Under the pieces are notes generated by a model. It had not been told where the DNA came from and ran no database searches. It was given only the letters and a program-made list of their open reading frames with translations. This document shows, piece by piece, positions 1 through 64,000 of a stretch of DNA of 64,000 bases (within the stretch, counting starts at the first letter, position 1; every line of letters starts with the position of its first letter). Origin of the DNA: Kordia sp. TARA_039_SRF (GTDB lineage: Bacteria > Bacteroidota > Bacteroidia > Flavobacteriales > Flavobacteriaceae); NCBI GenBank assembly GCA_006383075.2, contig SMNH02000005.1, forward strand, positions 1 through 64,000. Reading direction: 5' to 3'. A program made the translations under genes and the position numbers.

Positions 1-82
1 ACCTCTTACCATTCCGAACAGAGAAGTTAAGCCCATTAGCGCAGATGGTACTGCAGAGATGTGGGAGAGTATGTCGCCGCCT
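1..82 (+). rRNA. rrf: 5S rRNA, 3' part
   Basis: The first ~82 bases match the 3' two thirds of a bacterial 5S rRNA: the conserved CCGAACAGAGAAGTTAAGCC segment is present, followed by the typical GATGGTACTGC and GTGGGAGAGTATG stretches and a GCCGCC end. The 5' ~30 bases lie outside the window. A strong terminator follows at once, so this is the last gene of an rRNA operon. The exact 3' end is estimated. Confidence 0.93.
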
Positions 83-92
83 TTTTTTAATT

Positions 93-134
93 AAGTCCTT
101 ACTTGTTTAACATGACAGGTAAGGACTTTTTTTT
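93..134 (+). terminator. rRNA operon terminator
   Basis: Perfect 10-bp arms AAGTCCTTAC (93-102) and GTAAGGACTT (119-128) enclose a 16-nt loop and run into a T tract. It lies about 10 bases after the 5S rRNA and fits a rho-independent terminator for the rRNA operon. Confidence 0.85.
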
Positions 135-307
135 ATGTCTGGAAATTTATGCAAAACGATGTGACTCTTCTTGTTCTAGTCTGTTAAGCTTTTGAATTAT
201 CTCTAAAAATCATAAATTCTAGTTAAAGATATCTTAAAGTCTGCCGTGAATTGCTCATTAATCTTGTCTAATTGTTAATTTCACGTTTCTAATCAATTAA
301 TCAGACT

Positions 308-2803
308 ATGTTAAGAAAAATACCACTATTTTTTCTAGGGATGTTGTTAATTTCTGTGACTTCCTGTTCCACAACAAAGAAAGCTTCAGCAAGTAAAAAA
401 GCAGCTACTGCATCAGCTAAACCTAAGAAAAAACCAACAAAAGGCGGAATTAAACCGTATAGCAAAGTCATCACTAAGGATGCAAAGAGTGATGAAGGTT
501 TATTTACAGTTCACGAAGTAAGTGATAAGTATTATTATGAAATTCCAGATACACTTTTTAATAGAGAGATGTTAATGGTGACCAGAATCGCAAAGACTGC
601 TTCGGGACTTGGTTTTGGAGGAGGAAAGCAAAATACACAAGTTCTTCGTTGGGAAAAGAATAAGAAACAAGTGCTTTTAAGAGTTGTTTCTCATAGTGTT
701 GTTGCAGCAGATTCACTTCCAGTGCATGAAGCTGTTGTAAATTCTAATTTTGAACCAATTTTGTATGCGTTCCCAATTAAAGCTTTTAGTAAAGATTCAC
801 TCAATACGGTGATTGATGTGACGCCACTTTTCACAAAAGACGTAAAGGCATTAGGAATTCCACAATTCAGAAGAAGACAGTACAAAATTACGCGTTTAGA
901 TGCAGCTAGATCATATGTTGATAAATTAAAAAGTTATCCTTTGAATATTGAAGCTAGACACGTTAAAACATACAATGCAGGTTCACCACCTTCCAATGGA
1001 AGCGTTGGTTCTATTTCTGTAGAAATGAGTAATTCTATGATTTTGCTTCCTAAAGAGCCAATGAAAAGACGTTATTTTGACGAGCGTGTTGGTTGGTTTA
1101 CCAGTAGTCAAGTTGATTATGGATTGAAAGCACAAAAGAGTAAACGTGTAACGTTCTTAGATCGTTGGCGATTGGAAGTACGCGATGAAGACATTGAAAA
1201 ATTTAAAAGAGGAGAACTTGTCGTTCCTAAAAAACAGATTGTTTATTATATAGATAGAGCGACTCCAGAAGAGTGGAAACCATATATAAAACAAGGAATT
1301 GAAGATTGGCAAGTTGCTTTTGAAGCAGCAGGATTTAAAGAAGCTATCATTGCAAAAGATCCACCAAGCGTTGAAGAAGATCCAGATTGGAGTCCAGAAG
1401 ATGTGCGTTATTCTGTAGTACGTTATTTAGCGTCTCCTATTCCTAACGCAAACGGACCTCACGTAAGCGATCCGCGAAGTGGAGAAATTTTAGAGAGTGA
1501 TATCAACTGGTATCACAATGTAATGAGCTTGTTGCGTAACTGGTTCTTTATCCAAACGGCAGCAATTAATCCAGAGGCACAATCTGTAGAGTTTAAAAAT
1601 GAAGTAATGGGACGTTTAATTCGTTTCGTATCTGCTCACGAAGTTGGTCATACGTTAGGATTACCACACAACATGGGAAGTAGTGTTGCCTATCCTGTGG
1701 ATAAATTGCGTGATGCTGAATTCACAAAAAAATATGGAACGGCACCATCAATTATGGACTATGCGCGTTTCAATTATGTAGCACAGCCAGGAGATGAAGG
1801 TGTTGCTTTGATGCCAAATATTGGACCGTATGATAAATACGCTATCAATTGGGGATATCGTCCAATTTTAGAAGCAAAAACAGGAAAAGAAGAAAAGAAA
1901 ACATTAGATAGCTGGATTCTTGAAAAAGCAGGTGATCCATTATATAGATTTGGACATCAGCAAGCAGGAGATGTAGTAGATCCAAGTTCTCAAACAGAGG
2001 ATTTAGGTGACGACGCTATGAAAGCAAGTGACTACGGAATCAAAAACTTAAAAAGAATTCTTCCAAACTTAATCAAATGGACTGCTGAAGATGGTAAAAA
2101 TTATGATGATTTAGGAGAAATGTATGGTCAGATATTAGGACAATTTAACCGTTATATGGGACATGTTTCTTCTAATATTGGTGGTGTTTATGAGCATTAC
2201 AAAACATATGACCAAGAAGGTGCTGTATATACGCATGTACCAAAAGATCACCAAAAAAGAGCTGCAAAGTTTATCAATGAACAATTATTTGCTACACCAG
2301 AATGGTTATTAGACCAAGAAATTTTTAATAAAATACAATACTCTGGAGTCGTAGAAAGAATTCGCGGAATGCAAGTTCGTACGTTGAATAGAATTTTAAG
2401 CTTAGGTAGATTGGCGCGTGTGATGGAGAATGAAGCGCTAAACGGAAACGATGCGTATGAAATTCTTGATTTGATGCGCGATTTACGCAACGGAATTTGG
2501 ACAGAATTACGCTCTGGAAAAACGATTGACATGTATCGCCGTAACTTACAAAGAGCACATATTGATAGATTGGCATACTTGATGACAGCTGAAAGTACAC
2601 GTAATCCAAGATTTAGCAGTTCTTATGTAAAATTTACACCATTAAACACAAGTCAGTCAGATTTACGTGCAGTAGTGAGAGCTGAATTGAATACGTTAAA
2701 AAGAAACATTCGAAATGCAATTGGGCGTACCAGTGATGCCATGAGTAAAATACATTTAAGAGATGCTATTGAGCGTATTGATGCTGTTTTAGATCCGAAA
2801 TAA
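308..2803 (+). CDS. Zinc-dependent metalloprotease lipoprotein (metzincin-like)
   Basis: This 831-residue protein starts with a lipoprotein signal whose lipobox ends in VTSC near residue 20, followed by a Lys/Ala/Ser-rich linker, so it is probably anchored in the outer membrane or periplasm. The extended zinc motif HEVGHTLGLPH (H444, E445, H448, H454) is the metzincin HExxHxxGxxH signature, and SIMDYARF about 45 residues later looks like the Met-turn. Length and layout fit the Bacteroidota zinc-dependent metalloprotease family annotated with DUF5117 and DUF4953 domains. The substrate is unknown. It is a single gene with its own UUCG-loop terminator and no obvious functional partner nearby. 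The family call is confident; a role in peptide turnover in the envelope is inference. Confidence 0.88.
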   Translation: MLRKIPLFFLGMLLISVTSCSTTKKASASKKAATASAKPKKKPTKGGIKPYSKVITKDAKSDEGLFTVHEVSDKYYYEIPDTLFNREMLMVTRIAKTASGLGFGGGKQNTQVLRWEKNKKQVLLRVVSHSVVAADSLPVHEAVVNSNFEPILYAFPIKAFSKDSLNTVIDVTPLFTKDVKALGIPQFRRRQYKITRLDAARSYVDKLKSYPLNIEARHVKTYNAGSPPSNGSVGSISVEMSNSMILLPKEPMKRRYFDERVGWFTSSQVDYGLKAQKSKRVTFLDRWRLEVRDEDIEKFKRGELVVPKKQIVYYIDRATPEEWKPYIKQGIEDWQVAFEAAGFKEAIIAKDPPSVEEDPDWSPEDVRYSVVRYLASPIPNANGPHVSDPRSGEILESDINWYHNVMSLLRNWFFIQTAAINPEAQSVEFKNEVMGRLIRFVSAHEVGHTLGLPHNMGSSVAYPVDKLRDAEFTKKYGTAPSIMDYARFNYVAQPGDEGVALMPNIGPYDKYAINWGYRPILEAKTGKEEKKTLDSWILEKAGDPLYRFGHQQAGDVVDPSSQTEDLGDDAMKASDYGIKNLKRILPNLIKWTAEDGKNYDDLGEMYGQILGQFNRYMGHVSSNIGGVYEHYKTYDQEGAVYTHVPKDHQKRAAKFINEQLFATPEWLLDQEIFNKIQYSGVVERIRGMQVRTLNRILSLGRLARVMENEALNGNDAYEILDLMRDLRNGIWTELRSGKTIDMYRRNLQRAHIDRLAYLMTAESTRNPRFSSSYVKFTPLNTSQSDLRAVVRAELNTLKRNIRNAIGRTSDAMSKIHLRDAIERIDAVLDPK

Positions 2804-2828
2804 TATATTTTTCACATACAATTATCAA

Positions 2829-2854
2829 AGCAGCCTTCGGGCTGTTTTTTTTTT
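2829..2854 (+). terminator. Terminator after the metalloprotease gene
   Basis: CAGCC-TTCG-GGCTG (2831-2844) is a tight GC stem with a UUCG tetraloop followed by about ten T residues, a textbook intrinsic terminator 30 bases after the stop codon. Confidence 0.88.
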
Positions 2855-2940
2855 ACTGCAAAGACAGGAATTAGAAAAAACGATATACCAAAAAAGCTTG
2901 CAAATCGTTATTTTTATACTATAAAATTTCCCCTAAAATT

Positions 2941-4206
2941 ATGTATGCAATCATTGACTGTAACAGCTTTTACGCTTCTTGCGAAAGGGCGTTTGATCCG
3001 AGTCTGATAGACAAACCGCTGACAATATTGTCAAACAACGATGGCTGCGTTATTTCGCGTAGTAAAGAAGCCAAAGCGCTCGGAATTCCTATGGGTGCGC
3101 CATTATTTAAGTACAAAGAAATTATTGCTGAAAAGAATATTCAAATTCGCTCGTCCAATTACTCGTTATATGGTGATATGAGCGAACGCGTGATGAAATT
3201 GCTGGAAGATTTTTCGCCAGAAGTAGAAGTATATAGTATTGACGAAGCTTTTGTCAAATTACCACCATCGGACAATTACCAAACAGTTGGAGAACGCATG
3301 AAAAATCATATTTTCCAATGCACGGGAATTCCTGTGAGTATTGGCATCGCACCGACAAAAGCACTTTCCAAAGCCGCAAATAATATCGCAAAAAAGTTTC
3401 CTGAAAAAACCAAAGGTGTTCATGTAATTAATTCTGAGCGAAAACGTATCAAAATGCTCAAATGGTTGCCTGCAAGTGCTATTTGGGGAATCGGTCATGG
3501 AAATGCAAAACGATTGCAGTTGAAGCAAGTACAAACCGCGTTTGAATTTACACAACTATCAGACGATTGGGTAAAGCGAAACATGTCGATTGTGGGTTTA
3601 CGCTTAAAAAAAGATTTAGAAGGAGAACCAACAATTTTGCTAGAAGACGAATTGCAACACAAAAAAGCCATCTCCACAACGAGAAGCTTTGAATTTACCT
3701 TTGCTGACCGAGAAAACATGAAAGAGCGCATTGTGACGTTTGCATCGCGTTGTGCGGAAAAATTACGCCAACAAAACTCATCTTGTAATGTGGTGATGAT
3801 TTACTTAAAAAGTGACCGAAACAAACACCAAGACTCGTATTTTAGAGCAAAAAGAGTCGTTACCTTGCCGTATGCGACAAACTCCACGTTTATCATCAAT
3901 AAGTACGCATTAAAAGCATTGAACGATATTTTCAAGCCTGGCATTCAATACAAAAAGGCAGGTGTTATTTTAACAGGACTCATCAAAACGGACGCGTTAC
4001 AACTGGATTTATTTCAAAACGAAGACCCAAAACACAAAAAGTTGATGTTGGCAATGGACAATTTGAATGAAAAATACGGGCGACAAAAGATAAAAATGGC
4101 AAATCAGGATTTACAACGAACCTGGAAAATGCGACAAGCGTATTTATCTCCTGAATACACCACAAAGTTTAGCGATATTATTACATTGAACTGCGATACG
4201 ATTTAA
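2941..4206 (+). CDS. umuC: Y-family DNA polymerase V catalytic subunit UmuC
   Basis: The 421-residue protein carries out error-prone DNA synthesis across lesions as the catalytic part of Pol V. The N-terminal palm has the metal ligands D6 (in AIIDCNSFYASCE) and D101-E102 (in YSIDEAF), followed by the helix-hairpin-helix region (IWGIGHGNAKRL) and the little-finger domain, then the family's C-terminal tail. Length equals that of typical UmuC. Only 10 bases separate it from umuD downstream, so the two are co-transcribed, but in the order umuC-umuD, the reverse of E. coli umuDC. SOS control is expected from the family; I could not assign an operator in the AT-rich upstream region because the LexA box of this group is not one I can recognise. 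Confidence 0.95.
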   Translation: MYAIIDCNSFYASCERAFDPSLIDKPLTILSNNDGCVISRSKEAKALGIPMGAPLFKYKEIIAEKNIQIRSSNYSLYGDMSERVMKLLEDFSPEVEVYSIDEAFVKLPPSDNYQTVGERMKNHIFQCTGIPVSIGIAPTKALSKAANNIAKKFPEKTKGVHVINSERKRIKMLKWLPASAIWGIGHGNAKRLQLKQVQTAFEFTQLSDDWVKRNMSIVGLRLKKDLEGEPTILLEDELQHKKAISTTRSFEFTFADRENMKERIVTFASRCAEKLRQQNSSCNVVMIYLKSDRNKHQDSYFRAKRVVTLPYATNSTFIINKYALKALNDIFKPGIQYKKAGVILTGLIKTDALQLDLFQNEDPKHKKLMLAMDNLNEKYGRQKIKMANQDLQRTWKMRQAYLSPEYTTKFSDIITLNCDTI

Positions 4207-4216
4207 GGTAAATAAC

Positions 4217-4660
4217 ATGAAGAAGAAGCCTCAAGAAGAAAGATTGTTAACGTTTTACAAGTCTATCAAAGGAACTATACAATTAGAGTTTGTGGAAGAT
4301 GGAATTTCTGCGGGATTTCCGTCTCCTGCAGACGATTTTAGAAATAAACGCATCAGTTTGGATGAAGAATTGGTCAAAGATGAACGTAGTACGTATTATG
4401 CACGTGTTAGTGGCGAATCTATGATTGGCGCAGGATTGGATCATGATGATTTATTAGTGATAGATAAAAGCATTCCGCCAGCAGATGGAAAAATTGCGGT
4501 ATGTTATGTAGATGGCGAATTTACGGTAAAGCGCTTAAAAATCACCAAAGAATGTGTGTATTTAATGCCTGCCAATGACAAATACAAGCCTATAAAAATT
4601 ACAGAAGACAAACAGTTGCTCATTTGGGGAGTCGTTACGTATGTCATCAAAAAAGTGTGA
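4217..4660 (+). CDS. umuD: UmuD-type S24 peptidase, Pol V accessory subunit
   Basis: This 147-residue LexA-fold protein is the UmuD partner of the upstream polymerase. It has the Ala32-Gly33 self-cleavage site (ISAGFPSP), the nucleophile S68 in VSGESMI and the general base K105 in FTVKRLKI, which align with the Ser/Lys dyad of the S24 family. There is no N-terminal HTH, so it is UmuD and not LexA. Cleavage after RecA activation would yield the active UmuD' form. It ends just before a long perfect inverted repeat that probably terminates the operon. Confidence 0.94.
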   Translation: MKKKPQEERLLTFYKSIKGTIQLEFVEDGISAGFPSPADDFRNKRISLDEELVKDERSTYYARVSGESMIGAGLDHDDLLVIDKSIPPADGKIAVCYVDGEFTVKRLKITKECVYLMPANDKYKPIKITEDKQLLIWGVVTYVIKKV

Positions 4661-4667
4661 TGCTTTG

Positions 4668-4722
4668 CTATATATCAATTGAATAATGTGAACTTTTTTT
4701 ACATTATTCAATTGATATATAG
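4668..4722. terminator. Perfect 22-bp inverted repeat, bidirectional terminator
   Basis: Arms at 4668-4689 and 4701-4722 are exact reverse complements over 22 bp, with an 11-nt T-rich loop. It lies between the convergent umuD and DUF4268 genes. The stem is almost all A/T and unusually long for a terminator here; a bidirectional terminator is the simplest reading. Confidence 0.6.
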
Positions 4723-4751
4723 TTGAATCTTTGAATTGAGCAAAGCGAATA

Positions 4752-5180
4752 TCACGCCTTAATAAAATCTTCGTATTCGTAATAAAAAGCTTCAAACTGT
4801 TGCATGGTTTCATTTAAGAATACCATCGTTTCTTGCCATGTATTTTTATTGTGAATGGAAACATTGTGTTTTTCTAGATAAATTCTAGAGATTTCTTTGC
4901 CATTGTCTAAAATATACGCTTCATCAAAAATGGCTTCTGGGAGAAATTCGTCCAGCAAAATTGTTTTTAAAGAAATCATTTTATCCCAATACTTGATACG
5001 ATTTTCAAGATTAGCATCTTCAATATCTAGAGAAACCATGGCTTTTTTCTTGTCAAAATAAAACTTAAACGAGAAATCGCGAATCTTGGTATTGTACAAA
5101 ATCCACTTTCGTGGGAATGATTTCCCAAACGAAGTCCAAAACTCTTGCCGTAATTTTCGTGATTCTGCTTTGCTAAACAT
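4752..5180 (-). CDS. DUF4268 domain protein
   Basis: A 142-residue soluble protein beginning FSKAESRKLRQEFWTSFGK and rich in Trp, Lys and Glu. Sequence style and length match DUF4268 (the free-standing form), a family of unknown function with a fold related to restriction-endonuclease accessory domains; that relation is from memory and not shown here. It has no signal peptide or membrane segment. It converges on umuD, separated by the 22-bp inverted repeat, and is followed upstream by a cluster of REP-like hairpins, so it is probably transcribed alone. Confidence 0.75.
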   Translation of the reverse strand: MFSKAESRKLRQEFWTSFGKSFPRKWILYNTKIRDFSFKFYFDKKKAMVSLDIEDANLENRIKYWDKMISLKTILLDEFLPEAIFDEAYILDNGKEISRIYLEKHNVSIHNKNTWQETMVFLNETMQQFEAFYYEYEDFIKA

Positions 5181-5200
5181 CGAAAAATTTTATTTTTCGC

Positions 5201-5292
5201 TCCGTGCTTGACACGGAATCTCTCATTAAACACTTTCTATTCCGCACTCGATGCGGAATCTTTCATTTTTCATTCCGAACTTTGCGTGGAAG
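5201..5292. repeat. Cluster of three REP-like hairpins
   Basis: Three related short palindromes sit side by side: TCCGTG/CACGGA (5201-5217), ATTCCGCA/TGCGGAAT with a CTCGA loop (5239-5259) and a degenerate TTCC/GGAA copy (5274-5292). Each is followed by a TCTCATT/TTTCATT-like tail, so they look like tandem decayed copies of one REP-type unit. Confidence 0.6.
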
Positions 5293-5335
5293 TTTTCCTA
5301 AGATAATTTAAAATACAAAGATAGTTTTTATAGCA

Positions 5336-5713
5336 TTACATGCATTGTTCGCACTTGCCAATTAATAATACTTGTGAAAAATTGATTTCACGATTTGGAA
5401 TCGACGGAATTTTCACTTCAACAGGTAAACAATCAACTTTTCCACAAGATTCACACTGAAAATGCGGGTGAATGTCAGAATGCTGAGTAGCAGAACAATC
5501 TTGGCAGGTTGCATACCATTTTAATCCGTTTTTATCTAAAAAAGAGTGTATAAAGCCTTCACTTTCAAGACGTTCTAAAATTCGGTAAATAGTAGTTTTA
5601 TTCATCTTTTTACGTAACAAATCAACGAGAGATACGGCAGAAATAGCATCCTTACTTTCTTCAAAAAATGTTACGATTGTTTCTAATGATTTTGTTTTTC
5701 TGATTATCGCCAT
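5336..5713 (-). CDS. Fur-family transcriptional regulator (possibly Zur)
   Basis: This 125-residue protein has the winged helix of Fur proteins (MNKTTIYRILERLESEGFIH, about residues 37-56) and a metal-binding half with C70/C73, H82/H84, C87/C90 and a C-terminal C121/C124 pair, the pattern of structural and sensory zinc sites in Fur/Zur/PerR. It is divergently placed to a MerC-domain gene whose start region holds a perfect palindrome, and a ZIP metal transporter lies 0.5 kb further on. This context suggests zinc sensing (Zur), but iron or peroxide sensing cannot be ruled out from sequence alone. Confidence 0.85.
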   Translation of the reverse strand: MAIIRKTKSLETIVTFFEESKDAISAVSLVDLLRKKMNKTTIYRILERLESEGFIHSFLDKNGLKWYATCQDCSATQHSDIHPHFQCESCGKVDCLPVEVKIPSIPNREINFSQVLLIGKCEQCM

Positions 5714-5758
5714 AGTACAAATTTACAGTTATGTTATAGTAATCACAAAAAATATACT

Positions 5759-5779
5759 TACTTTTGCAACTTAGTTGCA
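5759..5779 (+). promoter_or_regulatory. Promoter -7 box with overlapping Fur-type operator
   Basis: TACTTTTG (5759-5766) matches the Bacteroidota -7 consensus TAnnTTTG. Overlapping it, TGCAACT-t-AGTTGCA (5765-5779) is a perfect 7-1-7 palindrome lying over the expected transcription start, six bases before the MerC ATG. The position suits repression by the adjacent Fur-family protein. A -33 TTTG is not clear. Confidence 0.55.
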
Positions 5780-5784
5780 TTAAT

Positions 5785-6204
5785 ATGATGATTTTACACA
5801 AAAGCAAGTCAGATATCGTAGGAATTTTAGCAAGCAGTTTATGCTTAATTCATTGTACATTTACACCATTTATATTTGTGGTACAGGCACACTTGGCGCA
5901 TCACGACGCAGAAGTGCCTTTTTGGTGGAGCATTTTAGATTATATTTTTCTTGTAGTTTCTTTTGTAGCTGTATATTGGTCTACCAAAACAACTGGGAAA
6001 TCATGGGTGAAACCTGCTTTTTGGATTGCTTGGAGTTTACTATTTCTCATTTTGATAAATGAAAAACTACATCTACTGCACATTTCAGAAGCGGCTATAT
6101 TTTTTCCTTCTTTGGGCTTGGTATTTCTTCATTTTTACAATAAAAAATACTGTCAATGCAAAGATGATACGTGTTGTGTAGCTACACATAGTGGAAACGA
6201 TTAG
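5785..6204 (+). CDS. MerC-domain membrane protein
   Basis: I start the protein at the ATG at 5785 (139 residues), because a TTG at 5764 lies inside the promoter and operator. The N-terminus carries the MerC motif C20-x-x-H-C24 (LCLIHCTFTP) in the first membrane helix, followed by three more hydrophobic segments and a Cys-rich tail (YCQCKDDTCC). MerC proteins move mercuric ions, but Bacteroidota relatives without other mer genes are usually tied to metal homeostasis. No merA, merT or merP is present. The overlapping palindrome and divergent Fur-family gene point to zinc or iron control. Substrate is inference. Confidence 0.85.
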   Translation: MMILHKSKSDIVGILASSLCLIHCTFTPFIFVVQAHLAHHDAEVPFWWSILDYIFLVVSFVAVYWSTKTTGKSWVKPAFWIAWSLLFLILINEKLHLLHISEAAIFFPSLGLVFLHFYNKKYCQCKDDTCCVATHSGND

Positions 6205-6221
6205 TAAAATTACGGATGTAG

Positions 6222-6893
6222 TTATAAGAAATATGCAATTACTGTTGCGGTGATAATTACTAGTAACTTGGTCAAATTGAACTTATGACCTTCTGAACTT
6301 TCAAATAAAATTGTCGTAGAGATGTGTAAAAAGATTCCAATTACCAACGCTGTTATCTCGTTTTGATACGCTTCTAAAAACGTTAAGTGCTCTGATAAAT
6401 AGCTTCCTAACGGTGTCATAAATGCAAACAATACAAGAGATGTCAAAATAGTTACTTTCGACATTTTTGATTGGTAGAAAAACGTCGTCAAAATAATTGC
6501 TATTGGGATTTTATGCACGACAATTCCCCATACCAAATGTTCATGTTGATGCATTGGAAAACCTTCTAAAATAGCGTGAATACTCAAACTAGCAAAAAGT
6601 AACCACGGAAAGGTTGTTCTGTTTTTGTGAATGTGTACGTGTCCGTGTTCGGCTCCTTTGGAAAAGAATTCTAGAAAAATTTGCAACAAAATTCCCGCCA
6701 TCACAAAAACACCATAACTATTTTTATATTCACTAAAAACGTTGGGAAGCAAATTAAAAATGGTAATGGCTAATAAAAAAGCACCACTAAACGCTAACAA
6801 TAGCTTCATGTGTTGCTTTTGGCGTAGCTTAAAAACAGTGACAAATATAAATCCTAGCAGTACTGCTAAGATGGGTAATAGGTAATGCATCAT
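6222..6893 (-). CDS. ZIP family metal transporter
   Basis: A 223-residue inner-membrane protein with about seven to eight hydrophobic segments. The His-rich loop (HGHVHIHK) and the paired helix motifs HAILEGFPMHQHEH and VVHKIPIA are the metal-path signatures of ZIP transporters, which import zinc or other divalent metals. It overlaps the upstream methyltransferase by 4 nt (ATGA), so the two are translationally coupled. The proximity of a Fur-family regulator and MerC protein supports a metal role, although no operator-like palindrome is seen before this operon. Confidence 0.88.
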   Translation of the reverse strand: MMHYLLPILAVLLGFIFVTVFKLRQKQHMKLLLAFSGAFLLAITIFNLLPNVFSEYKNSYGVFVMAGILLQIFLEFFSKGAEHGHVHIHKNRTTFPWLLFASLSIHAILEGFPMHQHEHLVWGIVVHKIPIAIILTTFFYQSKMSKVTILTSLVLFAFMTPLGSYLSEHLTFLEAYQNEITALVIGIFLHISTTILFESSEGHKFNLTKLLVIITATVIAYFL

Positions 6894-7621
6894 TTGAAAA
6901 TCATAATAAGTCTTTTGGAAGTCTTTGCATCAAACTTTCCTAAACTATAATCTCCAAAAATAGCTAATAAATCAATATCAGCCGCCCTAAAATACGATTC
7001 AAAATCTTGTAAAGTGAGTGCTTTTACTTTTTCGGTGTAATGATGTGCTTCTCCATCGGCTTCAAAACGAATATCTTTGTAGATAAAACCATCCTCTACA
7101 TAGCGATGCAAGCGGAAAATAATTCCATCAACTTCTTTAATTTCATTTTCAACCAAATTATCAATGACGTATTCCGCATTTAAAAAGTCAATCACGCCAA
7201 AACCTTGTGCGTTCAGTTCAGTTTTGATAGATTTTAACGTGCGCAAATTATCTGATTCGTGTTCAAAATAGCCGAAACTGGTGAATAAATTAAATACTGC
7301 ATCAAACTGTTTTGGGTACGGTTTACACATATCGTGCACTTCAAAACGCAGCGTTTCGTTGGCAAACTGAGAAGCATGCGCAATACTATTTGGTGACAAA
7401 TCTACACCTGTAACATCGTAGCCCATTTTGTTTAAAAACACAGAGTGTCTTCCTTTTCCACATGCCAAATCTAAAATGGTTGCATTTTCGGGTAAATTTA
7501 AAAACTCAACCAAATGCTTCATAAAAGATTCCGCTTCATCATAACCTCGGTCTTTATATAAAATGTGGTAATACGGCGTATCAAACCACGACGCGTACCA
7601 AGTTGTTTTTTCTGTCTGCAT
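6890..7621 (-). CDS. Class I SAM-dependent methyltransferase
   Basis: This 243-residue cytoplasmic protein has the Rossmann-fold SAM-binding motif I DLACGKGRHS at residues 51-60, an acidic motif II (VTGVDLSPNSI) and a motif IV-like segment FDAVFNLFTSFGYF. It belongs to the broad methyltransferase type 11/25 group, and the substrate cannot be told. It is the first gene of a two-gene operon with the ZIP transporter, overlapping it by 4 nt. Confidence 0.85.
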   Translation of the reverse strand: MQTEKTTWYASWFDTPYYHILYKDRGYDEAESFMKHLVEFLNLPENATILDLACGKGRHSVFLNKMGYDVTGVDLSPNSIAHASQFANETLRFEVHDMCKPYPKQFDAVFNLFTSFGYFEHESDNLRTLKSIKTELNAQGFGVIDFLNAEYVIDNLVENEIKEVDGIIFRLHRYVEDGFIYKDIRFEADGEAHHYTEKVKALTLQDFESYFRAADIDLLAIFGDYSLGKFDAKTSKRLIMIFK

Positions 7622-7716
7622 AGTCTTTAACTAAAGTGCAAAAATAACGTATTTTAAACTTTTAGCGTCGTAGCCGTGGTGAAATAATTTTGAATTGTAC
7701 AATATAACTGTAAAGT

Positions 7717-8436
7717 TTACAGCGAATTGATATAGTTAATGAGTTGAATCAAATCTTGCTCATTGGCTACATTCAGTTTTTCACGTTTTAAATACGATTT
7801 GATAGCTGCTCTTTTATCAGAAAATAACTTGAGAAACTTCCGATTGCTTCTGGGAAGTAAAATAGCTTTTCCAGACTTATTTGTTTCAACATAAAATCGC
7901 GTACTAACATTTTGAAATTCTGCGGTATCACTTCGACGCATATTTCGAGAAGGAACGTATTTTTTCTGATCTTTTCGATACAAAGACAAATATGGATTGT
8001 CTGTTAGTAGTACAAAATAGCCAAACGAGTTCTCTTTATCAGTTTCCGTTTGTAGCAACACTTTATAGCGTTCGTTGGTATCTAGAAACGTAATTAGATG
8101 CTTTTGATATTTTTTATTGATAAACTTTTTTTCTTCTCCATCTACAATTTCCATTTCATCTAAAAAAGCATTGTAGCGGACATTAAAGACGTTTCCTGAT
8201 TCAGAAATAGTTGCCTTTTTAAAAGTATCGTCAAAATATGGTGAACCCTCAGCTTCTTTAACAATGTCTGTAAACGTTTTGGAAGTTGGTATGTTGGAAT
8301 CGGTTCTCGGTACGATATTATTACGCAACGGATTAAATTCAAGATTGTCCGTATTCAAATCAAGTTGGGCAAAGGCGGTAGTTGTCATTAATAGCAATAA
8401 TAGCGGGTAGCAAATTATTTTGTAAAGTACTTTCAT
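7717..8436 (-). CDS. Secreted protein of unknown function
   Basis: A 239-residue protein with a clear Sec signal peptide ending in TTAFAQ near residue 24. The mature part is rich in Lys, Asp and Asn, has no Cys and no recognised motif, and contains a basic central region followed by helices. I do not recognise the family. It stands alone on the minus strand, and the 280-base gap before the divergent protease gene holds its presumed promoter. Confidence 0.6.
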   Translation of the reverse strand: MKVLYKIICYPLLLLLMTTTAFAQLDLNTDNLEFNPLRNNIVPRTDSNIPTSKTFTDIVKEAEGSPYFDDTFKKATISESGNVFNVRYNAFLDEMEIVDGEEKKFINKKYQKHLITFLDTNERYKVLLQTETDKENSFGYFVLLTDNPYLSLYRKDQKKYVPSRNMRRSDTAEFQNVSTRFYVETNKSGKAILLPRSNRKFLKLFSDKRAAIKSYLKREKLNVANEQDLIQLINYINSL

Positions 8437-8721
8437 AATAAATTGGTTTAAAATGTTTTAATTGTTGTTTGATAAGCATCAAAAACCATACCGATAACGT
8501 AGTATTTTACGTATTTTTCATTCTATTTCTATAACTGTTTTTAATCTACCATGTAAACGTGCCCTGTCATTTAGAGATTAAAAAATCTCCACACGGCAGA
8601 AACGGAACGCATTTTGTTTGTGTTCATATAATAATTACTTTAGGGGAAGAAAAAATGCATTCCCATTCACACATTAAAAATCTTTTAGCAAACAAGATAA
8701 ACATCTTATAAAGCATTGTAT

Positions 8722-9591
8722 ATGAAGCTACGACATTTAATTTTAATTGTATTCCTTGCACTATTTAGCCAAAATATTTGGGCGCAATACAACCTTTCCA
8801 GCCAGCAAAAATATATGATTAATGAATGGCGCGATGCCTACGGCGGAAAAATATACTACGCCTATAATTATCCAAAAACCTACAACATTTACAAGCAATT
8901 GAAGCGATATACAGGTATGGATTATCCTATCATTTTCAGTCAAACCTTTCAATGGGGACAAGCCCATAGAGGCGGATTGATTATTTTAGATTATTCTACC
9001 ATCAATAAAAACAAACACATATTAGCGTTCGTATTTGCACATGAATGGGGACATCAAGCCTTAGGACATCAGGCTAATGTGTACAATCCGTACGGTTCTA
9101 CTTGGAGAATACGAACATCTGCCACACAAACAGAAGACGAAGCTGATATATATGCCGGAAAGTTTTTAGCAACGTATAATTATGATATCAATACGGTATA
9201 CAACTATTTGTACAACTTGCCCAAAAATGATAACGACCACACACACTCCTCTGGGAAACAAAGAGCAAAACTTGTGTTGAGAGGTTATCGTTCTGTAAAA
9301 GGCGGCAGTACGAGTGGCTCTACCAGTCAAGTACAATACAAATACGTAACGACTCCTTGTAACCATGCGGCGCATCCCAATGGCGATTTGGTCAATTGTA
9401 TTCACCCAGCGCATCCTAATGGAGATGTATATCAATGCAAGCACCGTTGTACGTACAATGGGAGAATAGTGCCATGTCATCCCAATGGCGATTTATACAA
9501 ATGTACACACAGAGCGCATCCGAACGGCGATGTACAACGCTGTGTTCACAGACGACATCCTAACGGACATACAAAGAAAGTCCGAATATAA
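8722..9591 (+). CDS. Secreted M48-like metalloprotease with Cys-His repeat tail
   Basis: I use the ATG at 8722 (289 residues) over an upstream TTG at 8716. A signal peptide ends at NIWAQ (residue 22). The catalytic part has H107-E-W-G-H111 followed by GHQ and, 26 residues later, E138-DEAD, the ExxAD third-ligand motif of M48-type gluzincins. There are no membrane helices apart from the signal, so it would act outside the cytoplasm. Residues from about 213 to the end are six copies of a 13-residue unit of the form CxHxxHPNGDxxx, one of them lacking the HxxH part and one shortened. The repeat could bind metal or be disulfide-linked. Function is unknown. Confidence 0.8.
   Translation: MKLRHLILIVFLALFSQNIWAQYNLSSQQKYMINEWRDAYGGKIYYAYNYPKTYNIYKQLKRYTGMDYPIIFSQTFQWGQAHRGGLIILDYSTINKNKHILAFVFAHEWGHQALGHQANVYNPYGSTWRIRTSATQTEDEADIYAGKFLATYNYDINTVYNYLYNLPKNDNDHTHSSGKQRAKLVLRGYRSVKGGSTSGSTSQVQYKYVTTPCNHAAHPNGDLVNCIHPAHPNGDVYQCKHRCTYNGRIVPCHPNGDLYKCTHRAHPNGDVQRCVHRRHPNGHTKKVRI
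9358..9588 (+). repeat. In-frame 13-residue CxH-HPNGD repeats
   Basis: Six tandem units in the protease tail: CNHAAHPNGD, CIHPAHPNGD, CKHRCTYNGR, C-HPNGD (short), CTHRAHPNGD and CVHRRHPNGH. The DNA copies use different codons for the same residues (for example CATCCCAATGGC and CATCCTAATGGA), which suggests selection on the protein and not a fresh DNA duplication. Confidence 0.85.
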
Positions 9592-9599
9592 AATGAAGT

Positions 9600-9692
9600 T
9601 TAAGAGTTGATAAGTTGAAGCGTTTAATTTGAGAACAACAAACAACAAACAACGAATAACGAATAACGAATAACAAAGAACAAAAAACTAGA
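9600..9692 (+). repeat. T-poor low-complexity spacer
   Basis: About 60 bases of reiterated AACAAAC, AACGAATAACG and AACAAAGAACA words fill the gap between the protease and the next gene. Similar words recur at 19400-19530, 22300-22430 and 54690-54735. Confidence 0.6.
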
Positions 9693-9694
9693 TC

Positions 9695-10054
9695 ATGAGA
9701 TTGATATTAATTACAATTATTTCGCTAATCACTTTCAGTGTGAGTGCACAATCTAAAGATGAAATTATTAAAGAATTGGAAAGTGTCTTAAAAAAGCACT
9801 GTATAAGCACGCAATTAAAAAATGCGGAAATCTACTATAATACGGAAGAAAAAATATTTGATTTTGGAACGAGATATAATCTAAGAACAACCAAACTCAC
9901 CTATGAATTTGCGGGAACCGCTCAAGAACCTATACACATGTTGCAATTTGTTAGAGACGAAAAACCAAACTCTTCAACAAGTTTCTTCTTTGATACTAAA
10001 AAAAGCGTATATCGCGTATTGGACTTGATTTATCTTCTAAAGAAATTAGAGTGA
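9695..10054 (+). CDS. Small secreted protein of unknown function
   Basis: A 119-residue protein with a short signal peptide ending in SVSAQ near residue 19. The mature part is lysine- and threonine-rich with one Cys and no known motif; predicted beta strands in the middle and a helical C-terminus (DLIYLLKKLE) are all that can be said. It follows the M48-like gene on the same strand after a low-complexity spacer of about 100 bases, so co-transcription is uncertain. Confidence 0.6.
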   Translation: MRLILITIISLITFSVSAQSKDEIIKELESVLKKHCISTQLKNAEIYYNTEEKIFDFGTRYNLRTTKLTYEFAGTAQEPIHMLQFVRDEKPNSSTSFFFDTKKSVYRVLDLIYLLKKLE

Positions 10055-10112
10055 AAAGCTAGAAAAATCTAAACTTTCAAATCGTTCAACACGTACATTA
10101 GTTTACAGATTA

Positions 10113-10143
10113 ATTGTTTCATTATCAAATTAACGTACTTTTG
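10113..10143 (+). promoter_or_regulatory. Promoter of the RlmL-like gene
   Basis: ATTG (10113-10116) and TACTTTTG (10136-10143) are spaced by 19 nt, as in the Bacteroidota housekeeping promoter. The expected start of transcription near 10150 supports the ATG at 10162 as the true start codon. Confidence 0.6.
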
Positions 10144-10161
10144 CAATCAGATTACAAGCAA

Positions 10162-11328
10162 ATGGGAAACGATAATTTTAAAATGGTTGCCAAAACCTTG
10201 CACGGTTTTGAAGATTTATTAGAGGACGAACTAAAACGATTGGGCGCGCAAGACATCCGAAAAGGGACGCGCAACGTGAGTTTTAGAGGTGATAAAGGCT
10301 TTATGTACAAAGCTAATTTGAGCCTAAGAACCGCGATTAAAATTCTAAAACCTATTAAATATTTTAAAATTCGCAATGAAAAGGACTTGTATGACCAAGT
10401 GTATAAAATGCATTGGGACAAGTATTTAACGCACAACGATACTTTTGCGATTGATGCCACTGTAGCTTCACAACAATTTACACATTCACAATTTATAGCA
10501 TTAAAAACGAAAGATGCCATTGCCGATAAGTTTCGAAACACGGTAGGAAGACGTCCTAATGTAGATTTAAAATTTCCGACTTTACGGATTCACGTGCATA
10601 TTCAAAACAATGATTGTACGATTTCTCTAGACAGTTCGGGTGGTTCATTGCACAGACGCGGTTATAAAACAGCGACGAATATTGCACCTATCAACGAAGT
10701 GTTAGCAGCAGGTTTGGTGATGCTTTCGGGTTGGGACGGGCAATCTGATTTACTTGACCCAATGTGTGGAAGTGGAACCATTGCTATTGAAGCGGCAATG
10801 ATTGCGTGTAACATTCCGCCAAACATAAACCGAAAGGAATTTGGTTTTGAAAAATGGCAAGATTGGGATGTGGATTTGTTTGAAAAAATTGAAGAATCGT
10901 GCTTGAATAAAATTCGTGAGTTTCACCATCATATTTACGGCTACGACAAAGCACCTTCGGCTGTCCAAAAAGCAAAAGACAATGTGAAAAACGCCAATTT
11001 GGATGATTACATTCAAATTCGTCGTGCCAACTTCTTTGAAACCAAAAAAGAAGGAGAGGAGAAGTTGCATATTCTATTCAATCCGCCATACGGAGAGCGT
11101 TTGCATATTGAAATGGAGCAATTTTATGCAGAAATCGGTGATACCTTGAAGCAAGGCTATCCAAACACGAACGCGTGGTTTATTACGTCTAATTTAGAAG
11201 CCTTAAAATTTGTAGGCTTGCGACCATCGCGAAAAATAAAAGTATTCAACGGAAAGTTAGAATCGCGTTTGGTGAAGTATGAAATGTACGCAGGAAGCAA
11301 AAAAGCAAAATATCAAGATAACAACTAA
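10162..11328 (+). CDS. THUMP-domain 23S rRNA guanine-N2 methyltransferase (RlmL-like)
   Basis: I start at 10162 (388 residues) because an upstream TTG frame start lies in the promoter. The N-terminal half is a THUMP RNA-binding domain (about residues 1-155), followed by a class I methyltransferase with motif I D199-PMCGSGT and the amino-methylating motif IV N307-PPYGERL. This layout equals the N-terminal RlmL half of E. coli RlmL/K, which makes m2G2445 in 23S rRNA; the RlmK half is absent, as is usual outside gamma-proteobacteria. It is followed by a small membrane-protein gene 13 nt later. Confidence 0.9.
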   Translation: MGNDNFKMVAKTLHGFEDLLEDELKRLGAQDIRKGTRNVSFRGDKGFMYKANLSLRTAIKILKPIKYFKIRNEKDLYDQVYKMHWDKYLTHNDTFAIDATVASQQFTHSQFIALKTKDAIADKFRNTVGRRPNVDLKFPTLRIHVHIQNNDCTISLDSSGGSLHRRGYKTATNIAPINEVLAAGLVMLSGWDGQSDLLDPMCGSGTIAIEAAMIACNIPPNINRKEFGFEKWQDWDVDLFEKIEESCLNKIREFHHHIYGYDKAPSAVQKAKDNVKNANLDDYIQIRRANFFETKKEGEEKLHILFNPPYGERLHIEMEQFYAEIGDTLKQGYPNTNAWFITSNLEALKFVGLRPSRKIKVFNGKLESRLVKYEMYAGSKKAKYQDNN

Positions 11329-11341
11329 AAACTAGAAAAAC

Positions 11342-11575
11342 ATGTCACTCAAAACAAAATCAATCATCTACAACTTTATTTGCTTTGTATCGCTTTTTTT
11401 AGTGTTGCGTTATTTAATTTTAGGCTATATCATCAAGACAGATGGCTTGTGGTTGGCAGTGATTGCAGCAGTGATTGCTAGTATTTTTGCGCCAAAATTC
11501 TTTGTAGTCCAGGACAAAGGACAAGAAAAACTCATTATGAAAACGATATTTAGTAAGGATATTAAGGAGTTGTAA
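11342..11575 (+). CDS. Small two-helix membrane protein
   Basis: A 77-residue protein with two hydrophobic helices (about residues 10-30 and 35-52) and a charged tail. It lies 13 nt after the RlmL-like gene and is probably co-transcribed. I do not recognise a family; it converges on the toxin-antitoxin pair with 3 nt between stop codons. Confidence 0.65.
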   Translation: MSLKTKSIIYNFICFVSLFLVLRYLILGYIIKTDGLWLAVIAAVIASIFAPKFFVVQDKGQEKLIMKTIFSKDIKEL

Positions 11576-11578
11576 TGT

Positions 11579-11908
11579 TTAGTTCGTTTTAGAAGTACTT
11601 CTTGAAATTTTTGGAGGATTTTGTCTAGTATCAAAAACGTCAACAATTTCAATCCAGTTTTTTTCTGCATTAAACCAATAAATGATTTTGTAGTTTTTGA
11701 AGATGAGATATCTGAAATTTTGAATTCTTCCTTTCAACAATTCTTCCGCTTGCCCAATTTCAGCATGATTTGCGAGTTTTAAAGATTCACTAAAAATCCC
11801 ATCAACTAGCTTCTTTGCAATTTTGTAACCAGCTTTTTCTTTGTAATAGTCAAATATTTTTTGAAGTTCTTGTTTGGAAAAATTGGTCCAGTAAACAGTT
11901 ATTTCCAC
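11579..11908 (-). CDS. RelE/ParE-family toxin
   Basis: A 109-residue basic protein with the ParE/RelE fold pattern: an N-terminal strand followed by helices (WTNFSKQELQKIFDYYKEKA), then a strand bundle with RYLIFKNYKIIYWFNAE and EIVDVFDTRQNP. The closing VFDTRxNP block is typical of ParE-like toxins. It overlaps the upstream antitoxin gene by 10 nt. Targets in this family are either gyrase or ribosome-bound mRNA, and sequence alone does not decide which. Confidence 0.85.
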   Translation of the reverse strand: MEITVYWTNFSKQELQKIFDYYKEKAGYKIAKKLVDGIFSESLKLANHAEIGQAEELLKGRIQNFRYLIFKNYKIIYWFNAEKNWIEIVDVFDTRQNPPKISRSTSKTN

Positions 11909-12141
11909 GAATCAATAATAGATTTTAAATCACTACTTTCTGTTAATTTGCCATTTTCAGAATCTTTCATTGAAGCGTCAATTCTTTCATTAAATTCTTC
12001 AATGGACATAGGTGTAAAATCTTCATTATCAGAATATTCATAATTAATCTCAAGGATGTCTTCTAGCCGCGCAATGACTTCCTCACTTTGAATTTTTAAA
12101 AATTCTTGTAAAAACTTAATTTTTCTAGTTTGTATATCCAT
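11899..12141 (-). CDS. Antitoxin of the RelE/ParE pair
   Basis: An 80-residue acidic protein directly upstream of the toxin with a 10-nt overlap. It has a helical N-terminus (about residues 1-30) and a C-terminal toxin-binding region, MSIEEFNERIDASMKDSENG followed by K-L-T and a closing W, a pattern common in Bacteroidota antitoxins paired with ParE-like toxins. The N-terminus does not show an obvious HTH or ribbon-helix-helix, so autoregulation is uncertain. Confidence 0.82.
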   Translation of the reverse strand: MDIQTRKIKFLQEFLKIQSEEVIARLEDILEINYEYSDNEDFTPMSIEEFNERIDASMKDSENGKLTESSDLKSIIDSWK

Positions 12142-12183
12142 TTTTGAATACTTTACTCAAATGTACGGAATTTAAAAATATAT

Positions 12184-12939
12184 TTATTCTTCTTCCTTCT
12201 TCGCCTTCTTGCGCTTCGCCTTTTTATAAATAGGAATGGAATAGCTAATCGTATAGTTAAATCCCGCGCCGACATTATTATCGGTCGTAACTTTGTTAAA
12301 TCCTGGAATGAATAAATTTTGAAAGTTTTCTGGCTCTGTTGTGGTTAGTAAACGATTCAATCGCACGGTGAATCCCATATACAGATTGTCAAAAGTTTCT
12401 ACTTTAATTCCAGCTATGACTTCAATCCAATGACCGTTTAAGCTTGAAAATTCAGTGCCAGGTTCTTGCGTCAAAATACTTTCGCCTTCCGTATGCTGAT
12501 TGGTTTGATAAATTTTATAACTATTCAAAGTTTGCTTGTGCGAACTATATCCATAACGCATTCCGACAATAATGGCGTTTTGCATTCCAAACCAGTTTTC
12601 GTAGGCGTTAAAATCAAATCCTAATTTGACAAAACTTCCTTCAGTAGTGAAATTAAGCTGCGTTTCGTCTACGGTTTTCTTTTCGTTTCCAAACTCTGTC
12701 GCAAGGTAAAACTTCTCCGTCAAGCGGAAATCTGCCGCGATTTCAAAACCTTGATAATCGTCCTCAAGCGCCATTCGAATCGGTTTGCTGAGGTCAATAC
12801 CAATGCGTAGCGGAAATGTCTGCATTGTCGGAAGCGTATCGTTCACCATAGAAGCTTCCGTATTTTGGGCAAAACTTCCACTACAAATTAAAATAGTGAA
12901 AAGACTAGTGATATATTTTAACATGTGTAACGGTTTCAT
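12184..12939 (-). CDS. DUF6048 family protein
   Basis: I choose the ATG at 12939 (251 residues; an ATG at 12924 is equally possible) since the longer frame reads through the upstream gene without a signal peptide. The start then encodes a signal peptide ending in CSGSFAQ. The mature part alternates beta-strand-like segments and ends in a Lys-rich tail, which fits an outer-membrane beta-barrel. The position after a DUF6452-type lipoprotein and rlmD is the conserved Bacteroidota neighbourhood of DUF6048. It overlaps the upstream gene by about 35 nt. Function is unknown. Confidence 0.75.
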   Translation of the reverse strand: MKPLHMLKYITSLFTILICSGSFAQNTEASMVNDTLPTMQTFPLRIGIDLSKPIRMALEDDYQGFEIAADFRLTEKFYLATEFGNEKKTVDETQLNFTTEGSFVKLGFDFNAYENWFGMQNAIIVGMRYGYSSHKQTLNSYKIYQTNQHTEGESILTQEPGTEFSSLNGHWIEVIAGIKVETFDNLYMGFTVRLNRLLTTTEPENFQNLFIPGFNKVTTDNNVGAGFNYTISYSIPIYKKAKRKKAKKEEE

Positions 12940-13486
12940 TTTGAACAATAGTTTCAGCAATTCGAATTCCCAAGCTTGGATTAATCCAGTTATCACCATC
13001 AAAAGTTACGTCAGCGCCATCAAATCCGCTGAGTTCGAAATTGGTAACATATCCACAAGCGCGTGAAAGGAAAATTTCTTCACGAGAATAGTTAAACGTA
13101 ATTATGTCTTCATTCCCAAGTTGATTTTCATCTTCATCCAACGCATAATCTTTAATAAAACGATACTCAGTCACATCTTGCGCCGTACGAAGCGGAATAG
13201 AAATTGTGTTCACAGCTTGCGGACTGGACTGAATAGGATCGACAATAACTTCAACACCATTTATGATTTCTGTATTCGGATCTACGGCTTCTACCCATAA
13301 ATTGGAGGTGTTTTTTAACACATCTTCGCCAGTCGCATTAAAAACTTCAGCATCAAAAAACTCAATCACCAACAAAGGCGTCGTAATGGTTCCTTCCACA
13401 CAAATATCATCTTTCTCGCACGAAAACGATAAAAATATGAGCGTCATGAACATTCCAAGAATTCCTATATAGGATAATTTTTTCAT
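12905..13486 (-). CDS. DUF6452 family lipoprotein
   Basis: A 193-residue lipoprotein with lipobox FLSFSC (Cys about residue 23) followed by EKDDIC. The mature protein is acidic and beta-rich with a second Cys near residue 146. It sits between rlmD and the DUF6048 gene, the usual order in this phylum, overlapping the latter. No function is known; a joint envelope role with DUF6048 is inferred from the constant pairing. Confidence 0.75.
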   Translation of the reverse strand: MKKLSYIGILGMFMTLIFLSFSCEKDDICVEGTITTPLLVIEFFDAEVFNATGEDVLKNTSNLWVEAVDPNTEIINGVEVIVDPIQSSPQAVNTISIPLRTAQDVTEYRFIKDYALDEDENQLGNEDIITFNYSREEIFLSRACGYVTNFELSGFDGADVTFDGDNWINPSLGIRIAETIVQNETVTHVKIYH

Positions 13487-13505
13487 CTATTTTTTTACTT
13501 CGTTG

Positions 13506-14918
13506 TTAATTTCTTCTTTCCAAAAGTACTACATTTTCAATATGATGCGTTTGCGGAAACATATCAACTGCCTGTACTTTGGTTACTTTGTACATCGCGT
13601 CCATCAGCGCCAAATCGCGTGCTTGTGTGGCACTGTTACAACTTACATATACCACTTTTTTTGGTGCGATGTTTAAAATTTGCTGTACCACATCGGCGTG
13701 CATGCCATCACGTGGCGGATCGGTAATAATTATATCAGGAATGCCGTGCGTGTTGATAAACTCAGCATTAAAAACCTTTTTCATATCGCCGACAAAAAAC
13801 TCGGTATTCGTGATATTGTTAAATTTAGCATTTTCCTTTGCCGCTTCAATGGCTTCTGGAACTGATTCTACACCAATTACTTTTTTCGCTTTTTTGGAAA
13901 CGAATTGTGCAATGGTTCCGGTTCCTGTATATAAATCGTAGACCAATTCGTCGCCTGTCAATCCAGCAAAATCACGGGTAATTTTATACAATTCATACGC
14001 TTGTTCAGAATTGGTTTGATAGAAGGATTTTGCGTTAATCTTAAACTGTAAACCTTCCATTTCTTCAAAAATATGGTCGCGTCCGTGATAGCAAATCACT
14101 TCTTGGTCATAAATCGTATCATTGCCTTTTTCGTTGATTACATACAATAACGCCGTAATTTCTGGAAACGTGTCTTTGACGTAATTTAAAAGTAATTCAC
14201 GTTTTTCTGTATCTTCTTTGTAGAATTGTACCAACACCATCACTTCGCCTGTAGAAGCCGTACGAATCATCAATGTACGCAACAATCCTGTTTGATTTCG
14301 AGTGTTGAAAAAAGGTAGATTATTTGCAGTAGCAAATTCCTTAATCGCATTGCGAATTGCGTTCGATGGGTCAGCTTGTAAGTGACATTTTTTAATATCT
14401 AAAATCTTGTCCCACATGCCTGGAATATGGAATCCGAGTGCATTTCTGTCGCCCAAATCCTCTTCCGATTTTATTTCATCTTCTGTCAACCAACGACTGT
14501 CGGAAAACGAAAACTCCATTTTATTGCGGTAAAAATATTCGTTGGCACTTCCTAAAATCGGCGTCAATTCAGGCAATTCCACTTTCCCGATGCGTGTCAA
14601 ATTATTCAACACTTCCTTTTGCTTATAAAACAATTGATGTTCGTACGCCATGTGTTGCCATTTGCAACCACCACACGTACCAAAATGTTCGCAAACAGGC
14701 TCGGTACGTTTGTCAGAAAGCGAGTGAAACTTTACTGCTTTCCCTTCATAATACGCGCGTCGCTTCTTAAACGTTTGAATATCTACTACATCGCCGGGAA
14801 CGGCATTTGGTAAAAAAATAACAGCGCCGTCTTCTGTTTTGGCAACCGTTTTTCCTTTTGTGGCAGTATCTACAACTGGCACGTGTTCAAACAATTTCTT
14901 ACGATTCTTTCTTCCCAT
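13506..14918 (-). CDS. rlmD: 23S rRNA (uracil-1939-C5)-methyltransferase
   Basis: A 470-residue RNA m5U methyltransferase. It has an N-terminal TRAM domain (about residues 15-65), an iron-sulfur Cys set C76, C82, C85 (CEHFGTCGGCKWQHM) with the fourth Cys in KKCHLQAD, a SAM motif DLYTGTGTIA, TDPPRDG and the catalytic Cys motif VYVSCNSAT, and it ends with the catalytic-base region near MFPQTHHIE. These are the RlmD/RumA family marks. It is the first gene of an operon with DUF6452 and DUF6048. Confidence 0.93.
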   Translation of the reverse strand: MGRKNRKKLFEHVPVVDTATKGKTVAKTEDGAVIFLPNAVPGDVVDIQTFKKRRAYYEGKAVKFHSLSDKRTEPVCEHFGTCGGCKWQHMAYEHQLFYKQKEVLNNLTRIGKVELPELTPILGSANEYFYRNKMEFSFSDSRWLTEDEIKSEEDLGDRNALGFHIPGMWDKILDIKKCHLQADPSNAIRNAIKEFATANNLPFFNTRNQTGLLRTLMIRTASTGEVMVLVQFYKEDTEKRELLLNYVKDTFPEITALLYVINEKGNDTIYDQEVICYHGRDHIFEEMEGLQFKINAKSFYQTNSEQAYELYKITRDFAGLTGDELVYDLYTGTGTIAQFVSKKAKKVIGVESVPEAIEAAKENAKFNNITNTEFFVGDMKKVFNAEFINTHGIPDIIITDPPRDGMHADVVQQILNIAPKKVVYVSCNSATQARDLALMDAMYKVTKVQAVDMFPQTHHIENVVLLERRN

Positions 14919-15044
14919 GCGGCAAAAATAACAATAGCGATAAATATACGGCTAATTTATACAGGCAATCTTTAAAAAAGTGTGAAAAGTTTTAAGTTGT
15001 TTTTAGGTTGAAAAGAAAGGAGAAACATAAATTAAAACATTTTA

Positions 15045-15075
15045 TTTGGATGCATTTAAATAAAATGTATATTTG
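15045..15075 (+). promoter_or_regulatory. Promoter of the padR operon
   Basis: TTTG (15045-15048) and TATATTTG (15068-15075) are exactly 19 nt apart, a full match to the Bacteroidota -33/-7 consensus. The predicted transcription start falls at or next to the ATG at 15080, so the message would be leaderless or nearly so. Confidence 0.75.
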
Positions 15076-15079
15076 TCCT

Positions 15080-15418
15080 ATGTATAGTAAAGAATTAACC
15101 AAAGGAATTTTACTTCCTATTATTTTAAAGCTTTTGAGTGCTGGAGATAAAATGTATGGATACGAGATATCTCAAAAAGTTAGAGAAAAAACCAAAGGTA
15201 AAATTGATATTAGCGAAGGTGCTCTGTATCCAATTTTGCATAAATTGGAACATCAAGGCGTGCTGACAACGGAAAAAGTATTCATCGGGAAGCGTGTCCG
15301 AAAGTATTATTCAGTAACAAAATCAGGGAAAAAAGTAATTGCAAAGAAAACAGAAGAGATTAATGATTTCATTGAAACTTTACAAATCATCTTTCAGCCA
15401 AAACCACTAACAACATGA
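15080..15418 (+). CDS. PadR-family transcriptional regulator
   Basis: The start at 15080 (112 residues) is chosen because a consensus promoter overlaps the longer reading frame. The winged helix spans most of the protein: KGILLPIILKLL, KMYGYEISQKV, ISEGALYPILHKLEHQGVL and the wing VRKYYSVTKSGKK are PadR hallmarks. PadR proteins repress nearby membrane or export genes; here it overlaps a membrane protein gene by 4 nt, so autoregulation of this three-gene operon is likely. Confidence 0.9.
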   Translation: MYSKELTKGILLPIILKLLSAGDKMYGYEISQKVREKTKGKIDISEGALYPILHKLEHQGVLTTEKVFIGKRVRKYYSVTKSGKKVIAKKTEEINDFIETLQIIFQPKPLTT

Positions 15419-15846
15419 ATCTTACAGAAGCACACATAGAATTTATTTCAAACAGTTTGGAATTTCATGGTTTGCAATCGGAAAGTATCAAAGACGACAT
15501 TATAGATCATATTTGTACTACTATTGAAAATTCAGAACATCATGATTTTAGGGTTGCGTATGAGGAAGCAATTCAACAATTGGGCGGATATTACAATATT
15601 AAACTCCTACAAAAAGAAAGTAAACAATTAGTTCATGAAAAGATGTACGTCAGAATGAAGCAAATTCAATTTATAGTTGGCATACTTCTGATTATCACTT
15701 TTTCGCTAGGTTTTATTTTGAAAATGTTTCAATGGCCATATGCCAATTTTGCCTTGTTATCAGGACTTTCAATTTTGCTGTTAGGTTACACGCCAATATA
15801 TCTTTACATAAAATACAAACAATCATTATTTAATTATCAATCTTAA
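15415..15846 (+). CDS. PadR-linked membrane protein
   Basis: A 143-residue protein with a helical, acidic N-terminal part (about residues 1-75, with HIEFISNSLEFHGLQ and DDIIDHIC) and two membrane helices at about 82-103 and 110-132. The link between the helices, KMFQWPYANFALL, is repeated as EFFQWPFAAVFMM in the next gene. Soluble N-termini of this sort, encoded right after PadR, resemble the HAAS-type signalling domain. It overlaps padR by 4 nt. Function is unknown. Confidence 0.7.
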   Translation: MNLTEAHIEFISNSLEFHGLQSESIKDDIIDHICTTIENSEHHDFRVAYEEAIQQLGGYYNIKLLQKESKQLVHEKMYVRMKQIQFIVGILLIITFSLGFILKMFQWPYANFALLSGLSILLLGYTPIYLYIKYKQSLFNYQS

Positions 15847-15870
15847 TACGAACACGTAACATTCAAAAAA

Positions 15871-16053
15871 ATGAAAAATGCAGTTTATTTAGTAGGCTTT
15901 TTAGCCTTTTTTACTCTTAGTACAGGAATTATGTTTGAATTCTTTCAATGGCCGTTTGCCGCTGTTTTTATGATGCTTGGGTTTACACTCTTTAATTTTG
16001 GATTTCTTCCAACGTTATTTTACAAGCTTTACAAAACTCAGAAAAGTAGCTAG
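15871..16053 (+). CDS. Small two-helix membrane protein related to the previous gene
   Basis: A 60-residue protein that is essentially two membrane helices joined by FEFFQWPFAAV. It aligns with the membrane half of the preceding protein (FQWPYAN/FQWPFAA), so the two probably share origin. The helix-FQWP-helix pattern also recalls the N-terminal part of gliding protein GldL, but the similarity is short. It is the third gene of the padR operon and is followed by a terminator. Confidence 0.65.
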   Translation: MKNAVYLVGFLAFFTLSTGIMFEFFQWPFAAVFMMLGFTLFNFGFLPTLFYKLYKTQKSS

Positions 16054-16063
16054 CAAAACAAGA

Positions 16064-16103
16064 ATTGTGAATGCTCATTTTTTTCGAGTATTCACAATTT
16101 TTA
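16064..16103. terminator. Bidirectional terminator
   Basis: ATTGTGAATGCTC (16064-16076) pairs with GAGTATTCACAAT (16086-16098) with one G-T pair. T-rich sequence on each side suits the convergent padR operon and the ScfR gene. Confidence 0.7.
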
Positions 16104-17576
16104 ATTAAACTTTCGCATTAAATTGTCCACAACTGCAGCCGTTTGTTCATCACGTTGTTTTTTCTGCAAAACAATTGGCGCAGCTTTTCGAACTTCACAA
16201 TCTGCAATTGCACAACGCTCACAAGTGACACCAACTTCTCTAGTGTTGATATTGGTACCTTCTAAAAAGGAAATCTTCTTTTTTAATTGTTTATTGAGCA
16301 ACAAACCAACACTAATACTGCGATATTGATTGTTTTTAAACGGATCCTTGGTAGCGGAAGAAAGTACCAAATACTGCATGTCGTCTTCTGGGTAATGCGA
16401 AATTTGTAAATCGAACACATGTGTTTCATCACTTTTTGAAATCGTTTCCAACACATTTAACGAAACCCAACGGCGACAGTAATGTTCATTGGTTTCATTA
16501 GCGTGCGGCGAATGTTGATGTGATAAATGCAACTCTTTGGTCAAGTAAAATTTCTCAGAATTGGCTTTATGAGTAAACCGTAAAAAGAATAAATTCTGAA
16601 TATTAAAATCTTTTGGTAAAATATTGGTCAAACGTTGGTAAAATGATTCTGGGGAGGCATTAAAACGGTCAATCAATTGTAAAAAAGCTTCTTCTTGAAA
16701 GGTTTCTTTCTCAAACAATATTTTCAATTGTGTCGTCAAAGTAGCACGCGGAATCATCAAAGCCCCCGCAAAATACGAGGCGTAAAAATTATTAAGGACT
16801 TGGTCAAAATTATCAAACTTTATCCAAGAAAACGTGTATAATCTATCTTGAATCTCTAAAAAATGATACGCCAATTCTTTTGCATAAATAAACGTGCGTT
16901 GCGCATCATCAATCTGATTGGCAAGCAGTAAGGTTTTCGTTTTTGGTACAAAAATAGAGCGCAAATTTCCTAATTCTTGATGTTTGGTTAACTCGTCGTT
17001 ATTAATCGTATAACCAAACTCTTCTACCAAAATTTCCTCCAATTCCTCCGATGAAATCCGTTGATCTAAATCTACTTGATAAGTTTTAGAAAACGACAAA
17101 ACACGTTGTTCCAATTCGTCAAAATAATTATTGTTTGCTTCCTGAAAAGAACGCACAGAAGCCAGATAAAAACTCTCGCGACTAAAACTGTAATGTTGTG
17201 CAATTTCGATAATGGTACTGATAAACGCGTTGACTTTTACAGGTGCATTGGCAACAATGTCAATTAATGTACTTTCTTGAATGCCAAATAATTCTAGCGG
17301 GATTTCTTTTAAAATTTTAGATTGTAGAATCTCGCCAACGGGTGCTAAATTCTTGTCTAATTTTAACGAAACCAATTGGTCGTACGGAACTTCTAATTTA
17401 TCAGCAAGAATCACAATCTTATCCGTTTTCGGGAATTTTTTTCCTTTTTCAATCTCGTTTAAATACGATTTTGACAAACCCGTAAGTTTCGACAATCCGA
17501 ACAGCGATAAATTTCTCTCGGTGCGAATCTGCTTGAGTTTCAACCCAAAAATCAGCTTGATGTATTCTTCTTCCAT
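16101..17576 (-). CDS. RamB/ScfR-type transcriptional regulator of the glyoxylate shunt
   Basis: I start at 17576 (491 residues), where MEEEYIKLIFGLKLKQIR leads into an XRE HTH (about residues 8-62, with LTGLSKSYLNEIEKG). The middle is an ImmA/IrrE-like region without an intact HExxH, and the C-terminus has the Cys cluster C452-ER-C455-AIAD-C460 found in short-chain fatty acyl-CoA regulators (RamB, MccR). Such proteins control aceA/aceB and acetate or propionate use. It is divergent from aceB, with a 24-bp palindrome between them, so it most likely regulates aceBA and itself in response to an acyl-CoA. Whether it activates or represses cannot be read from sequence. Confidence 0.88.
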   Translation of the reverse strand: MEEEYIKLIFGLKLKQIRTERNLSLFGLSKLTGLSKSYLNEIEKGKKFPKTDKIVILADKLEVPYDQLVSLKLDKNLAPVGEILQSKILKEIPLELFGIQESTLIDIVANAPVKVNAFISTIIEIAQHYSFSRESFYLASVRSFQEANNNYFDELEQRVLSFSKTYQVDLDQRISSEELEEILVEEFGYTINNDELTKHQELGNLRSIFVPKTKTLLLANQIDDAQRTFIYAKELAYHFLEIQDRLYTFSWIKFDNFDQVLNNFYASYFAGALMIPRATLTTQLKILFEKETFQEEAFLQLIDRFNASPESFYQRLTNILPKDFNIQNLFFLRFTHKANSEKFYLTKELHLSHQHSPHANETNEHYCRRWVSLNVLETISKSDETHVFDLQISHYPEDDMQYLVLSSATKDPFKNNQYRSISVGLLLNKQLKKKISFLEGTNINTREVGVTCERCAIADCEVRKAAPIVLQKKQRDEQTAAVVDNLMRKFN

Positions 17577-17628
17577 GACAACAAATATAATACAAATTGC
17601 GAACAATTAATTTTTAGCGAATAAAAAT

Positions 17629-17652
17629 AATTTAGCGAACGTTCGCTAAATT
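17629..17652. promoter_or_regulatory. Perfect 24-bp palindromic operator between scfR and aceB
   Basis: AATTTAGCGAAC (17629-17640) is followed directly by its exact reverse complement GTTCGCTAAATT (17641-17652). Related half sites lie at 17598-17605 (TTGCGAAC), around 17613-17620 (TTAGCGAA) and inside aceB at 17729-17736 (TTCGCTAA). The core TTnGCGAA resembles RamB-family sites. Confidence 0.8.
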
Positions 17653-17692
17653 CAAAAAAAAGTTTTAATATTGTTGCATAAAATTATCAGTC

Positions 17693-19291
17693 ATGGAAGA
17701 AATCGTATTACAACAGTCTAAAATTCAGTTCGCTAACGAAGTGAAAAATTACTATCCAGAAATCTTAACCGATGAAGCATTGCAATTCATTACCGCGTTA
17801 CACGAACAATTCAACTCAAAAAGAATCGCTTTATTAGAAAGGCGAACAAAGCAACAAGCAATTTTTGACGAAGGAAAGTTTCCCGAATTTCCAAGAGAAA
17901 CCAAAGACATCAGAGAAGGCGAGTGGAAAGCAAGCGCAATTCCGCACGATTTGCAAGACAGACGAGTAGAAATTACAGGTCCTGTAGATCGAAAAATGAT
18001 TATCAACGCATTGAATTCGGGCGCAAAAACCTTTATGGCAGACTTGGAAGATAGCAACGCACCAAGCTGGAAAAATACCATGGAAGGGCAACAAAATCTC
18101 CTCGATGCCAACAAAAAAACGATTTCATTACACGACGCAAAGCGTAATAGATCGTATCAACTAAATGACGAAACAGCCGTATTATTGGTGCGTCCAAGAG
18201 GTTTGCATTTGAACGAACGGCACTTGTTAATCAACGATGAAGAAGCATCAGGAAGTTTGGTCGATTTTGGATTGTATGTCTTTCACAACACAAAAATCAT
18301 GCTCGAAAACAATACAGCACCGTATTTTTATCTGCCAAAACTAGAGCATTACTTGGAAGCGCGTTGGTGGAATGAAGTATGTACCTTTGCGGAAAAGTAT
18401 CTTAAAGTTCCTATTGGCACGTTTAAAGCCACAGTTTTGATAGAAACCATCACGGCAAGTTTTCAATTGGACGAAATCATTTTTGAACTCAAAGAGCACA
18501 TTGTTGGACTCAACTGCGGACGTTGGGATTATATTTTCTCGTACATCAAAAAATTTAGAAATCACCCAAATTTTGTCGTTCCAAATCGTGACCAAGTGAC
18601 TATGACGACGCCGTTTATGGACGCGTATTCCAAATTGGTTATTCAGCGTTGTCATAAGCGTGGAATCCTTGCTATTGGTGGAATGGCGGCACAAATTCCT
18701 ATCAAAAATAACAAACACGCGAATGATGCTGCACTAGAAAAAGTTAGAAAAGACAAAGAGCGTGAAGTCAAAAACGGACATGATGGCACTTGGGTAGCAC
18801 ATCCTGCATTGGTAGAAGTGGCGATGAACGAATTCAACAAACACATGCCTACGGCAAATCAATTACACGTATCGCGAAACGATGTGCAGATCACGGAAAA
18901 GGATTTAGTTGAAATTCCAAAAGGAACGGTGACGGAAGCCGGAGTTCGTAAAAATATCAACGTCGGAATCTTATATATAGAAGCGTGGTTGCGCGGTTAC
19001 GGTGCGGTAGCACTCTACAATTTGATGGAAGATGCCGCTACGGCGGAAATATCTCGTACGCAAGTGTGGCAATGGTTAAAAAACGAAGTAACACTAGAAG
19101 ACGGACGCACTTTTGATGAAGCATTATTCAGTGATATTTTTGATGATGAAGTAGAAAAAATCATAACGGAAATTGGTTCGGAAAACATGCCAAATACCAA
19201 ATTTGAGCTAGCAATTTCACTCTTCAAAAAACTAGTCACCGCAGACGAATTTGAGGAATTCTTAACGTTACCTGCGTATTTGCATATTTAG
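17693..19291 (+). CDS. aceB: Malate synthase A
   Basis: This 532-residue enzyme condenses glyoxylate with acetyl-CoA to malate, the second step of the glyoxylate shunt. Length fits isoform A. Characteristic segments include FMADLEDSNAPSW, LLVRPRGLHLNERH, FYLPKLEHYLEARWWNEV, GLNCGRWDYIFSYIKKF and GILYIEAWLRGYGAVALYN. It is divergent from the ScfR-type regulator, whose palindromic site lies 41 bases upstream of the ATG, and is followed 330 bases later by aceA. A TATTGTTG near 17668 could be a weak -7 box. Confidence 0.96.
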   Translation: MEEIVLQQSKIQFANEVKNYYPEILTDEALQFITALHEQFNSKRIALLERRTKQQAIFDEGKFPEFPRETKDIREGEWKASAIPHDLQDRRVEITGPVDRKMIINALNSGAKTFMADLEDSNAPSWKNTMEGQQNLLDANKKTISLHDAKRNRSYQLNDETAVLLVRPRGLHLNERHLLINDEEASGSLVDFGLYVFHNTKIMLENNTAPYFYLPKLEHYLEARWWNEVCTFAEKYLKVPIGTFKATVLIETITASFQLDEIIFELKEHIVGLNCGRWDYIFSYIKKFRNHPNFVVPNRDQVTMTTPFMDAYSKLVIQRCHKRGILAIGGMAAQIPIKNNKHANDAALEKVRKDKEREVKNGHDGTWVAHPALVEVAMNEFNKHMPTANQLHVSRNDVQITEKDLVEIPKGTVTEAGVRKNINVGILYIEAWLRGYGAVALYNLMEDAATAEISRTQVWQWLKNEVTLEDGRTFDEALFSDIFDDEVEKIITEIGSENMPNTKFELAISLFKKLVTADEFEEFLTLPAYLHI

Positions 19292-19399
19292 AAGCACTTT
19301 AATAAGTTCAGTCTAAAAAATCAACAAAAATTAGATAAGTAAATAACATAAGTGAATCAAATAAAAAAGGAATTAGGGAATAGGAATTAGTTTGGTTCA

Positions 19400-19530
19400 C
19401 AGAATAAACAAACAGACGAAAAAAAGAACAAACATTGAAAAAACCAACAACAAACAACTAGCAACCAAGAGCCATGAGTCAAGAGCCAAGACAAATTGAC
19501 GAATTAACAAAAAACAAAGAAAAACAACAC
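19400..19530 (+). repeat. T-poor low-complexity spacer between aceB and aceA
   Basis: The 332-base gap contains no gene. Most of it is built of words such as AACAAACAAC, AAGAGCCA and AAAGAAAAAC with few T residues. It ends in CTTCGACAAGCTCAGTGT (19531-19548), part of a dispersed repeat also seen near 45409 and, inverted, near 54792. Confidence 0.6.
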
Positions 19531-19556
19531 TTCGACAAGCTCAGTGTAAATAAAAA

Positions 19557-19589
19557 AATCCTGCGATTGCGGCAACAATCAACAGGATT
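19557..19589. promoter_or_regulatory. Hairpin upstream of aceA
   Basis: AATCCTG and CAGGATT form the base, with CGATTG/CAATCA stacking inside, 35 bases before the aceA start. It is preceded by an A run, so it would terminate minus-strand transcription; it could also be a leader structure or operator for aceA. No plus-strand T tract follows. Confidence 0.4.
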
Positions 19590-19623
19590 CAATTATCAAT
19601 TTTAATAATCTTACAACAAATTT

Positions 19624-20901
19624 ATGAAAACTCAAGACAGAATTCAAGCATTAATTACAGATTGGACCACAAATCCGCGTTGGAAAGGCGTAGAACGACC
19701 ATACACTGCCGAAGAAGTAGTGAAATTACAAGGTTCGTACAAATTGGAATACAGTATTGCACGTTTGGGTGCTGAAAAATTGTGGAACAGACTTCAACAT
19801 CAGGATTTTGTGGCTGGTTTGGGCGCGTTGACGGGAAATCAAGCTGTGCAAGAAGTAGAAGCTGGTTTGGAAGCAATTTATCTCAGCGGATGGCAAGTGG
19901 CGGCAGATGCGAATTTGGCAGGTGAAATGTATCCAGACCAATCCTTATATCCGGCGAATAGTGTTCCGCAAGTCGTAAAAAGAATTAACAATGCGTTGTT
20001 GCGTCGCGATCAAATTCAGTGTGTAAATGGTTCAGAAAAGCAATTAGACTATTTGGTGCCGATTGTAGCAGATGCGGAAGCTGGTTTTGGTGGAAATCTG
20101 AATGCTTTCGAATTGATGAAATCGATGATTGATGCAGGCGCAGCGGGCGTACACTTTGAAGACCAATTGAGTTCGGCTAAAAAATGCGGTCACTTAGGTG
20201 GAAAGGTCTTGGTGCCAACGCAAGAAGCTATCAATAAATTAGTAGCAGCACGTTTGGCAACGGATGTCATGGGCGTTCCAACGCTGATTATAGCACGAAC
20301 AGATGCTGATGCTGCAAATTTACTGACAAGTGATATCGATAAAAGAGATCATCAATTTATCACAGGCGAGCGTACGAATGAAGGCTTTTTTCATGTCAAC
20401 AACGGAATCCAACAAGGAATTGCGCGCGGATTGAGTTACGCACCGTATGCAGACCTCATTTGGATGGAAACTTCCAATCCTGATTTGGACTATGCGAGAG
20501 AATTTGCAGAAGCGATTCATGCACAATATCCTGATAAAATGTTAGCTTACAACTGCTCGCCATCGTTCAATTGGGCAGCAAAATTAAGCGTAGCCGAAAT
20601 GGAAACATTTAGAGAAGAATTAGCAGCAATGGGTTACAAATTTCAATTCATTACGTTGGCTGGTTTCCATGCGTTAAATACCAGCATGTTTGAATTGTCC
20701 AAAGCATACAAAGAACGCGGAATGGCAGGGTATTCCGAATTGCAAGAACGCGAATTCGCTTTGCAAAAAGAAGGATTCAACGCAGTAAAACATCAAGGTT
20801 TTGTGGGAACAACCTATTTTGACGCCGTTCAAAATACGGTTACGGCTGGTGCTTCTAGTACCGTAGCAATGAAAGATAGTACGGAAGTGGCGCAGTTTTA
20901 A
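19624..20901 (+). CDS. aceA: Isocitrate lyase
   Basis: This 425-residue enzyme cleaves isocitrate to succinate and glyoxylate. The catalytic loop K-K-C188-G-H lies at residues 186-190 and is followed by [27 protein letters not shown] and [15 protein letters not shown] are further conserved active-site segments. The length matches the short bacterial isoform. It follows aceB on the same strand, but the 332-base spacer with a hairpin suggests it may have its own promoter. It ends before a terminator at 21011. Confidence 0.97.
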
Positions 20902-21010
20902 TTCTCGCGAAAGCGTAGAATCTCAAACTATGAATTAAAATCGTTGTGAAATATTGAACTTTCAGAACATATTTCACACAATAACTATAGTTGTATTTGA
21001 TTAATTTGAA

Positions 21011-21046
21011 AAGGAGTTGTCTGTAAAAAGGCAGCTTCTTTTTTTG
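21011..21046 (+). terminator. aceA terminator
   Basis: AGGAGTTGTCT and AGGCAGCTTCT pair with several G-U pairs around a TAAAA-type loop and are followed by seven T residues, about 110 bases after the aceA stop. Confidence 0.7.
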
Positions 21047-21140
21047 CTTAGATGTGAGTATTGAGATATTAGTATTGAGAAGGTTCTAATGTAAATTTGA
21101 TTTTATGGTTCGTGTACGTTTTTTGATAAAACTTTGATTT

Positions 21141-21239
21141 GTCATTACGAGGAAGTATGACGAAGTAATCTGTTTATCATAGAACAATTCTATTATCAGA
21201 AGCAACAGATTGCCACGCCGCTATGCGTCTCGCAATGAC
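21141..21239. repeat. REP/MITE-like imperfect palindrome
   Basis: A 99-bp element begins GTCATTACGAGG and ends TCTCGCAATGAC; inner AATCTGTT and AACAGATT also pair. The 445-base gap between aceA and the sigma factor holds only this element and the aceA terminator. A decayed second copy lies at 45564-45645. Confidence 0.75.
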
Positions 21240-21346
21240 GAATCAAACAAATCTGTAAATCCGCAAACAAACAAAAAGAAAAAAATCCTCCCAAAAAATG
21301 AACCTTTCCCACTTTTTCCCGTCCTTAGTGTAAACGGAAGTTTTTT

Positions 21347-21886
21347 ATGCATAAAAAAGATGACATATCAGATGGTGAACTGGTCACGCAGTATGTGCAA
21401 GGAAATCAACAAGCGTTGGCGATTTTAGTCAAGCGATTTCATAAAACATTTTGCAATCATGCGTATTGGATTGTCAACGATGCAGATATTGCCAAAGACA
21501 TTGCGCAAGACAGTTGGAAATTGATTATCGATAAAATTCAAACATTACAAAATCCAGCGCGTTTTAAAAGTTGGGCATTGCGCATTGTACATCGAAAAGC
21601 AATTGATTACACACGGAATAGCGCAAGACAACAACAACACCATCAAGCGTATAAAATTATCAAATCTATTGACAATCTTCCGTTGAGTGACACATCGCAA
21701 CAAAAACAACAACTTAAAAAAGCCATCACGGAACTCTCAGTAGCACGACAACAAGTCGTTCGTTTATTTTATGTTGACGAACTGAGTTTACAAGAAATTT
21801 CTAAACTACTGAATATCTCTGTCGGAACGGCAAAATCGCGATTGTATCACGCAAGAGAACAGTTAAAAAAAAACTTAAAAAAATGA
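21347..21886 (+). CDS. RNA polymerase sigma factor, sigma-70/ECF family
   Basis: A 179-residue two-domain sigma factor. Region 2 spans about residues 20-90 (ILVKRFHKTFCNHAYWIV, DIAKDIAQDSWKLII, ARFKSWALRIVHRKAIDYTR) and region 4 about residues 120-175 (ELSVARQQVVRLFYVDELSL, ISKLLNISVGTAKSRLYHAR). No region 1 or 3 is present, as in ECF sigma factors. The next gene, 4 nt away, encodes a membrane protein that could act as its anti-sigma partner, though it lacks a zinc anti-sigma motif. Confidence 0.9.
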   Translation: MHKKDDISDGELVTQYVQGNQQALAILVKRFHKTFCNHAYWIVNDADIAKDIAQDSWKLIIDKIQTLQNPARFKSWALRIVHRKAIDYTRNSARQQQHHQAYKIIKSIDNLPLSDTSQQKQQLKKAITELSVARQQVVRLFYVDELSLQEISKLLNISVGTAKSRLYHAREQLKKNLKK

Positions 21887-21890
21887 AATT

Positions 21891-22274
21891 ATGAGCACAT
21901 TACACGACATTGACAATTTAATCAAAGAAACACTTACCGAAGAAGAAGCTAAGTTTTACGACGAATTGGACGAACAGGGATTAATCGGTTCCATGAAAAG
22001 TATTTTCAGCGGAAAACTAGGTTGGTTGGCTGTTATAATGAACATTATCAATTTGGGCGTATTCGGATTTCTGATTTACAGTTTTATACAGTTTTTTAAC
22101 GTGACGGAAACCAACGAACTCATCAAATGGGGATTGGCGATTGGAATTAGCATTTCCTTTATGTCCATGATTAAATTATACGGCTGGATGCAAATGGAAA
22201 AACGTGCCATTTTACGCGAAATGAAGCGTTTGGAATTACAAATTTCTTCATTATCGTCTAAAATATCAGAATAA
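21891..22274 (+). CDS. DUF6768-like membrane protein, possible sigma-factor partner
   Basis: A 127-residue protein with a soluble acidic N-terminus (DIDNLIKETLTEEEAKFYDE), two membrane helices (about residues 45-68 and 78-98) and a C-terminal coiled-coil-like segment (MKRLELQISSLSSKISE). It lies 4 nt after the sigma factor, so it is co-expressed. The N-terminal pattern resembles DUF6768, which is often encoded next to sigma factors. An anti-sigma role is inference; no HxxxCxxC motif is present. Confidence 0.65.
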   Translation: MSTLHDIDNLIKETLTEEEAKFYDELDEQGLIGSMKSIFSGKLGWLAVIMNIINLGVFGFLIYSFIQFFNVTETNELIKWGLAIGISISFMSMIKLYGWMQMEKRAILREMKRLELQISSLSSKISE

Positions 22275-22295
22275 GATTTTTCTAAAATAAATTGA

Positions 22296-22433
22296 TAAAA
22301 GAGTCAGGAGAATAGAATCAAGAATCAAGACAAAAAATAAATCAACAAATTGACGAATCAACGAATTGACAAAAAAAGCATGCGTCAAGACGAATAACAA
22401 AGAACAAAGAACAAAGAGAAAAAAATAAATTTT
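22296..22433 (+). repeat. T-poor low-complexity spacer before rocD
   Basis: Words of the type AATCAAGAATCAAGAC, AATTGACGAATCAACG and AACAAAGAACAAAG fill about 130 bases. The next 130 bases up to the rocD ATG form an untranslated leader without a clear consensus promoter or recognised riboswitch. Confidence 0.55.
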
Positions 22434-22566
22434 AAATCGAGATGAATATTTAGTAATTTGCAAACCTCTAAGGGATGATTTCTCTCCCACGCTGAATTTT
22501 CGAGTTCTTCGAAAGGATAAAGGTACAGTAGGAATGGTTATTTTATTCATTTTTAATTTTATTAAA

Positions 22567-23844
22567 ATGGCTGTTTTAGAACAATTAACATCTCAGCAAG
22601 CAATTGATTTAGAAGACAAGTACGGAGCGCACAATTACCATCCATTACCAGTGGTATTGAGTAGAGGAGAAGGCGTGTACGTTTGGGACGTAGAAGGAAA
22701 AAAATATTACGACTTCCTTTCGGCGTACTCAGCGGTCAACCAAGGACATTGCCATCCAAAAATTGTCAATGCAATGACATCGCAAGCACAAACTTTAACC
22801 TTAACCTCTCGTGCGTTTTACAACGACATGTTAGGACGTTATGAAAAGTTTGCTTCAGAGTATTTTAACTTTGACAAATTACTACCTATGAATACAGGTG
22901 CCGAAGCAGTAGAAACGGCTTTGAAAATCTGTAGAAAATGGGCATACGAGAAAAAAGGAATTGCAGAAAACGAAGCAAAAATTATTGTCTGTGAAAATAA
23001 CTTTCACGGAAGAACTACGACGATTATTTCGTTTTCAAACGATCCTGTAGCACGCAAAAACTTTGGTCCGTATACAGACGGATTTATCAAAATAGAGTAT
23101 GACAATCTTGCCGCTTTGGAAGAAGCATTGCTAAACAATCCGAATGTAGCAGGATTTTTAGTAGAGCCAATTCAAGGAGAAGCGGGCGTTTATGTTCCAT
23201 CAGAAGGATATTTAGCCAGAGCAAAAGCCTTGTGTGAAAAACACAATGTATTGTTCATTGCAGATGAGGTACAAACAGGAATTGCACGTACAGGAAGATT
23301 GTTAGCAACTTGCGGAAACTGTTCTTGCGAGAAGAAAAACTGTAGCGGTAAACCAGACGTAAAACCAGATGTTTTAATTCTGGGAAAAGCACTATCTGGC
23401 GGAGCGTATCCAGTATCTGCTGTATTGGCAAATGATGATATTATGAATGTCATTCGTCCTGGAAATCACGGTTCTACCTTTGGAGGAAATCCTGTAGCAG
23501 CCGCCGTTGCGATGGCAGCGTTGGAAGTAGTAGCCGATGAAGAATTGGCGGAAAATGCGTATCAATTAGGAGAATTGTTCCGAAGTGAAATTAATAAATA
23601 CATCGAAACAAGTAATATTGTATCTTTAGTACGTGGAAAAGGATTGTTGAATGCGATTGTCATCAACGATTCGGAAGATAGTGACACTGCTTGGAATATC
23701 TGTTTGGCATTGCGCGACAACGGTTTGTTAGCAAAACCGACACATGGAAACATCATTCGTTTTGCACCACCATTGGTCATGAACAAAGAGCAGTTGTTAG
23801 AATGTGTTGCCATCATCACCAAAACACTCAAACAATTTGAATAG
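22567..23844 (+). CDS. rocD: Ornithine--oxo-acid transaminase
   Basis: I start at the ATG at 22567 (425 residues), where [20 protein letters not shown] matches the usual start. It is a class III PLP aminotransferase that converts ornithine and 2-oxoglutarate to glutamate semialdehyde and glutamate. Typical segments are [42 protein letters not shown], the aspartate in FIADEVQTG and the PLP lysine K274 in [11 protein letters not shown] Cys-rich insert ([13 protein letters not shown]) lies before the PLP lysine. Its stop overlaps the next gene by 1 nt (TAGTG). Confidence 0.93.
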
Positions 23845-24299
23845 TGCCAATACGCAAACAAGATAAAAACGTATTCGATAACTTCGAATTACGACTCAAC
23901 GAAAGCTCAAAGAAGTTTCTACGCGAAGCTTCCAAATGGGCTTTCGTCTTTTCTATCATTGGATTCGTGTTTTGTGGTATCATGCTTTTTGTTGGAATTT
24001 TTGCGTTGATATTCTTCAAAGAAGCCAAAACGGTATTTTCCAGTTTTAGTGAATTTCCACCGTACGTATACGCTATCTTTTACATCATCATCGCGATTGT
24101 AAGTTTCTTTCCTGCGCGCTACGTGTACAATTTTTCAAGACGCATCAAAACGGCTATTGCTGAAAAAAATACGACCGACTTAACCATTGCCTTTTCTAAA
24201 ATTAAATTATACTTTAAATCGTTGGTTTTAGCGGTGTTAGGTTTGACGATTATCCTCATACTAGCCTTTTTATTTGTGGTTTTGATGAACAACGGATAA
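23844..24299 (+). CDS. DUF5362-like membrane protein
   Basis: A 151-residue protein starting with GTG that overlaps the rocD stop codon. It has three hydrophobic helices (about residues 33-58, 72-92 and 125-147) and a short loop RYVYNFSRRIKTAIAEKN typical of DUF5362. Coupled translation with rocD indicates one operon; the functional link is unknown. Confidence 0.75.
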   Translation: MPIRKQDKNVFDNFELRLNESSKKFLREASKWAFVFSIIGFVFCGIMLFVGIFALIFFKEAKTVFSSFSEFPPYVYAIFYIIIAIVSFFPARYVYNFSRRIKTAIAEKNTTDLTIAFSKIKLYFKSLVLAVLGLTIILILAFLFVVLMNNG

Positions 24300-24339
24300 T
24301 CTAGTTTTGCCATTTCAGTTTTGATTGAATGGAAAGTGC

Positions 24340-24347
24340 TATTTTTG
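24340..24347 (+). promoter_or_regulatory. -7 promoter box
   Basis: TATTTTTG matches TAnnTTTG; a TTTG lies at 24320-24323 with a short 16-nt spacing. It falls inside the longer reading frame of the next gene and favours the GTG at 24366 as its start. Confidence 0.4.
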
Positions 24348-24365
24348 TGGCTAAAACTGTGTGAA

Positions 24366-24620
24366 GTGAAACCGAAGTATACAACAGTAATTTATTTTTT
24401 ATTCATATTTCTTGGTGGCGGATTTTTACTCTTTCGAGAAGAAATAAACGGTCAGGCGCAATTGGTGTTAACGATAATTGCTGTTTGTGTGATGATGTTT
24501 GGGTTGTATAAAACCACTTCTTCACTTACGTCCAATAAACAAGCGAGATACAAAGACCAAGAATACTACAACAGAGAAAAATACGAGCAGCAAGAAGCAA
24601 TCAACAACGAAGAAGAGTAA
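24366..24620 (+). CDS. Small membrane protein upstream of the Smr gene
   Basis: Starting at GTG 24366 gives 84 residues (a TTG at 24321 would give 99). Two hydrophobic helices (about residues 7-23 and 30-50) are followed by a very polar Tyr/Gln/Glu-rich tail (KDQEYYNREKYEQQEA). It ends 2 nt before the Smr-domain gene, so the pair is co-transcribed. I do not recognise a family beyond small Bacteroidota membrane proteins found before Smr genes. Confidence 0.6.
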   Translation: MKPKYTTVIYFLFIFLGGGFLLFREEINGQAQLVLTIIAVCVMMFGLYKTTSSLTSNKQARYKDQEYYNREKYEQQEAINNEEE

Positions 24621-24622
24621 TT

Positions 24623-25177
24623 ATGAAATTTCAAGTAGGAGACCATGTAGAAGCCATTGACGATGTCATCAAAGGAATTGTGCAAGCCATTGACGGCAAT
24701 ACGATTACCATTGAAACAGATGAAGGTTTTCCACTTACATTTGAAGCTTCCGAGTTGGTGAAAGTCACCGCAGACGAAATTGCGAGCGATTTATCCAATC
24801 AGCGAATATACAGTGCACTTCAAGAAAAAGAAGCGGCTAAAAAGCCAAAACGCATCTTGCCAAAATCCAAAAAAGAACGCATAGAACATGTATTGGAAGT
24901 TGATTTACACATTCATCAATTGACCAATTCTAGCAAAGGTATGAGCAATTACGATATGCTCACTTTACAAACGGACACAGCCAAACGACAACTTGATTTT
25001 GCCATTAGAAAGCGAATTCCCAAAGTAGTTTTTATTCATGGAGTTGGAGAAGGCGTATTGCGACAAGAGTTAGAAGCACTATTTCGTCGCTATGACAATG
25101 TAAAATACTACGATGCCAATTATCAAAAATACGGTTTGGGCGCTACAGAAGTGTATATTTATCAAAACCCGAAATGA
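24623..25177 (+). CDS. Smr/MutS2-type C-terminal domain protein
   Basis: A 184-residue protein with an N-terminal SH3-like beta region (about residues 1-50), a Lys-rich linker, and an Smr domain (about 90-184) with VDLHIHQL, KVVFIHGVGEGVLRQEL and YGLGATEVYIY. Smr domains nick branched or structured nucleic acids, and MutS2-linked ones act in recombination or ribosome rescue. The HGxGxG motif is intact. The Bacteroidota form with this N-terminus is usually annotated as DUF2027/Smr. The target is unknown. Confidence 0.88.
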   Translation: MKFQVGDHVEAIDDVIKGIVQAIDGNTITIETDEGFPLTFEASELVKVTADEIASDLSNQRIYSALQEKEAAKKPKRILPKSKKERIEHVLEVDLHIHQLTNSSKGMSNYDMLTLQTDTAKRQLDFAIRKRIPKVVFIHGVGEGVLRQELEALFRRYDNVKYYDANYQKYGLGATEVYIYQNPK

Positions 25178-25283
25178 ACATGAAATACCTTAAAAGAAAA
25201 AATAGCTTACAGGTTAAAAACGGTAAAATTTAACTAAAAAAACAACCCAACACCAAAAACCCAACACCAAACACCCAAAAAAA

Positions 25284-25844
25284 CTACTCCACAAAAGTTC
25301 TCACTTCTCCAAAGTTAAATTCTTCATTTCGAACATCTTGTCCATTTGTTCCTGTAAATACAACATTTTTAAATGTAATTACATGGTCGTATGCTATAGG
25401 TAACATAGTTTCATCGTCAATAACTTCAGTAGACACAACTTCTATAGTTCCAGAAACAGCTAAATATTCTAACGTGATAGCAATGTCAGAAGGCAATTGG
25501 TCACAAAAATACGCGTTGGTAATATTGCTTTCCAAGCTTCGGTAATAGCAAGATGCCTGACCGTTTAAATTTTCAGTTCTTGGTACAGGAACAAAATCAC
25601 CATCTTCATTTTCTTCTGTAGTGGTTGCTTCATTGATAAGTAATGTTGCTGGTACTTCTAAAATTAAAGTTTCCGCACCATTAATCTTAAATAACAAGGT
25701 AGTTCCAGCTGGGATAGCATTGTTTATAATAGTACAAGCTTCAACAGAAGCAGTATTTTCCAAATCGATTTCTTCAACTGTTAAATCACCATCATCACAA
25801 CTAAAAAATACACATGCAGCAAGAAGGAACACTATTTTCTTCAT
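25284..25844 (-). CDS. Lipoprotein of unknown function
   Basis: A 186-residue lipoprotein with lipobox VFFSC (Cys16) followed by the acidic DDGDLTVEEIDLE, a common export signal for surface lipoproteins in Bacteroidota. The mature part is acidic and beta-rich with three further Cys residues. No domain is recognised. It lies alone between two plus-strand genes and is preceded downstream by an A/C-rich low-complexity stretch (25235-25283). Confidence 0.65.
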   Translation of the reverse strand: MKKIVFLLAACVFFSCDDGDLTVEEIDLENTASVEACTIINNAIPAGTTLLFKINGAETLILEVPATLLINEATTTEENEDGDFVPVPRTENLNGQASCYYRSLESNITNAYFCDQLPSDIAITLEYLAVSGTIEVVSTEVIDDETMLPIAYDHVITFKNVVFTGTNGQDVRNEEFNFGEVRTFVE

Positions 25845-25916
25845 AAAAAATAAATTAAAACTTGAATCAAATTCGGAAACAAAAGTATTAAGAAAACTCT
25901 ATTTATTTCGAAACAT

Positions 25917-25947
25917 ATTGTTAATAATTTAATTTCGACTATTTTTG
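25917..25947 (+). promoter_or_regulatory. Promoter of the cysteine desulfurase gene
   Basis: ATTG (25917-25920) and TATTTTTG (25940-25947) are 19 nt apart and 35 bases before the ATG at 25983, a good match to the Bacteroidota housekeeping promoter. Confidence 0.65.
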
Positions 25948-25982
25948 TTCATCTTTTTTCCAATCCTATTAACTAAAACTAC

Positions 25983-27131
25983 ATGAAGAACGTATATTTT
26001 GACAGTGCAGCAACCACGCAAATTCGACCAGCGGTTGTCAATCGTATCAAAAAAGCCTTAGAAGAAAACTTCGGAAATCCATCTTCTACGCATAGTTTCG
26101 GGCGTTCGTCTAAAACTTTGATTGAAACGGCTCGTAAAACGATTGCAAAATACTTAAACGCTTCTCCGCAAGAAATTATATTTACTTCCGGCGGAACGGA
26201 AGCTGATAATATGGTATTGCGCTGTTCTGTACGAGATATGGGTGTTACTACAATCATTACGTCACCAATTGAGCATCATGCAGTATTGCATACGGTAGAG
26301 CAATTGCGCGTGGAAAGCGATATTAAAGTAGCATATGTGAAATTACAGGAATGTGGCACGCCAGATTATGAGGATTTGGAAGCGTTGCTAAAAGCAGACA
26401 ATTCCAAAAAATTAGTGAGTTTGATGCACGTCAATAACGAAATCGGGAATTTATTAGATGTAGATAGAGTCGCTACCATTTGTAAAGAATATGGCGCGTT
26501 GTTTCATTCGGATACGGTGCAATCTATCGGGCATTTTGAATGGGATTTACAAAAAACACCAATTGATTTCTTAGCAGCAGCAGCGCATAAATTTCATGGA
26601 CCAAAAGGTATTGGTTTTGCTTTTATTCGAAAAGATTCTGGTTTAAAACCGTTAATTTTTGGAGGTTCGCAAGAACGTGGATTTCGCGCAGGAACGGAAG
26701 CTGTTCACAATGTAGTTGGTTTGGAAGAAGCGTTTCGTTTGGCGTATGACAATTTGGAAGAAGAAAAGAAATACGTTGAAGGTTTGAAAAATTACTTTAT
26801 TGACGAACTCAAAAAAGTACTACCAGGTGTAAAATTTAACGGAAACTGTCATGAAGCAACCAAAAGTACCTATACGTTGGTGAATGTTTGTTTGCCGCTT
26901 GATCAGCAAAAAGCATTGATGTTGTTGTTTCACATGGACTTAAAAGGCATCGCTTGCTCCAAAGGAAGCGCTTGTCAGTCGGGAAGCAGCAAAGGTTCAC
27001 ATGTATTGCGCGCGATTTTAAGCGACGAAGATTTAGAAAAACCATCATTACGTTTCTCGTTTTCAAAATTCAACACCAAAGAAGAAGTTGACTACGTTGT
27101 GCAAACGCTGCATGAATACGCGAATTCGTAG
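25983..27131 (+). CDS. Cysteine desulfurase (NifS/IscS-like)
   Basis: This 382-residue class V PLP enzyme removes sulfur from cysteine for Fe-S clusters or other sulfur acceptors. Evidence includes the start VYFDSAATTQIRP, FTSGGTEADNM, HSDTVQSIGHF, the PLP lysine K203 in AAAHKFHGPKG and the catalytic-loop C331 in GSACQSGSS. The length and the SACQSGSS loop fit the NifS/IscS group and not SufS. No iscU or iscA lies nearby, so its sulfur acceptor is unknown. Confidence 0.92.
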   Translation: MKNVYFDSAATTQIRPAVVNRIKKALEENFGNPSSTHSFGRSSKTLIETARKTIAKYLNASPQEIIFTSGGTEADNMVLRCSVRDMGVTTIITSPIEHHAVLHTVEQLRVESDIKVAYVKLQECGTPDYEDLEALLKADNSKKLVSLMHVNNEIGNLLDVDRVATICKEYGALFHSDTVQSIGHFEWDLQKTPIDFLAAAAHKFHGPKGIGFAFIRKDSGLKPLIFGGSQERGFRAGTEAVHNVVGLEEAFRLAYDNLEEEKKYVEGLKNYFIDELKKVLPGVKFNGNCHEATKSTYTLVNVCLPLDQQKALMLLFHMDLKGIACSKGSACQSGSSKGSHVLRAILSDEDLEKPSLRFSFSKFNTKEEVDYVVQTLHEYANS

Positions 27132-27298
27132 GTTTAGATTGAAAGATGCAATGATTGAAGCATTGAAAGATTTTTATTAGTCAAGCTAATAGAACAGTAC
27201 GAAAAAATCAAAAATCGTAAATCATCAATCAAAAATCGAAAATATCTTTATATTGAAGCGATAAAAGCAAACTCTTTGTTTGAAACGCCAAAACCAAC

Positions 27299-29131
27299 AT
27301 GATTTCAACCATCGCTTCTCAACAACGACTTTTTAGAATGGTGTACATTCTCGTGTTGCTAGTTGCGTTTATTGGAATTTACAGTGCAATTTTCGACAAA
27401 AAAGTCAGTCTCGGTGGCGACAATGCCAATTATTACATTTTAGGAACTGCCATTGCCAATGGCGAAGGATATGTCAATCTTCATCATGTTGACAAAGAAG
27501 CGCATTATCATTATCCGCCAGGATATCCAGTGATTATTGCTAGTGTTATCAAACTATTTTCTAATGATATTAGTAGTATTAAAATCGCTAATGGAATATT
27601 TCTGTTAGGCGCGATTTTAGTGTTGTTTTTCATCGTAAAAAAGCTTTCACAAAATGACCATATTGCGTTTGCGGTTAGTTTCATTACGCTGCTTAATTAT
27701 CATATTTTGAGTTATTCCACCATTATGATGAGCGAAATTCCGTTTCTGTTTTTTTCGCTGTTGTGTATTTGGTTGTTTATCAGGATAGATTTCTCCAAGA
27801 AACTATTCAAAAATCCACTATTCTTCTTGCTAATTGTGCTGTTGTCGTTTTCCTTTTATATTCGTTCAATCGCCATCGCCTTAGCGGGAAGCATGATGGT
27901 ATTTCTATTGCTAAAAAAACAATGGAAGTATCTTGTATGTCTATTTGGCGGATTTGTCGTGTTCTATCTTCCGTGGTTTTTTCGAGGAATGAGTGCCACA
28001 GGAAACACGTATATTTCGCAACTTTCTTTAAAAAATCCATACCAGCCAGAACTCGGAAAAATAGGATTCACTGATATCTTTGAACGAATTTTTATCAATG
28101 CCGAACGCTACATTACCAAAGAACTTCCTTCGGGAATGGTATCTTCTGCTGAGGTTACATACACTGATGTTACAGCGTCAATTTCGGAATGGTTATTAGG
28201 TTTTTTACTGGTAATTTTAATCGTTTTTGGAATCTACAAGTTGACAAAATTCCGTGTTTTTATAGTGTTGTATATACTTGCGTTTTTCGCAATATTGTTG
28301 ATGTGGCCAAGTGTTTGGTACGGAACGCGCTTTTTGTTGCCGTTACTACCGTTATTACTCTTTTTGGTTATTTTCGGGATGATTGAAATTGTAAAATGGA
28401 TTTGTGTGAAAATTTCATTAAAACATTCAAAAATCACGTTTCCAATTGTTGTAATACTTGGTTTGTTTGTTTGGAGTTTTTTCTACGGAAGTGCTGCTAT
28501 TTCCAAACTACAAGAAAGTGCCACTTTTGTATATTCAGACAATTATAAAAACTATTTTGCACTTGCCGATTGGGTGAAAGAAAATGCTTCTGACAGTTCC
28601 ATAACGGCTGTACGAAAAGAAGGATTGTTTTATCTGTTCTCAAAAAAGTATGTCACTAATTTTCAACGAACGCCTGATAGAGAAGCCCAAATTGAATATC
28701 TAAAAGAAAAGAAAGTAAACTATGTAGTGGTTGACCAATTGGGCTATTCTTCTACAAGTAACTATTTGGTACCTGCGATTGACCGCTATCCGAATAAATT
28801 CAAAACCGTGAAAATGTTAGCCAATCCGAATACGTATTTGATGAAATTTACGCCAGAATTAGGCTATTGGGGCGATTGGAAAGATGAGAAACGCAATGGT
28901 TTTGGAACGTATCTTTGGGAAGATGGACAAAAATACGAAGGCAATTGGCAGGATAATGTGCGACATGGAATGGGAAAACTCTATTTTAGCAATGGAGAAG
29001 TGTTAGAAGGAACGTGGAAACAAGGAAAATTAGACGGAGAAGTAGTGAAAAAAGACAAAAACGGAAAAATTATCGAAAGAAGTACATATAAAAACAACGA
29101 AAAAGTAGCAGTGCTGTATGAAGCTAACTAA
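27299..29131 (+). CDS. Glycosyltransferase-39-like membrane protein with MORN tail
   Basis: A 610-residue protein with about ten membrane helices over residues 10-405. The first periplasmic loop (GGDNANYYILGTAIANGEGY, then HYHYPPGYPVIIA) is laid out as in ArnT/PMT-type GT-C transferases that use lipid-linked sugars. Residues about 405-520 form a soluble periplasmic domain, and the C-terminus has three MORN-like repeats (GDWKDEKRNGFGTY, YEGNWQDNVRHGMGKL, LEGTWKQGKLDGEV). Fusion of a GT-C enzyme to MORN repeats is unusual. It overlaps the GT2 gene by 14 nt; a polyprenyl-phosphate sugar made by that gene could be its donor. Confidence 0.82.
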   Translation: MISTIASQQRLFRMVYILVLLVAFIGIYSAIFDKKVSLGGDNANYYILGTAIANGEGYVNLHHVDKEAHYHYPPGYPVIIASVIKLFSNDISSIKIANGIFLLGAILVLFFIVKKLSQNDHIAFAVSFITLLNYHILSYSTIMMSEIPFLFFSLLCIWLFIRIDFSKKLFKNPLFFLLIVLLSFSFYIRSIAIALAGSMMVFLLLKKQWKYLVCLFGGFVVFYLPWFFRGMSATGNTYISQLSLKNPYQPELGKIGFTDIFERIFINAERYITKELPSGMVSSAEVTYTDVTASISEWLLGFLLVILIVFGIYKLTKFRVFIVLYILAFFAILLMWPSVWYGTRFLLPLLPLLLFLVIFGMIEIVKWICVKISLKHSKITFPIVVILGLFVWSFFYGSAAISKLQESATFVYSDNYKNYFALADWVKENASDSSITAVRKEGLFYLFSKKYVTNFQRTPDREAQIEYLKEKKVNYVVVDQLGYSSTSNYLVPAIDRYPNKFKTVKMLANPNTYLMKFTPELGYWGDWKDEKRNGFGTYLWEDGQKYEGNWQDNVRHGMGKLYFSNGEVLEGTWKQGKLDGEVVKKDKNGKIIERSTYKNNEKVAVLYEAN

Positions 29132-29843
29132 ACTTTCGATTATCATTCCCGTGTACAACGAAGCGGCGACGGTGTTGCAAATTTTAAACAAAATTAAGTC
29201 TGTACAATTGCTACACAATATCAAAAAAGAATTCGTGATTGTTGATGACGGCTCGCAAGATGCTTCTAAAGAATTGGTGAATGATTTCATCAAAGAAAAC
29301 CCGTCGCTGACGATTCAATTTCTTAAACATGCCAAAAACCAAGGGAAAGGTGCATCTATTCAAACAGGAATTTCCAATGCTACAGGCGAATTTCTTATCA
29401 TTCAGGATGCGGATTTGGAATATAATCCAGAAGAATACAATGTGCTTTTACAACCTATTTTAGACGATGTGGCAGATGTGGTGTACGGTTCACGATTTCT
29501 CAACAGAGAAAAAAAACGCACTTCTTATTTCTGGCATTACAACGCGAATAAATTTTTGACGTTTCTTTCGAATATGTTCACAGGATTCAAACTCACAGAC
29601 ATGGAAACCTGCTACAAATTGCTAAATTCAGAAATCGTACAAAAGATTCAATTTTCAGAAAAACGCTTTGGTTTTGAACCCGAAGTCACCGCGAAACTTT
29701 CAAGAATCAAAGGAATTCGCCTAAAAGAGGTGAGTATTTCCTATGAAAGTCGAAGGTATAACGAAGGTAAAAAAATCGGCTGGAAAGACGGCGTTCGTGC
29801 TGTGTATTGTATTTTAAAATATGGATTGTTTCGGATAAATTGA
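29118..29843 (+). CDS. Family 2 glycosyltransferase (DPM1/polyprenyl-phosphate type)
   Basis: A 241-residue GT-A enzyme with LSIIIPVYNEAATVLQIL, the DxD-like FVIVDDGSQDASKE, the acceptor motif GKGASIQTGISNATGEF, IIQDADLEYNPEEY and VVYGSRFL. These match dolichol/polyprenyl-phosphate mannose or glucose synthases without membrane helices. Overlap with the GT-C gene supports a two-enzyme path in which this protein charges the lipid carrier that the membrane enzyme uses. Confidence 0.9.
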   Translation: MKLTKLSIIIPVYNEAATVLQILNKIKSVQLLHNIKKEFVIVDDGSQDASKELVNDFIKENPSLTIQFLKHAKNQGKGASIQTGISNATGEFLIIQDADLEYNPEEYNVLLQPILDDVADVVYGSRFLNREKKRTSYFWHYNANKFLTFLSNMFTGFKLTDMETCYKLLNSEIVQKIQFSEKRFGFEPEVTAKLSRIKGIRLKEVSISYESRRYNEGKKIGWKDGVRAVYCILKYGLFRIN

Positions 29844-29864
29844 AAACTTTAAATTGGATAAATT

Positions 29865-30818
29865 TTGAAAAAAATAGACTTTAATAATAAAACCTGTATA
29901 TATCTTGATCAATTTGTTATAAGTGATATAATTGAAGCAAAAAATCCTTTATGGAGTCAAATAAAAAATCTTTTAGAAATTAATCATACAAGAGGAAATA
30001 TATATTGTCCTGTGTCTATTGAACATATTTTAGAAACAGTTAAAAAAGACTTGAAAGGAGCTATTAAACATGATTCATATTATAGGAAACTTTCAGATAA
30101 TTATCTTTTCAAAACAGAGCCTTTTTTAACTTCTCAACTTATTTCTTCTTTAATTAGAAAGAATAAATTCACGTTAAATACATTTCTTCAAGAAGCTAAA
30201 TTAAGAGAAGTTGATGAAATATATTCAGATATTAATAAGAATAATGAAATTTTTGATGAAAGCTTGAAATATAAGCTTTCTGGTCAAAATGATTTGAGGC
30301 GACTACTTAGTCCTAGACAAAGTAACAAATCAAAAAGTCAATTGATGAAAGTTATTAAAGCAATGGAAGTTGAAAATTTTAAAAACAGATTAGAAGAATA
30401 TATTAAAGTTAAATCTTTAAGAATAAGAGCCGATAATTACGGAAAACATCAGTTTCCAAATTGGATTGACCAAATATTATTTCAACTCACAAACAAACAT
30501 AAGTTTAAGGAAAAACATTTTAGAATATTATTAAGTGAACTAAAAAGAAGTGGATTTAATAGAATACCAACTCTCAATATAAAGTACTCAATAGGAGCTT
30601 ATTTAGCTGTTGAAAATAAACAAGAAAACACTGGAGATCATATTGATTTAATGAGAATTTCCAGTTATTTATTTTCATCAGATATATTCTTTACTGATAA
30701 AAAACGCAAATATGAAATTTGTGATTTAGGTCTTGATAAAAGATATAAGACTAAAGTTTTTTCAGGAGTAAAAAATGATTTGATTGAAGTAGCTAATCTT
30801 TTGCAAAAGATGTTGTAG
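29865..30818 (+). CDS. PIN-like domain protein (putative RNase), TTG start
   Basis: I do not recognise a named family, but the ends look like a PIN nuclease: the N-terminal strand CIYLDQFVISDII places D15 as the first acid, and near the C-terminus D258/D261 (GDHIDLMRIS), D273 (SSDIFF) and D278 (TDKK) match the later acidic positions. The 317-residue size exceeds a bare PIN domain because of a large helical insert (about 60-240). The only start is TTG at 29865, right after an in-frame stop. The gene is clearly more AT-rich than its neighbours, which suggests recent transfer. A toxin or defence role is inference. Confidence 0.6.
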   Translation: MKKIDFNNKTCIYLDQFVISDIIEAKNPLWSQIKNLLEINHTRGNIYCPVSIEHILETVKKDLKGAIKHDSYYRKLSDNYLFKTEPFLTSQLISSLIRKNKFTLNTFLQEAKLREVDEIYSDINKNNEIFDESLKYKLSGQNDLRRLLSPRQSNKSKSQLMKVIKAMEVENFKNRLEEYIKVKSLRIRADNYGKHQFPNWIDQILFQLTNKHKFKEKHFRILLSELKRSGFNRIPTLNIKYSIGAYLAVENKQENTGDHIDLMRISSYLFSSDIFFTDKKRKYEICDLGLDKRYKTKVFSGVKNDLIEVANLLQKML

Positions 30819-30843
30819 ATGCTAATTATATCTTGAAATGACA

Positions 30844-31491
30844 TTATAGCTTCTCCTCATACGGAAACTTTCTACTAGCAATACGCATCATTTTATTGAT
30901 GATGTTTTTTGTGTTTTTCCCCGATTTCCGATTGATGGTTTTTTCATAACGCCACAACAATTTCCCCGTATCTTTATTGCTCAGTTTGATGATGATTTTC
31001 CCGTAATCTGATTTTCCTTTTAAATAGGTAATCAAATCAAAAGAGGTGTCTACTTCTTTGGAAATTAGTAATCTGGAAGTGAGTGAACCACTAACAATTG
31101 CGTCTACTTTTAGTATTTTACAAAGTTCTTGAGGCGCGTAAATGTCTAAATCTTTTATTGTGATTTCCTCTTTTTTTAACAAACGATTGGTCGTATTGAT
31201 ATCTTGAAATTCAATTTTGAGCTTCTTTTTGCGTTTTCTATCCAAAAAATAGCTTTCCAACGCTTGTTGAACGGCAACACCTTCGCGTTCTTCCAAATCG
31301 GAAATTTGCGCTTCGCTGTACGATTTTTTGTCAGACTTTAAATCGAGTGTTGTTTGAAACGGAAGAATCGCAATGATTTTATGATCTTTCGACAATTCTT
31401 CAAACGAATCACTCACATAAATCTTCTTCTGCGAATGTCCCAATTGAACAGTCAGACTAAATAATAGTAAAACAATAACAATCTTTCTCAC
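30844..31491 (-). CDS. Secreted protein, CsgG/TolB-N-like fold suspected
   Basis: A 215-residue protein with a signal peptide ending in LGHSQ near residue 20. The segment HKIIAILPFQTTLDLK followed by a helix with VAVQQALESYFLD, later DINTTNRLLKKE, a CKILKVDAIVSGSL strand and IIIKLSNKDTGKLLWRYEK matches the order of elements in CsgG/TolB N-terminal-like periplasmic proteins. The match is by pattern only. It is transcribed toward the PIN-like gene and away from the TonB receptor operon start. Function is unknown. Confidence 0.6.
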   Translation of the reverse strand: MRKIVIVLLLFSLTVQLGHSQKKIYVSDSFEELSKDHKIIAILPFQTTLDLKSDKKSYSEAQISDLEEREGVAVQQALESYFLDRKRKKKLKIEFQDINTTNRLLKKEEITIKDLDIYAPQELCKILKVDAIVSGSLTSRLLISKEVDTSFDLITYLKGKSDYGKIIIKLSNKDTGKLLWRYEKTINRKSGKNTKNIINKMMRIASRKFPYEEKL

Positions 31492-31602
31492 AATATAATT
31501 TTTCTTTTTCGTTTTTTTATTAAGTTAGTTAGTGTTTGAGTTGTGGAGTCTTTTAGTTTTACTGAAAACTAAAAACTGCAACTAATACCTAAAACCAAAT
31601 GC

Positions 31603-34077
31603 CTAGAATCGAACATTCATCTTCACATTAAACACACGTCCTGTTAAAAAATTCGGAATTCCGAATTGACGCTTGGTATACACATCACGAACCCACGTAT
31701 TGGTAATAGTATTGAAGGTATCAAACACGTTGAAAATCTCAAAACCAATACTAGCATCTTTGAAGCTCGACAACCAATGTCCTTTGTCAAACTGCTTGTC
31801 TTTGTCCACTAAAACATACGAAAAACCAACGTCCACACGTTTGTAGTCAGGTAATTCGCTTTGGAATAAATACGGATCTGCATAACTCGGCGAACCGCCA
31901 GGCAATCCTGTATTATATGTCAAATTCAAATACAATTTCAAATTCGGAATCTTACGCATATAATCTTGAAACAATACGGCAAATTTCATGCGTTGATCGG
32001 TTGGTCGTCGAATAAATCCGCGATTGTTGATGTTTTCTTCCGTACGCAAATAACCAAAACTCACCCAACTTTCCGTGCCAGGTACAAATTCACCATTCAA
32101 GCGCATGTCCAAACCATACGCAAAGGCTTCTGCATTGTTGTCGGCTCTGTAGCGAATTCGGACGTTTTCAAGCGTATACGCATTAACATTCGACAAGTTT
32201 TTATAATAGGCTTCTGTGGTCAGCTTAAACGGACGTTTCCATAATTTAAAACTATAATCATTCCCCAAAACAACATGAATGGATTGCTGTGCTTTTACGT
32301 TCGGATTGACAACGCCGTCAAACCCTCTGAGTTCTCTGTAAAATGGCGGTTGATGGTAAAATCCTCCCGACAAACGGAATAACATATCTTGTTCCCAATC
32401 AGGTTTGATGGCAATTTGCGCTCTCGGACTTACCACAGCTTGTGTTTTACTTTGAATTCCGTCACCATTTACCGTCCAACTATGTGCGCGGACACCAACA
32501 TTGGTGTATAATTCGTGTTTACCCAATTTCGATTGCTTGCTCCATTGAACATATCCAGAAACACGGTCAATTTGTGTATTGTTGCGCGCACGAATCGATT
32601 GAAAAGGTTCTAATGGCCCTTCAAACGCTTCGTATGGCTGATTGTTGCTAAATTCTGGAAATGGCGGACGAATGGAAAATCCGGCAGAATCAATCACTTC
32701 CCATTCAATCAAACGGTCACGAATGTCTTCGTGTGTGTATTTAATTCCCCAATCTATTTGGTTTTCGTCGTCGTCAATTTCATAGGTTCCTTTGTGTTCT
32801 ACGTTTACAATCAAAGCATCCAAATCGTTTCGTCCGTGATTGAGTTGTGAACCAATTCCTTCGCTAAATTCAACTTCCCCCAAATTTTCATCACCAATAT
32901 TCGAGTTAACTTCGCCCAAGCGATATTGCGCTAAAATGTCAAAATGCTCTTGTTCAGTGGTATGATAGGTAGAAGCGATGAATTTTAGCGTTACATCATC
33001 ATTTAAGAAATAATTGGCTTTAAAGGCTCCAAAATAGGTTCGGTAACGGTCTTCTTCACGTCCTTGATAAAAAATTAATAAGGCAATCGGATCTTGTAAT
33101 GTTCCAAAATTGGTTTGCCGCGTCAACGGTTCGTAATCGTAATCATTCAGCGAAATATTCCCCAAAAAGTTCAAGTGAAATTTATCAGAGAATTTATAGG
33201 TTAAATACGTTTGAAAGTCCGTAAAACGCGGTCTAAAGTTGGTTTCGGTTTGTCGGCTGTTGACTAACAGACTGTTATCGCGAAAGCGAATTCCAGAAAT
33301 GGTTGAAAATTTACTGTCGTTGCTCGAAGTCTCAATAGAAGCGCTTCCGCCCAACAAACTCAAATTGACTCTTCCGCCAAAACTGACAGGTCTCCGGTAG
33401 GTAATATCCAATACGGAAGATAGTTTATCACCAAATTTCGCCTGAAATCCTCCTGCAGAAAAATCTACGTTTTGTACCATATCTGTGTTAACGAAACTCA
33501 ACCCTTCTTGCTGTCCCGAACGAATCAAAAACGGACGATAGACTTCAATTTCGTTGACATAGACCAAGTTTTCATCATAATTTCCACCACGCACCGAATA
33601 TTGCGTACTCAATTCGTTGTTGTTGCTTACGCCAGGAAGCGACATGATTAAATTTTCCACACCAGGATTGGCTCCAGGAATCAAGCGTACGGTTTCTGCG
33701 GACAATGTGGTAATTCCTTCTACCGTTTTCCGTTTGCGGGAATCAATCACCACCGCACCAATTTGCTCCGCCGTTGTAGACATTACGGGATAAAACTCGT
33801 AATCTTCGCCGTTTTTGAGTTGCACTGTCACCGTAATTGTTTTGTGTGCAATATGTGTAAAAGTTAGCGTGACTTTTTCATCGGAAGGAATCACGATTTT
33901 ATAAAAACCATTTTTGTTGGTTTGTGTTCCTGTGCCGACAGATGTTTTGATATTTACGGCGTCAATTGGTTGATTATTGCCATCTAAAATAACGCCTCTT
34001 ACGGTTCCTGTTTGCGCTACTAGAAAGCTAGCAAACAATAAAAAGCATACGAAAAGCGTGCAACGTGTGGGTTTCAA
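31603..34077 (-). CDS. TonB-dependent receptor with carboxypeptidase-like domain
   Basis: An 824-residue outer-membrane receptor. A signal peptide ends in FLVAQ (about residue 22), then comes a CarboxypepD_reg-like domain (about 24-105, GTVRGVILDGNNQPIDAVNI), a plug (about 115-225, IPGANPGVENLIMSLPGVS) and a 22-strand barrel ending in FNVKMNVRF with terminal aromatic Phe. It lacks a SusD partner, so it is not a typical Sus-type glycan importer. It lies 5 nt after an M23 peptidase gene on the same strand, and this pairing recurs in flavobacteria. The ligand is unknown. Confidence 0.9.
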   Translation of the reverse strand: MKPTRCTLFVCFLLFASFLVAQTGTVRGVILDGNNQPIDAVNIKTSVGTGTQTNKNGFYKIVIPSDEKVTLTFTHIAHKTITVTVQLKNGEDYEFYPVMSTTAEQIGAVVIDSRKRKTVEGITTLSAETVRLIPGANPGVENLIMSLPGVSNNNELSTQYSVRGGNYDENLVYVNEIEVYRPFLIRSGQQEGLSFVNTDMVQNVDFSAGGFQAKFGDKLSSVLDITYRRPVSFGGRVNLSLLGGSASIETSSNDSKFSTISGIRFRDNSLLVNSRQTETNFRPRFTDFQTYLTYKFSDKFHLNFLGNISLNDYDYEPLTRQTNFGTLQDPIALLIFYQGREEDRYRTYFGAFKANYFLNDDVTLKFIASTYHTTEQEHFDILAQYRLGEVNSNIGDENLGEVEFSEGIGSQLNHGRNDLDALIVNVEHKGTYEIDDDENQIDWGIKYTHEDIRDRLIEWEVIDSAGFSIRPPFPEFSNNQPYEAFEGPLEPFQSIRARNNTQIDRVSGYVQWSKQSKLGKHELYTNVGVRAHSWTVNGDGIQSKTQAVVSPRAQIAIKPDWEQDMLFRLSGGFYHQPPFYRELRGFDGVVNPNVKAQQSIHVVLGNDYSFKLWKRPFKLTTEAYYKNLSNVNAYTLENVRIRYRADNNAEAFAYGLDMRLNGEFVPGTESWVSFGYLRTEENINNRGFIRRPTDQRMKFAVLFQDYMRKIPNLKLYLNLTYNTGLPGGSPSYADPYLFQSELPDYKRVDVGFSYVLVDKDKQFDKGHWLSSFKDASIGFEIFNVFDTFNTITNTWVRDVYTKRQFGIPNFLTGRVFNVKMNVRF

Positions 34078-34082
34078 TAGTA

Positions 34083-35783
34083 TTAGTTTTTGGTTTTTCT
34101 ATAAAATGTGCTGGTAAATGTAGTATTATTTCCAACATTATCAGTAACGATTAATTTTAAATTATGTTTTGCTTCCGTGAAATTTACATCGCTAAAATCA
34201 TAGGTAAGCATGCTTTTTTTCGGGTCGTACTCAAATAAAATCCACTTTCCATTGATAGTTCCACGAAAACTGCGTACACCTGAAAGATCGTCAGTTATTC
34301 TTACTTTTAGCTGTTTTTTGTTGGAAATCCATTTGTCTTTGGCAAAATTGACAGGTTTTACCGTTGGCGGAACGGAATCTTTGGCTAAAAAATATGTTCC
34401 CAAACTTTTGGTACTTGTCGTGAATTTTGTGCCTTTCTTTTCAGTAGAACTGTAGGAAGGTTTGTTTTTTCTGTCCAAACTTGCAATGAATAGCTTTTTG
34501 CGCTCTTCGGCGGAATACTTCGAAACATCAAACGAAATGGTGACGTTTTTATGTGCAGGCACGTTTTCGTTGTGAATGTTGTAGCGTCCGTTTTTTTCTT
34601 TGGATAAATCGAAATAAAAATCTTCGTAAAATGTGTTTTTCGGAATATACACACTTACATCACCTTCTTTTAGTGAATGTTCCGCAGTACGCGTGATAAA
34701 GTGATTGGTGACGATTTCCTTTTTTTGTTGCGTAACATTTTGCTTTTTCCCCACGACTGGAATCGTGATGGTGGTCATGTTGTTTTTAAAATCCTTTACT
34801 TTTAAAACAACCGTATATTCTTTTCCTTCTTCAATGCGAATTCGTCCGTTATTAACCACACTTTTGTAAATGCTTAATTTGTTTGACGGCAACAAAAAGC
34901 AGCGTTGTACGCGCTGTCGCAGTGTTTTAAATCGCGCATAATCTATCAATGCGTTGATGTATCTTGATTCGCTAAACGCAAATTTGTTGAACGTGTAGCT
35001 GAAATTTTTTACGCCATCTACATAGCTTTCAACTTGATAAACGCCGTTTTTATTAAATGCCAAATCTTGTCGGTCGTACGAATTTATTCCGAAGCCAATT
35101 TCGCCAGAAGCGTACACTTTTGAAGCGATATAACTATGATTTTTCTTTCCTCTTCGCAATTGTAATTGCACCATATTGTCGGAAGCATTCACTTGTGCAT
35201 TTTTTGATAGCGCATACGCAAACACGCCATTTACCGTAGGATGATGCGAATCTTTAACATCAATCCCAAACAACATCGGATTCATTGGTTTTGAGTTCGC
35301 ATCACGAATTTCAAAGTGCAAATGCGGTCCGCCAGAAGAGCCACTATTTCCAGAATACGCAATCACTTCTCCCTTTTTTACTTTCAATTCTGACGGTTTT
35401 GGATATAATTGAATTGCATAACTTTCTTTGATATATTGTTGTTTTTTTAAATATGCTTCCAGCTTTGGCGAAAGTTTCTTTAAATGTGCATATACTGATG
35501 TGTGACCACTGGAATGCGTAATGTAGAGCGCTTTTCCAAATCCCCAATGTTGAATTTTAATTCGCGAAACATATCCATCACCAATGGCAAATACTTCAAA
35601 ACCTTCCTTTTGTTTCGTTTTAATATCAATTCCTGAATGAAAATGATTGCTTCTCAATTCGCCAAAAGTTCCTGATAAAATGATAGGAATATCTAGCGGC
35701 GACCTAAAATTAGGCGTTGTAATTTTTTGTTGAGAAAAAGCAAAAGAAAAGAAAAGTAAAAAAATATAAAACAATCTGTACAT
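34083..35783 (-). CDS. M23 family metallopeptidase
   Basis: A 566-residue secreted protein with a signal peptide ending in FAFSQ (about residue 18). The LytM domain spans about residues 28-165, with zinc ligands H49 and D53 in HFHSGIDI, H100 in SVYAHL and H154/H156 in GGPHLHFEIRD, so catalysis on peptidoglycan cross-links is plausible. The remaining 400 residues are beta-rich, Ig-like domains. It is the first gene of an operon with the TonB-dependent receptor. Confidence 0.9.
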   Translation of the reverse strand: MYRLFYIFLLFFSFAFSQQKITTPNFRSPLDIPIILSGTFGELRSNHFHSGIDIKTKQKEGFEVFAIGDGYVSRIKIQHWGFGKALYITHSSGHTSVYAHLKKLSPKLEAYLKKQQYIKESYAIQLYPKPSELKVKKGEVIAYSGNSGSSGGPHLHFEIRDANSKPMNPMLFGIDVKDSHHPTVNGVFAYALSKNAQVNASDNMVQLQLRRGKKNHSYIASKVYASGEIGFGINSYDRQDLAFNKNGVYQVESYVDGVKNFSYTFNKFAFSESRYINALIDYARFKTLRQRVQRCFLLPSNKLSIYKSVVNNGRIRIEEGKEYTVVLKVKDFKNNMTTITIPVVGKKQNVTQQKKEIVTNHFITRTAEHSLKEGDVSVYIPKNTFYEDFYFDLSKEKNGRYNIHNENVPAHKNVTISFDVSKYSAEERKKLFIASLDRKNKPSYSSTEKKGTKFTTSTKSLGTYFLAKDSVPPTVKPVNFAKDKWISNKKQLKVRITDDLSGVRSFRGTINGKWILFEYDPKKSMLTYDFSDVNFTEAKHNLKLIVTDNVGNNTTFTSTFYRKTKN

Positions 35784-35908
35784 AAATCAAAAATGCGTTT
35801 GAGTAGCTAAAATAGCTAATACTTAGTTAATTTGGAATCTTTAAATTCAAAAACTACACCAAAAAAAGTGAGAATCTTAAAGCATTGCTTTAAATAATGT
35901 TAAAAACC

Positions 35909-35940
35909 CTTGCGAACTAATTTTATGAATGCTAAATTTG
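35909..35940 (+). promoter_or_regulatory. Promoter of the zapB-like/zapA operon
   Basis: CTTG (35909-35912) and TAAATTTG (35933-35940) are spaced by 20 nt, close to the Bacteroidota consensus, 27 bases before the ATG at 35968. Confidence 0.55.
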
Positions 35941-35967
35941 TAACCATACGCATTGAATAAAAATGTA

Positions 35968-36258
35968 ATGAATAGTACTTTGAAAATCGTTGATTCTCTT
36001 GAAAATAGAGTGAGCAAGATGCTTCACAGACTAGAAGTTTTGGAGCAAAAAAATCAACAACTACGTCAAGAATTAGCCAATTCAAAGGAAGCATCGCAGC
36101 GTTTACAACAAGAAATCTCACAATGGGAGGAAAAGTACAATTCGCTGAAAATTGCAAATTCAATGCTTGGCAGTGATACTAACAAAAAAGAAGCTAAGCT
36201 TAAAATAAATACATTAATTCGGCAAATTGACCATTGTATTGCACAATTGGCTGAATGA
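35968..36258 (+). CDS. Coiled-coil protein upstream of zapA (ZapB-like)
   Basis: Starting at the ATG at 35968 gives 96 residues (a TTG at 35953 is less likely). Residues about 5-70 form a continuous coiled coil (VDSLENRVSKMLHRLEVLEQ, then QLRQELANSKEASQRLQQEI). A small coiled-coil gene directly before zapA is usual in Bacteroidota and may act like ZapB as a partner of ZapA at the Z ring. It ends 20 nt before zapA. Confidence 0.72.
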   Translation: MNSTLKIVDSLENRVSKMLHRLEVLEQKNQQLRQELANSKEASQRLQQEISQWEEKYNSLKIANSMLGSDTNKKEAKLKINTLIRQIDHCIAQLAE

Positions 36259-36278
36259 AAACGTGAGTTCTTTACACT

Positions 36279-36569
36279 ATGGACAACAAGCTCAAAATAA
36301 AGCTTTCTATTGCGGATAGAGTGTATCCGTTAACCATTTCAGCAAGTCAAGAAGAAGGTTTGCGAAAAGCGGCTAAAAAGATAGAAGCCATGATAAAACA
36401 GTTTGAGCAAAGCTATGCGGTAAGAGATAAGCAAGACGTACTTGCTATGTGTGCCTTGCAGTTTGCAGCACAAGTAGAGCAAAAAGTCATAGATAAGGAT
36501 TCCAACCAAAAAGCATTAGAAGAAAAGCTAACTGCGCTCGATGATTTATTGAAAGCGCATCTTAGCTAA
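36279..36569 (+). CDS. zapA: Cell division protein ZapA
   Basis: A 96-residue protein with the ZapA N-terminal fold (KLKIKLSIADRVYPLTISAS, EEGLRKAAKKIEAMIKQFEQ) and a C-terminal coiled coil (ALEEKLTALDDLLKAHL). ZapA binds and bundles FtsZ at midcell. It follows the ZapB-like gene and precedes a 6S-like RNA and rny, an order conserved in the phylum. Confidence 0.88.
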   Translation: MDNKLKIKLSIADRVYPLTISASQEEGLRKAAKKIEAMIKQFEQSYAVRDKQDVLAMCALQFAAQVEQKVIDKDSNQKALEEKLTALDDLLKAHLS

Positions 36570-36596
36570 TACGTTCTGTAAAATATAAATAGGTTA

Positions 36597-36776
36597 CTGC
36601 CTACATTGGTTTTTATTTTTGATAAACTCAACGTTAATTTAATTAAAAAGAGTGAGTCATGGTTGTAAAAGCAAGCTGCTAGTACTTTGTACTTGGGCAG
36701 ATCCTTGATCAATCTGTTAGCTCTAAACTTGTTTTTTGGAGTTTATACAAAACTCTAATCAATGTAGGCTTTTTTG
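36597..36776 (+). ncRNA. ssrS: 6S RNA (6S-Flavo-like)
   Basis: The 340-base gap between zapA and rny contains a long hairpin. GCCTACATTG (36599-36608) pairs perfectly with CAATGTAGGC (36760-36769), which runs into six T residues. Further in, ATAAACTC (36622-36629) pairs with GAGTTTAT (about 36740-36747), and CTGC-TAGTAC pairs with GTACTT-G-GGCAG at the tip around 36680-36706. Closing stem, large internal bubbles, ~175-nt size, T-run end and location after zapA all match 6S RNA, which binds the housekeeping RNA polymerase. Assignment to the flavobacterial family is by structure and context. Confidence 0.65.
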
Positions 36777-36779
36777 TAT

Positions 36780-36908
36780 AACCTAACAAGCTAACTTGCT
36801 GTTTGAATGTTGTAAAAAAGACTTCAAACGAAAGTTGAACAATCTCCATTGAAAAATGGAAAACTAAGGTGTTTACCTTAAACATTATTACATAATTAAG
36901 ACCGATAG
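36780..36908 (+). promoter_or_regulatory. rny leader with small hairpins
   Basis: After the 6S-like RNA about 130 bases precede the rny ATG. They contain TCCATTGAAAAATGGA and AAGGTGTTTACCTT hairpins close to the start codon. No consensus promoter was found; the role is unknown. Confidence 0.35.
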
Positions 36909-38483
36909 ATGATGGATAGCACAACAATCATAATTGCAGTCGCCGTGGGCGCGATTGGTTTAATCATAGGTTTCGTTATTGCGAAAAGTTTGGAGAAAAA
37001 ACAAGCTTCCAAAATGATTGAAGAAGCCAAAAAAGAAGCTTCTGCTGTACTCAAAGAAGCAAAATCAGATGCGGAGAATATCAAAAAAGATAAAATTCTT
37101 CAAGCCAAAGAAAAATTCTTAGAGTTAAAAGCAGAACACGAAAAATTTATCTTAGCGAAAGATAAAAAAATGGCAGAAGCCGAAAAACGTACGCGCGATA
37201 AAGAATCGCAGATTTCCAGCGAATTGTCAAAGAACAAAAAGCTCAACCAGGAGTTGGAAACTAAATTGAAAGATTACGATTATCGCCTCGATTTTATTGA
37301 CAAGAAAAAGTCCGAAATAGACCGCTTGCACAAAAGTCAAGTAGAACAACTAGAAGTGATTTCTGGTTTGTCTGCTGATGAAGCCAAAGAGCAATTGGTA
37401 GAATCGTTGAAAGAAGAAGCTAAAAGTGACGCAATGAGTTACATTCAAGGGAAACTTGAAGAAGCTAAACTCACTGCACAACAAGAAGCGAAAAAAGTGA
37501 TTATCAATACCATTCAACGTATTGGAACAGAAGAAGCTGTAGAAAACTGTGTTTCTGTATTTAATATTGAATCTGACGACGTAAAAGGTCGTATTATTGG
37601 TAGAGAAGGACGAAATATTAGAGCGCTTGAAGCCGCAACTGGAGTAGAAATTATTGTAGATGACACGCCAGAAGCGATTATTTTATCATGTTTTGATTCC
37701 GTTCGTAGAGAAATTGCACGTTTGTCGTTACACCGATTGGTGACGGACGGACGAATTCACCCAGCGCGTATTGAAGAAGTGGTAAAGAAAACCCGCAAGC
37801 AAATTGATGAAGAAATCATCGAAGTAGGAAAGCGTACGGTGATTGATTTAGGAATTCACGGATTGCATCCAGAATTGATTAAAACAGTTGGACGAATGAA
37901 ATATCGTTCTTCATACGGACAAAACTTGCTGCAACACTCGCGTGAAGTCGCAAAACTTTGTGGTGTTATGGCTGCTGAGTTAGGATTGAATCCAAAACTA
38001 GCCAAAAGAGCAGGATTGTTACATGATATAGGAAAAGTGCCAGATACTGAAACTGAAGTGCCACACGCTATTTTAGGAATGCAATGGGCAGAAAAATACG
38101 GTGAAAAAGGAGAAGTTTGCAATGCTATTGGAGCGCATCACGATGAAATTGAAATGACTTCAATGTTGTCACCAATTGTTCAAGTATGTGATGCCATTTC
38201 TGGAGCGCGTCCTGGAGCGCGTCGTCAAGTGTTAGACAGTTATATTCAACGATTGAAAGACTTGGAAGATATTGCTTTCGGATTTACAGGTGTGAAGAAA
38301 GCCTATGCAATTCAAGCAGGTAGAGAATTGCGTGTCATTGTAGAAAGTGAAAAAGTAGACGATGCTAAAGCAGCAGAATTGTCGTTTAACATTTCACAAA
38401 AAATTCAAACAGATATGACCTATCCTGGTCAAGTAAAAATTACCGTAATTCGAGAAACGCGAGCGGTCAATATTGCGAAATAA
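36909..38483 (+). CDS. rny: Ribonuclease Y
   Basis: A 524-residue membrane-anchored endoribonuclease that starts mRNA decay. It has an N-terminal membrane helix (about residues 5-26), a long coiled coil (about 30-200, Lys/Glu-rich), a KH domain with [19 protein letters not shown] and an HD domain with LLHDIGKV (H372-D373) plus IGAHHDEIE. Length equals the family norm. It follows the 6S-like RNA and ends with its own terminator. Confidence 0.96.
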
Positions 38484-38511
38484 CGCTCAAAACACATATA
38501 AATTACTTACT

Positions 38512-38553
38512 AAACGTGAATATCAAAGTTTTTAAACTACGGTATTCACGTTT
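38512..38553 (+). terminator. rny terminator
   Basis: AAACGTGAATA (38512-38522) pairs with TATTCACGTTT (38543-38553) around a 20-nt loop, followed by a T-rich stretch, about 30 bases after the rny stop. Confidence 0.7.
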
Positions 38554-38629
38554 ATAGTTTATGGCAAACCTATGACGAAATGGTTTTTATAATGATTATC
38601 TTTAAGTGTAACCTAAATAAAACAAGATT

Positions 38630-38800
38630 ATGTTAAAGAAAATCTTAAACCTAACTGGCGTTGACGCACTTAGCAAAGTTGCTCAAGTGCAAGCCAATGG
38701 AGGAAAAGATGCCTCCGAGACATCTTCTTTTATGTGTTATTGTAATAACATTTTTGTAGGCAAAAAGAATTCTGTAAAAGAATGCTGGAAAACATGTTAG
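38630..38800 (+). CDS. Double-glycine leader peptide (bacteriocin/RiPP-like precursor)
   Basis: A 56-residue gene missed by length cut-offs. The leader MLKKILNLTGVDALSKVAQ ends in QANGG (residues 21-25), the double-glycine export/cleavage motif, in the style of flavobacterial bacteriocin-type leaders (MLKxILNLxGV...INGG). The putative core of 31 residues carries four Cys (MCYCNN, KECWKTC). TATCTTTA at 38597 could be a -7 box and a strong terminator follows, so it is its own transcription unit between rny and xerD. No peptidase-transporter or modification enzyme is in the window. Confidence 0.78.
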   Translation: MLKKILNLTGVDALSKVAQVQANGGKDASETSSFMCYCNNIFVGKKNSVKECWKTC

Positions 38801-38826
38801 TAAAATAATGCTCTGAAGAAGAAGAG

Positions 38827-38863
38827 AAGCAGCAGTCTTTGCGAAAAGGTTGCTGCTTTTTTT
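38827..38863 (+). terminator. Terminator of the leader-peptide gene
   Basis: AAGCAGCA (38827-38834) pairs with TGCTGCTT (38851-38858) and is followed by T residues. It ends at the xerD stop codon. Confidence 0.85.
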
Positions 38864-39758
38864 ATGTACGCGGATGATAGCGCTGCATAATTTCTGCTAA
38901 ATGCTTTCTATCTACATGCATGTAAATTTCAGTAGTTGTAATGCTTTCATGACCTAGCATGAGCTGAATGGCACGCAAATCAGCGCCGTTTTCTAGCAAA
39001 TGTGTCGCAAACGAATGTCGAAATGTATGTGGAGATACGTTCTTTTTAAGTCCCGATTTTTCTACCAAACGTTTGATAATGGTAAAAATCATGACGCGTG
39101 TGAGTTGTTTTCCGCGTCGGTTCAAAAAAACAGTATCGCTAAACTCAGGTACTTCTTTGACAAACGGGCGCGATTCTTTAATATAAATGTTGATATACTT
39201 TTGTGTAATTGGCCCGATAGGCACAAAACGTTGTTTATCGCCTTTTCCAGTCACTCTGATAAAGCCTTCATCAAAAAACAAATCAGATAGTTTTAAATTG
39301 ACCAACTCGCTGACGCGCAAACCACATCCGTATAAGGTTTCTATAATGGCTTTATTTCGATGTCCTTCGGCAGTACTCAAATCAATAGCTGCAATTAGTT
39401 TTTCAATATCTTGAAGCGCGAGTGTGTCAGGAAGTTTTCTCCCAATTTTAGGAGCCTCAATCATTTCCATCGGATTGTCTTTTCGGTAATCTTCAAACAC
39501 TAAATAATTAAAAAAACTTTTTAGTCCAGAAATAATTCGCGTTTGCGAGCGTGCATTCAATACTTTTGCAATTTCATAAATAAACTGTTGTACGGTTGCT
39601 TCATCAATCGATAATGGAGAGTGATTGCTGTTGTTTTCTTCAATAAATCGAATCAGTTTTTCAATATCATGCGTGTAGTTTACGATAGTATTGTCTGACA
39701 AACCTCGTTCAATTTTTAAAAAATGCTTAAAATCCTTTAAAGTATGTGTCCATTTCAT
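38862..39758 (-). CDS. xerD: Tyrosine recombinase XerD
   Basis: A 298-residue site-specific recombinase that resolves chromosome dimers at dif. The N-terminal SAM-like core-binding domain covers about residues 1-90 and the catalytic domain the rest, with the Arg of GCGLRVSEL, the Lys in VTGKGDKQR, H-x-x-R in SPHTFRHSFATHLL, the late His in LGHESITTTEIY and the nucleophile Y279. Length and motifs match chromosomal XerC/XerD and not phage integrases. The promoter lies toward 39760-39850. Confidence 0.93.
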   Translation of the reverse strand: MKWTHTLKDFKHFLKIERGLSDNTIVNYTHDIEKLIRFIEENNSNHSPLSIDEATVQQFIYEIAKVLNARSQTRIISGLKSFFNYLVFEDYRKDNPMEMIEAPKIGRKLPDTLALQDIEKLIAAIDLSTAEGHRNKAIIETLYGCGLRVSELVNLKLSDLFFDEGFIRVTGKGDKQRFVPIGPITQKYINIYIKESRPFVKEVPEFSDTVFLNRRGKQLTRVMIFTIIKRLVEKSGLKKNVSPHTFRHSFATHLLENGADLRAIQLMLGHESITTTEIYMHVDRKHLAEIMQRYHPRT

Positions 39759-39924
39759 AAAAAATTGACGATTTTGATAATTTAGACTATAAACAAAAAT
39801 ATCTGAAAATCAGTGAATTGTTATATTTTGTTATATTATTGTGTTAATAATTCGTTAACAAATGTAGGTTAATCTACAAAAAAAGCGGATTTTTGTCACA
39901 GAATTAATTAAAAAACTATTTAAG

Positions 39925-40455
39925 ATGAAAAAAACTATTTTAGCAATTGTTGCTGTTTTTGCAATGGCATTTACTGCAAATGCACAAGACGATGACAAAG
40001 CAACAGGACAAACTTCTGAAGGAAAATGGTTAATTGAAGCCAACACAGGAAATGCTGTATTGGGTACAACTGGAATTTATTTTACTTCTTTTGACGGAGA
40101 GTCAGTTTTCAACATTGGTCTTGACGGTGGTTACTTTGTAATTGATGACTTAGCTATAAAAGCTGGTTTAGGTTACGGAACTGATTCTGCATCAGACACA
40201 AGTATCTTTTCGTACCGTTTAGGAGCTAAGTATTATGTGAAAAGCATGATTCCTGTGACTTTAGATTTAACTGGATCTTCAATTGAAGATGCTAACGAAA
40301 ACCCATTATGGTTAGGAGTAGGTGCTGGTTATGCTTGGTTTGTTGGTAAAAATGTTTCTATTGAGCCAGGACTTCGTTATAACATCTCTTTAAACGAAGA
40401 TTTTACAGATGAAGGTGTTTTACAGTTAAATATTGGATTCGCTTTACATTTCTAA
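39925..40455 (+). CDS. Outer-membrane beta-barrel protein (OmpX-like)
   Basis: A 176-residue protein with a signal peptide ending in FTANAQ (residue 21). The mature part consists of alternating amphipathic strands with Gly/aromatic spacing and ends in LQLNIGFALHF, a C-terminal Phe typical of barrels. It would form a small 8-stranded barrel. It is transcribed alone with a terminator, then followed by a second barrel gene. Confidence 0.82.
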   Translation: MKKTILAIVAVFAMAFTANAQDDDKATGQTSEGKWLIEANTGNAVLGTTGIYFTSFDGESVFNIGLDGGYFVIDDLAIKAGLGYGTDSASDTSIFSYRLGAKYYVKSMIPVTLDLTGSSIEDANENPLWLGVGAGYAWFVGKNVSIEPGLRYNISLNEDFTDEGVLQLNIGFALHF

Positions 40456-40479
40456 GAAAAATAATTATAAGTATAGAAA

Positions 40480-40511
40480 AGAGGAAGTTTTTTAACTTCC
40501 TCTTTTTTTTG
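40480..40511 (+). terminator. Terminator after the first barrel gene
   Basis: AGAGGAAG (40480-40487) and CTTCCTCT (40496-40503) enclose TTTTTTAA and are followed by eight T residues. Confidence 0.9.
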
Positions 40512-40630
40512 AAATAGTGTTTCGTCCTGAAATAAGTTGACACAATTTTGACTTTCCAATACGTTATAAAAAAAATAAATATTAGTAAGTAAAAATTATG
40601 TATTTTCGCCGCTTATAAAATAAATAATAA

Positions 40631-41260
40631 ATGAAAAAACTATTACTAAGTATTGCCTTTGTTTGTTTTTGTTTCATGCAATTAGAGGCGCAAGAAAAAG
40701 GAACCTTTGAATTTGGAGTTGGAGGTGGATTAAATTTTGTTTCAGTATCTGATGTTCAATCGAACAGTACTGCTACAAGAACTGCATTCAATTTTGGAGT
40801 TACTGGAGAATATTATTTTTCAGATCGTTGGGGAATCAAATCACGTTTAATTTACGATTCTAAAGGTTGGGCAGATGGATTTGTTGACTCTTTAGACGAA
40901 TTTGGAGACATTCAACGAGTAATTACAGATTTTAAACTAAATTATCTAACGATTCCTGTGACAGCAAACTGGCATTTTGGAAGTACTAGAAAATGGTATT
41001 TGAACTTCGGAGGATATGCAGGTTTTCTTTTAAATGCTGAAGTTACAGAAACAGGTGAAGACGTTAAAGAAGTTTTCAAATCTACAGATTTCGGTCTTAC
41101 TTTTGGAATTGGCTACAAATTTGAAGTAGCTGACAATGTAAAATTATACATTGAGTATGACGCGCAGTCTGGTTTAGCAGATATCTTTGATAACAATTTT
41201 GGAGATGCTGTATTGAACGGAAGAAGCAGTTTTAATGTTGGAGCATTATTTAGACTATAA
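40631..41260 (+). CDS. Outer-membrane beta-barrel protein (PorT-like)
   Basis: A 209-residue protein with a signal peptide ending in QLEAQ (about residue 20) and a run of strands with the pattern GVGGGLNFVSVSD, FNFGVTGEYYFSDRWGIKSR, YLTIPVTANWHFG and FNVGALFRL. This is the outer membrane beta-barrel family (OMP_b-brl_2) common in Bacteroidota. The function is unknown. It ends with a terminator before aroQ. Confidence 0.82.
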   Translation: MKKLLLSIAFVCFCFMQLEAQEKGTFEFGVGGGLNFVSVSDVQSNSTATRTAFNFGVTGEYYFSDRWGIKSRLIYDSKGWADGFVDSLDEFGDIQRVITDFKLNYLTIPVTANWHFGSTRKWYLNFGGYAGFLLNAEVTETGEDVKEVFKSTDFGLTFGIGYKFEVADNVKLYIEYDAQSGLADIFDNNFGDAVLNGRSSFNVGALFRL

Positions 41261-41285
41261 TTTCCATGCAAAATTTTATAAAAAG

Positions 41286-41317
41286 CTGAATGTATTCTTA
41301 ATACATTCAGTTTTTTT
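41286..41317 (+). terminator. Terminator after the second barrel gene
   Basis: CTGAATGTATT (41286-41296), loop CTT, AATACATTCAG (41300-41310), then seven T residues; a perfect intrinsic terminator. Confidence 0.92.
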
Positions 41318-41355
41318 ATACTTTGAAAACACCTATTTTTACCAAAACAATTTCC

Positions 41356-41772
41356 ATGAATATCATCATCATCAATGGTCCAAACTTAAATTTGCTAGGA
41401 AAACGCGAACCCGAAATCTACGGAAGTGCTACGTTTGAAGATTATTTTGCGGCACTTCAAAAGCAATTTTCCAAGGTGAATTTACACTATTACCAATCCA
41501 ACATAGAAGGCGAATTGATTAGCAAACTACAGGAAGTTGGTTTTGATTATGATGGAATTATTTTAAATGCGGGTGCGTATACGCATACTTCTATCGGAAT
41601 TGGAGATGCTATCAAAGCCATAACGACGCCAGTGGTAGAAGTGCATATTTCCAATACGTTTGATAGAGAAGCATTTCGCCATCAATCGTATATTTCTGCG
41701 CATGCTAAAGGTGTTATTTTAGGATTTGGCATACAAAGTTACCAATTGGCAATTCAAAGTTTCTTATCGTAA
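41356..41772 (+). CDS. aroQ: Type II 3-dehydroquinate dehydratase
   Basis: I use the ATG at 41356 (138 residues), where MNIIIINGPNLNLLGKREP is the standard start. It dehydrates 3-dehydroquinate in the shikimate pathway. The catalytic Tyr (Y22 in EIYGS), YQSNIEGELI, ILNAGAYTHTSI, VEVHISN and the closing FRHQSYIS motifs are intact. It lies 6 nt before the Dph6-like gene, so they share an operon. Confidence 0.95.
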   Translation: MNIIIINGPNLNLLGKREPEIYGSATFEDYFAALQKQFSKVNLHYYQSNIEGELISKLQEVGFDYDGIILNAGAYTHTSIGIGDAIKAITTPVVEVHISNTFDREAFRHQSYISAHAKGVILGFGIQSYQLAIQSFLS

Positions 41773-41778
41773 ATTATC

Positions 41779-42501
41779 ATGCAAAAAGCTTATTTTAATT
41801 GGAGTACAGGAAAAGATTCTGTGCTCGCTTTATATCATGTTTTACAACAGAATGATTATAAGGTCACACAACTCGTCACGACTGTCAATAAAGACTACGA
41901 ACGTGTGTCTATGCACGGTTTGCGAGAAACCTTATTAGATGCGCAAGTAGCGCGATTGCAATTGCCAGTACAAAAAATATACTTTCCTGCCAAAGTTTCC
42001 ATGTCTGCGTATGATGTAACTATGAAAAAAGCCACACAACAGCTTGTTAACAATGGTTTTTCTGTTGGAATTTTTGGTGATATTTTTTTAGAAGATTTAC
42101 GCAAGTACCGTGAAGAAAAACTACAAGAAGTAGGCATAAAAGGTGTTTTTCCGTTGTGGAAGAAAGATACAAAAGCGTTATTGAAAGAATTTATTTCGTT
42201 AGGATTTAAAGCAATTACGGTTTGTGTCAACGCAAAACTATTAGACGAATCTTTTGTGGGAAGAATACTGGATGAAAATTTTATTAACGATTTGCCCGAA
42301 AATGTAGATCCTTGCGGAGAAAATGGAGAATTCCACACGTTTGTGTTTGATGGACCAATTTTTTCCTCATCAATTGAATTTACGATTGGCGAAAAAGTGT
42401 TAAAAACCTATACACCTTCTCAAAACGAGCAAGATACTTGTGCCACAGACGATTCTACTTGGGATACTGCCTTTTGGTACATTGATTTACTACCGAAATA
42501 G
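41779..42501 (+). CDS. Dph6-like ATP-pyrophosphatase (diphthine--ammonia ligase family)
   Basis: A 240-residue protein with an N-terminal PP-loop FNWSTGKDSVLALYHVL (residues 4-20), FGDIFLEDLRKYREEK and the C-terminal CGENGEFHTFVFDGP motif, all typical of the Dph6/adenine nucleotide alpha-hydrolase family. In eukaryotes and archaea it makes diphthamide on EF-2; bacteria lack diphthamide, so its bacterial substrate is unknown. Co-transcribed with aroQ. Confidence 0.88.
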   Translation: MQKAYFNWSTGKDSVLALYHVLQQNDYKVTQLVTTVNKDYERVSMHGLRETLLDAQVARLQLPVQKIYFPAKVSMSAYDVTMKKATQQLVNNGFSVGIFGDIFLEDLRKYREEKLQEVGIKGVFPLWKKDTKALLKEFISLGFKAITVCVNAKLLDESFVGRILDENFINDLPENVDPCGENGEFHTFVFDGPIFSSSIEFTIGEKVLKTYTPSQNEQDTCATDDSTWDTAFWYIDLLPK

Positions 42502-42590
42502 TCTAAAACTCTTAAAAATTAACGTTTTGCTGTGAAAACTTTAATCTAAGTTTGGCAATTGATTAAGAACAAATTAAGACACACGCATGC

Positions 42591-42712
42591 TATATTTGAA
42601 TGTGAAACAAACGGAATGTTTCACAGCAATTTTTCATAGCTGAAGGTGGGATATCAGTTATTAGGTTGGTTGAGGAGAAAAGTCATTCAAGTGAGATTGA
42701 ATGACTTTTTTT
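42591..42712 (+). ncRNA. Candidate small RNA with terminator
   Basis: TATATTTG (42591-42598) matches the -7 consensus, though no clear -33 box precedes it. Downstream, TGTGAAAC/GTTTCACA (42601-42625) forms a hairpin and the segment ends in a strong terminator at 42679-42712. No reading frame longer than a few codons lies between. It could equally be the 3' untranslated region of the Dph6-like gene. Confidence 0.35.
42679..42712. terminator. Bidirectional terminator between the Dph6-like gene and lanthipeptide-like genes
   Basis: AAAGTCATTCAA (42679-42690) and TTGAATGACTTT (42697-42708) are perfect arms with a GTGAGA loop and a T tract on the plus strand; on the minus strand it follows the stop of the precursor-peptide gene at 42727. 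Confidence 0.88.
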
Positions 42713-42726
42713 AGTTACTTTTCCTA

Positions 42727-42942
42727 TTATTGTTGTTCTTGTTGGCAAGGAATGTTTTCACTTACACACATATGTATGCTTAAACAAGACTGACACGTTT
42801 TGTTGTCTTGTGTATAGGTAATACAGGACATAACCTCACTACATCTTGCCAAACTTGCGTCTCCGCCAGTGATTTTTTGAGGAGTTAAATCCGAAATAGA
42901 TTTCTTGTTAAGGTTTAATGATTTTAAACTTCTTTTTTTCAT
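42727..42942 (-). CDS. Class I lanthipeptide-like precursor peptide
   Basis: A 71-residue peptide. The leader MKKRSLKSLNLNKKSISDL ends in KITGG (residues 23-27), matching the Bacteroidota class I lanthipeptide leader (KKxLNLNKxxIxxLxxxxITGG). The putative core of 44 residues has seven Cys and many Ser/Thr (ARCSEVMSCITYTQ, TCQSCLSIHMC), suitable for lanthionine rings or disulfides. It is the third of three minus-strand precursor-like genes. LanB, LanC and export genes are absent from the window, so modification would need enzymes encoded elsewhere. Confidence 0.82.
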   Translation of the reverse strand: MKKRSLKSLNLNKKSISDLTPQKITGGDASLARCSEVMSCITYTQDNKTCQSCLSIHMCVSENIPCQQEQQ

Positions 42943-43000
42943 GATATAAAATATTAGATTTATTATCTAAAAAGATACATCAATTCAGTTTCAGTCGCTT

Positions 43001-43076
43001 ACGGGATTACCATATTTAACAGGAAATAGGGTGAAACAGATACAAATACTGATAAAAAAAGCGAACCGAAGTTCGC
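43001..43076 (-). repeat. 76-bp duplicated terminator/leader cassette, copy 1
   Basis: About 68 of 76 bases match, without gaps, the segment at 43314-43389. On the minus strand it starts with the terminator GCGAAC-TTCG-GTTCGC-T7 of the gene at 43083 and continues into the leader of the gene at 42727, including a conserved TGTTAAATA and an AATCCCGT motif. Confidence 0.85.
43054..43076 (-). terminator. Terminator of precursor gene 2
   Basis: GCGAAC, loop TTCG, GTTCGC, then seven T residues on the minus strand, seven bases after the stop codon. Confidence 0.88.
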
Positions 43077-43082
43077 AAAATT

Positions 43083-43253
43083 TTAATTGTGATCACATCC
43101 TGGTGTGAGCTGTTTTTCTTTGTCACAAGTTCCGTACGATTGGTTTTCGCAGCAACCTGACATGTCGCTTCCGCCTCCTTTAATTTGTTGTTGATTCACG
43201 GCAGAAATTGGCGTTTTGTTAAGTCGTAAGGTTTTTAAATGTCTTTTTTTCAT
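43083..43253 (-). CDS. Class I lanthipeptide-like precursor peptide 2
   Basis: A 56-residue gene below usual length limits. The leader MKKRHLKTLRLNKTPISAV ends in QIKGG (residues 23-27), closely matching the leader of the next gene (MKKRSLKSLNLNKKSIS). The core has five Cys (SGCCENQ, GTCDKEK, PGCDHN) and ends in HN. Both flanks carry the duplicated 76-bp cassette, so it arose with its neighbour by tandem duplication and then diverged in the core. Confidence 0.78.
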   Translation of the reverse strand: MKKRHLKTLRLNKTPISAVNQQQIKGGGSDMSGCCENQSYGTCDKEKQLTPGCDHN

Positions 43254-43313
43254 GATATCTTATTTTTGGTTAGATAGTGTCCATAAGATACAGAGATAAT
43301 TTATGAGTCATGT

Positions 43314-43389
43314 ACGGGATTCCCTTATTTAACAGAGAAAAGGGTGAAACAACTACAAATGCTGATAAAAAAAGCGAACCGAAGTTCGC
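43314..43389 (-). repeat. 76-bp duplicated terminator/leader cassette, copy 2
   Basis: Gap-free partner of 43001-43076. It carries the terminator of the gene at 43395 and the leader of the gene at 43083. Confidence 0.85.
43367..43389 (-). terminator. Terminator of precursor gene 3
   Basis: Same GCGAAC-TTCG-GTTCGC stem plus T7 as at 43054-43076, five bases after the stop codon. Confidence 0.88.
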
Positions 43390-43394
43390 TTATG

Positions 43395-43505
43395 TTATTT
43401 TGTTTGTGTTTCTTGTTGAATTTGATGGATTTGTGCGGCTGTTTTATTCCCTCCAGCAATCATGTGTACATTTTGAGCTTCGAATTTTTTCAGTTTTTCT
43501 AACAT
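43395..43505 (-). CDS. Short double-glycine leader peptide
   Basis: A 36-residue gene: a helical leader MLEKLKKFEAQNVHMIAGG ends in the AGG motif at residues 17-19, and the remainder is 17 polar residues rich in Gln and Thr without Cys. It is the first of the three minus-strand units and shares the downstream terminator cassette with the other two, which supports its being a real gene. The leader type differs from its neighbours (no LNLNK box). Product and processing are unknown. Confidence 0.62.
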   Translation of the reverse strand: MLEKLKKFEAQNVHMIAGGNKTAAQIHQIQQETQTK

Positions 43506-43564
43506 GGTGATACAATTTAAAAGTTATATCAACTAAGTTAATAAAAAAAGCAATACTAAGGGAA

Positions 43565-43867
43565 TTAATTGGTTCTTAGGTATTTTCGTTCCACATAAAA
43601 AGTCGCAAACGGAAGTAAAGAAGCTATAAACAACAAAGCAAAGCGTTTCATAGTCCATTTTTGTTCTTCGGTAACTAAGTACGCGTATACAACATATACA
43701 ATAAACAGAATACCATGTGCAATTCCCACAATTTTATTCGGCCATAAAATCTCCATCATATATTTGAGTGGCATGGTAATAAAAAAGGCGATATAGGAAA
43801 TTCCTTCGGCAATGGCAATCCATCGAAAGGTTTTTAGGGTGTTAGTTTCTTTAATTTGTGAATCCAT
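43565..43867 (-). CDS. DUF3817 family membrane protein
   Basis: Started at the ATG at 43867 (100 residues). It has three membrane helices and the DUF3817 pattern: RWIAIAEGISYIAFFITMPL, then a loop KYMMEILWPNKIVGIAHGIL and a final helix with LLPFATFYVERK. The family is found widely as small membrane proteins fused or linked to transporters; function is unknown. It follows lpdA on the same strand but a terminator lies between. Confidence 0.85.
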   Translation of the reverse strand: MDSQIKETNTLKTFRWIAIAEGISYIAFFITMPLKYMMEILWPNKIVGIAHGILFIVYVVYAYLVTEEQKWTMKRFALLFIASLLPFATFYVERKYLRTN

Positions 43868-43883
43868 AATTTTTTGAGTATAA

Positions 43884-43910
43884 AAAAAGCCACTCAATGA
43901 GCAGCTTTTT
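43884..43910 (-). terminator. lpdA terminator
   Basis: On the minus strand AAAAAGC and GCTTTTT flank an inner CTCA/TGAG stem, giving a hairpin with a T tract 14 bases after the lpdA stop codon. Confidence 0.7.
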
Positions 43911-43923
43911 AAAAAATATATTG

Positions 43924-45315
43924 TTAAATGTGAATGACTTCATCATAGGCAGCTGCCACAGCTTCCATGACCGCTTCGCTCATCGTTGGATGCGGATGCA
44001 CTGCTTTGAGTACTTCGTGTCCTGTAGTTTCTAATTTTCTACCCAATACAGCTTCCGCAATCATATCTGTTACGCCAGCACCAATCATGTGACAACCTAA
44101 CCATTCGCCGTATTTTGCGTCAAAAATTACTTTTACAAAACCTTCTTTGTTTCCTCCAGCACTTGCTTTTCCAGATGCTGAGAATGGAAATTTACCAACT
44201 TTGATATCGTATCCTTGTTCTTTAGCTTTTGCTTCTGTCAATCCAACCGAAGCAATTTCGGGCGTACAGTACGTACAACCTGGAATATTTCCGTAGTCTA
44301 ACGCTTCTACATGCATTCCTGCAATTCTCTCTACACACAAAATTCCTTCTGCCGAAGCTACGTGTGCCAAAGCTGGTCCAGGCGTTACATCACCAATAGC
44401 ATAATATCCTGGAATGTTGGTTTGGTAGTAATCGTTCACTAAGATTTTATCTCTATCCGTCGCGATGCCTACATCTTCCAATCCGATGTTTTCAATATTT
44501 GTTTTAATTCCTACAGCCGATAACACGATGTCTGCTTCTAATACTTCTTCGCCTTTTTTCGTTTTTACCGTCGCTTTTACACCGTCGCCAGAAGTATCAA
44601 CCGATGTTACTTCCGCAGACGTCATAATTTTGATACCACTTTTCTTAAATGAACGCTCCAATTGTTTTGAAACCTCATCATCTTCTACAGGAACGATTTT
44701 TGGCATGTATTCAACAATCGTCACTTCTGTTCCCATAGAGTTGTAGAAATACGCGAATTCAACTCCAATCGCACCTGAACCTACGACAATCATTTTCTTA
44801 GGTTGCTTGTCAAGCGTCATGGCTTTACGATAGCCAATCACTTTTTCGCCATCTTGCGGTAAACTTGGCAATTCGCGAGAACGCGCACCAGTTGCTACAA
44901 TAATATGCTTTGCGCTATATTCAGTTTTCTTTCCGTCTTTATCAGTGACTTCAAGTTTTTTTCCAGTTTTGAGTTTTCCAAAACCTTCAATCACGTCGAT
45001 TTTGTTCTTTTTCATTAAGAATTGAACACCTTTGCTCATTCCGTCTGCTACATTACGACTACGTTTTACAACCGCATCAAAGTCTTTGTCATATTCTTTT
45101 ACGGACAATCCATAATCGCCAGCGTGTTTCAAATATTCAAAAACTTGTGCAGATTTCAATAAAGCTTTTGTTGGAATACATCCCCAATTTAAGCAAACGC
45201 CACCGAGACTTTCTTTCTCAACTACGGCAGTTTTAAATCCTAATTGAGAAGCTCTAATAGCGGTGACATATCCACCAGGACCACTTCCTAAAACGATGAT
45301 ATCGTATGTACTCAT
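43924..45315 (-). CDS. lpdA: Dihydrolipoyl dehydrogenase
   Basis: A 463-residue flavoprotein, the E3 subunit of pyruvate and 2-oxoglutarate dehydrogenase complexes. It has the FAD motif VLGSGPGGYVTAIRA, the redox-active C41/C46 pair in GGVCLNWGCIPTK, the NAD motif VVGSGAIGVEFAYF, a second FAD motif YAIGDVTPGPALAHVA and the active-site H442/E447 in HPHPTMSEAV. It is encoded alone, away from the E1/E2 genes. Confidence 0.96.
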   Translation of the reverse strand: MSTYDIIVLGSGPGGYVTAIRASQLGFKTAVVEKESLGGVCLNWGCIPTKALLKSAQVFEYLKHAGDYGLSVKEYDKDFDAVVKRSRNVADGMSKGVQFLMKKNKIDVIEGFGKLKTGKKLEVTDKDGKKTEYSAKHIIVATGARSRELPSLPQDGEKVIGYRKAMTLDKQPKKMIVVGSGAIGVEFAYFYNSMGTEVTIVEYMPKIVPVEDDEVSKQLERSFKKSGIKIMTSAEVTSVDTSGDGVKATVKTKKGEEVLEADIVLSAVGIKTNIENIGLEDVGIATDRDKILVNDYYQTNIPGYYAIGDVTPGPALAHVASAEGILCVERIAGMHVEALDYGNIPGCTYCTPEIASVGLTEAKAKEQGYDIKVGKFPFSASGKASAGGNKEGFVKVIFDAKYGEWLGCHMIGAGVTDMIAEAVLGRKLETTGHEVLKAVHPHPTMSEAVMEAVAAAYDEVIHI

Positions 45316-45408
45316 ATCTTAAAATTTTGTTGTCTGTTTTTCGAGTGGCAAATTTACGGAATTATATGTGAACTTTAAATTTTATGAAGTTGTTTTTGCT
45401 TCGGCAAG

Positions 45409-45490
45409 CTCAGCACAAGTGCTTTTAGATACGCTTCGTTTTAGATCGCTATCGCTCTTAGCTATTAGACCGCTTTGCTTTTAGACTTTT
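45409..45490. repeat. Dispersed TCTAAAAGCGAAGCG-type repeats
   Basis: Read on the minus strand the segment is a string of variants of a ~16-nt unit (TCTAAAAGCAAAGCGG, TCTAAAACGAAGCGTA). It starts with a CTTCGGCAAGCTCAG motif also present near 19531. The same unit repeats at 53470-53634. Confidence 0.7.
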
Positions 45491-45563
45491 TTGTTTTTCT
45501 GTTGATTCGTTAATTTGTGGATTTGTCGATTTGTTTTTTTTTTGATTTTACTTTTATGAAACG

Positions 45564-45645
45564 TTCTTACGAGGAAGTATGACGAAGTAATCTGTTTCTT
45601 GAAAAGCAGCTTGCCACAAGTTTTTATAAAACTCTCGCAATAAAT
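45564..45645. repeat. Decayed copy of the 21141 REP/MITE-like element
   Basis: The left part TTACGAGGAAGTATGACGAA is identical to the element at 21141, and TTGCCAC and CTCGCAAT of the right part are kept, but the middle is altered and shorter. Confidence 0.65.
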
Positions 45646-45660
45646 GTTATAAACTCAAAA

Positions 45661-45767
45661 ACGTCAATTCGAGTGGCGAATCTGTGATTCGTTGTATCGA
45701 GAATAGCTTTGAAAATGACAGTACTTCTCGATACTAAATTTCTACGAAACTTCACTCGAAGTGACGT
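45661..45767. repeat. 107-bp imperfect palindromic repeat
   Basis: Ends ACGTCAATTCGAGT and ACTCGAAGTGACGT pair with one mismatch, and inner GTATCGAGAA/TTCTCGATAC pair perfectly. With its two neighbours it fills the 590-base gap between lpdA and the next gene, which holds no coding sequence. Confidence 0.7.
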
Positions 45768-45905
45768 TCTGTATTGCTTTGTTCTTAGTATTTTAGAATT
45801 TGGGACATGTCGCTTTTAGGTTTTTATATTGTTTTAATTATAACTTTATTCCATTTGAAATAAAAAGTACCTTTACCGAGACCACAAATCCACAAACAAC
45901 AAAAA

Positions 45906-46451
45906 ATGAAAATCCTTATCATCGGCGCATCAGGTTCTGGAACTACGACTTTAGGAAAAGTACTTTCTGAAGCTACTTCGTTTCAGCATTTGGATATAGA
46001 TGATTATTACTGGGAACCTACAAATCCACCGTATCAAATAAAAGTTCCTGTAACAGAAAGACAACAACGTTTCAAAGAAGCCTTTGAAAAACATGAAAAG
46101 ATGATTGTCAGTGGTTCTTTGGTGAGTTGGGGGAATTATTGGATTACTGCATTCGATTTGGTTATTTTTGTTACATTACAACCAGAAATTCGCATCAAAC
46201 GACTGCAACAGAGAGAAATAGAACGCTACGGAGATTCGTTACAAACAGATGCAGTTATCCAAGAACGTTCGCAAGCATTTTTAGCGTGGGCAAAGCGATA
46301 TGACGATGTTACATTTACAGGACGTTCCATTAGCGTGCATCGCGATTGGTTAGGTTTACTTTCGTGTGAAATTCTGGAAATCAATTCGGAGTTAGCGATT
46401 GAGCAGAATGTTTCAAAAGTTTTAGAAACGCTTTCTGAATTATACAAATAA
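45906..46451 (+). CDS. P-loop adenylate kinase-like ATPase
   Basis: A 181-residue cytoplasmic protein with a Walker A motif GASGSGTTT (residues 7-15), HLDIDDYYWEPTNPPY (substrate loop) and a LID-like region with R-rich IRIKRLQQREIERYG. It belongs to the AAA_17/shikimate-adenylate kinase-like group often annotated only as AAA family ATPase. Its substrate is unknown. It is the first plus-strand gene after a repeat-filled gap. Confidence 0.82.
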   Translation: MKILIIGASGSGTTTLGKVLSEATSFQHLDIDDYYWEPTNPPYQIKVPVTERQQRFKEAFEKHEKMIVSGSLVSWGNYWITAFDLVIFVTLQPEIRIKRLQQREIERYGDSLQTDAVIQERSQAFLAWAKRYDDVTFTGRSISVHRDWLGLLSCEILEINSELAIEQNVSKVLETLSELYK

Positions 46452-46542
46452 ACATTCAATGATTGTTTTTTATGAAATAGTTTTTATCTTACGGATTGAA
46501 AAAATGAAATTACATCAACATACTATTTAGCACACCGTTATT

Positions 46543-47013
46543 ATGAGCAATACATTACCAACCAATCAAGACGCTAATTCTCAAAACACACAATCGCAAA
46601 ACCAACAACAGCAACAGGAAAAAGTAGTGTTTGTAGAAAGAGCTGGCGCACCAACATTATTAATAATCCTTGTGATATTTACTATTATTGGTTCGTTGTT
46701 TTCTATGGGGAAATCATTGTTGTATGAAACCGTTTCCTCGTATTTTGGTGCAGGAGATTTTATGTATTACATCTATGTTGCAACCTGTGTAGGAACAATG
46801 GTTGGAGCTATTATGATGCTATCCAAAAAGAAAATGGGCTTGTACATTTATTCGGTAAGTCAAGTGTTATTTATTTTACTGTTCATTTTGAGTAGAATTC
46901 CTTCTGAAACGGAAGACTATTCTACAAGTTGGACTGTATTAGTTGTATTGCCAGCCGCAATTTTCTTGTTTTTGTATTGGTCAAAAGACATCCGAGATTT
47001 TTTGACAAAATAG
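46543..47013 (+). CDS. Membrane protein of unknown function
   Basis: A 156-residue protein with a Gln/Asn-rich N-terminus (SQNTQSQNQQQQQEK) followed by four hydrophobic helices (about residues 38-62, 74-92, 100-118 and 128-146). I do not recognise a family. It lies 14 nt before another membrane-protein gene, so the two are probably co-transcribed. Confidence 0.65.
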   Translation: MSNTLPTNQDANSQNTQSQNQQQQQEKVVFVERAGAPTLLIILVIFTIIGSLFSMGKSLLYETVSSYFGAGDFMYYIYVATCVGTMVGAIMMLSKKKMGLYIYSVSQVLFILLFILSRIPSETEDYSTSWTVLVVLPAAIFLFLYWSKDIRDFLTK

Positions 47014-47026
47014 TATTCTTACATAT

Positions 47027-47434
47027 ATGCTGTATGAAATATTAATTGTCATCATTAAGGTGTTTGAAGACATAGTGATGCAAGGATTTTTTTGGTATTC
47101 ACTACTACTTATAATACTGCGCCTCACGGATTCCATAAAAGAAAAATTCTTTGATATTGATAAAAAGATATGTTTGGTCATCTCTATGTTGGCAAAGGTG
47201 TACATCGTGGCTATTGTTGTCATGTGCTTTGTACTCAACAATTTTGTGAATGTAACGTATGTGATGGCTGCGGAGCATATGACCGAATCAAAGTTATATT
47301 TTTGGTTGTCTTTTTTAGCACATCCTATAATTCTTTTTATAATTACACAAATATTGCCTATTGAAAAACTGAGAAACTCAATACTTTTCAGAGGCATAAC
47401 AGCCACAATATTTATTTTGTATAAAGTGTTGTAA
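47027..47434 (+). CDS. Membrane protein of unknown function
   Basis: A 135-residue protein with four hydrophobic helices and few charged residues except for a KEKFFDIDKKI loop. No family is recognised. It is 14 nt downstream of one small membrane-protein gene and 30 nt upstream of the Cys-motif protein, forming a run of three co-directional genes. Confidence 0.6.
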   Translation: MLYEILIVIIKVFEDIVMQGFFWYSLLLIILRLTDSIKEKFFDIDKKICLVISMLAKVYIVAIVVMCFVLNNFVNVTYVMAAEHMTESKLYFWLSFLAHPIILFIITQILPIEKLRNSILFRGITATIFILYKVL

Positions 47435-47463
47435 TTCAGTTATAAAAGTCAATTTGTTACAAA

Positions 47464-48225
47464 ATGCAGCATCAAATTCCTAACAAGCGAAAATACCACT
47501 TGGCGTATTGTAAAATATGTCACTACAGGGATTACACTCATGAAAAAGGAATTACCTGTTTTTTAACGAAAGATATTGCTGATTTTGATGCCGAATGCTC
47601 GTCGATGCAACCAGATTATGAAGTCATGGAAGACAGGCAAATAGAAGTACACAACAAAATTTCAACGTATGTGAATTCTACCTATACAATTGATTCATAC
47701 TTTAGAAGCAACTACATCAAACCAAGTCATGCATTTACACCAAAATTTCAAACAAAAGAAAAAACACATCAACTAAAATTCAGAGCTAAAAATCATAACA
47801 GTACATGGACGCTTTCAGGATTGCTAGTTCTCTTCATAAGTTTTGGAGTTACGTTAGAAAGTGAGCAAAAAATATACAAATACCTTTTCGGGTTATTACT
47901 ATTTATCTCGGTGTGTTTTCTACTCATACGATTGATTATAGAGTACTACACACCTAAAAAAGTACTTCTTTCCACAGATGAAAAAGGCTTTACACTACTT
48001 GACAAACAGTTTTTTTGGCATGATGTGATTGATTTTCGCATTTTCCGTGTAAGCTCCAAAAGATCAACAAGCCGATATTTGATTTTGGGAACGATTACGG
48101 AAGACTTGCAATTGTTCGATATTACAAATGTTGCTATCAAGGATGATGAATTGGTAGAAATTTTATATCTCAACAGAAAAGCATATTTCACACGCCACAA
48201 ACGCCATCTTCCTGACATAATTTAA
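47464..48225 (+). CDS. Membrane protein with N-terminal Cys motif
   Basis: A 253-residue protein. The N-terminus has C16-KI-C19, C32 in GITCFLT and C45 in FDAEC, a CxxC...GIxCxLT...F...C pattern seen at the start of many Bacteroidota membrane proteins and probably a small zinc site. Two membrane helices follow (about 118-135 and 141-163), then a soluble beta-rich C-terminal part (KVLLSTDEKGFTLLDKQFFW) resembling a PH-like domain. Function is unknown. Confidence 0.68.
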   Translation: MQHQIPNKRKYHLAYCKICHYRDYTHEKGITCFLTKDIADFDAECSSMQPDYEVMEDRQIEVHNKISTYVNSTYTIDSYFRSNYIKPSHAFTPKFQTKEKTHQLKFRAKNHNSTWTLSGLLVLFISFGVTLESEQKIYKYLFGLLLFISVCFLLIRLIIEYYTPKKVLLSTDEKGFTLLDKQFFWHDVIDFRIFRVSSKRSTSRYLILGTITEDLQLFDITNVAIKDDELVEILYLNRKAYFTRHKRHLPDII

Positions 48226-48270
48226 CGTATATTAGCTATACGGTTCAATTAAAAACACAACGATTATACC

Positions 48271-49452
48271 ATGCACTTCGGTTTCGGGTTCAAAAGTTCA
48301 ACCTTACTCATATTTTTCGTTCACGGAATCATATTTACGGTATTATTACTGTACAAAGGCTTTCGAAACGAACGCAAATCGAGTTTTTGGCTGGCAGGTT
48401 TTATCTTTCTGTGTACTATGTATATCACGCCTTTTATGTTGGGATATGCAGGTTGGTATGGCATTGATGGTCAACGGGAAGTGCTATTTTTTGTGCCATT
48501 TCAGCAATTATTTCTACTACCGCCAATCCTATATTTTTATGTAAAAAGCTCCTTAAATCCGTCGTTTAAGTTTCAAAAAAAAGATTGGCTGCACTTTATT
48601 CCAGCTATTGTTTACGGCGTGTACAGTTTGATAGTGTGGATAACAGATACCATCATTCTAGATGAATTTTACTTTTATGCGGACGGACGCGACAAGGATT
48701 TTACGCTTTGGTATCAAGTTGCTGGATTTATCATGTTATTAGGATACCTAATCGCGTCTTTACAACGCTATAGACAATACAAAAAGAACACCTACGAAAC
48801 AGTAAGTTTTGCGGATGCTATTCTACATGTTTGGATTCAGCGGTTTTTAGTTGCTTTTATCGGTTTGTTGATTATCAGAGCGTTGTTTTTTATCATCAAT
48901 CCGGAGTGGGATAACTTTGGAAGAAAATATTGGTACTATCTCGCATTTTCTATCTTGTTTTACTATATCGCTTTGAGCGGATACGTACATAGCATCAAAA
49001 TAAATCTTCAGTTTTTGCCCAAATTAGATGCGAATTTCTCTGCGGATTTTCTCGCGGAAGCGCATCAAAAAGAAACAACAACAACTTCAGAAGAAGAAGA
49101 ATTTACAGAAGCCGATGTCGAAATGCAACAACAACTAACGCGCATCATGGAGAGCGAACGCTTGTATACCAATCCAAGTTTGACACTATTTGACGTTGCT
49201 TCTACATTAAATACACATCCTAAAAAAGTATCCAACATCATCAACAAAGGCTTCAAAATGAACTTTAACGACTTTGTAAATGCGTACAGAGTAGAAGAAG
49301 TCATCAAAAAAGTCAATTCTGACGAAAACAACATCAAAACGCTGCTCGGTATTGCTTTAGATTCTGGATTTAACTCAAAATCAACGTTTAACAGAGCTTT
49401 TAAAAAGCAAACGCAGCAAACTCCCAAAGAATATTTTAGTAGCAAAACTTAA
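48271..49452 (+). CDS. AraC-family regulator with seven-helix membrane domain
   Basis: A 393-residue protein with seven hydrophobic helices over residues 8-245, a linker rich in Glu/Thr, and a C-terminal AraC HTH domain (about 285-393; LTLFDVASTLNTHPKKVSNI and GIALDSGFNSKSTFNRAFKK). Membrane-bound AraC proteins of this kind are common in flavobacteria and probably sense an envelope or membrane signal. The serine hydrolase gene 90 bases downstream is a candidate target. Confidence 0.88.
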   Translation: MHFGFGFKSSTLLIFFVHGIIFTVLLLYKGFRNERKSSFWLAGFIFLCTMYITPFMLGYAGWYGIDGQREVLFFVPFQQLFLLPPILYFYVKSSLNPSFKFQKKDWLHFIPAIVYGVYSLIVWITDTIILDEFYFYADGRDKDFTLWYQVAGFIMLLGYLIASLQRYRQYKKNTYETVSFADAILHVWIQRFLVAFIGLLIIRALFFIINPEWDNFGRKYWYYLAFSILFYYIALSGYVHSIKINLQFLPKLDANFSADFLAEAHQKETTTTSEEEEFTEADVEMQQQLTRIMESERLYTNPSLTLFDVASTLNTHPKKVSNIINKGFKMNFNDFVNAYRVEEVIKKVNSDENNIKTLLGIALDSGFNSKSTFNRAFKKQTQQTPKEYFSSKT

Positions 49453-49539
49453 AAAAAACGTGTCAAATCACGATTTGGCGCGCATTATATACATAAGACT
49501 CGCACATTTGTAGCATCAAAAAACGAAATACATTTCAAA

Positions 49540-51183
49540 ATGAAATCAAACATGATACTTTTAGTTTTTCTCGTAGCTTCGATGCTTACTTTCGGACAAG
49601 ATTTAACGGATGCACAACGTGCGCAATTGGACAAAATCGTCACACAAGATGTTCCCAAAGATGCACCAGGAGCGGCTGTCGGAATTGTCAAAAACGGGAA
49701 AATTATTTATACCAAATATGCAGGATATGCCAATATTGAGGACAGTCTGCAAATTGGTAACATGTCACGCTTCAACATTGCTTCCAACGGAAAACAATTC
49801 ACGGCATTTGCCATTCTCACCTTAGCAGAAAAAGGAAAGCTAAGCTTGGAAGATGACATTCGAAAGTATTTTCCAAATCTGTACAAAAACATAAAACAAC
49901 CTATCAAAATAAAACAGTTGCTCAATCATTCTAGCGGCATTCGAGATGTGTATCGTTTGTGGAGTTTACAAGGATATACATGGTGGAAACAACAATTTAG
50001 CAATGCAGACGCGATGAAATTGCTACAAAAACAAGAAGCGCTAAACTTTGCGCCAGGTTCGAAGTTTTTATACAGTAATTCCAATTACATTCTTTTGGCG
50101 GAAATTGTGGAAAAAGTCACAGGCACTTCTTTTGTTGCCTATACCAACCAAATGTTTAAAAAATTAGACATGCCGAATACGTCTTTTGTGGACGATTTTA
50201 CAAACATCAAAGGGCAAATTGCCAGACCATATTTTAACTTTGATACCTGGAAAACCTACGATTGGACGTGTAATGTACATGGCGATGGAAACTTGTTCAC
50301 TACGTTAGAAGACCAATTGCAATGGGAAAAAACGATACAAAGCCTAGAAAGTGATTACTTCTCGAAAGAAATCTTAGCGAAAAGTCAAAAAATACTCGAA
50401 AACACAACAATTGACAGTTACGGTTACGGATTGGAATTTGACGAATACAAAAATGAAAAATACCGTTACCACGCTGGCGCAACAGGTGCTTGGAAAGCCA
50501 TTACTGCACGTTTTGACGATGAAAACTTTTCAGTAGTAACAATGATTAATACAGGGAAAATTATGCAGATGATGCAAGCCATGCAATTGGCAGATGTACT
50601 GTTAGGAAAAAGCGAGGAAAAAGCAGATTTTGCTATTGTTCCCGCTAGTGTAGGAGCGAAGGTGTCTACACAAGATATTTTAGGATTGTATCGAACGGAC
50701 AGCGGATATATAATGGAATTCGAAGAACACGATGGCAAACTCTACATGATTCGTTCTGGGCGAAATGACATTGAATTGCTTCGTGAAGCAGACAATATTT
50801 TTCACCAATGGAATGACAAAGCGTTCAAACAAGAATTCACCAAAAACAGTGATGGCGTCATGCAAATTACAGCGTATTACCCAACAGTAGCGCCATTTAC
50901 GCTCACGAGAATTGAAAGCGATTTGAGCAAATTTGACCGTACTTTACTCAATGGTTCGTTTCAAAATTCGGAAACAGATACGTTTTTCACCATCAAACAT
51001 AAAGAAGACAATACCTACGAAATCACGCTGGGCAATCGAAAATTAGAAGGACTGTTGCTATATGAAAATGAAATGATGGCAAACAATTACAACCTATCTT
51101 TTGAAAAAGATGCTACAGGAAACATCAACGAAATTTTAGTCTCTTCTGGGCGTATTCAAAATGTGCGTTACAAGCGAAAATAA
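49540..51183 (+). CDS. Serine hydrolase, beta-lactamase/PBP class C family
   Basis: A 547-residue secreted enzyme with a signal peptide ending in LTFGQ (residue 20). The catalytic S82-N-G-K85 (SxxK) and Y178-S-N180 (YxN) motifs are intact, followed by the HAGATGAW region in place of the third KTG-like motif. The C-terminal ~180 residues are a beta-rich extra domain as in esterase or D-aminopeptidase relatives. True beta-lactamase activity is not indicated. It follows the AraC-type regulator gene. Confidence 0.88.
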   Translation: MKSNMILLVFLVASMLTFGQDLTDAQRAQLDKIVTQDVPKDAPGAAVGIVKNGKIIYTKYAGYANIEDSLQIGNMSRFNIASNGKQFTAFAILTLAEKGKLSLEDDIRKYFPNLYKNIKQPIKIKQLLNHSSGIRDVYRLWSLQGYTWWKQQFSNADAMKLLQKQEALNFAPGSKFLYSNSNYILLAEIVEKVTGTSFVAYTNQMFKKLDMPNTSFVDDFTNIKGQIARPYFNFDTWKTYDWTCNVHGDGNLFTTLEDQLQWEKTIQSLESDYFSKEILAKSQKILENTTIDSYGYGLEFDEYKNEKYRYHAGATGAWKAITARFDDENFSVVTMINTGKIMQMMQAMQLADVLLGKSEEKADFAIVPASVGAKVSTQDILGLYRTDSGYIMEFEEHDGKLYMIRSGRNDIELLREADNIFHQWNDKAFKQEFTKNSDGVMQITAYYPTVAPFTLTRIESDLSKFDRTLLNGSFQNSETDTFFTIKHKEDNTYEITLGNRKLEGLLLYENEMMANNYNLSFEKDATGNINEILVSSGRIQNVRYKRK

Positions 51184-51392
51184 CAACAATTTACAACAAA
51201 CATGCATCGTATTCTGCGTGTACATTACAACCGATTACTTACAAAAAAGCGACATTGCGAAAAACCGTAGTTATTTTTGGAATAATTATGTTACATTTAT
51301 AACTAAGTCATTTAATACATAATAGAGAGAGAGGTTTCTTTTCCGAAGTATAGTGATGATTTTTTGAATGATATTCATAATAATTTACCATC

Positions 51393-52259
51393 ATGTCACA
51401 ACAACTCCGAAAGTTTAAGCAAGAACAAGCGCGAATTTCGCAACGAAGATTACAAAAGTCGTATCCAAAAGAATTAACCATCGTTGCTGAAGGCGATTCG
51501 TGGTTTGCCTATCCGTTGCGAAAAGATATCATCGATTACCTCATCAAAAAAGGCTATGCGATTGACAAATTTGCCAAAGCGGGTGATACGCTCGAAAATA
51601 TGGTGTACGGAACGGAAATCAAGCGCAAACGCGGCTCTGTGATTAATGAAGGTGCTATTTCTTTGCAAAAAACGCTCAATTCAATTCGTAAACACAAACC
51701 GAAAATTGTATTGTTTAGCGCAGGCGGAAATGATATTGTGGGAAGCGAAATTCTCGGCTATCTGAATCACAGTGTGTCCAATCCGGAAAGTTTAGTCAAC
51801 AAAGAAATCTTTCAAGCGCGATTAAAAGAAATGAAAACGGCAATTGAGTTTTTTATCAAATCGGTTCGTACAACGCATGTCGATTGCAATATTTTAATGG
51901 ACGGTTACGATTATGCCAAAGTCAACGGCAAAGGTTACAGTTTTATCTTTCGAAACTTCAAAGGTCCGTGGTTGTCGCCGTCGTTTGGGATGAAAAACAT
52001 CACTAGAAAAGAAGATCACGAAGCCATCATCAAATATTTGGTAGATGAATTTAATGAAATGCTCATTGAGTTGGCTACGGAATACGATACGTTTCATCAC
52101 ATTGACTTGCGCGGAAAATTTCCAAAAGATTCGCAGTGGGACAATGAAATTCATCTAAAAAACTCAGGTTACAGGGAAATTGCGAACATCTATCACAAAA
52201 AAATCACTGAAATTATCAACCAAAATCCAGTAAAAGTCTTTAAGCATTTGATAGTGTAA
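51393..52259 (+). CDS. SGNH/GDSL-like hydrolase
   Basis: A 288-residue protein with no signal peptide. Block I is EGDSWFAYP (G34-D35-S36-W37), block III is FSAGGNDIVG and block V is IHLKNSGYREIA with the catalytic His. These are the SGNH lipase/esterase blocks, with Trp in place of the usual Leu/Asn after Ser. The basic N-terminus (residues 1-25) is unusual. The substrate is unknown; it is transcribed alone. Confidence 0.85.
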   Translation: MSQQLRKFKQEQARISQRRLQKSYPKELTIVAEGDSWFAYPLRKDIIDYLIKKGYAIDKFAKAGDTLENMVYGTEIKRKRGSVINEGAISLQKTLNSIRKHKPKIVLFSAGGNDIVGSEILGYLNHSVSNPESLVNKEIFQARLKEMKTAIEFFIKSVRTTHVDCNILMDGYDYAKVNGKGYSFIFRNFKGPWLSPSFGMKNITRKEDHEAIIKYLVDEFNEMLIELATEYDTFHHIDLRGKFPKDSQWDNEIHLKNSGYREIANIYHKKITEIINQNPVKVFKHLIV

Positions 52260-52431
52260 GGTTTTTGATTTGAAAATGTGTCAATTAGAAAATGCAGCGT
52301 TACTTCATTCGAAGCTATTCTTCATTATAAAAAAAGAATCTTCAAAAGCCTAACAAGAAAAACAAACTTATAAACTTTCAAACTTGCACTTTTTTGATAT
52401 ATTGTGAAAAATTATACTAGAAAAACTACGC

Positions 52432-53406
52432 ATGTCATTTTTTAAAAAACTATTCGGGAGCCAAAAAAACACCCAAAAATCAACACCAACAGAAGATAAA
52501 GCATTTACTGAATTTTTTGAAGACACGCTAAGCCGTTATTTGCAAGACCCTGAAAGAGAAATGGAGTTTGAATTTACAGCACCAGACGGAACTATATTGC
52601 CACCATCTGTAGCATTTGTTGGAGCATACGAAGAATGGAAAAACATACAATCTGTTTGGGATCAGCGAAGTGTTTTATATCGTTCGCTAGATGAAAAATA
52701 CGCACAAATACTTGAAAAATGGCAATTTTTGGAGCGTTTTATTGTTGACAGATATCCAGCAACGGGCGTTAAACTTGTACAAGAAAAGGCGACTGATAAA
52801 GACATGGAAGATGTTGAGTTCTTAACTTCAACAGCCAGATGTTATTTCTTTTTATCGGATTATGAAACTGCTCACGAGTATATACTAAAGGCACTAAAAA
52901 TTGATTCAAAACACAAGCGCGCAAGAATTGCATTGGCAGATATACTACATTTGAAAGGCGAACATGAAGAATCGCATAAACTATATCATGAAATTTTAGA
53001 GGAAAGCGACATAAAAAAAATTGAAGACAATGGAGAAATTTATCTTTTAGATATTGTTAGCTTTCACGGACAGCAGTTACATTCATCAGTGTATGCTGTG
53101 TCACTATTAAGTGACGAACGAATAGAAGAAGATATGTGGAATGCTGTTGCAGAAGAATTCTATCACTGTCCTTACTTTAGAACGCAACATGCCTATTGGC
53201 TTTTAAACAATGGAGAAAATCTAAAAGGAGTTGCCAAACTCCTTACAACATCACAAGAATTCCCTGAACACAAACCCGCAGTCATCAATGCGCATAGTAC
53301 CATTTTACAAATTAGAGAGCAAATGAATACTACAGATTTATGGGAAGAAGATGTGCAAAGACTCACCAAAATCATTGAAAAAAGAGGATGGGAGTTTGCA
53401 GAGTAA
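52432..53406 (+). CDS. Tetratricopeptide-repeat protein
   Basis: A 324-residue cytoplasmic protein. Residues about 130-200 contain TPR-type helices (ARCYFFLSDYETAHEYILKA, RARIALADILHLKGEHEESH), and the rest is mostly helical with many aromatic residues. No catalytic motif is present. It is probably a scaffold or peptide-binding protein; there is no informative neighbour. Confidence 0.7.
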   Translation: MSFFKKLFGSQKNTQKSTPTEDKAFTEFFEDTLSRYLQDPEREMEFEFTAPDGTILPPSVAFVGAYEEWKNIQSVWDQRSVLYRSLDEKYAQILEKWQFLERFIVDRYPATGVKLVQEKATDKDMEDVEFLTSTARCYFFLSDYETAHEYILKALKIDSKHKRARIALADILHLKGEHEESHKLYHEILEESDIKKIEDNGEIYLLDIVSFHGQQLHSSVYAVSLLSDERIEEDMWNAVAEEFYHCPYFRTQHAYWLLNNGENLKGVAKLLTTSQEFPEHKPAVINAHSTILQIREQMNTTDLWEEDVQRLTKIIEKRGWEFAE

Positions 53407-53449
53407 ACTCAAAAAAAGCCAAGTCACTAAAAGATTACACATTAACCCT

Positions 53450-53634
53450 AAAATTGAGCAAAGCGAAAAAGTCTAACGTCTAAAAGCGAAGCGAGTCTAA
53501 CCATTTCAAAAAAAACTTAAATCATTGAATTTTTGAATCCTTGAATTGAGCGCAGCTAAAAAAATCTAGATTCCAACAGCGAAGCGAATCTAAAAGCGAA
53601 GCGGTCTAAAAATCTAAAAGCGAAGCAATCTAAA
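53450..53634. repeat. TCTAAAAGCGAAGCG repeat cluster
   Basis: The gap between the TPR gene and the DinB-like gene consists of at least four copies of TCTAAAAGCGAAGCG (near 53478, 53589, 53613 and variants), alternating with TTGAATTGAGC-type segments also present at 4731-4746. No gene is seen. Confidence 0.75.
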
Positions 53635-54198
53635 TTACACATCATCTGTAAAATGCGTCTTCGTTTTCTCTTTGCTAAACTTCTCTTTATTATACGTTGA
53701 AGATTGTCCTTTCGGGATGGATAACGAAGTCCATGTATCTGAGCGAATTTGTTTGGCAACATACACCAATTGCCCAATATGATACGGATAATGACACAAC
53801 TGACGCGTAATCGCTTCCAAAACCGTATGTCCTTGATTTCGAATGTAAATAACGCGCGAAACATCTTCCGCTTGCAACGGATTAATCGCATCAAACAAAC
53901 ATTGCCAACCTTGTTCCCATGCGGCAATCATTTCGGCCTTCGTTTTATAAGAAGCTTCAAACTCACCATCGCGCTGACGCCATTCCTTTTCGCCATCTTC
54001 CGTTAAAAAGTTCGTCCAGCGACTCAGCATATTTCCCACAATATGCTTTACAATTACGGAAATGCTATTACTATCTTCATTTGCTTGCCAGTGAATATCG
54101 TCTTCATTCAATTGTGCAAAGGTTTTATCACCCAAACTTTTATAATACGCGAATTGCTTTTTAGTACTTTCTAAATAATTCTCAGCTATATTGCTCAT
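53635..54198 (-). CDS. DUF1572/DinB-like protein
   Basis: A 187-residue four-helix-bundle protein. The start ENYLESTKKQFAYYKSLGDK and the metal-type His residues in DIHWQANEDSNSISVIVKHI (His near 49 and 68), LEAITRQLCHYPYHIGQLVY match DUF1572 of the DinB/YfiT superfamily, whose members often transfer or use thiols. It overlaps the upstream membrane-protein gene by 4 nt. Confidence 0.85.
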   Translation of the reverse strand: MSNIAENYLESTKKQFAYYKSLGDKTFAQLNEDDIHWQANEDSNSISVIVKHIVGNMLSRWTNFLTEDGEKEWRQRDGEFEASYKTKAEMIAAWEQGWQCLFDAINPLQAEDVSRVIYIRNQGHTVLEAITRQLCHYPYHIGQLVYVAKQIRSDTWTSLSIPKGQSSTYNKEKFSKEKTKTHFTDDV

Positions 54199-54665
54199 GC
54201 AACACGAAGTTTTTGGTTAAAATGTGTTCGGAAATACTGTAAAATATCTTTATATTCTTTTAAATCATCAAGTTTAACAGTATGTGTGATGGATTTGTTA
54301 GTGTGATTTTTAAAATGAACAATCACCTTTTGATTTCGCAACTCTATGTGTTCAATTTTATGGAGAGGAATCTTAAAGTATTTCACTTTGTAAAGTAGAT
54401 TCAACAAATGAAAAATTGCGCCAAAGGAAAGAACCGCATACGAAAAGTCAGCTTTTCCCGTGATAAATCCGATAACAAAAACACAAAATAAAACTAAATA
54501 TATTGCGTAGATGATTTTATTAGAAACTTGAAAAAATGTCACGCGTGGGAGTTCTGTTTCTTTCAAAATATTACAAGTTTCCCAATTCCCATGGTCACTA
54601 AAATAAAAGTGCGTTTCATCAATATTCAAATATCCGTTTTTCAATACAAAATAGCGTTTCTCCAT
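54195..54665 (-). CDS. Membrane protein of unknown function
   Basis: Started at the ATG at 54665 (156 residues), since the longer frame runs into an AACAAA-rich repeat. It has a short N-terminal beta region (KRYFVLKNGYLNIDETHFYF), two hydrophobic helices (about residues 52-90) and a PH-like C-terminal part (PLHKIEHIELRNQKVIVHFK). The ATGA overlap with the DinB-like gene indicates one operon. No family is recognised. Confidence 0.6.
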   Translation of the reverse strand: MEKRYFVLKNGYLNIDETHFYFSDHGNWETCNILKETELPRVTFFQVSNKIIYAIYLVLFCVFVIGFITGKADFSYAVLSFGAIFHLLNLLYKVKYFKIPLHKIEHIELRNQKVIVHFKNHTNKSITHTVKLDDLKEYKDILQYFRTHFNQKLRVA

Positions 54666-54689
54666 AAAGATAAATATATTAAAAATAGG

Positions 54690-54823
54690 CAGAGAAAAAA
54701 CAAACAACAAAACAAACAAAACAAACAAAACTCAACGACACAACTACTAAAATACCAAAAGGCACAGCCGACTCCAAAATTCTAAAAGCGTTCACACTGA
54801 GTCTGCCGAAGTGAAGCGCGTCT
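54690..54823. repeat. Low-complexity AACAAA spacer and dispersed-repeat fragment
   Basis: 54690-54735 is built of AACAAAC words. It is followed by TCTAAAAGCG (about 54782) joined to ACACTGAGTCTGCCGAAGTG (54794-54813), a mixture of two repeat families seen elsewhere, ending at the msrB stop codon. Confidence 0.6.
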
Positions 54824-55307
54824 ACTTCTCAGGTACAAACTTTAACGCCACTCCATTAATACAATGACGTTTTCCTGTTGGTTTTGGTCCGTCGTCAAAA
54901 ACGTGTCCCAAATGTCCGCCACAAGTTGCACAATGTTCTTCGGTACGTGCGTAGCCAATTTTATAATCGGTACTAAACGCTACATTCCCTTCAATTTCTT
55001 TATAAAAACTTGGCCAGCCAGTGCCTGAGTCAAATTTGGTTTCACTTTTAAACAATGGCGTATTACAAGCAGCGCAGTGATACGTTCCGTCTTCGTAATT
55101 TTTATTCAACGGACTTGTAAATGCACGTTCTGTACCCGCTTGTCGCAGCACATAAAATTCCTTTTCCGTTAAAATCTTTCGCCATTCAGCTTCGGTTTTT
55201 GAAACTTTAAACGTTTCCTTCTGAGTACTTTTTTCGGCTTGTTTTTGTGCTGTAGAATTGCAACTAAACAGCATTCCAATCAAGGCAAACACTAAAATCT
55301 TTTTCAT
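54822..55307 (-). CDS. msrB: Peptide-methionine (R)-S-oxide reductase, lipoprotein form
   Basis: A 161-residue enzyme that repairs methionine-R-sulfoxide. A lipoprotein signal (GMLFSC, Cys about 16) places it in the envelope. The MsrB domain (about residues 38-160) has the zinc pairs CAAC and CATC, the substrate segment FDSGTGWPSFY and the catalytic Cys in RHCINGVAL near the C-terminus. It is a single gene; the usual resolving Cys is at CNTPLFK or thioredoxin-dependent. Confidence 0.94.
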   Translation of the reverse strand: MKKILVFALIGMLFSCNSTAQKQAEKSTQKETFKVSKTEAEWRKILTEKEFYVLRQAGTERAFTSPLNKNYEDGTYHCAACNTPLFKSETKFDSGTGWPSFYKEIEGNVAFSTDYKIGYARTEEHCATCGGHLGHVFDDGPKPTGKRHCINGVALKFVPEK

Positions 55308-55508
55308 GTAGTTTTTCTTTAATTTTTACTTTAAAAATACGATTTTTTATACAAACAGTCTGTCGTAACCAAAATAGCATCATTACGAAAATGTTTTCGT
55401 TTTAATAAGAAGTTAACACTTCACTAATTATTGCAATTATGTCATATTAATTAGTTAAATTTAAAGTCATTACCAAAAAATCAACTAGAAAAAGGCAACC
55501 CAATCCAA

Positions 55509-56711
55509 ATGAAAGTACTTTTTTTTACCAAAGAATTTCCACCCTATGTATACGGCGGCGCAGGTGTGCATGTAGAATATTTAGCCGATGAACTCAAAAA
55601 ACTCATGAATGTGGAAGTGCGTAGTTTTGGCGATCAAGATATTCACGAAGAAAATTTGAGTATTATCGGTTTTAACGGCGATCATACCGATTTCGCTTCC
55701 GCAGATAAAAAATTAAAAACGGTTTTCAATACCTTACAAACCAATCTCCACATGAACGCTTCTGTAATTGATGCCGATGTAGTGCATTGTCATACATGGT
55801 ACGCGCAATTTGCAGGCATCATGGCGAAACTTTGTTACGGAAAACCATTGGTAATCACTACACACTCATTAGAGCCTTTACGTCCGTGGAAGCGCGAACA
55901 ACTTGGTCGCGGATACGATGCTTCTTCTTGGATTGAAAAAACGGCGATTGAAATGGCAGATGCTATTATTGCAGTTTCGGAAGAAACGAAAGTCGATGTA
56001 CTGAAACATTTCAACGTCACAGAAGACAAAATACAAGTCATTTACAACGGTATCAACTTAGAGCAATATCAATTTACACAAGAAACCTCAACTCTTGTAA
56101 AATTTGGGATTGACGCTAAAAAACCGTATGTTTTATTTGTGGGGCGTATTACACGTCAAAAAGGGATTATTCATCTCGTAAATGCCATCAAACATATTGA
56201 TACTGACACGCAAATTGTATTGTGTGCCGGTGCGCCGGATACCGCCGAAATCGCGGAAGAAATGAAAGAAAGTGTAGCGGCTGTGAAACAAACGCGCGAC
56301 AATGTATTTTGGATTGAGGAAATGTTGCCGAAAGAAGAAATCATTCAACTCTACTCACACGCTACCGTTTTTTGCTGTCCGTCTATTTACGAACCGTTTG
56401 GCATCATCAATATTGAAGCAATGGCTTGTAAAACGGCTGTCGTAGCAAGTGCTGTCGGCGGTATTAAAGAAGTAGTCATTCCAAACGAAACAGGAATTCT
56501 CATTCCCGTGGAACAACAAAACACCGCTCCTTTTGAGCCTGTACATCCAGAAAATTTTGCAAAAGACTTAGCCCAAGGCATCAATACAATCGTCTCTGAT
56601 GACACATTACGCGCTAAAATGGAAGCCGCAGGCAGAAAACGAGTTGAAGATTTTTTTGACTGGAAAGCCATTGCACAACAAACAAAAAACCTATATAAAT
56701 CTATCTCATAA
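55509..56711 (+). CDS. glgA: Glycogen synthase (GT4-type GlgA)
   Basis: A 400-residue glycosyltransferase that transfers glucose from ADP-glucose to an alpha-1,4-glucan. The start KVLFFTKEFPPYVYGGAGVH, DVVHCHTWYAQFAG, the donor region FVGRITRQKGIIHLVNA and SIYEPFGIINIEAMAC (E-x7-E motif) match the short GT4-type glycogen synthases of actinobacteria and Bacteroidota. glgC follows 5 nt later, so they form an operon. Confidence 0.9.
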   Translation: MKVLFFTKEFPPYVYGGAGVHVEYLADELKKLMNVEVRSFGDQDIHEENLSIIGFNGDHTDFASADKKLKTVFNTLQTNLHMNASVIDADVVHCHTWYAQFAGIMAKLCYGKPLVITTHSLEPLRPWKREQLGRGYDASSWIEKTAIEMADAIIAVSEETKVDVLKHFNVTEDKIQVIYNGINLEQYQFTQETSTLVKFGIDAKKPYVLFVGRITRQKGIIHLVNAIKHIDTDTQIVLCAGAPDTAEIAEEMKESVAAVKQTRDNVFWIEEMLPKEEIIQLYSHATVFCCPSIYEPFGIINIEAMACKTAVVASAVGGIKEVVIPNETGILIPVEQQNTAPFEPVHPENFAKDLAQGINTIVSDDTLRAKMEAAGRKRVEDFFDWKAIAQQTKNLYKSIS

Positions 56712-56716
56712 ATACC

Positions 56717-57985
56717 ATGATAAACGACAAAGTATTAAGTATCATTCTTGGAGGCGGACAAGGTTCTCGTCTCTATCCATTAACTGCAGCGCGCTCAAAA
56801 CCAGCCGTACCAATTGCAGGAAAATACCGTTTGGTAGACATTCCAATTTCCAACTGTATCAACTCAGATATCAAACGAATGTATGTATTGACGCAGTTCA
56901 ATTCGGCATCGTTGAACAAGCATATTTCCAAAACCTATCACTTTAGCTTTTTTAGTTCTGCGTTTGTGGATGTCCTTGCGGCAGAACAGACGATTTCGAG
57001 TGACAAATGGTTTCAAGGAACGGCAGATGCGGTGCGACAGAGCATGCATCATTTTTTAAAGAATGATTTTGAATACGCGTTGATTCTTTCGGGCGATCAA
57101 TTGTATCAGATGGATTTTAACGATATGATCAACAAGCACGAAAAATCGGGAGCGGAAATTTCTATTGCTACGTATCCTGTCAATGCAAAAGATGCTACGT
57201 CGTTTGGTATCATGAAAACGAATGAAGAAAATGTCATTACGTCGTTTATTGAAAAACCTGCAGCAGATTTGTTACCTGATTGGACATCGGATGTGGGCGA
57301 AGACATGGAAAAAGAAGGTAGAAAATATTTGGCGTCGATGGGAATTTACATTTTCAATCGCGATTTGTTGATTAAATTAATGAACAATCCAGATACGGTT
57401 GATTTTGGAAAAGAAATCATTCCGCAAAGCATTGATAAACACAAAACTGTAAGTTATCAATACGAAGGTTATTGGACAGATATAGGGAATATTGACTCGT
57501 TTTTTGAAGCCAATTTAGGATTGACAGATAATATTCCAAAGTTCAACCTTTACGATCAAAAATACCGAATCTATACCAACGCGCGTATTTTGGCAACTTC
57601 CAAAATTTCAGGAACTACGCTGAATAATACCGTGATTTCCGATGGTTGTATCATTCAAGCGTCTAAAATTGAGCGTTCTGTGATTGGAATTCGTTCGCGT
57701 ATTGGAAAAGATACTGTTATCATCAATACCTATATGATGGGAAGTGATAGTTACGAATCTTTAAAAGAAATTGCCGAACGCAAAATTGACATTCTTTCAG
57801 GAATCGGCGAGCGTTGCTATATCAAAAACGCGATTATCGACAAAAACTGTCGCATCGGAGATGATGTAAAAATCAACGGTGGTAAACATTTAAAAGACAC
57901 CGAAACACCGACTTATTTTATTAAAGATGGTATTGTGGTGATTAAAAAAGATGCGGTCATTCCTAAAGGAACGATTATTCAATAA
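56717..57985 (+). CDS. glgC: Glucose-1-phosphate adenylyltransferase
   Basis: A 422-residue enzyme that makes ADP-glucose from ATP and glucose-1-phosphate. It has SIILGGGQGSRLYPLTAARS, KPAVPIAGKYRLVDIPISNC, the GTADAVRQ and LSGDQLYQMD segments and a C-terminal left-handed beta helix. It supplies ADP-glucose to the co-transcribed glgA. A branching enzyme gene is not present here. The operon ends with a good terminator. Confidence 0.96.
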   Translation: MINDKVLSIILGGGQGSRLYPLTAARSKPAVPIAGKYRLVDIPISNCINSDIKRMYVLTQFNSASLNKHISKTYHFSFFSSAFVDVLAAEQTISSDKWFQGTADAVRQSMHHFLKNDFEYALILSGDQLYQMDFNDMINKHEKSGAEISIATYPVNAKDATSFGIMKTNEENVITSFIEKPAADLLPDWTSDVGEDMEKEGRKYLASMGIYIFNRDLLIKLMNNPDTVDFGKEIIPQSIDKHKTVSYQYEGYWTDIGNIDSFFEANLGLTDNIPKFNLYDQKYRIYTNARILATSKISGTTLNNTVISDGCIIQASKIERSVIGIRSRIGKDTVIINTYMMGSDSYESLKEIAERKIDILSGIGERCYIKNAIIDKNCRIGDDVKINGGKHLKDTETPTYFIKDGIVVIKKDAVIPKGTIIQ

Positions 57986-58016
57986 GCTTCAATTTCTATA
58001 AAGTTAAAGCTTATGG

Positions 58017-58046
58017 AATCCCGTTTTACAGAAGCGGGATTTTTTG
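58017..58046 (+). terminator. glgAC terminator
   Basis: AATCCCG (58017-58023) pairs with CGGGATT (58035-58041) and is followed by T residues, 31 bases after glgC. Confidence 0.88.
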
Positions 58047-58123
58047 GTTTTTTAATTACTTACAGTCATTAAAAAACTGAAAATTAATTGTTTTAATAAG
58101 ACTAAGAGCTATTGTAACCATTG

Positions 58124-59371
58124 TTATTGGTTGTTTTTTTCGCTGCTTAATTCGGTTTCGTATTTTATTAATGAATTCCAAATAGAGACTACTTCAGGCC
58201 AAAAATTATCATCGGAATTTGAGTCTGTATTAATTAAAAGTATTTTACCTGTTTCACTTTTTGGATTAAAATACATTGCTGTCATAACTCCTGGATCTGA
58301 ACCGTTATGACCAATAATATTATCTTTAACTTTTACAAATTCTTTACTGAAATATATAAAAATTCCATATTCGTCTTCCGTCTCTTTATTTGGAGACCTT
58401 TGTCTTTCAAATAGTTTTGCATAGCTGTCTTTATTTAGAAGTGTACCTTTTCCTTTGTAACCTTTCATTAACTCTGTTAAAAATAGCCCTAAATCTCTAT
58501 TGGAAGTTATAAACCCTCCATCAGGATATGTGATTAAAGAGTATTCAGCGATTAGCTTTTCTTTATTTACAAATAATCTCGAACGCTTTGTTGAATCAAT
58601 ATCTTTGGAAGACCAACCAGAAGATGTCATTTTTAGAGGTTTTAATATGTACTCCTTTGTAAAAGATTGGTAATCTTGTTGGGTTGCTAACTCAATTATT
58701 TGAGCACAAAGAGCAGATGCAATGTTTGAATATTCTCTTACTTTCCCAGGTTCTGTATTGGCAAAGATTTCTTCGGTGTACCATTTTCCGTTTTTGGTAA
58801 GACTATTTTCGAGAAATTCGATGAGTGAAATTTTCTTTTCGGGCATACTAAACCACTCGTAAACATCTTCATTTTCATCATGTTCAGATTTTTTTAAAAC
58901 ATAAGATTTCGAATATATTTTGTCAATATCAATTATTGAAGATGTATGATAAGCAAGGTGTTTAATTAAAATTGGCTTATCTGGATAATTAGGATTTATA
59001 ATTTTGAAAGGAAGGTATTTATTTATTGGTTCATTCAAATCTAATTTCCCTAATTCTTGTGCCTTTAAGAGTGAAACTCCTATGAAGGTTTTGGAAATTG
59101 AAGCAATATTCTGTGTTGTATTTGGCGTGTACTTTTTTGTTAATTCTATATCTGTATATCCAAATCCATTTTCATAAATCAGACCTTCATCATCAACTAC
59201 CGATACAGAAAAGCCAATAATAGCACCTTTATCAAAAGCTGATTTTAAATTTTTGTTTAAGCTGTCGTTAATTACAGTATTATCTTTTTCGAGCGTTTTT
59301 TTTGTTTCGTTAGTTTCTGTACACGAAAATAGTATTGTCGAAATTATTATAATAGCTATGATATTTTTCAT
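58124..59371 (-). CDS. Serine hydrolase lipoprotein, beta-lactamase class C family
   Basis: A 415-residue lipoprotein with lipobox ILFSC (Cys17). The S91-I-S-K94 (SxxK) and Y-S-N (in REYSNIASALC) motifs are present, with a late HNGSDPG in the place of the KTG-like box. It is related to D-alanyl-D-alanine carboxypeptidase/esterase EstB-type proteins. It is distinctly more AT-rich than the glycogen genes, and the flanking segments look like decayed cassette ends, so it may be acquired. Not closely similar to the hydrolase at 49540. Confidence 0.85.
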   Translation of the reverse strand: MKNIIAIIIISTILFSCTETNETKKTLEKDNTVINDSLNKNLKSAFDKGAIIGFSVSVVDDEGLIYENGFGYTDIELTKKYTPNTTQNIASISKTFIGVSLLKAQELGKLDLNEPINKYLPFKIINPNYPDKPILIKHLAYHTSSIIDIDKIYSKSYVLKKSEHDENEDVYEWFSMPEKKISLIEFLENSLTKNGKWYTEEIFANTEPGKVREYSNIASALCAQIIELATQQDYQSFTKEYILKPLKMTSSGWSSKDIDSTKRSRLFVNKEKLIAEYSLITYPDGGFITSNRDLGLFLTELMKGYKGKGTLLNKDSYAKLFERQRSPNKETEDEYGIFIYFSKEFVKVKDNIIGHNGSDPGVMTAMYFNPKSETGKILLINTDSNSDDNFWPEVVSIWNSLIKYETELSSEKNNQ

Positions 59372-59830
59372 TTATCGTTATCGGTTAATTTTATCTATGT
59401 TGTTTTCAGAGCTTGCAGGTAACGGTGAAGAGTATGAATACTAGCGGGTTTTTATTCACAAAACTTTCGGTTTTCCACTAATCTTTGTTTTATGTTTACA
59501 CTTTTATATATTCACTTCAACCACTATTATTTATACACAATATGCCTGTTTCAAAAGCCCAAGATATTGAATAATTGCATATCTTAACGTGAGTTCTACA
59601 TAAGAAATTATTACAATACTTATAATTCGCTAAAAAAACAAACACTTGTCGGTTTTGAGCGTGGTTAAGAACAACTAAGAAAGTCTATATGTCAATTGAA
59701 TATCATAAGCAATGTTCGATAGCTACGATAATGCTCAACTTGATATTATATAAAATAAAATTCAAATAGATATCGAAAATATGATGTTGAGCTAGTTAAG
59801 TTAATATCTCATATAGTTTAGACATTTTGT
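59372..59830. other. AT-rich gap without genes
   Basis: No gene or RNA is seen here. Near 59410-59475 lies a segment (GCAGGTAACGGTG, then GCGGGTTTTTA) like the ends of cassettes often found beside acquired genes in flavobacteria. GCTCAAC (near 59731) and GTTGAGC (near 59787) form a weak inverted pair. Confidence 0.35.
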
Positions 59831-59959
59831 ATTTTTTAAATTATGACATTCATGAAGCGTAGCTTTGAGTCGTACATGTCCATTATTCTCAAAACCCTGT
59901 TTTCGAATGAAGCAGGATTTTTTCTTATCTTTAAAATTATTCACACAAAAATTACAATC

Positions 59960-60076
59960 ATGAGAAAAAGCACAAAAAACATGTCGGCATTACAACAGCA
60001 TCAAATCCAAGAACACACACCATTTGAAATCAACGGCGGCGCGCATATTGATTATTCGGCGCAGTGGCATCAGTAG
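59960..60076 (+). CDS. Short double-glycine leader peptide
   Basis: A 38-residue gene starting at 59960. A basic start MRKSTKNMSALQQHQIQEH leads to FEINGG (GG at residues 26-27), the bacteriocin-type cleavage motif, and a very short 11-residue core AHIDYSAQWHQ with two His and one Trp and no Cys. TATCTTTA lies about 30 bases upstream, as before the peptide gene at 38630. The gene converges on the next one. Its short length makes the call uncertain. Confidence 0.55.
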   Translation: MRKSTKNMSALQQHQIQEHTPFEINGGAHIDYSAQWHQ

Positions 60077-60129
60077 ACTTTACTGAAAGTAGCTACAATT
60101 ACTAAGTAAAAAACGACTGTTAACTTATC

Positions 60130-60675
60130 CTAAAATCTAGCAATCATTTTTTGGTATATACTAAATTGTAATGCTAACATCATGATAAGCTGCCACAAAG
60201 CAATTGCCAGACTAGCTTTTATATCAATCATAAAGAGTGCTATAGTCAAAGCAACACAGGTTACTAAATAAATAACTTTTGTATATTTTGAAGTTACAAA
60301 TAATTTTCTGTGCCAGTAAAAAATAATAGCAGGCGAGATAAAGCAATATGATATAATAGAGACAAACTTAAATATCAATTCGCTGGTATTCTCTGAAACG
60401 TCATTCAAATTCATAAAAAACTCTATAGGATATCCAATACCTAAGGAAATTAAAATTGAAGCGGCAAAACTTAAAATCGTACACAACGCTACCAAAATGA
60501 TGGTTTTTGTGATGTTGTATTTAGTATGATTTAAATTTGGTAACACTATTAGCAGTGTAAAGGGAATAAGTACAACTTCTAGGTTATCATAACCATTCAG
60601 CAAATAATTGCATAGGAAGCAAATGATTGGAGGTATAATTATTTTTAATAATAGCGTATTCTTAGATAGCTTCAT
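60130..60675 (-). CDS. Membrane protein of unknown function
   Basis: A 181-residue protein with about five hydrophobic helices and almost no soluble part (PPIICFLCNYLLNGYDNLEV, ISLGIGYPIEFF). No family is recognised. It is the last gene of a minus-strand group and lies 30 nt after the small lipoprotein gene. AT-rich, like its neighbours. Confidence 0.6.
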   Translation of the reverse strand: MKLSKNTLLLKIIIPPIICFLCNYLLNGYDNLEVVLIPFTLLIVLPNLNHTKYNITKTIILVALCTILSFAASILISLGIGYPIEFFMNLNDVSENTSELIFKFVSIISYCFISPAIIFYWHRKLFVTSKYTKVIYLVTCVALTIALFMIDIKASLAIALWQLIMMLALQFSIYQKMIARF

Positions 60676-60704
60676 TTCAATTACTTAAGTGTCTTAAAAA
60701 ATAA

Positions 60705-61061
60705 TCAAAAATTGTTTTTAATTAAGATTGTATCTTTAAAAATCTTTATTTCATAATCTTTAACTGAAGGTATTCCATTGCTGTAATATCCAAATTTATA
60801 AGACTTAATTTTTCCATCAATAGAAAAATCAATTTTGAAGTTACCATCAATACCACTATTATTTTCTTTAAAATCCAAGAAGGTTTTGATTATTGTATCT
60901 TTTTGTATGTCTCCTAATTGATTAGTTTTAAATCCATTGGTTATCAGTACTTGATTAAGTGTTTTATTTGAACAATTAATCAAGCGCATTTCTACGCCAT
61001 ATTTACAGCTAAAAAGAGTAAAGAAAACGAGAAGAGTTAATAATTTTAAAACGGTTTTCAT
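60705..61061 (-). CDS. Small lipoprotein of unknown function
   Basis: A 118-residue lipoprotein with lipobox TLFSC (Cys19). The mature part is beta-rich with one more Cys (INCSNKTL). It overlaps the large lipoprotein gene by 4 nt, so translation is coupled and the two proteins are likely partners. The size and position would suit an immunity or accessory protein, but this is speculation. Confidence 0.65.
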   Translation of the reverse strand: MKTVLKLLTLLVFFTLFSCKYGVEMRLINCSNKTLNQVLITNGFKTNQLGDIQKDTIIKTFLDFKENNSGIDGNFKIDFSIDGKIKSYKFGYYSNGIPSVKDYEIKIFKDTILIKNNF

Positions 61062-62674
61062 TGGTTAGTAGGAATTAAAGAAGTATTTGTATTTATACCG
61101 TGGTTTCCATCGTTAGGTTCTGTAGTATTTGGATTATCATAAAATTGTGGGTCATTATAGTTAATTGGCGATAAATAAACAAGGTCTCCGTTGTTTATCA
61201 TATTGTAGACTAAAATAGCAATTGTATCAACACTTTCGTTATATAAATTTCCAGAATCTATCAAATCAATTCCTTTATAATTGTTATATAAATCCATTTC
61301 TTTTTCTAAAATCCATCTGTTAGGAACTTCACTTTCATGTGCATCAGCAAATAATCTAGTTTTATGCTTATTAATATCTTTAGTATTTATTGCGTGAAAA
61401 AAAGCATGTCTAAAAGCATCTGGTTTTCCATTAAGATTTTGTGGAGTACTACCATAAAGTTCAGCAGTTTTTTGAAATGCTATAACTCTATTCTTATTAA
61501 TTTTGTATGCTTCAATGGGATACCATTTAACTAACTTTTTCTCTCTTTCAGTTAATTTTTTCCAAGTTTCATAAGGATCTTGAAATACTTCTTCTATTAA
61601 TTCTTCATTATTCCACCAATTAAATGGTAAACCATCTTCCATACCGGGATAATCATTTTCATTAATTTCTACGTTATCCATATAAGTTAATACATCTATA
61701 ACAAATTCTTGCGCATCCTCACTACAACTATTGTTTTGGAGATATTCGTTAATTTGTGACCATTGTCTAGGCGTTAAATATAGCTGTTCTAAAATAGAGG
61801 GGTCAATAGTAGTAGTATCTGTTTGCCCTAACGAACCGAAGTTGATACAATTTAAAATAGACTCCCATATAGGTCTTGGGTCTTCAAGTGGTAAGCTTTG
61901 TGTTTCATTATCCATGTTGTCAGTATCATTAGTGCTTGAACCACCACCTGTATTATTGTCCCCTGTATTATTATCAATAATACTTCCTCCACCTGTATTA
62001 CATCCCTGATAAACCCAAACGTATTCATACTCACAAGAAGTAGAATTTGCAGGATCACAAGTATCAGGGCTTGGAGTACAAAGACAGGAGTTATCACCAG
62101 CTTCGTGACGACCACTTCCTGTACATCTTTCGTTATAGGTACAGATAAAAGAATCTAAAACCTCCACAAATTCAGGAACGCAACTAACCGTACTTTTTGA
62201 GATTAAAGAATTACCTTGTATAATATCTACTTCAAATATATTAGTATCATAAATTATTTCTCCATTTTGATCAAATGTATAATGATATTTAAGTAAGTAT
62301 TGTTCAAAAGTATTATCGTTATATTCTTTATAAGTGTAATTTTCTAAAATACCAGGTGTTAATGTATTTCTATAAACAAAAAACGTGTAAGTTGTAAAAT
62401 TTTCTTGCTCTATAATTTGAACATGACTTTCTTCTATTTGAAAATCTAATTCAATTGATGATTTTTTTCGATGATTAATTTTATCAAGAAGTGGACGAAT
62501 ATTTTGCTCAACTTTTGGACGGGAGTTTTTTAAATGTTCAATAGAGGTAATAGATATATTTAATTCCTTTTGGTTATATTCATTAGGGACTTTATCCAAG
62601 TTATCATCATTACATGCTAAGTTTAGGAATAATATCCCAACACATAAAATACGGAGTGACCTCATTAGTTTCAT
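61058..62674 (-). CDS. Large Cys-rich lipoprotein with DUF6973-like C-terminal domain
   Basis: A 538-residue lipoprotein (lipobox LNLAC, Cys21). It has an N-terminal beta region (about 30-160), a Cys-rich block (about 163-230, CTYNERCTGSG, CLCTPSPDTC), a Gly/Asn/Thr/Asp-rich linker (NNTGDNNTGGGSSTND) and a helical C-terminal domain from about 270. The segment D419-AFRH423-AFFH427 followed by FADAHESEVP is typical of DUF6973, a domain found in secreted and polymorphic-toxin-like proteins. It is the first gene of a three-gene AT-rich operon. An effector or envelope-enzyme role is inferred only. Confidence 0.68.
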   Translation of the reverse strand: MKLMRSLRILCVGILFLNLACNDDNLDKVPNEYNQKELNISITSIEHLKNSRPKVEQNIRPLLDKINHRKKSSIELDFQIEESHVQIIEQENFTTYTFFVYRNTLTPGILENYTYKEYNDNTFEQYLLKYHYTFDQNGEIIYDTNIFEVDIIQGNSLISKSTVSCVPEFVEVLDSFICTYNERCTGSGRHEAGDNSCLCTPSPDTCDPANSTSCEYEYVWVYQGCNTGGGSIIDNNTGDNNTGGGSSTNDTDNMDNETQSLPLEDPRPIWESILNCINFGSLGQTDTTTIDPSILEQLYLTPRQWSQINEYLQNNSCSEDAQEFVIDVLTYMDNVEINENDYPGMEDGLPFNWWNNEELIEEVFQDPYETWKKLTEREKKLVKWYPIEAYKINKNRVIAFQKTAELYGSTPQNLNGKPDAFRHAFFHAINTKDINKHKTRLFADAHESEVPNRWILEKEMDLYNNYKGIDLIDSGNLYNESVDTIAILVYNMINNGDLVYLSPINYNDPQFYDNPNTTEPNDGNHGINTNTSLIPTNQ

Positions 62675-62768
62675 TTGTTACATAATTTCTACAAATGTAA
62701 AATAAAACCTACATATGTGGAATGAGGTTTCCCGTAATCATTTCAAATTCCCAATAAAAACACCACCC

Positions 62769-62978
62769 GAAACCGCCTCGCAGCATTGCAGGAAACTTTC
62801 GGGAAGTCCCGAAACGTTCTCGCAGACCTGCGACAAGCTTTCGGGAGCTTACAAAACCGTCTCGCAATACTGCGACACGTTTTCCGACGCGTTGGAAACC
62901 TTCCTGCAGTGCTGCGAGACACTTTCCAACGCATTTGAAACCTTCCTGCAGACCTGCGAGACGCAATATGCTACTTAA
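62769..62978. repeat. 42-bp minisatellite, five tandem copies
   Basis: Five exact-length 42-nt units start at 62769, 62811, 62853, 62895 and 62937, each beginning (G/A)AAAC and containing TCGCAG or CTGCAG and CTGCGA. The block is far richer in G+C than the surroundings. Frames on both strands stay open only because the period is a multiple of three and the units lack stops; the plus frame reads ETFSQxCDxLSxAx repeats. I do not call a gene here. Confidence 0.9.
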
Positions 62979-63004
62979 AAAAGGAAGAAAGTTGAAAAAA
63001 TATG

Positions 63005-63883
63005 CTAAGAATCCTGCTCCGTATCTTTATTGGTATTCTGCTGAATAACCGTACGAATTGGAAACGGAATGTTAATACCGTTTTTGTCAAAGGCTTCTTT
63101 GATGGTCATGACAGCTTCACTTTTAACTTCCAACGCGGTGAGGTTTTCTTGGGCATCTACCCAAAAACGCAAAAGGAAATCAATGGAACTATTACCAAAA
63201 TCGGTGTAGTAAAACTCAATATTTTCACCACGGTTGGGCGGATATAGATTTTCAATGGCTTCAATAGATATTTTCTTCACCTTTCGCAAATCAGATTCGT
63301 AACCAACGCCACAAGTAATCGTGGTTCGGATGCGTTTGGTAAGTCCGTAATTTTTAAACGGATTCTCCATAATCATACGATTCGGAACGACGACAATATT
63401 ATTATCTGCTTCTTTAATTTTGGTATTTCGCAAATCAATTTCAACGACTCTTCCTGAAAAACCGTTAGTTTCTACCCAATCGCCAATGTTCATTTCATCT
63501 TTAATCGCTATAAACAATCCTGAAAAGGTATTGGACAATGTACCTTGCAACGCCAAACTGACGGCCAAACCAGCAACTCCTGCACCTGCAAGCAAGGATT
63601 TTAGTGTGCCGTCCAAATTCAGCACAGAAAGCGCTAAAATAATTCCTAAGACAACAATCAAAATGGCAAAAACATTGGACACCAATCCACGAATGGAAGG
63701 TTGTTTGATGACTTTTTTAAGATATCGATTAGTAAGGCTTTGGATGTTTCTCGAAATCCAAGTCGCAAACACAAAAATTAACAGCGCGATTAGTAAATTC
63801 GGCAAATTCAACACGACTGAATCTACCCAGCTAGAAAGTTTATCTAAAAGTTTTGACCACGAGGATTGTAATTGCTCTTCCAT
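63005..63883 (-). CDS. MscS-family mechanosensitive ion channel
   Basis: A 292-residue inner-membrane protein with three N-terminal helices (about residues 20-110). The pore-lining TM3 and following beta domain are clear: GLAVSLALQGTLSNTFSGLF, NIGDWVETNGFSGRVVEIDL, VVVPNRMIMENPFKNYG. It opens on membrane tension to release solutes on osmotic downshock. The length equals small-conductance MscS. It is transcribed alone; the last 117 bases of the window contain nothing recognisable. Confidence 0.94.
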   Translation of the reverse strand: MEEQLQSSWSKLLDKLSSWVDSVVLNLPNLLIALLIFVFATWISRNIQSLTNRYLKKVIKQPSIRGLVSNVFAILIVVLGIILALSVLNLDGTLKSLLAGAGVAGLAVSLALQGTLSNTFSGLFIAIKDEMNIGDWVETNGFSGRVVEIDLRNTKIKEADNNIVVVPNRMIMENPFKNYGLTKRIRTTITCGVGYESDLRKVKKISIEAIENLYPPNRGENIEFYYTDFGNSSIDFLLRFWVDAQENLTALEVKSEAVMTIKEAFDKNGINIPFPIRTVIQQNTNKDTEQDS

Positions 63884-64000
63884 AAAATATTTTTTGCTAT
63901 TGGTTAATCGTTACGATACACGTTCCTGCCAACTAAGGTAACAAACGTTTTGCAATCCTGCTATTTTTGATTGAAAAAGGGTGTTGTATAGATTGTTTCA

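Follow-up and report, generated by a model that had tools for sequence, protein, structure and literature searches.

What acts on lanthipeptide-type precursors that have no modification or export genes beside them? The question is raised by a short interval between lpdA and a dph6-like gene in Kordia sp. TARA_039_SRF, whose genome of 4.59 Mb lies in 27 contigs; the window analyzed here is a stretch of 64,000 nucleotides, bases 1-64000 of contig C5. The present analysis suggests that two small genes of this interval, here called gene 2 and gene 3, are probably orphan class I lanthipeptide-type precursors, whose products would be modified in trans by a single LanB/LanC/C39-exporter cluster on contig C1.

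Results

Three small genes between lpdA and dph6

The interval contains, in order, lpdA and a DUF3817 gene, three minus-strand small ORFs, and a convergent dph6-like gene (Table 1). The three ORFs of 36, 56, and 71 aa, first picked out in a reading of the letters alone (the sequence-only reading), were confirmed, and their leaders end in IAGG, IKGG, and ITGG, respectively. They had been taken for one family of three genes, a grouping that holds for genes 2 and 3, both with class I lanthipeptide-type leaders, but not for the 36-aa gene, which has another leader type and no Cys. The accompanying statement that no modification or export genes lie nearby also stands: there are zero LanB, LanC, or C39 domain matches inside the 64-kb window, and the closest machinery-type domain match, that of a LanM, lies 64 kb past the window end on the same contig. 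A profile scan found no further leaders of the LxLNK family among the window ORFs (next best E 0.09). Another leader of that family (E 6.1e-10) occurs at G000:C5:64048-64128, G000 being this genome, and starts 48 bases outside the window's right end. The Rfam matches of the window are ordinary and consist only of a 6S-Flavo RNA (36626-36744, 99.1 bits) and, at the window edge, a 5'-truncated 5S rRNA (1-85).

Table 1. Features of the lpdA-dph6 interval, in window coordinates
Feature	Position	Strand	Remarks
Dph6-like ATP pyrophosphatase gene, low-coordinate syntenic anchor	41779..42501	+	PF01902; 11/11 genus genomes
Terminator-like inverted repeat 3' of gene 3, sequence differs from GCGAAC hairpin	42678..42709	-	pair 13/13 complementary
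Gene 3, 71-aa precursor-like ORF	42727..42942	-	leader MKKRSLKSLNLNKKSISDLTPQKITGG; 6 core Cys
Repeat copy 2: gene 2's terminator and non-coding DNA upstream of gene 3	42972..43076	-	85/105 identical to copy 1
Terminator hairpin GCGAAC-TTCG-GTTCGC, then T7	43061..43076	-	sequence and fold prediction
Gene 2, 56-aa precursor-like ORF	43083..43253	-	leader MKKRHLKTLRLNKTPISAVNQQQIKGG; 4 core Cys
Repeat copy 1: 36-aa gene's terminator and non-coding DNA upstream of gene 2	43285..43389	-	85/105 identical to copy 2
Terminator hairpin GCGAAC-TTCG-GTTCGC, then T7	43374..43389	-	sequence and fold prediction
36-aa ORF	43395..43505	-	leader MLEKLKKFEAQNVHMIAGG; Cys-free core; second GG-leader peptide family
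DUF3817 membrane protein gene, between lpdA and peptide genes	43565..43897	-	PF12823
Dihydrolipoyl dehydrogenase gene lpdA, high-coordinate syntenic anchor	43924..45315	-	TIGR01350

One leader, many cores

At E ≤ 1, genes 2 and 3 match a single family, NF038153 (lant_leader_L1a), and Pfam has none for either. At 16.4 bits (gene 3) and 12.9 bits (gene 2) both fall below the curated cut-off of 22 bits and are therefore not filed as members. Across the genome the same model matches at least 88 places at E ≤ 1, and, unlike genes 2 and 3, at least 26 other places exceed the cut-off (best 150 of 172 candidates). A home-made leader profile, seeded with 101 leaders of this genome under a rule requiring Cys (one seed was later judged false), matches gene 3 at E 6.8e-14 and gene 2 at E 2.7e-13 in a scan of the window, both peptides being in the seed. 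The stretches of the genome that were read contain 129 precursor-like ORFs (130 rows minus one false), which group into 72 sites at 3-kb linkage and lie on 18 contigs. For the genome as a whole 129 is a floor, since reading was confined to the surroundings of matches, a minor fraction of its length. Forty of these sites hold a single gene, and the largest two have five genes each. The consensus of 84 of the leaders is MKKxxLKxLxLxKxxISxLxxxxxxGG, and the strict motif LxLxKx5L is present in 86/129 leaders, against 0.8 after shuffling. In gene 3, LNLNKKSISDL fits this motif, and in gene 2, LRLNKTPISAV has V for the last L; both leaders end in GG. The class I lanthipeptide type that had been read from the leaders of these two genes is supported, and leaders of this kind occur throughout the genome.

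The proposal that the leader is kept while paralogous cores are mostly unrelated is also borne out, with the 129 cores falling into 105 clusters (BLASTP E 1e-3), 89 of them singletons. Cys makes up 11.8% of the cores, compared with 0.1% of the leaders and 0.9% of 14 large proteins of the window. Since the profile seeds required Cys, a fairer check, which offsets the bias only partly, is given by 29 peptides that the leader profile added without the Cys rule; 27 of these have Cys, and the Cys content is 11.0%. The four ORFs dropped by the Cys rule lack a GG leader.

A single LanB/LanC cluster on another contig

A search of the genome for LanB, LanC, and C39 peptidases, which the sequence-only reading had called for, located the machinery in trans. 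The genome encodes exactly one LanB N-terminal domain, a LanB C-terminal part, and an adjacent LanC, with LanB split into an N-terminal part of 751 aa and a C-terminal part of 302 aa. The LanB cluster lies on C1, the peptide locus on C5, and genes 2 and 3 are therefore outside it. Besides the LanB parts and LanC, the cluster contains a C39 peptidase ABC transporter and a HlyD-type adaptor, both ~6-10 kb from LanB, together with four precursors and two TPR-AraC regulators. Its domain matches include PF04738 (E 1.4e-150), PF14028 (1.4e-72), and PF05147 (1.2e-45) as well as C39-ABC and HlyD. Solved NisB aligns to LanB residues 38-742 and 9g04 to residues 5-738, LanC has the zinc-ligand motifs AWCYG and CHG, and LanB shares 88-98% identity with eight Kordia records. 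The four precursors beside LanB have divergent leaders, which at 16.1-21.5 bits with the profile are among the lowest of the 129. Within the cluster (L100:11009-14919), the two TPR-AraC regulators alternate with precursors.

Other lanthionine-type genes are found elsewhere in the genome. A class II LanM (TIGR03897, 770 bits) is encoded at L106:2768-5641, beside a precursor-like ORF of 64 aa (L106:2500-2694) whose leader is of another type; together the two lie at ~126.5-129.6 kb of G000:C5. At L107:5352-6911, with zero LanB domain matches nearby, an 80-aa precursor-like ORF that has a Lys-rich GG leader is followed directly, on its 3' side, by the gene for a LanC-like protein whose N-terminus is hydrophobic. 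A LanC distant from LanB lies in a minus-strand ORF run at L105:5663-10124, in which a 290-aa ORF starts with Cys- and GPTGT-containing repeats.

Proposed modification in trans and its alternatives

Under the reading that we prefer, the single LanB would bind the common leader and dehydrate Ser/Thr in the varied cores, LanC would close Cys thioether rings with Ser/Thr residues 4-6 positions N-terminal to the Cys, and the C39 exporter would cleave after GG and secrete the product. That this enzyme acts on dispersed precursors we infer from co-occurrence and leader sharing. The main competing explanation, which we hold to be unlikely, is that the peptides have GG leaders for export by C39, are not lanthionine-modified, and form disulfides outside the cell, as class II bacteriocin-like or signal peptides, with LanB serving only its adjacent precursors. 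GG leaders, five C39 domain matches in the genome, and the divergent leaders of the LanB-side precursors all speak for unmodified export, as does the Cys-poor second family at the locus, which is also GG-led.

The joint distribution of leader and LanB across genomes favors modification in trans and, in the family sample, argues against unmodified export. In all 11 genus genomes there is exactly one LanB N-terminal domain (E ≤ 0.001) and an abundance of leader matches (84-leader alignment, E ≤ 0.1), at least 150 in 8 of them and 138, 132, and 126 in the others. In a family sample of 249 genomes from 235 genera (E ≤ 0.001), the leader occurs in 11 and LanB in 21, and all 11 leader-positive genomes are LanB-positive; the other 10 of the 21 have LanB and no leader of the profile at that threshold, which speaks against a strict link. 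Outside the genus, 9/9 genomes with the leader have LanB, against 19 LanB-positive of 247 (hypergeometric p ~1e-11, uncorrected for kinship). The top leader counts there are 16 (G087) and 6 (G148, one with an internal stop), and in a phylum sample of 395 genomes 7 have a leader match, and no genome other than our own has more than 5. Furthermore, when LanB loci were fetched with flanks of up to 10 kb per side, 19 of 20 held 1-7 profile leaders (E ≤ 0.05; several weak), the remaining one being a short Aminicenantes contig. LxLNK-type leaders are present at the LanB loci of both Lacinutrix and Aquimarina, which again counts against unmodified export. The Lacinutrix leader, MKKKNLKSLKLNKKSISNFKSEEISGG (E 1.6e-11), lies ~1.6 kb from LanB and is nearly the consensus of the dispersed Kordia leaders; it is the most direct link between leader and LanB.

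The cores themselves point in the same direction. In the usual lanthionine order, Ser/Thr stands N-terminal to its Cys. In 96 representative cores with at most 7 Cys, compared with 1000 shuffles, Ser/Thr occurs 3-6 residues before Cys 389 times versus 279 +/- 14 in shuffled cores, and 3-6 residues after Cys 240 times versus 280 +/- 15. Among single positions after clustering, -4, -5, and -6 are enriched; +2 is enriched too and -3 is not, both of which count against the preferred reading. This directional spacing, along with an odd number of Cys in 61/129 cores, is evidence against disulfide-bonded, unmodified products.

Less probable still is that other enzymes modify these peptides, be they radical SAM enzymes, LanM, or stand-alone LanC proteins. 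The genome does have LanM and extra LanC genes, and the text of PMC11118758 that concerns Kordia names both rSAM-modified peptides and lanthipeptides. However, the motif CxxxCxxC is absent from 247 distinct ORFs of at least 180 aa in the own-genome neighborhoods examined, and the small ORF adjacent to LanM does not share the LxLNK leader.

A local repeat of terminator and upstream DNA

Segments 43001-43076 and 43314-43389 had been matched by eye at about 68 of 76 positions, and the ungapped identity is exactly 68/76; the best pair of 76-mers in 200 mononucleotide shuffles of the 779-nt region reaches at most 45/76. The repeat extends to 105 nt. It was said to hold the terminator of one gene and the leader of the next. 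The terminator is indeed inside it, but the copies end 31 and 29 nt short of the start codons, so the peptide leader is not, and the rest of the repeat is non-coding upstream DNA. Genes 2 and 3 each have their own upstream region.

The notion of the segment as a mobile or genome-wide cassette is not supported, as the 51-nt hairpin-free part has no copies beyond these two in the sequence searched. A 21-22-nt remnant of that part lies upstream of the gene-2 orthologs in G005, G009, and G010 (G001 to G010 denote the other genus genomes). A DNA search of the genome (best 40 of 110 candidates) returned the hairpin and the leader codons as the recurring parts. One more match, at C1:542800, extends through the upstream region (69% over 120 bases). 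The repeat is best read as terminator and upstream region that were locally duplicated or converted.

The hairpin GCGAAC...GTTCGC occurs within 80 nt 3' of just 11/128 precursors and is thus reused rather than diagnostic; as a common terminator of the precursor set it was rejected on this count. RNA folds of the two upstream regions give z scores of -2.7 and -2.0, with the terminator hairpin common to both and the remaining predicted folds different. A candidate shared promoter motif was likewise set aside: all that a ZOOPS search drew from 128 upstream regions was A/T-rich patterns and tracts resembling terminators, with no recognizable promoter among them, at a log-likelihood above that of one mononucleotide shuffle. 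TAnnTTTG is present in 14/128 of these regions.

Gain, loss, and decay at the locus

Between lpdA and the dph6 anchor, 9/11 genus genomes (8 besides our own) have 1-4 intact leader genes: four in G001, G004, G008, and G009, two in our genome and in G010, and one in G003, G005, and G006. The interval of G002 was searched for leader genes and has none, and that of G007 has zero intact genes of the LxLNK family and three relics. The first relic lacks an in-frame start codon, the second has a stop right after the leader and before GG, and the third has neither start nor GG. The same G007 interval (L145) also holds an intact ORF whose GG leader is of yet another type (MKKNILNLEGVKEINKTEQAAINGG) and whose core contains Cys. 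The sequence-only reading had held that frameshifted relatives or absence of leader conservation would tell against it; leader conservation holds, and broken copies exist in one relative, G007.

Orthologs of gene 2, all retaining the 4 core Cys, occur in G005, G009, G004, and G010. For gene 3 there is a single ortholog, which retains all 6 core Cys, in G008, which has no gene 2. The 36-aa ORF has an ortholog at the same locus in G003. The comparison of core and leader substitution that had been proposed was run, with a divided outcome. In 9/10 gene-2 pairs the core is better conserved than the leader (core 72-93% identity, leader 52-89%), as it is in the 36-aa pair, whereas the leader is the better conserved part in the 47-aa group (6/6 pairs) and in the 68-aa, 52-aa, and gene-3 pairs. 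We report pN and pS in place of dN/dS, since pS is saturated in some pairs. Core pN is 0.03-0.16 versus pS 0.42-0.98 in gene-2 pairs, and pN is below pS in 19/20 ortholog pairs overall, with pN = pS (0.22) in the 52-aa pair. The idea of a diversifying peptide family is therefore retained for the mostly unrelated paralogous cores and not for the orthologous ones: low pN relative to pS and the kept Cys indicate maintained genes that turn over by gain, loss, and decay, with no visible diversifying selection on cores. Most core lineages at the locus would then be separate products under purifying selection, with genes gained, lost, and broken at such sites.

Each of genes 2 and 3 has orthologs in species that lack the other, an indication that the two cores diverged before the copying of the repeat. 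The earlier model of leader and regulatory DNA as a duplicated cassette driving core diversification, favored by the 68/76 identity and the unlike cores of the two units, is thus very improbable, given these orthologs, an upstream part with two copies only, both at this locus, in the sequence searched, and orthologous cores with mostly pN < pS.

Relation to known lanthipeptide systems

In the passages concerned, Walker et al. 2020 (PMC7268733) describe class I lanthipeptide precursors of Bacteroidetes that have LxLxKx5L-GG leaders and were mined from gene clusters. The Kordia precursors resemble that type in the leader and in the C39 protease of the LanB cluster. They differ in position: the precursors described in those passages stand in clusters, and the Kordia ones are spread over their 72 sites, few of them near the sole LanB.

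The arrangement is also reminiscent of the prochlorosins and synechococsins (ProcA/SyncA with ProcM/SyncM), in which, as the relevant passages of PMC10783134 and PMC12328550 have it, one synthetase accompanies many dispersed precursors with a common GG leader and varied Cys-containing cores. In the parts that treat them, the highest numbers are the 83 and 79 precursors that PMC10783134 gives for two strains of Synechococcus, and PMC12328550 calls SyncM, with its 79 precursors, the most flexible reported; Kordia genomes have at least 126-150 leader matches each. The likeness to a one-enzyme/many-substrate system is, for Kordia, one of gene content. Prochlorosins have a class II LanM and a Nif11 leader, whereas Kordia has a class I split LanB with LanC and an LxLxK leader, and its precursors thus lie outside the prochlorosin family proper. 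Moreover, unlike the prochlorosins, most orthologous cores at the Kordia locus are kept between species. The evidence inclines us to regard Kordia as a class I counterpart of the prochlorosins, of independent origin, with one LanB/LanC pair per species and more than 100 scattered orphan precursors; this would be the largest one-enzyme lanthipeptide set known to us, with many products selectively kept rather than forming a random library.

That Kordia is rich in precursors is already published: the portion of the TrRiPP mining study (PMC11118758) on this point counts as many as 176 RiPP precursors in a single Bacteroidota genome and lists Kordia among its examples of RiPP-rich genera. Its main text contains none of the words LanB, leader, orphan, and prochlorosin. 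PMC7477175 and PMC10734526 mention lanthipeptide or RiPP clusters in Kordia, and their passages on these contain no system of one LanB with dispersed precursors. Among the matches listed, titles and abstract openings likewise gave no single LanB with dispersed Kordia precursors (subscription journals, preprints, and supplements lie outside this scope).

Should a single LanB/LanC pair serve more than 100 dissimilar cores, it would be tolerant of its substrates, belong to another mechanistic class than ProcM, and be of use in peptide engineering. Class I dehydratases depend on glutamyl-tRNA, unlike ProcM. With such a system it could also be tested directly why certain marine bacteria maintain large sets of lanthipeptides, since the 11 genus genomes allow orthologous cores to be compared. 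Gene-cluster mining confined to the neighborhood of LanB would overlook most of the precursors.

A second family of GG-leader peptides

The 36-aa peptide does not match the LxLNK leader profile and is a different GG-leader peptide, probably unmodified. A match to mannosyl-phosphoglycerate phosphatase was rejected as chance (13 bits versus cut-offs of 282 and 315). In a search of the genus, the peptide has some match in 9/11 genomes at E ≤ 1; the G003 ortholog gives 7e-5, and the matches other than self and G003 are each individually weak, two having an internal stop. The leader of this second family reads M-L/I-x-K-L/F-KKFEI-x-N-x3-I-x-GG, and 19 such peptides were found by pattern in the loci examined, 14 of them without core Cys. 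These peptides are possibly signal peptides. At L018, L128, L133, and L134, several members end in nearly the same tail, ATEYIILL or VEYIIIL, and others end in TQYISS.
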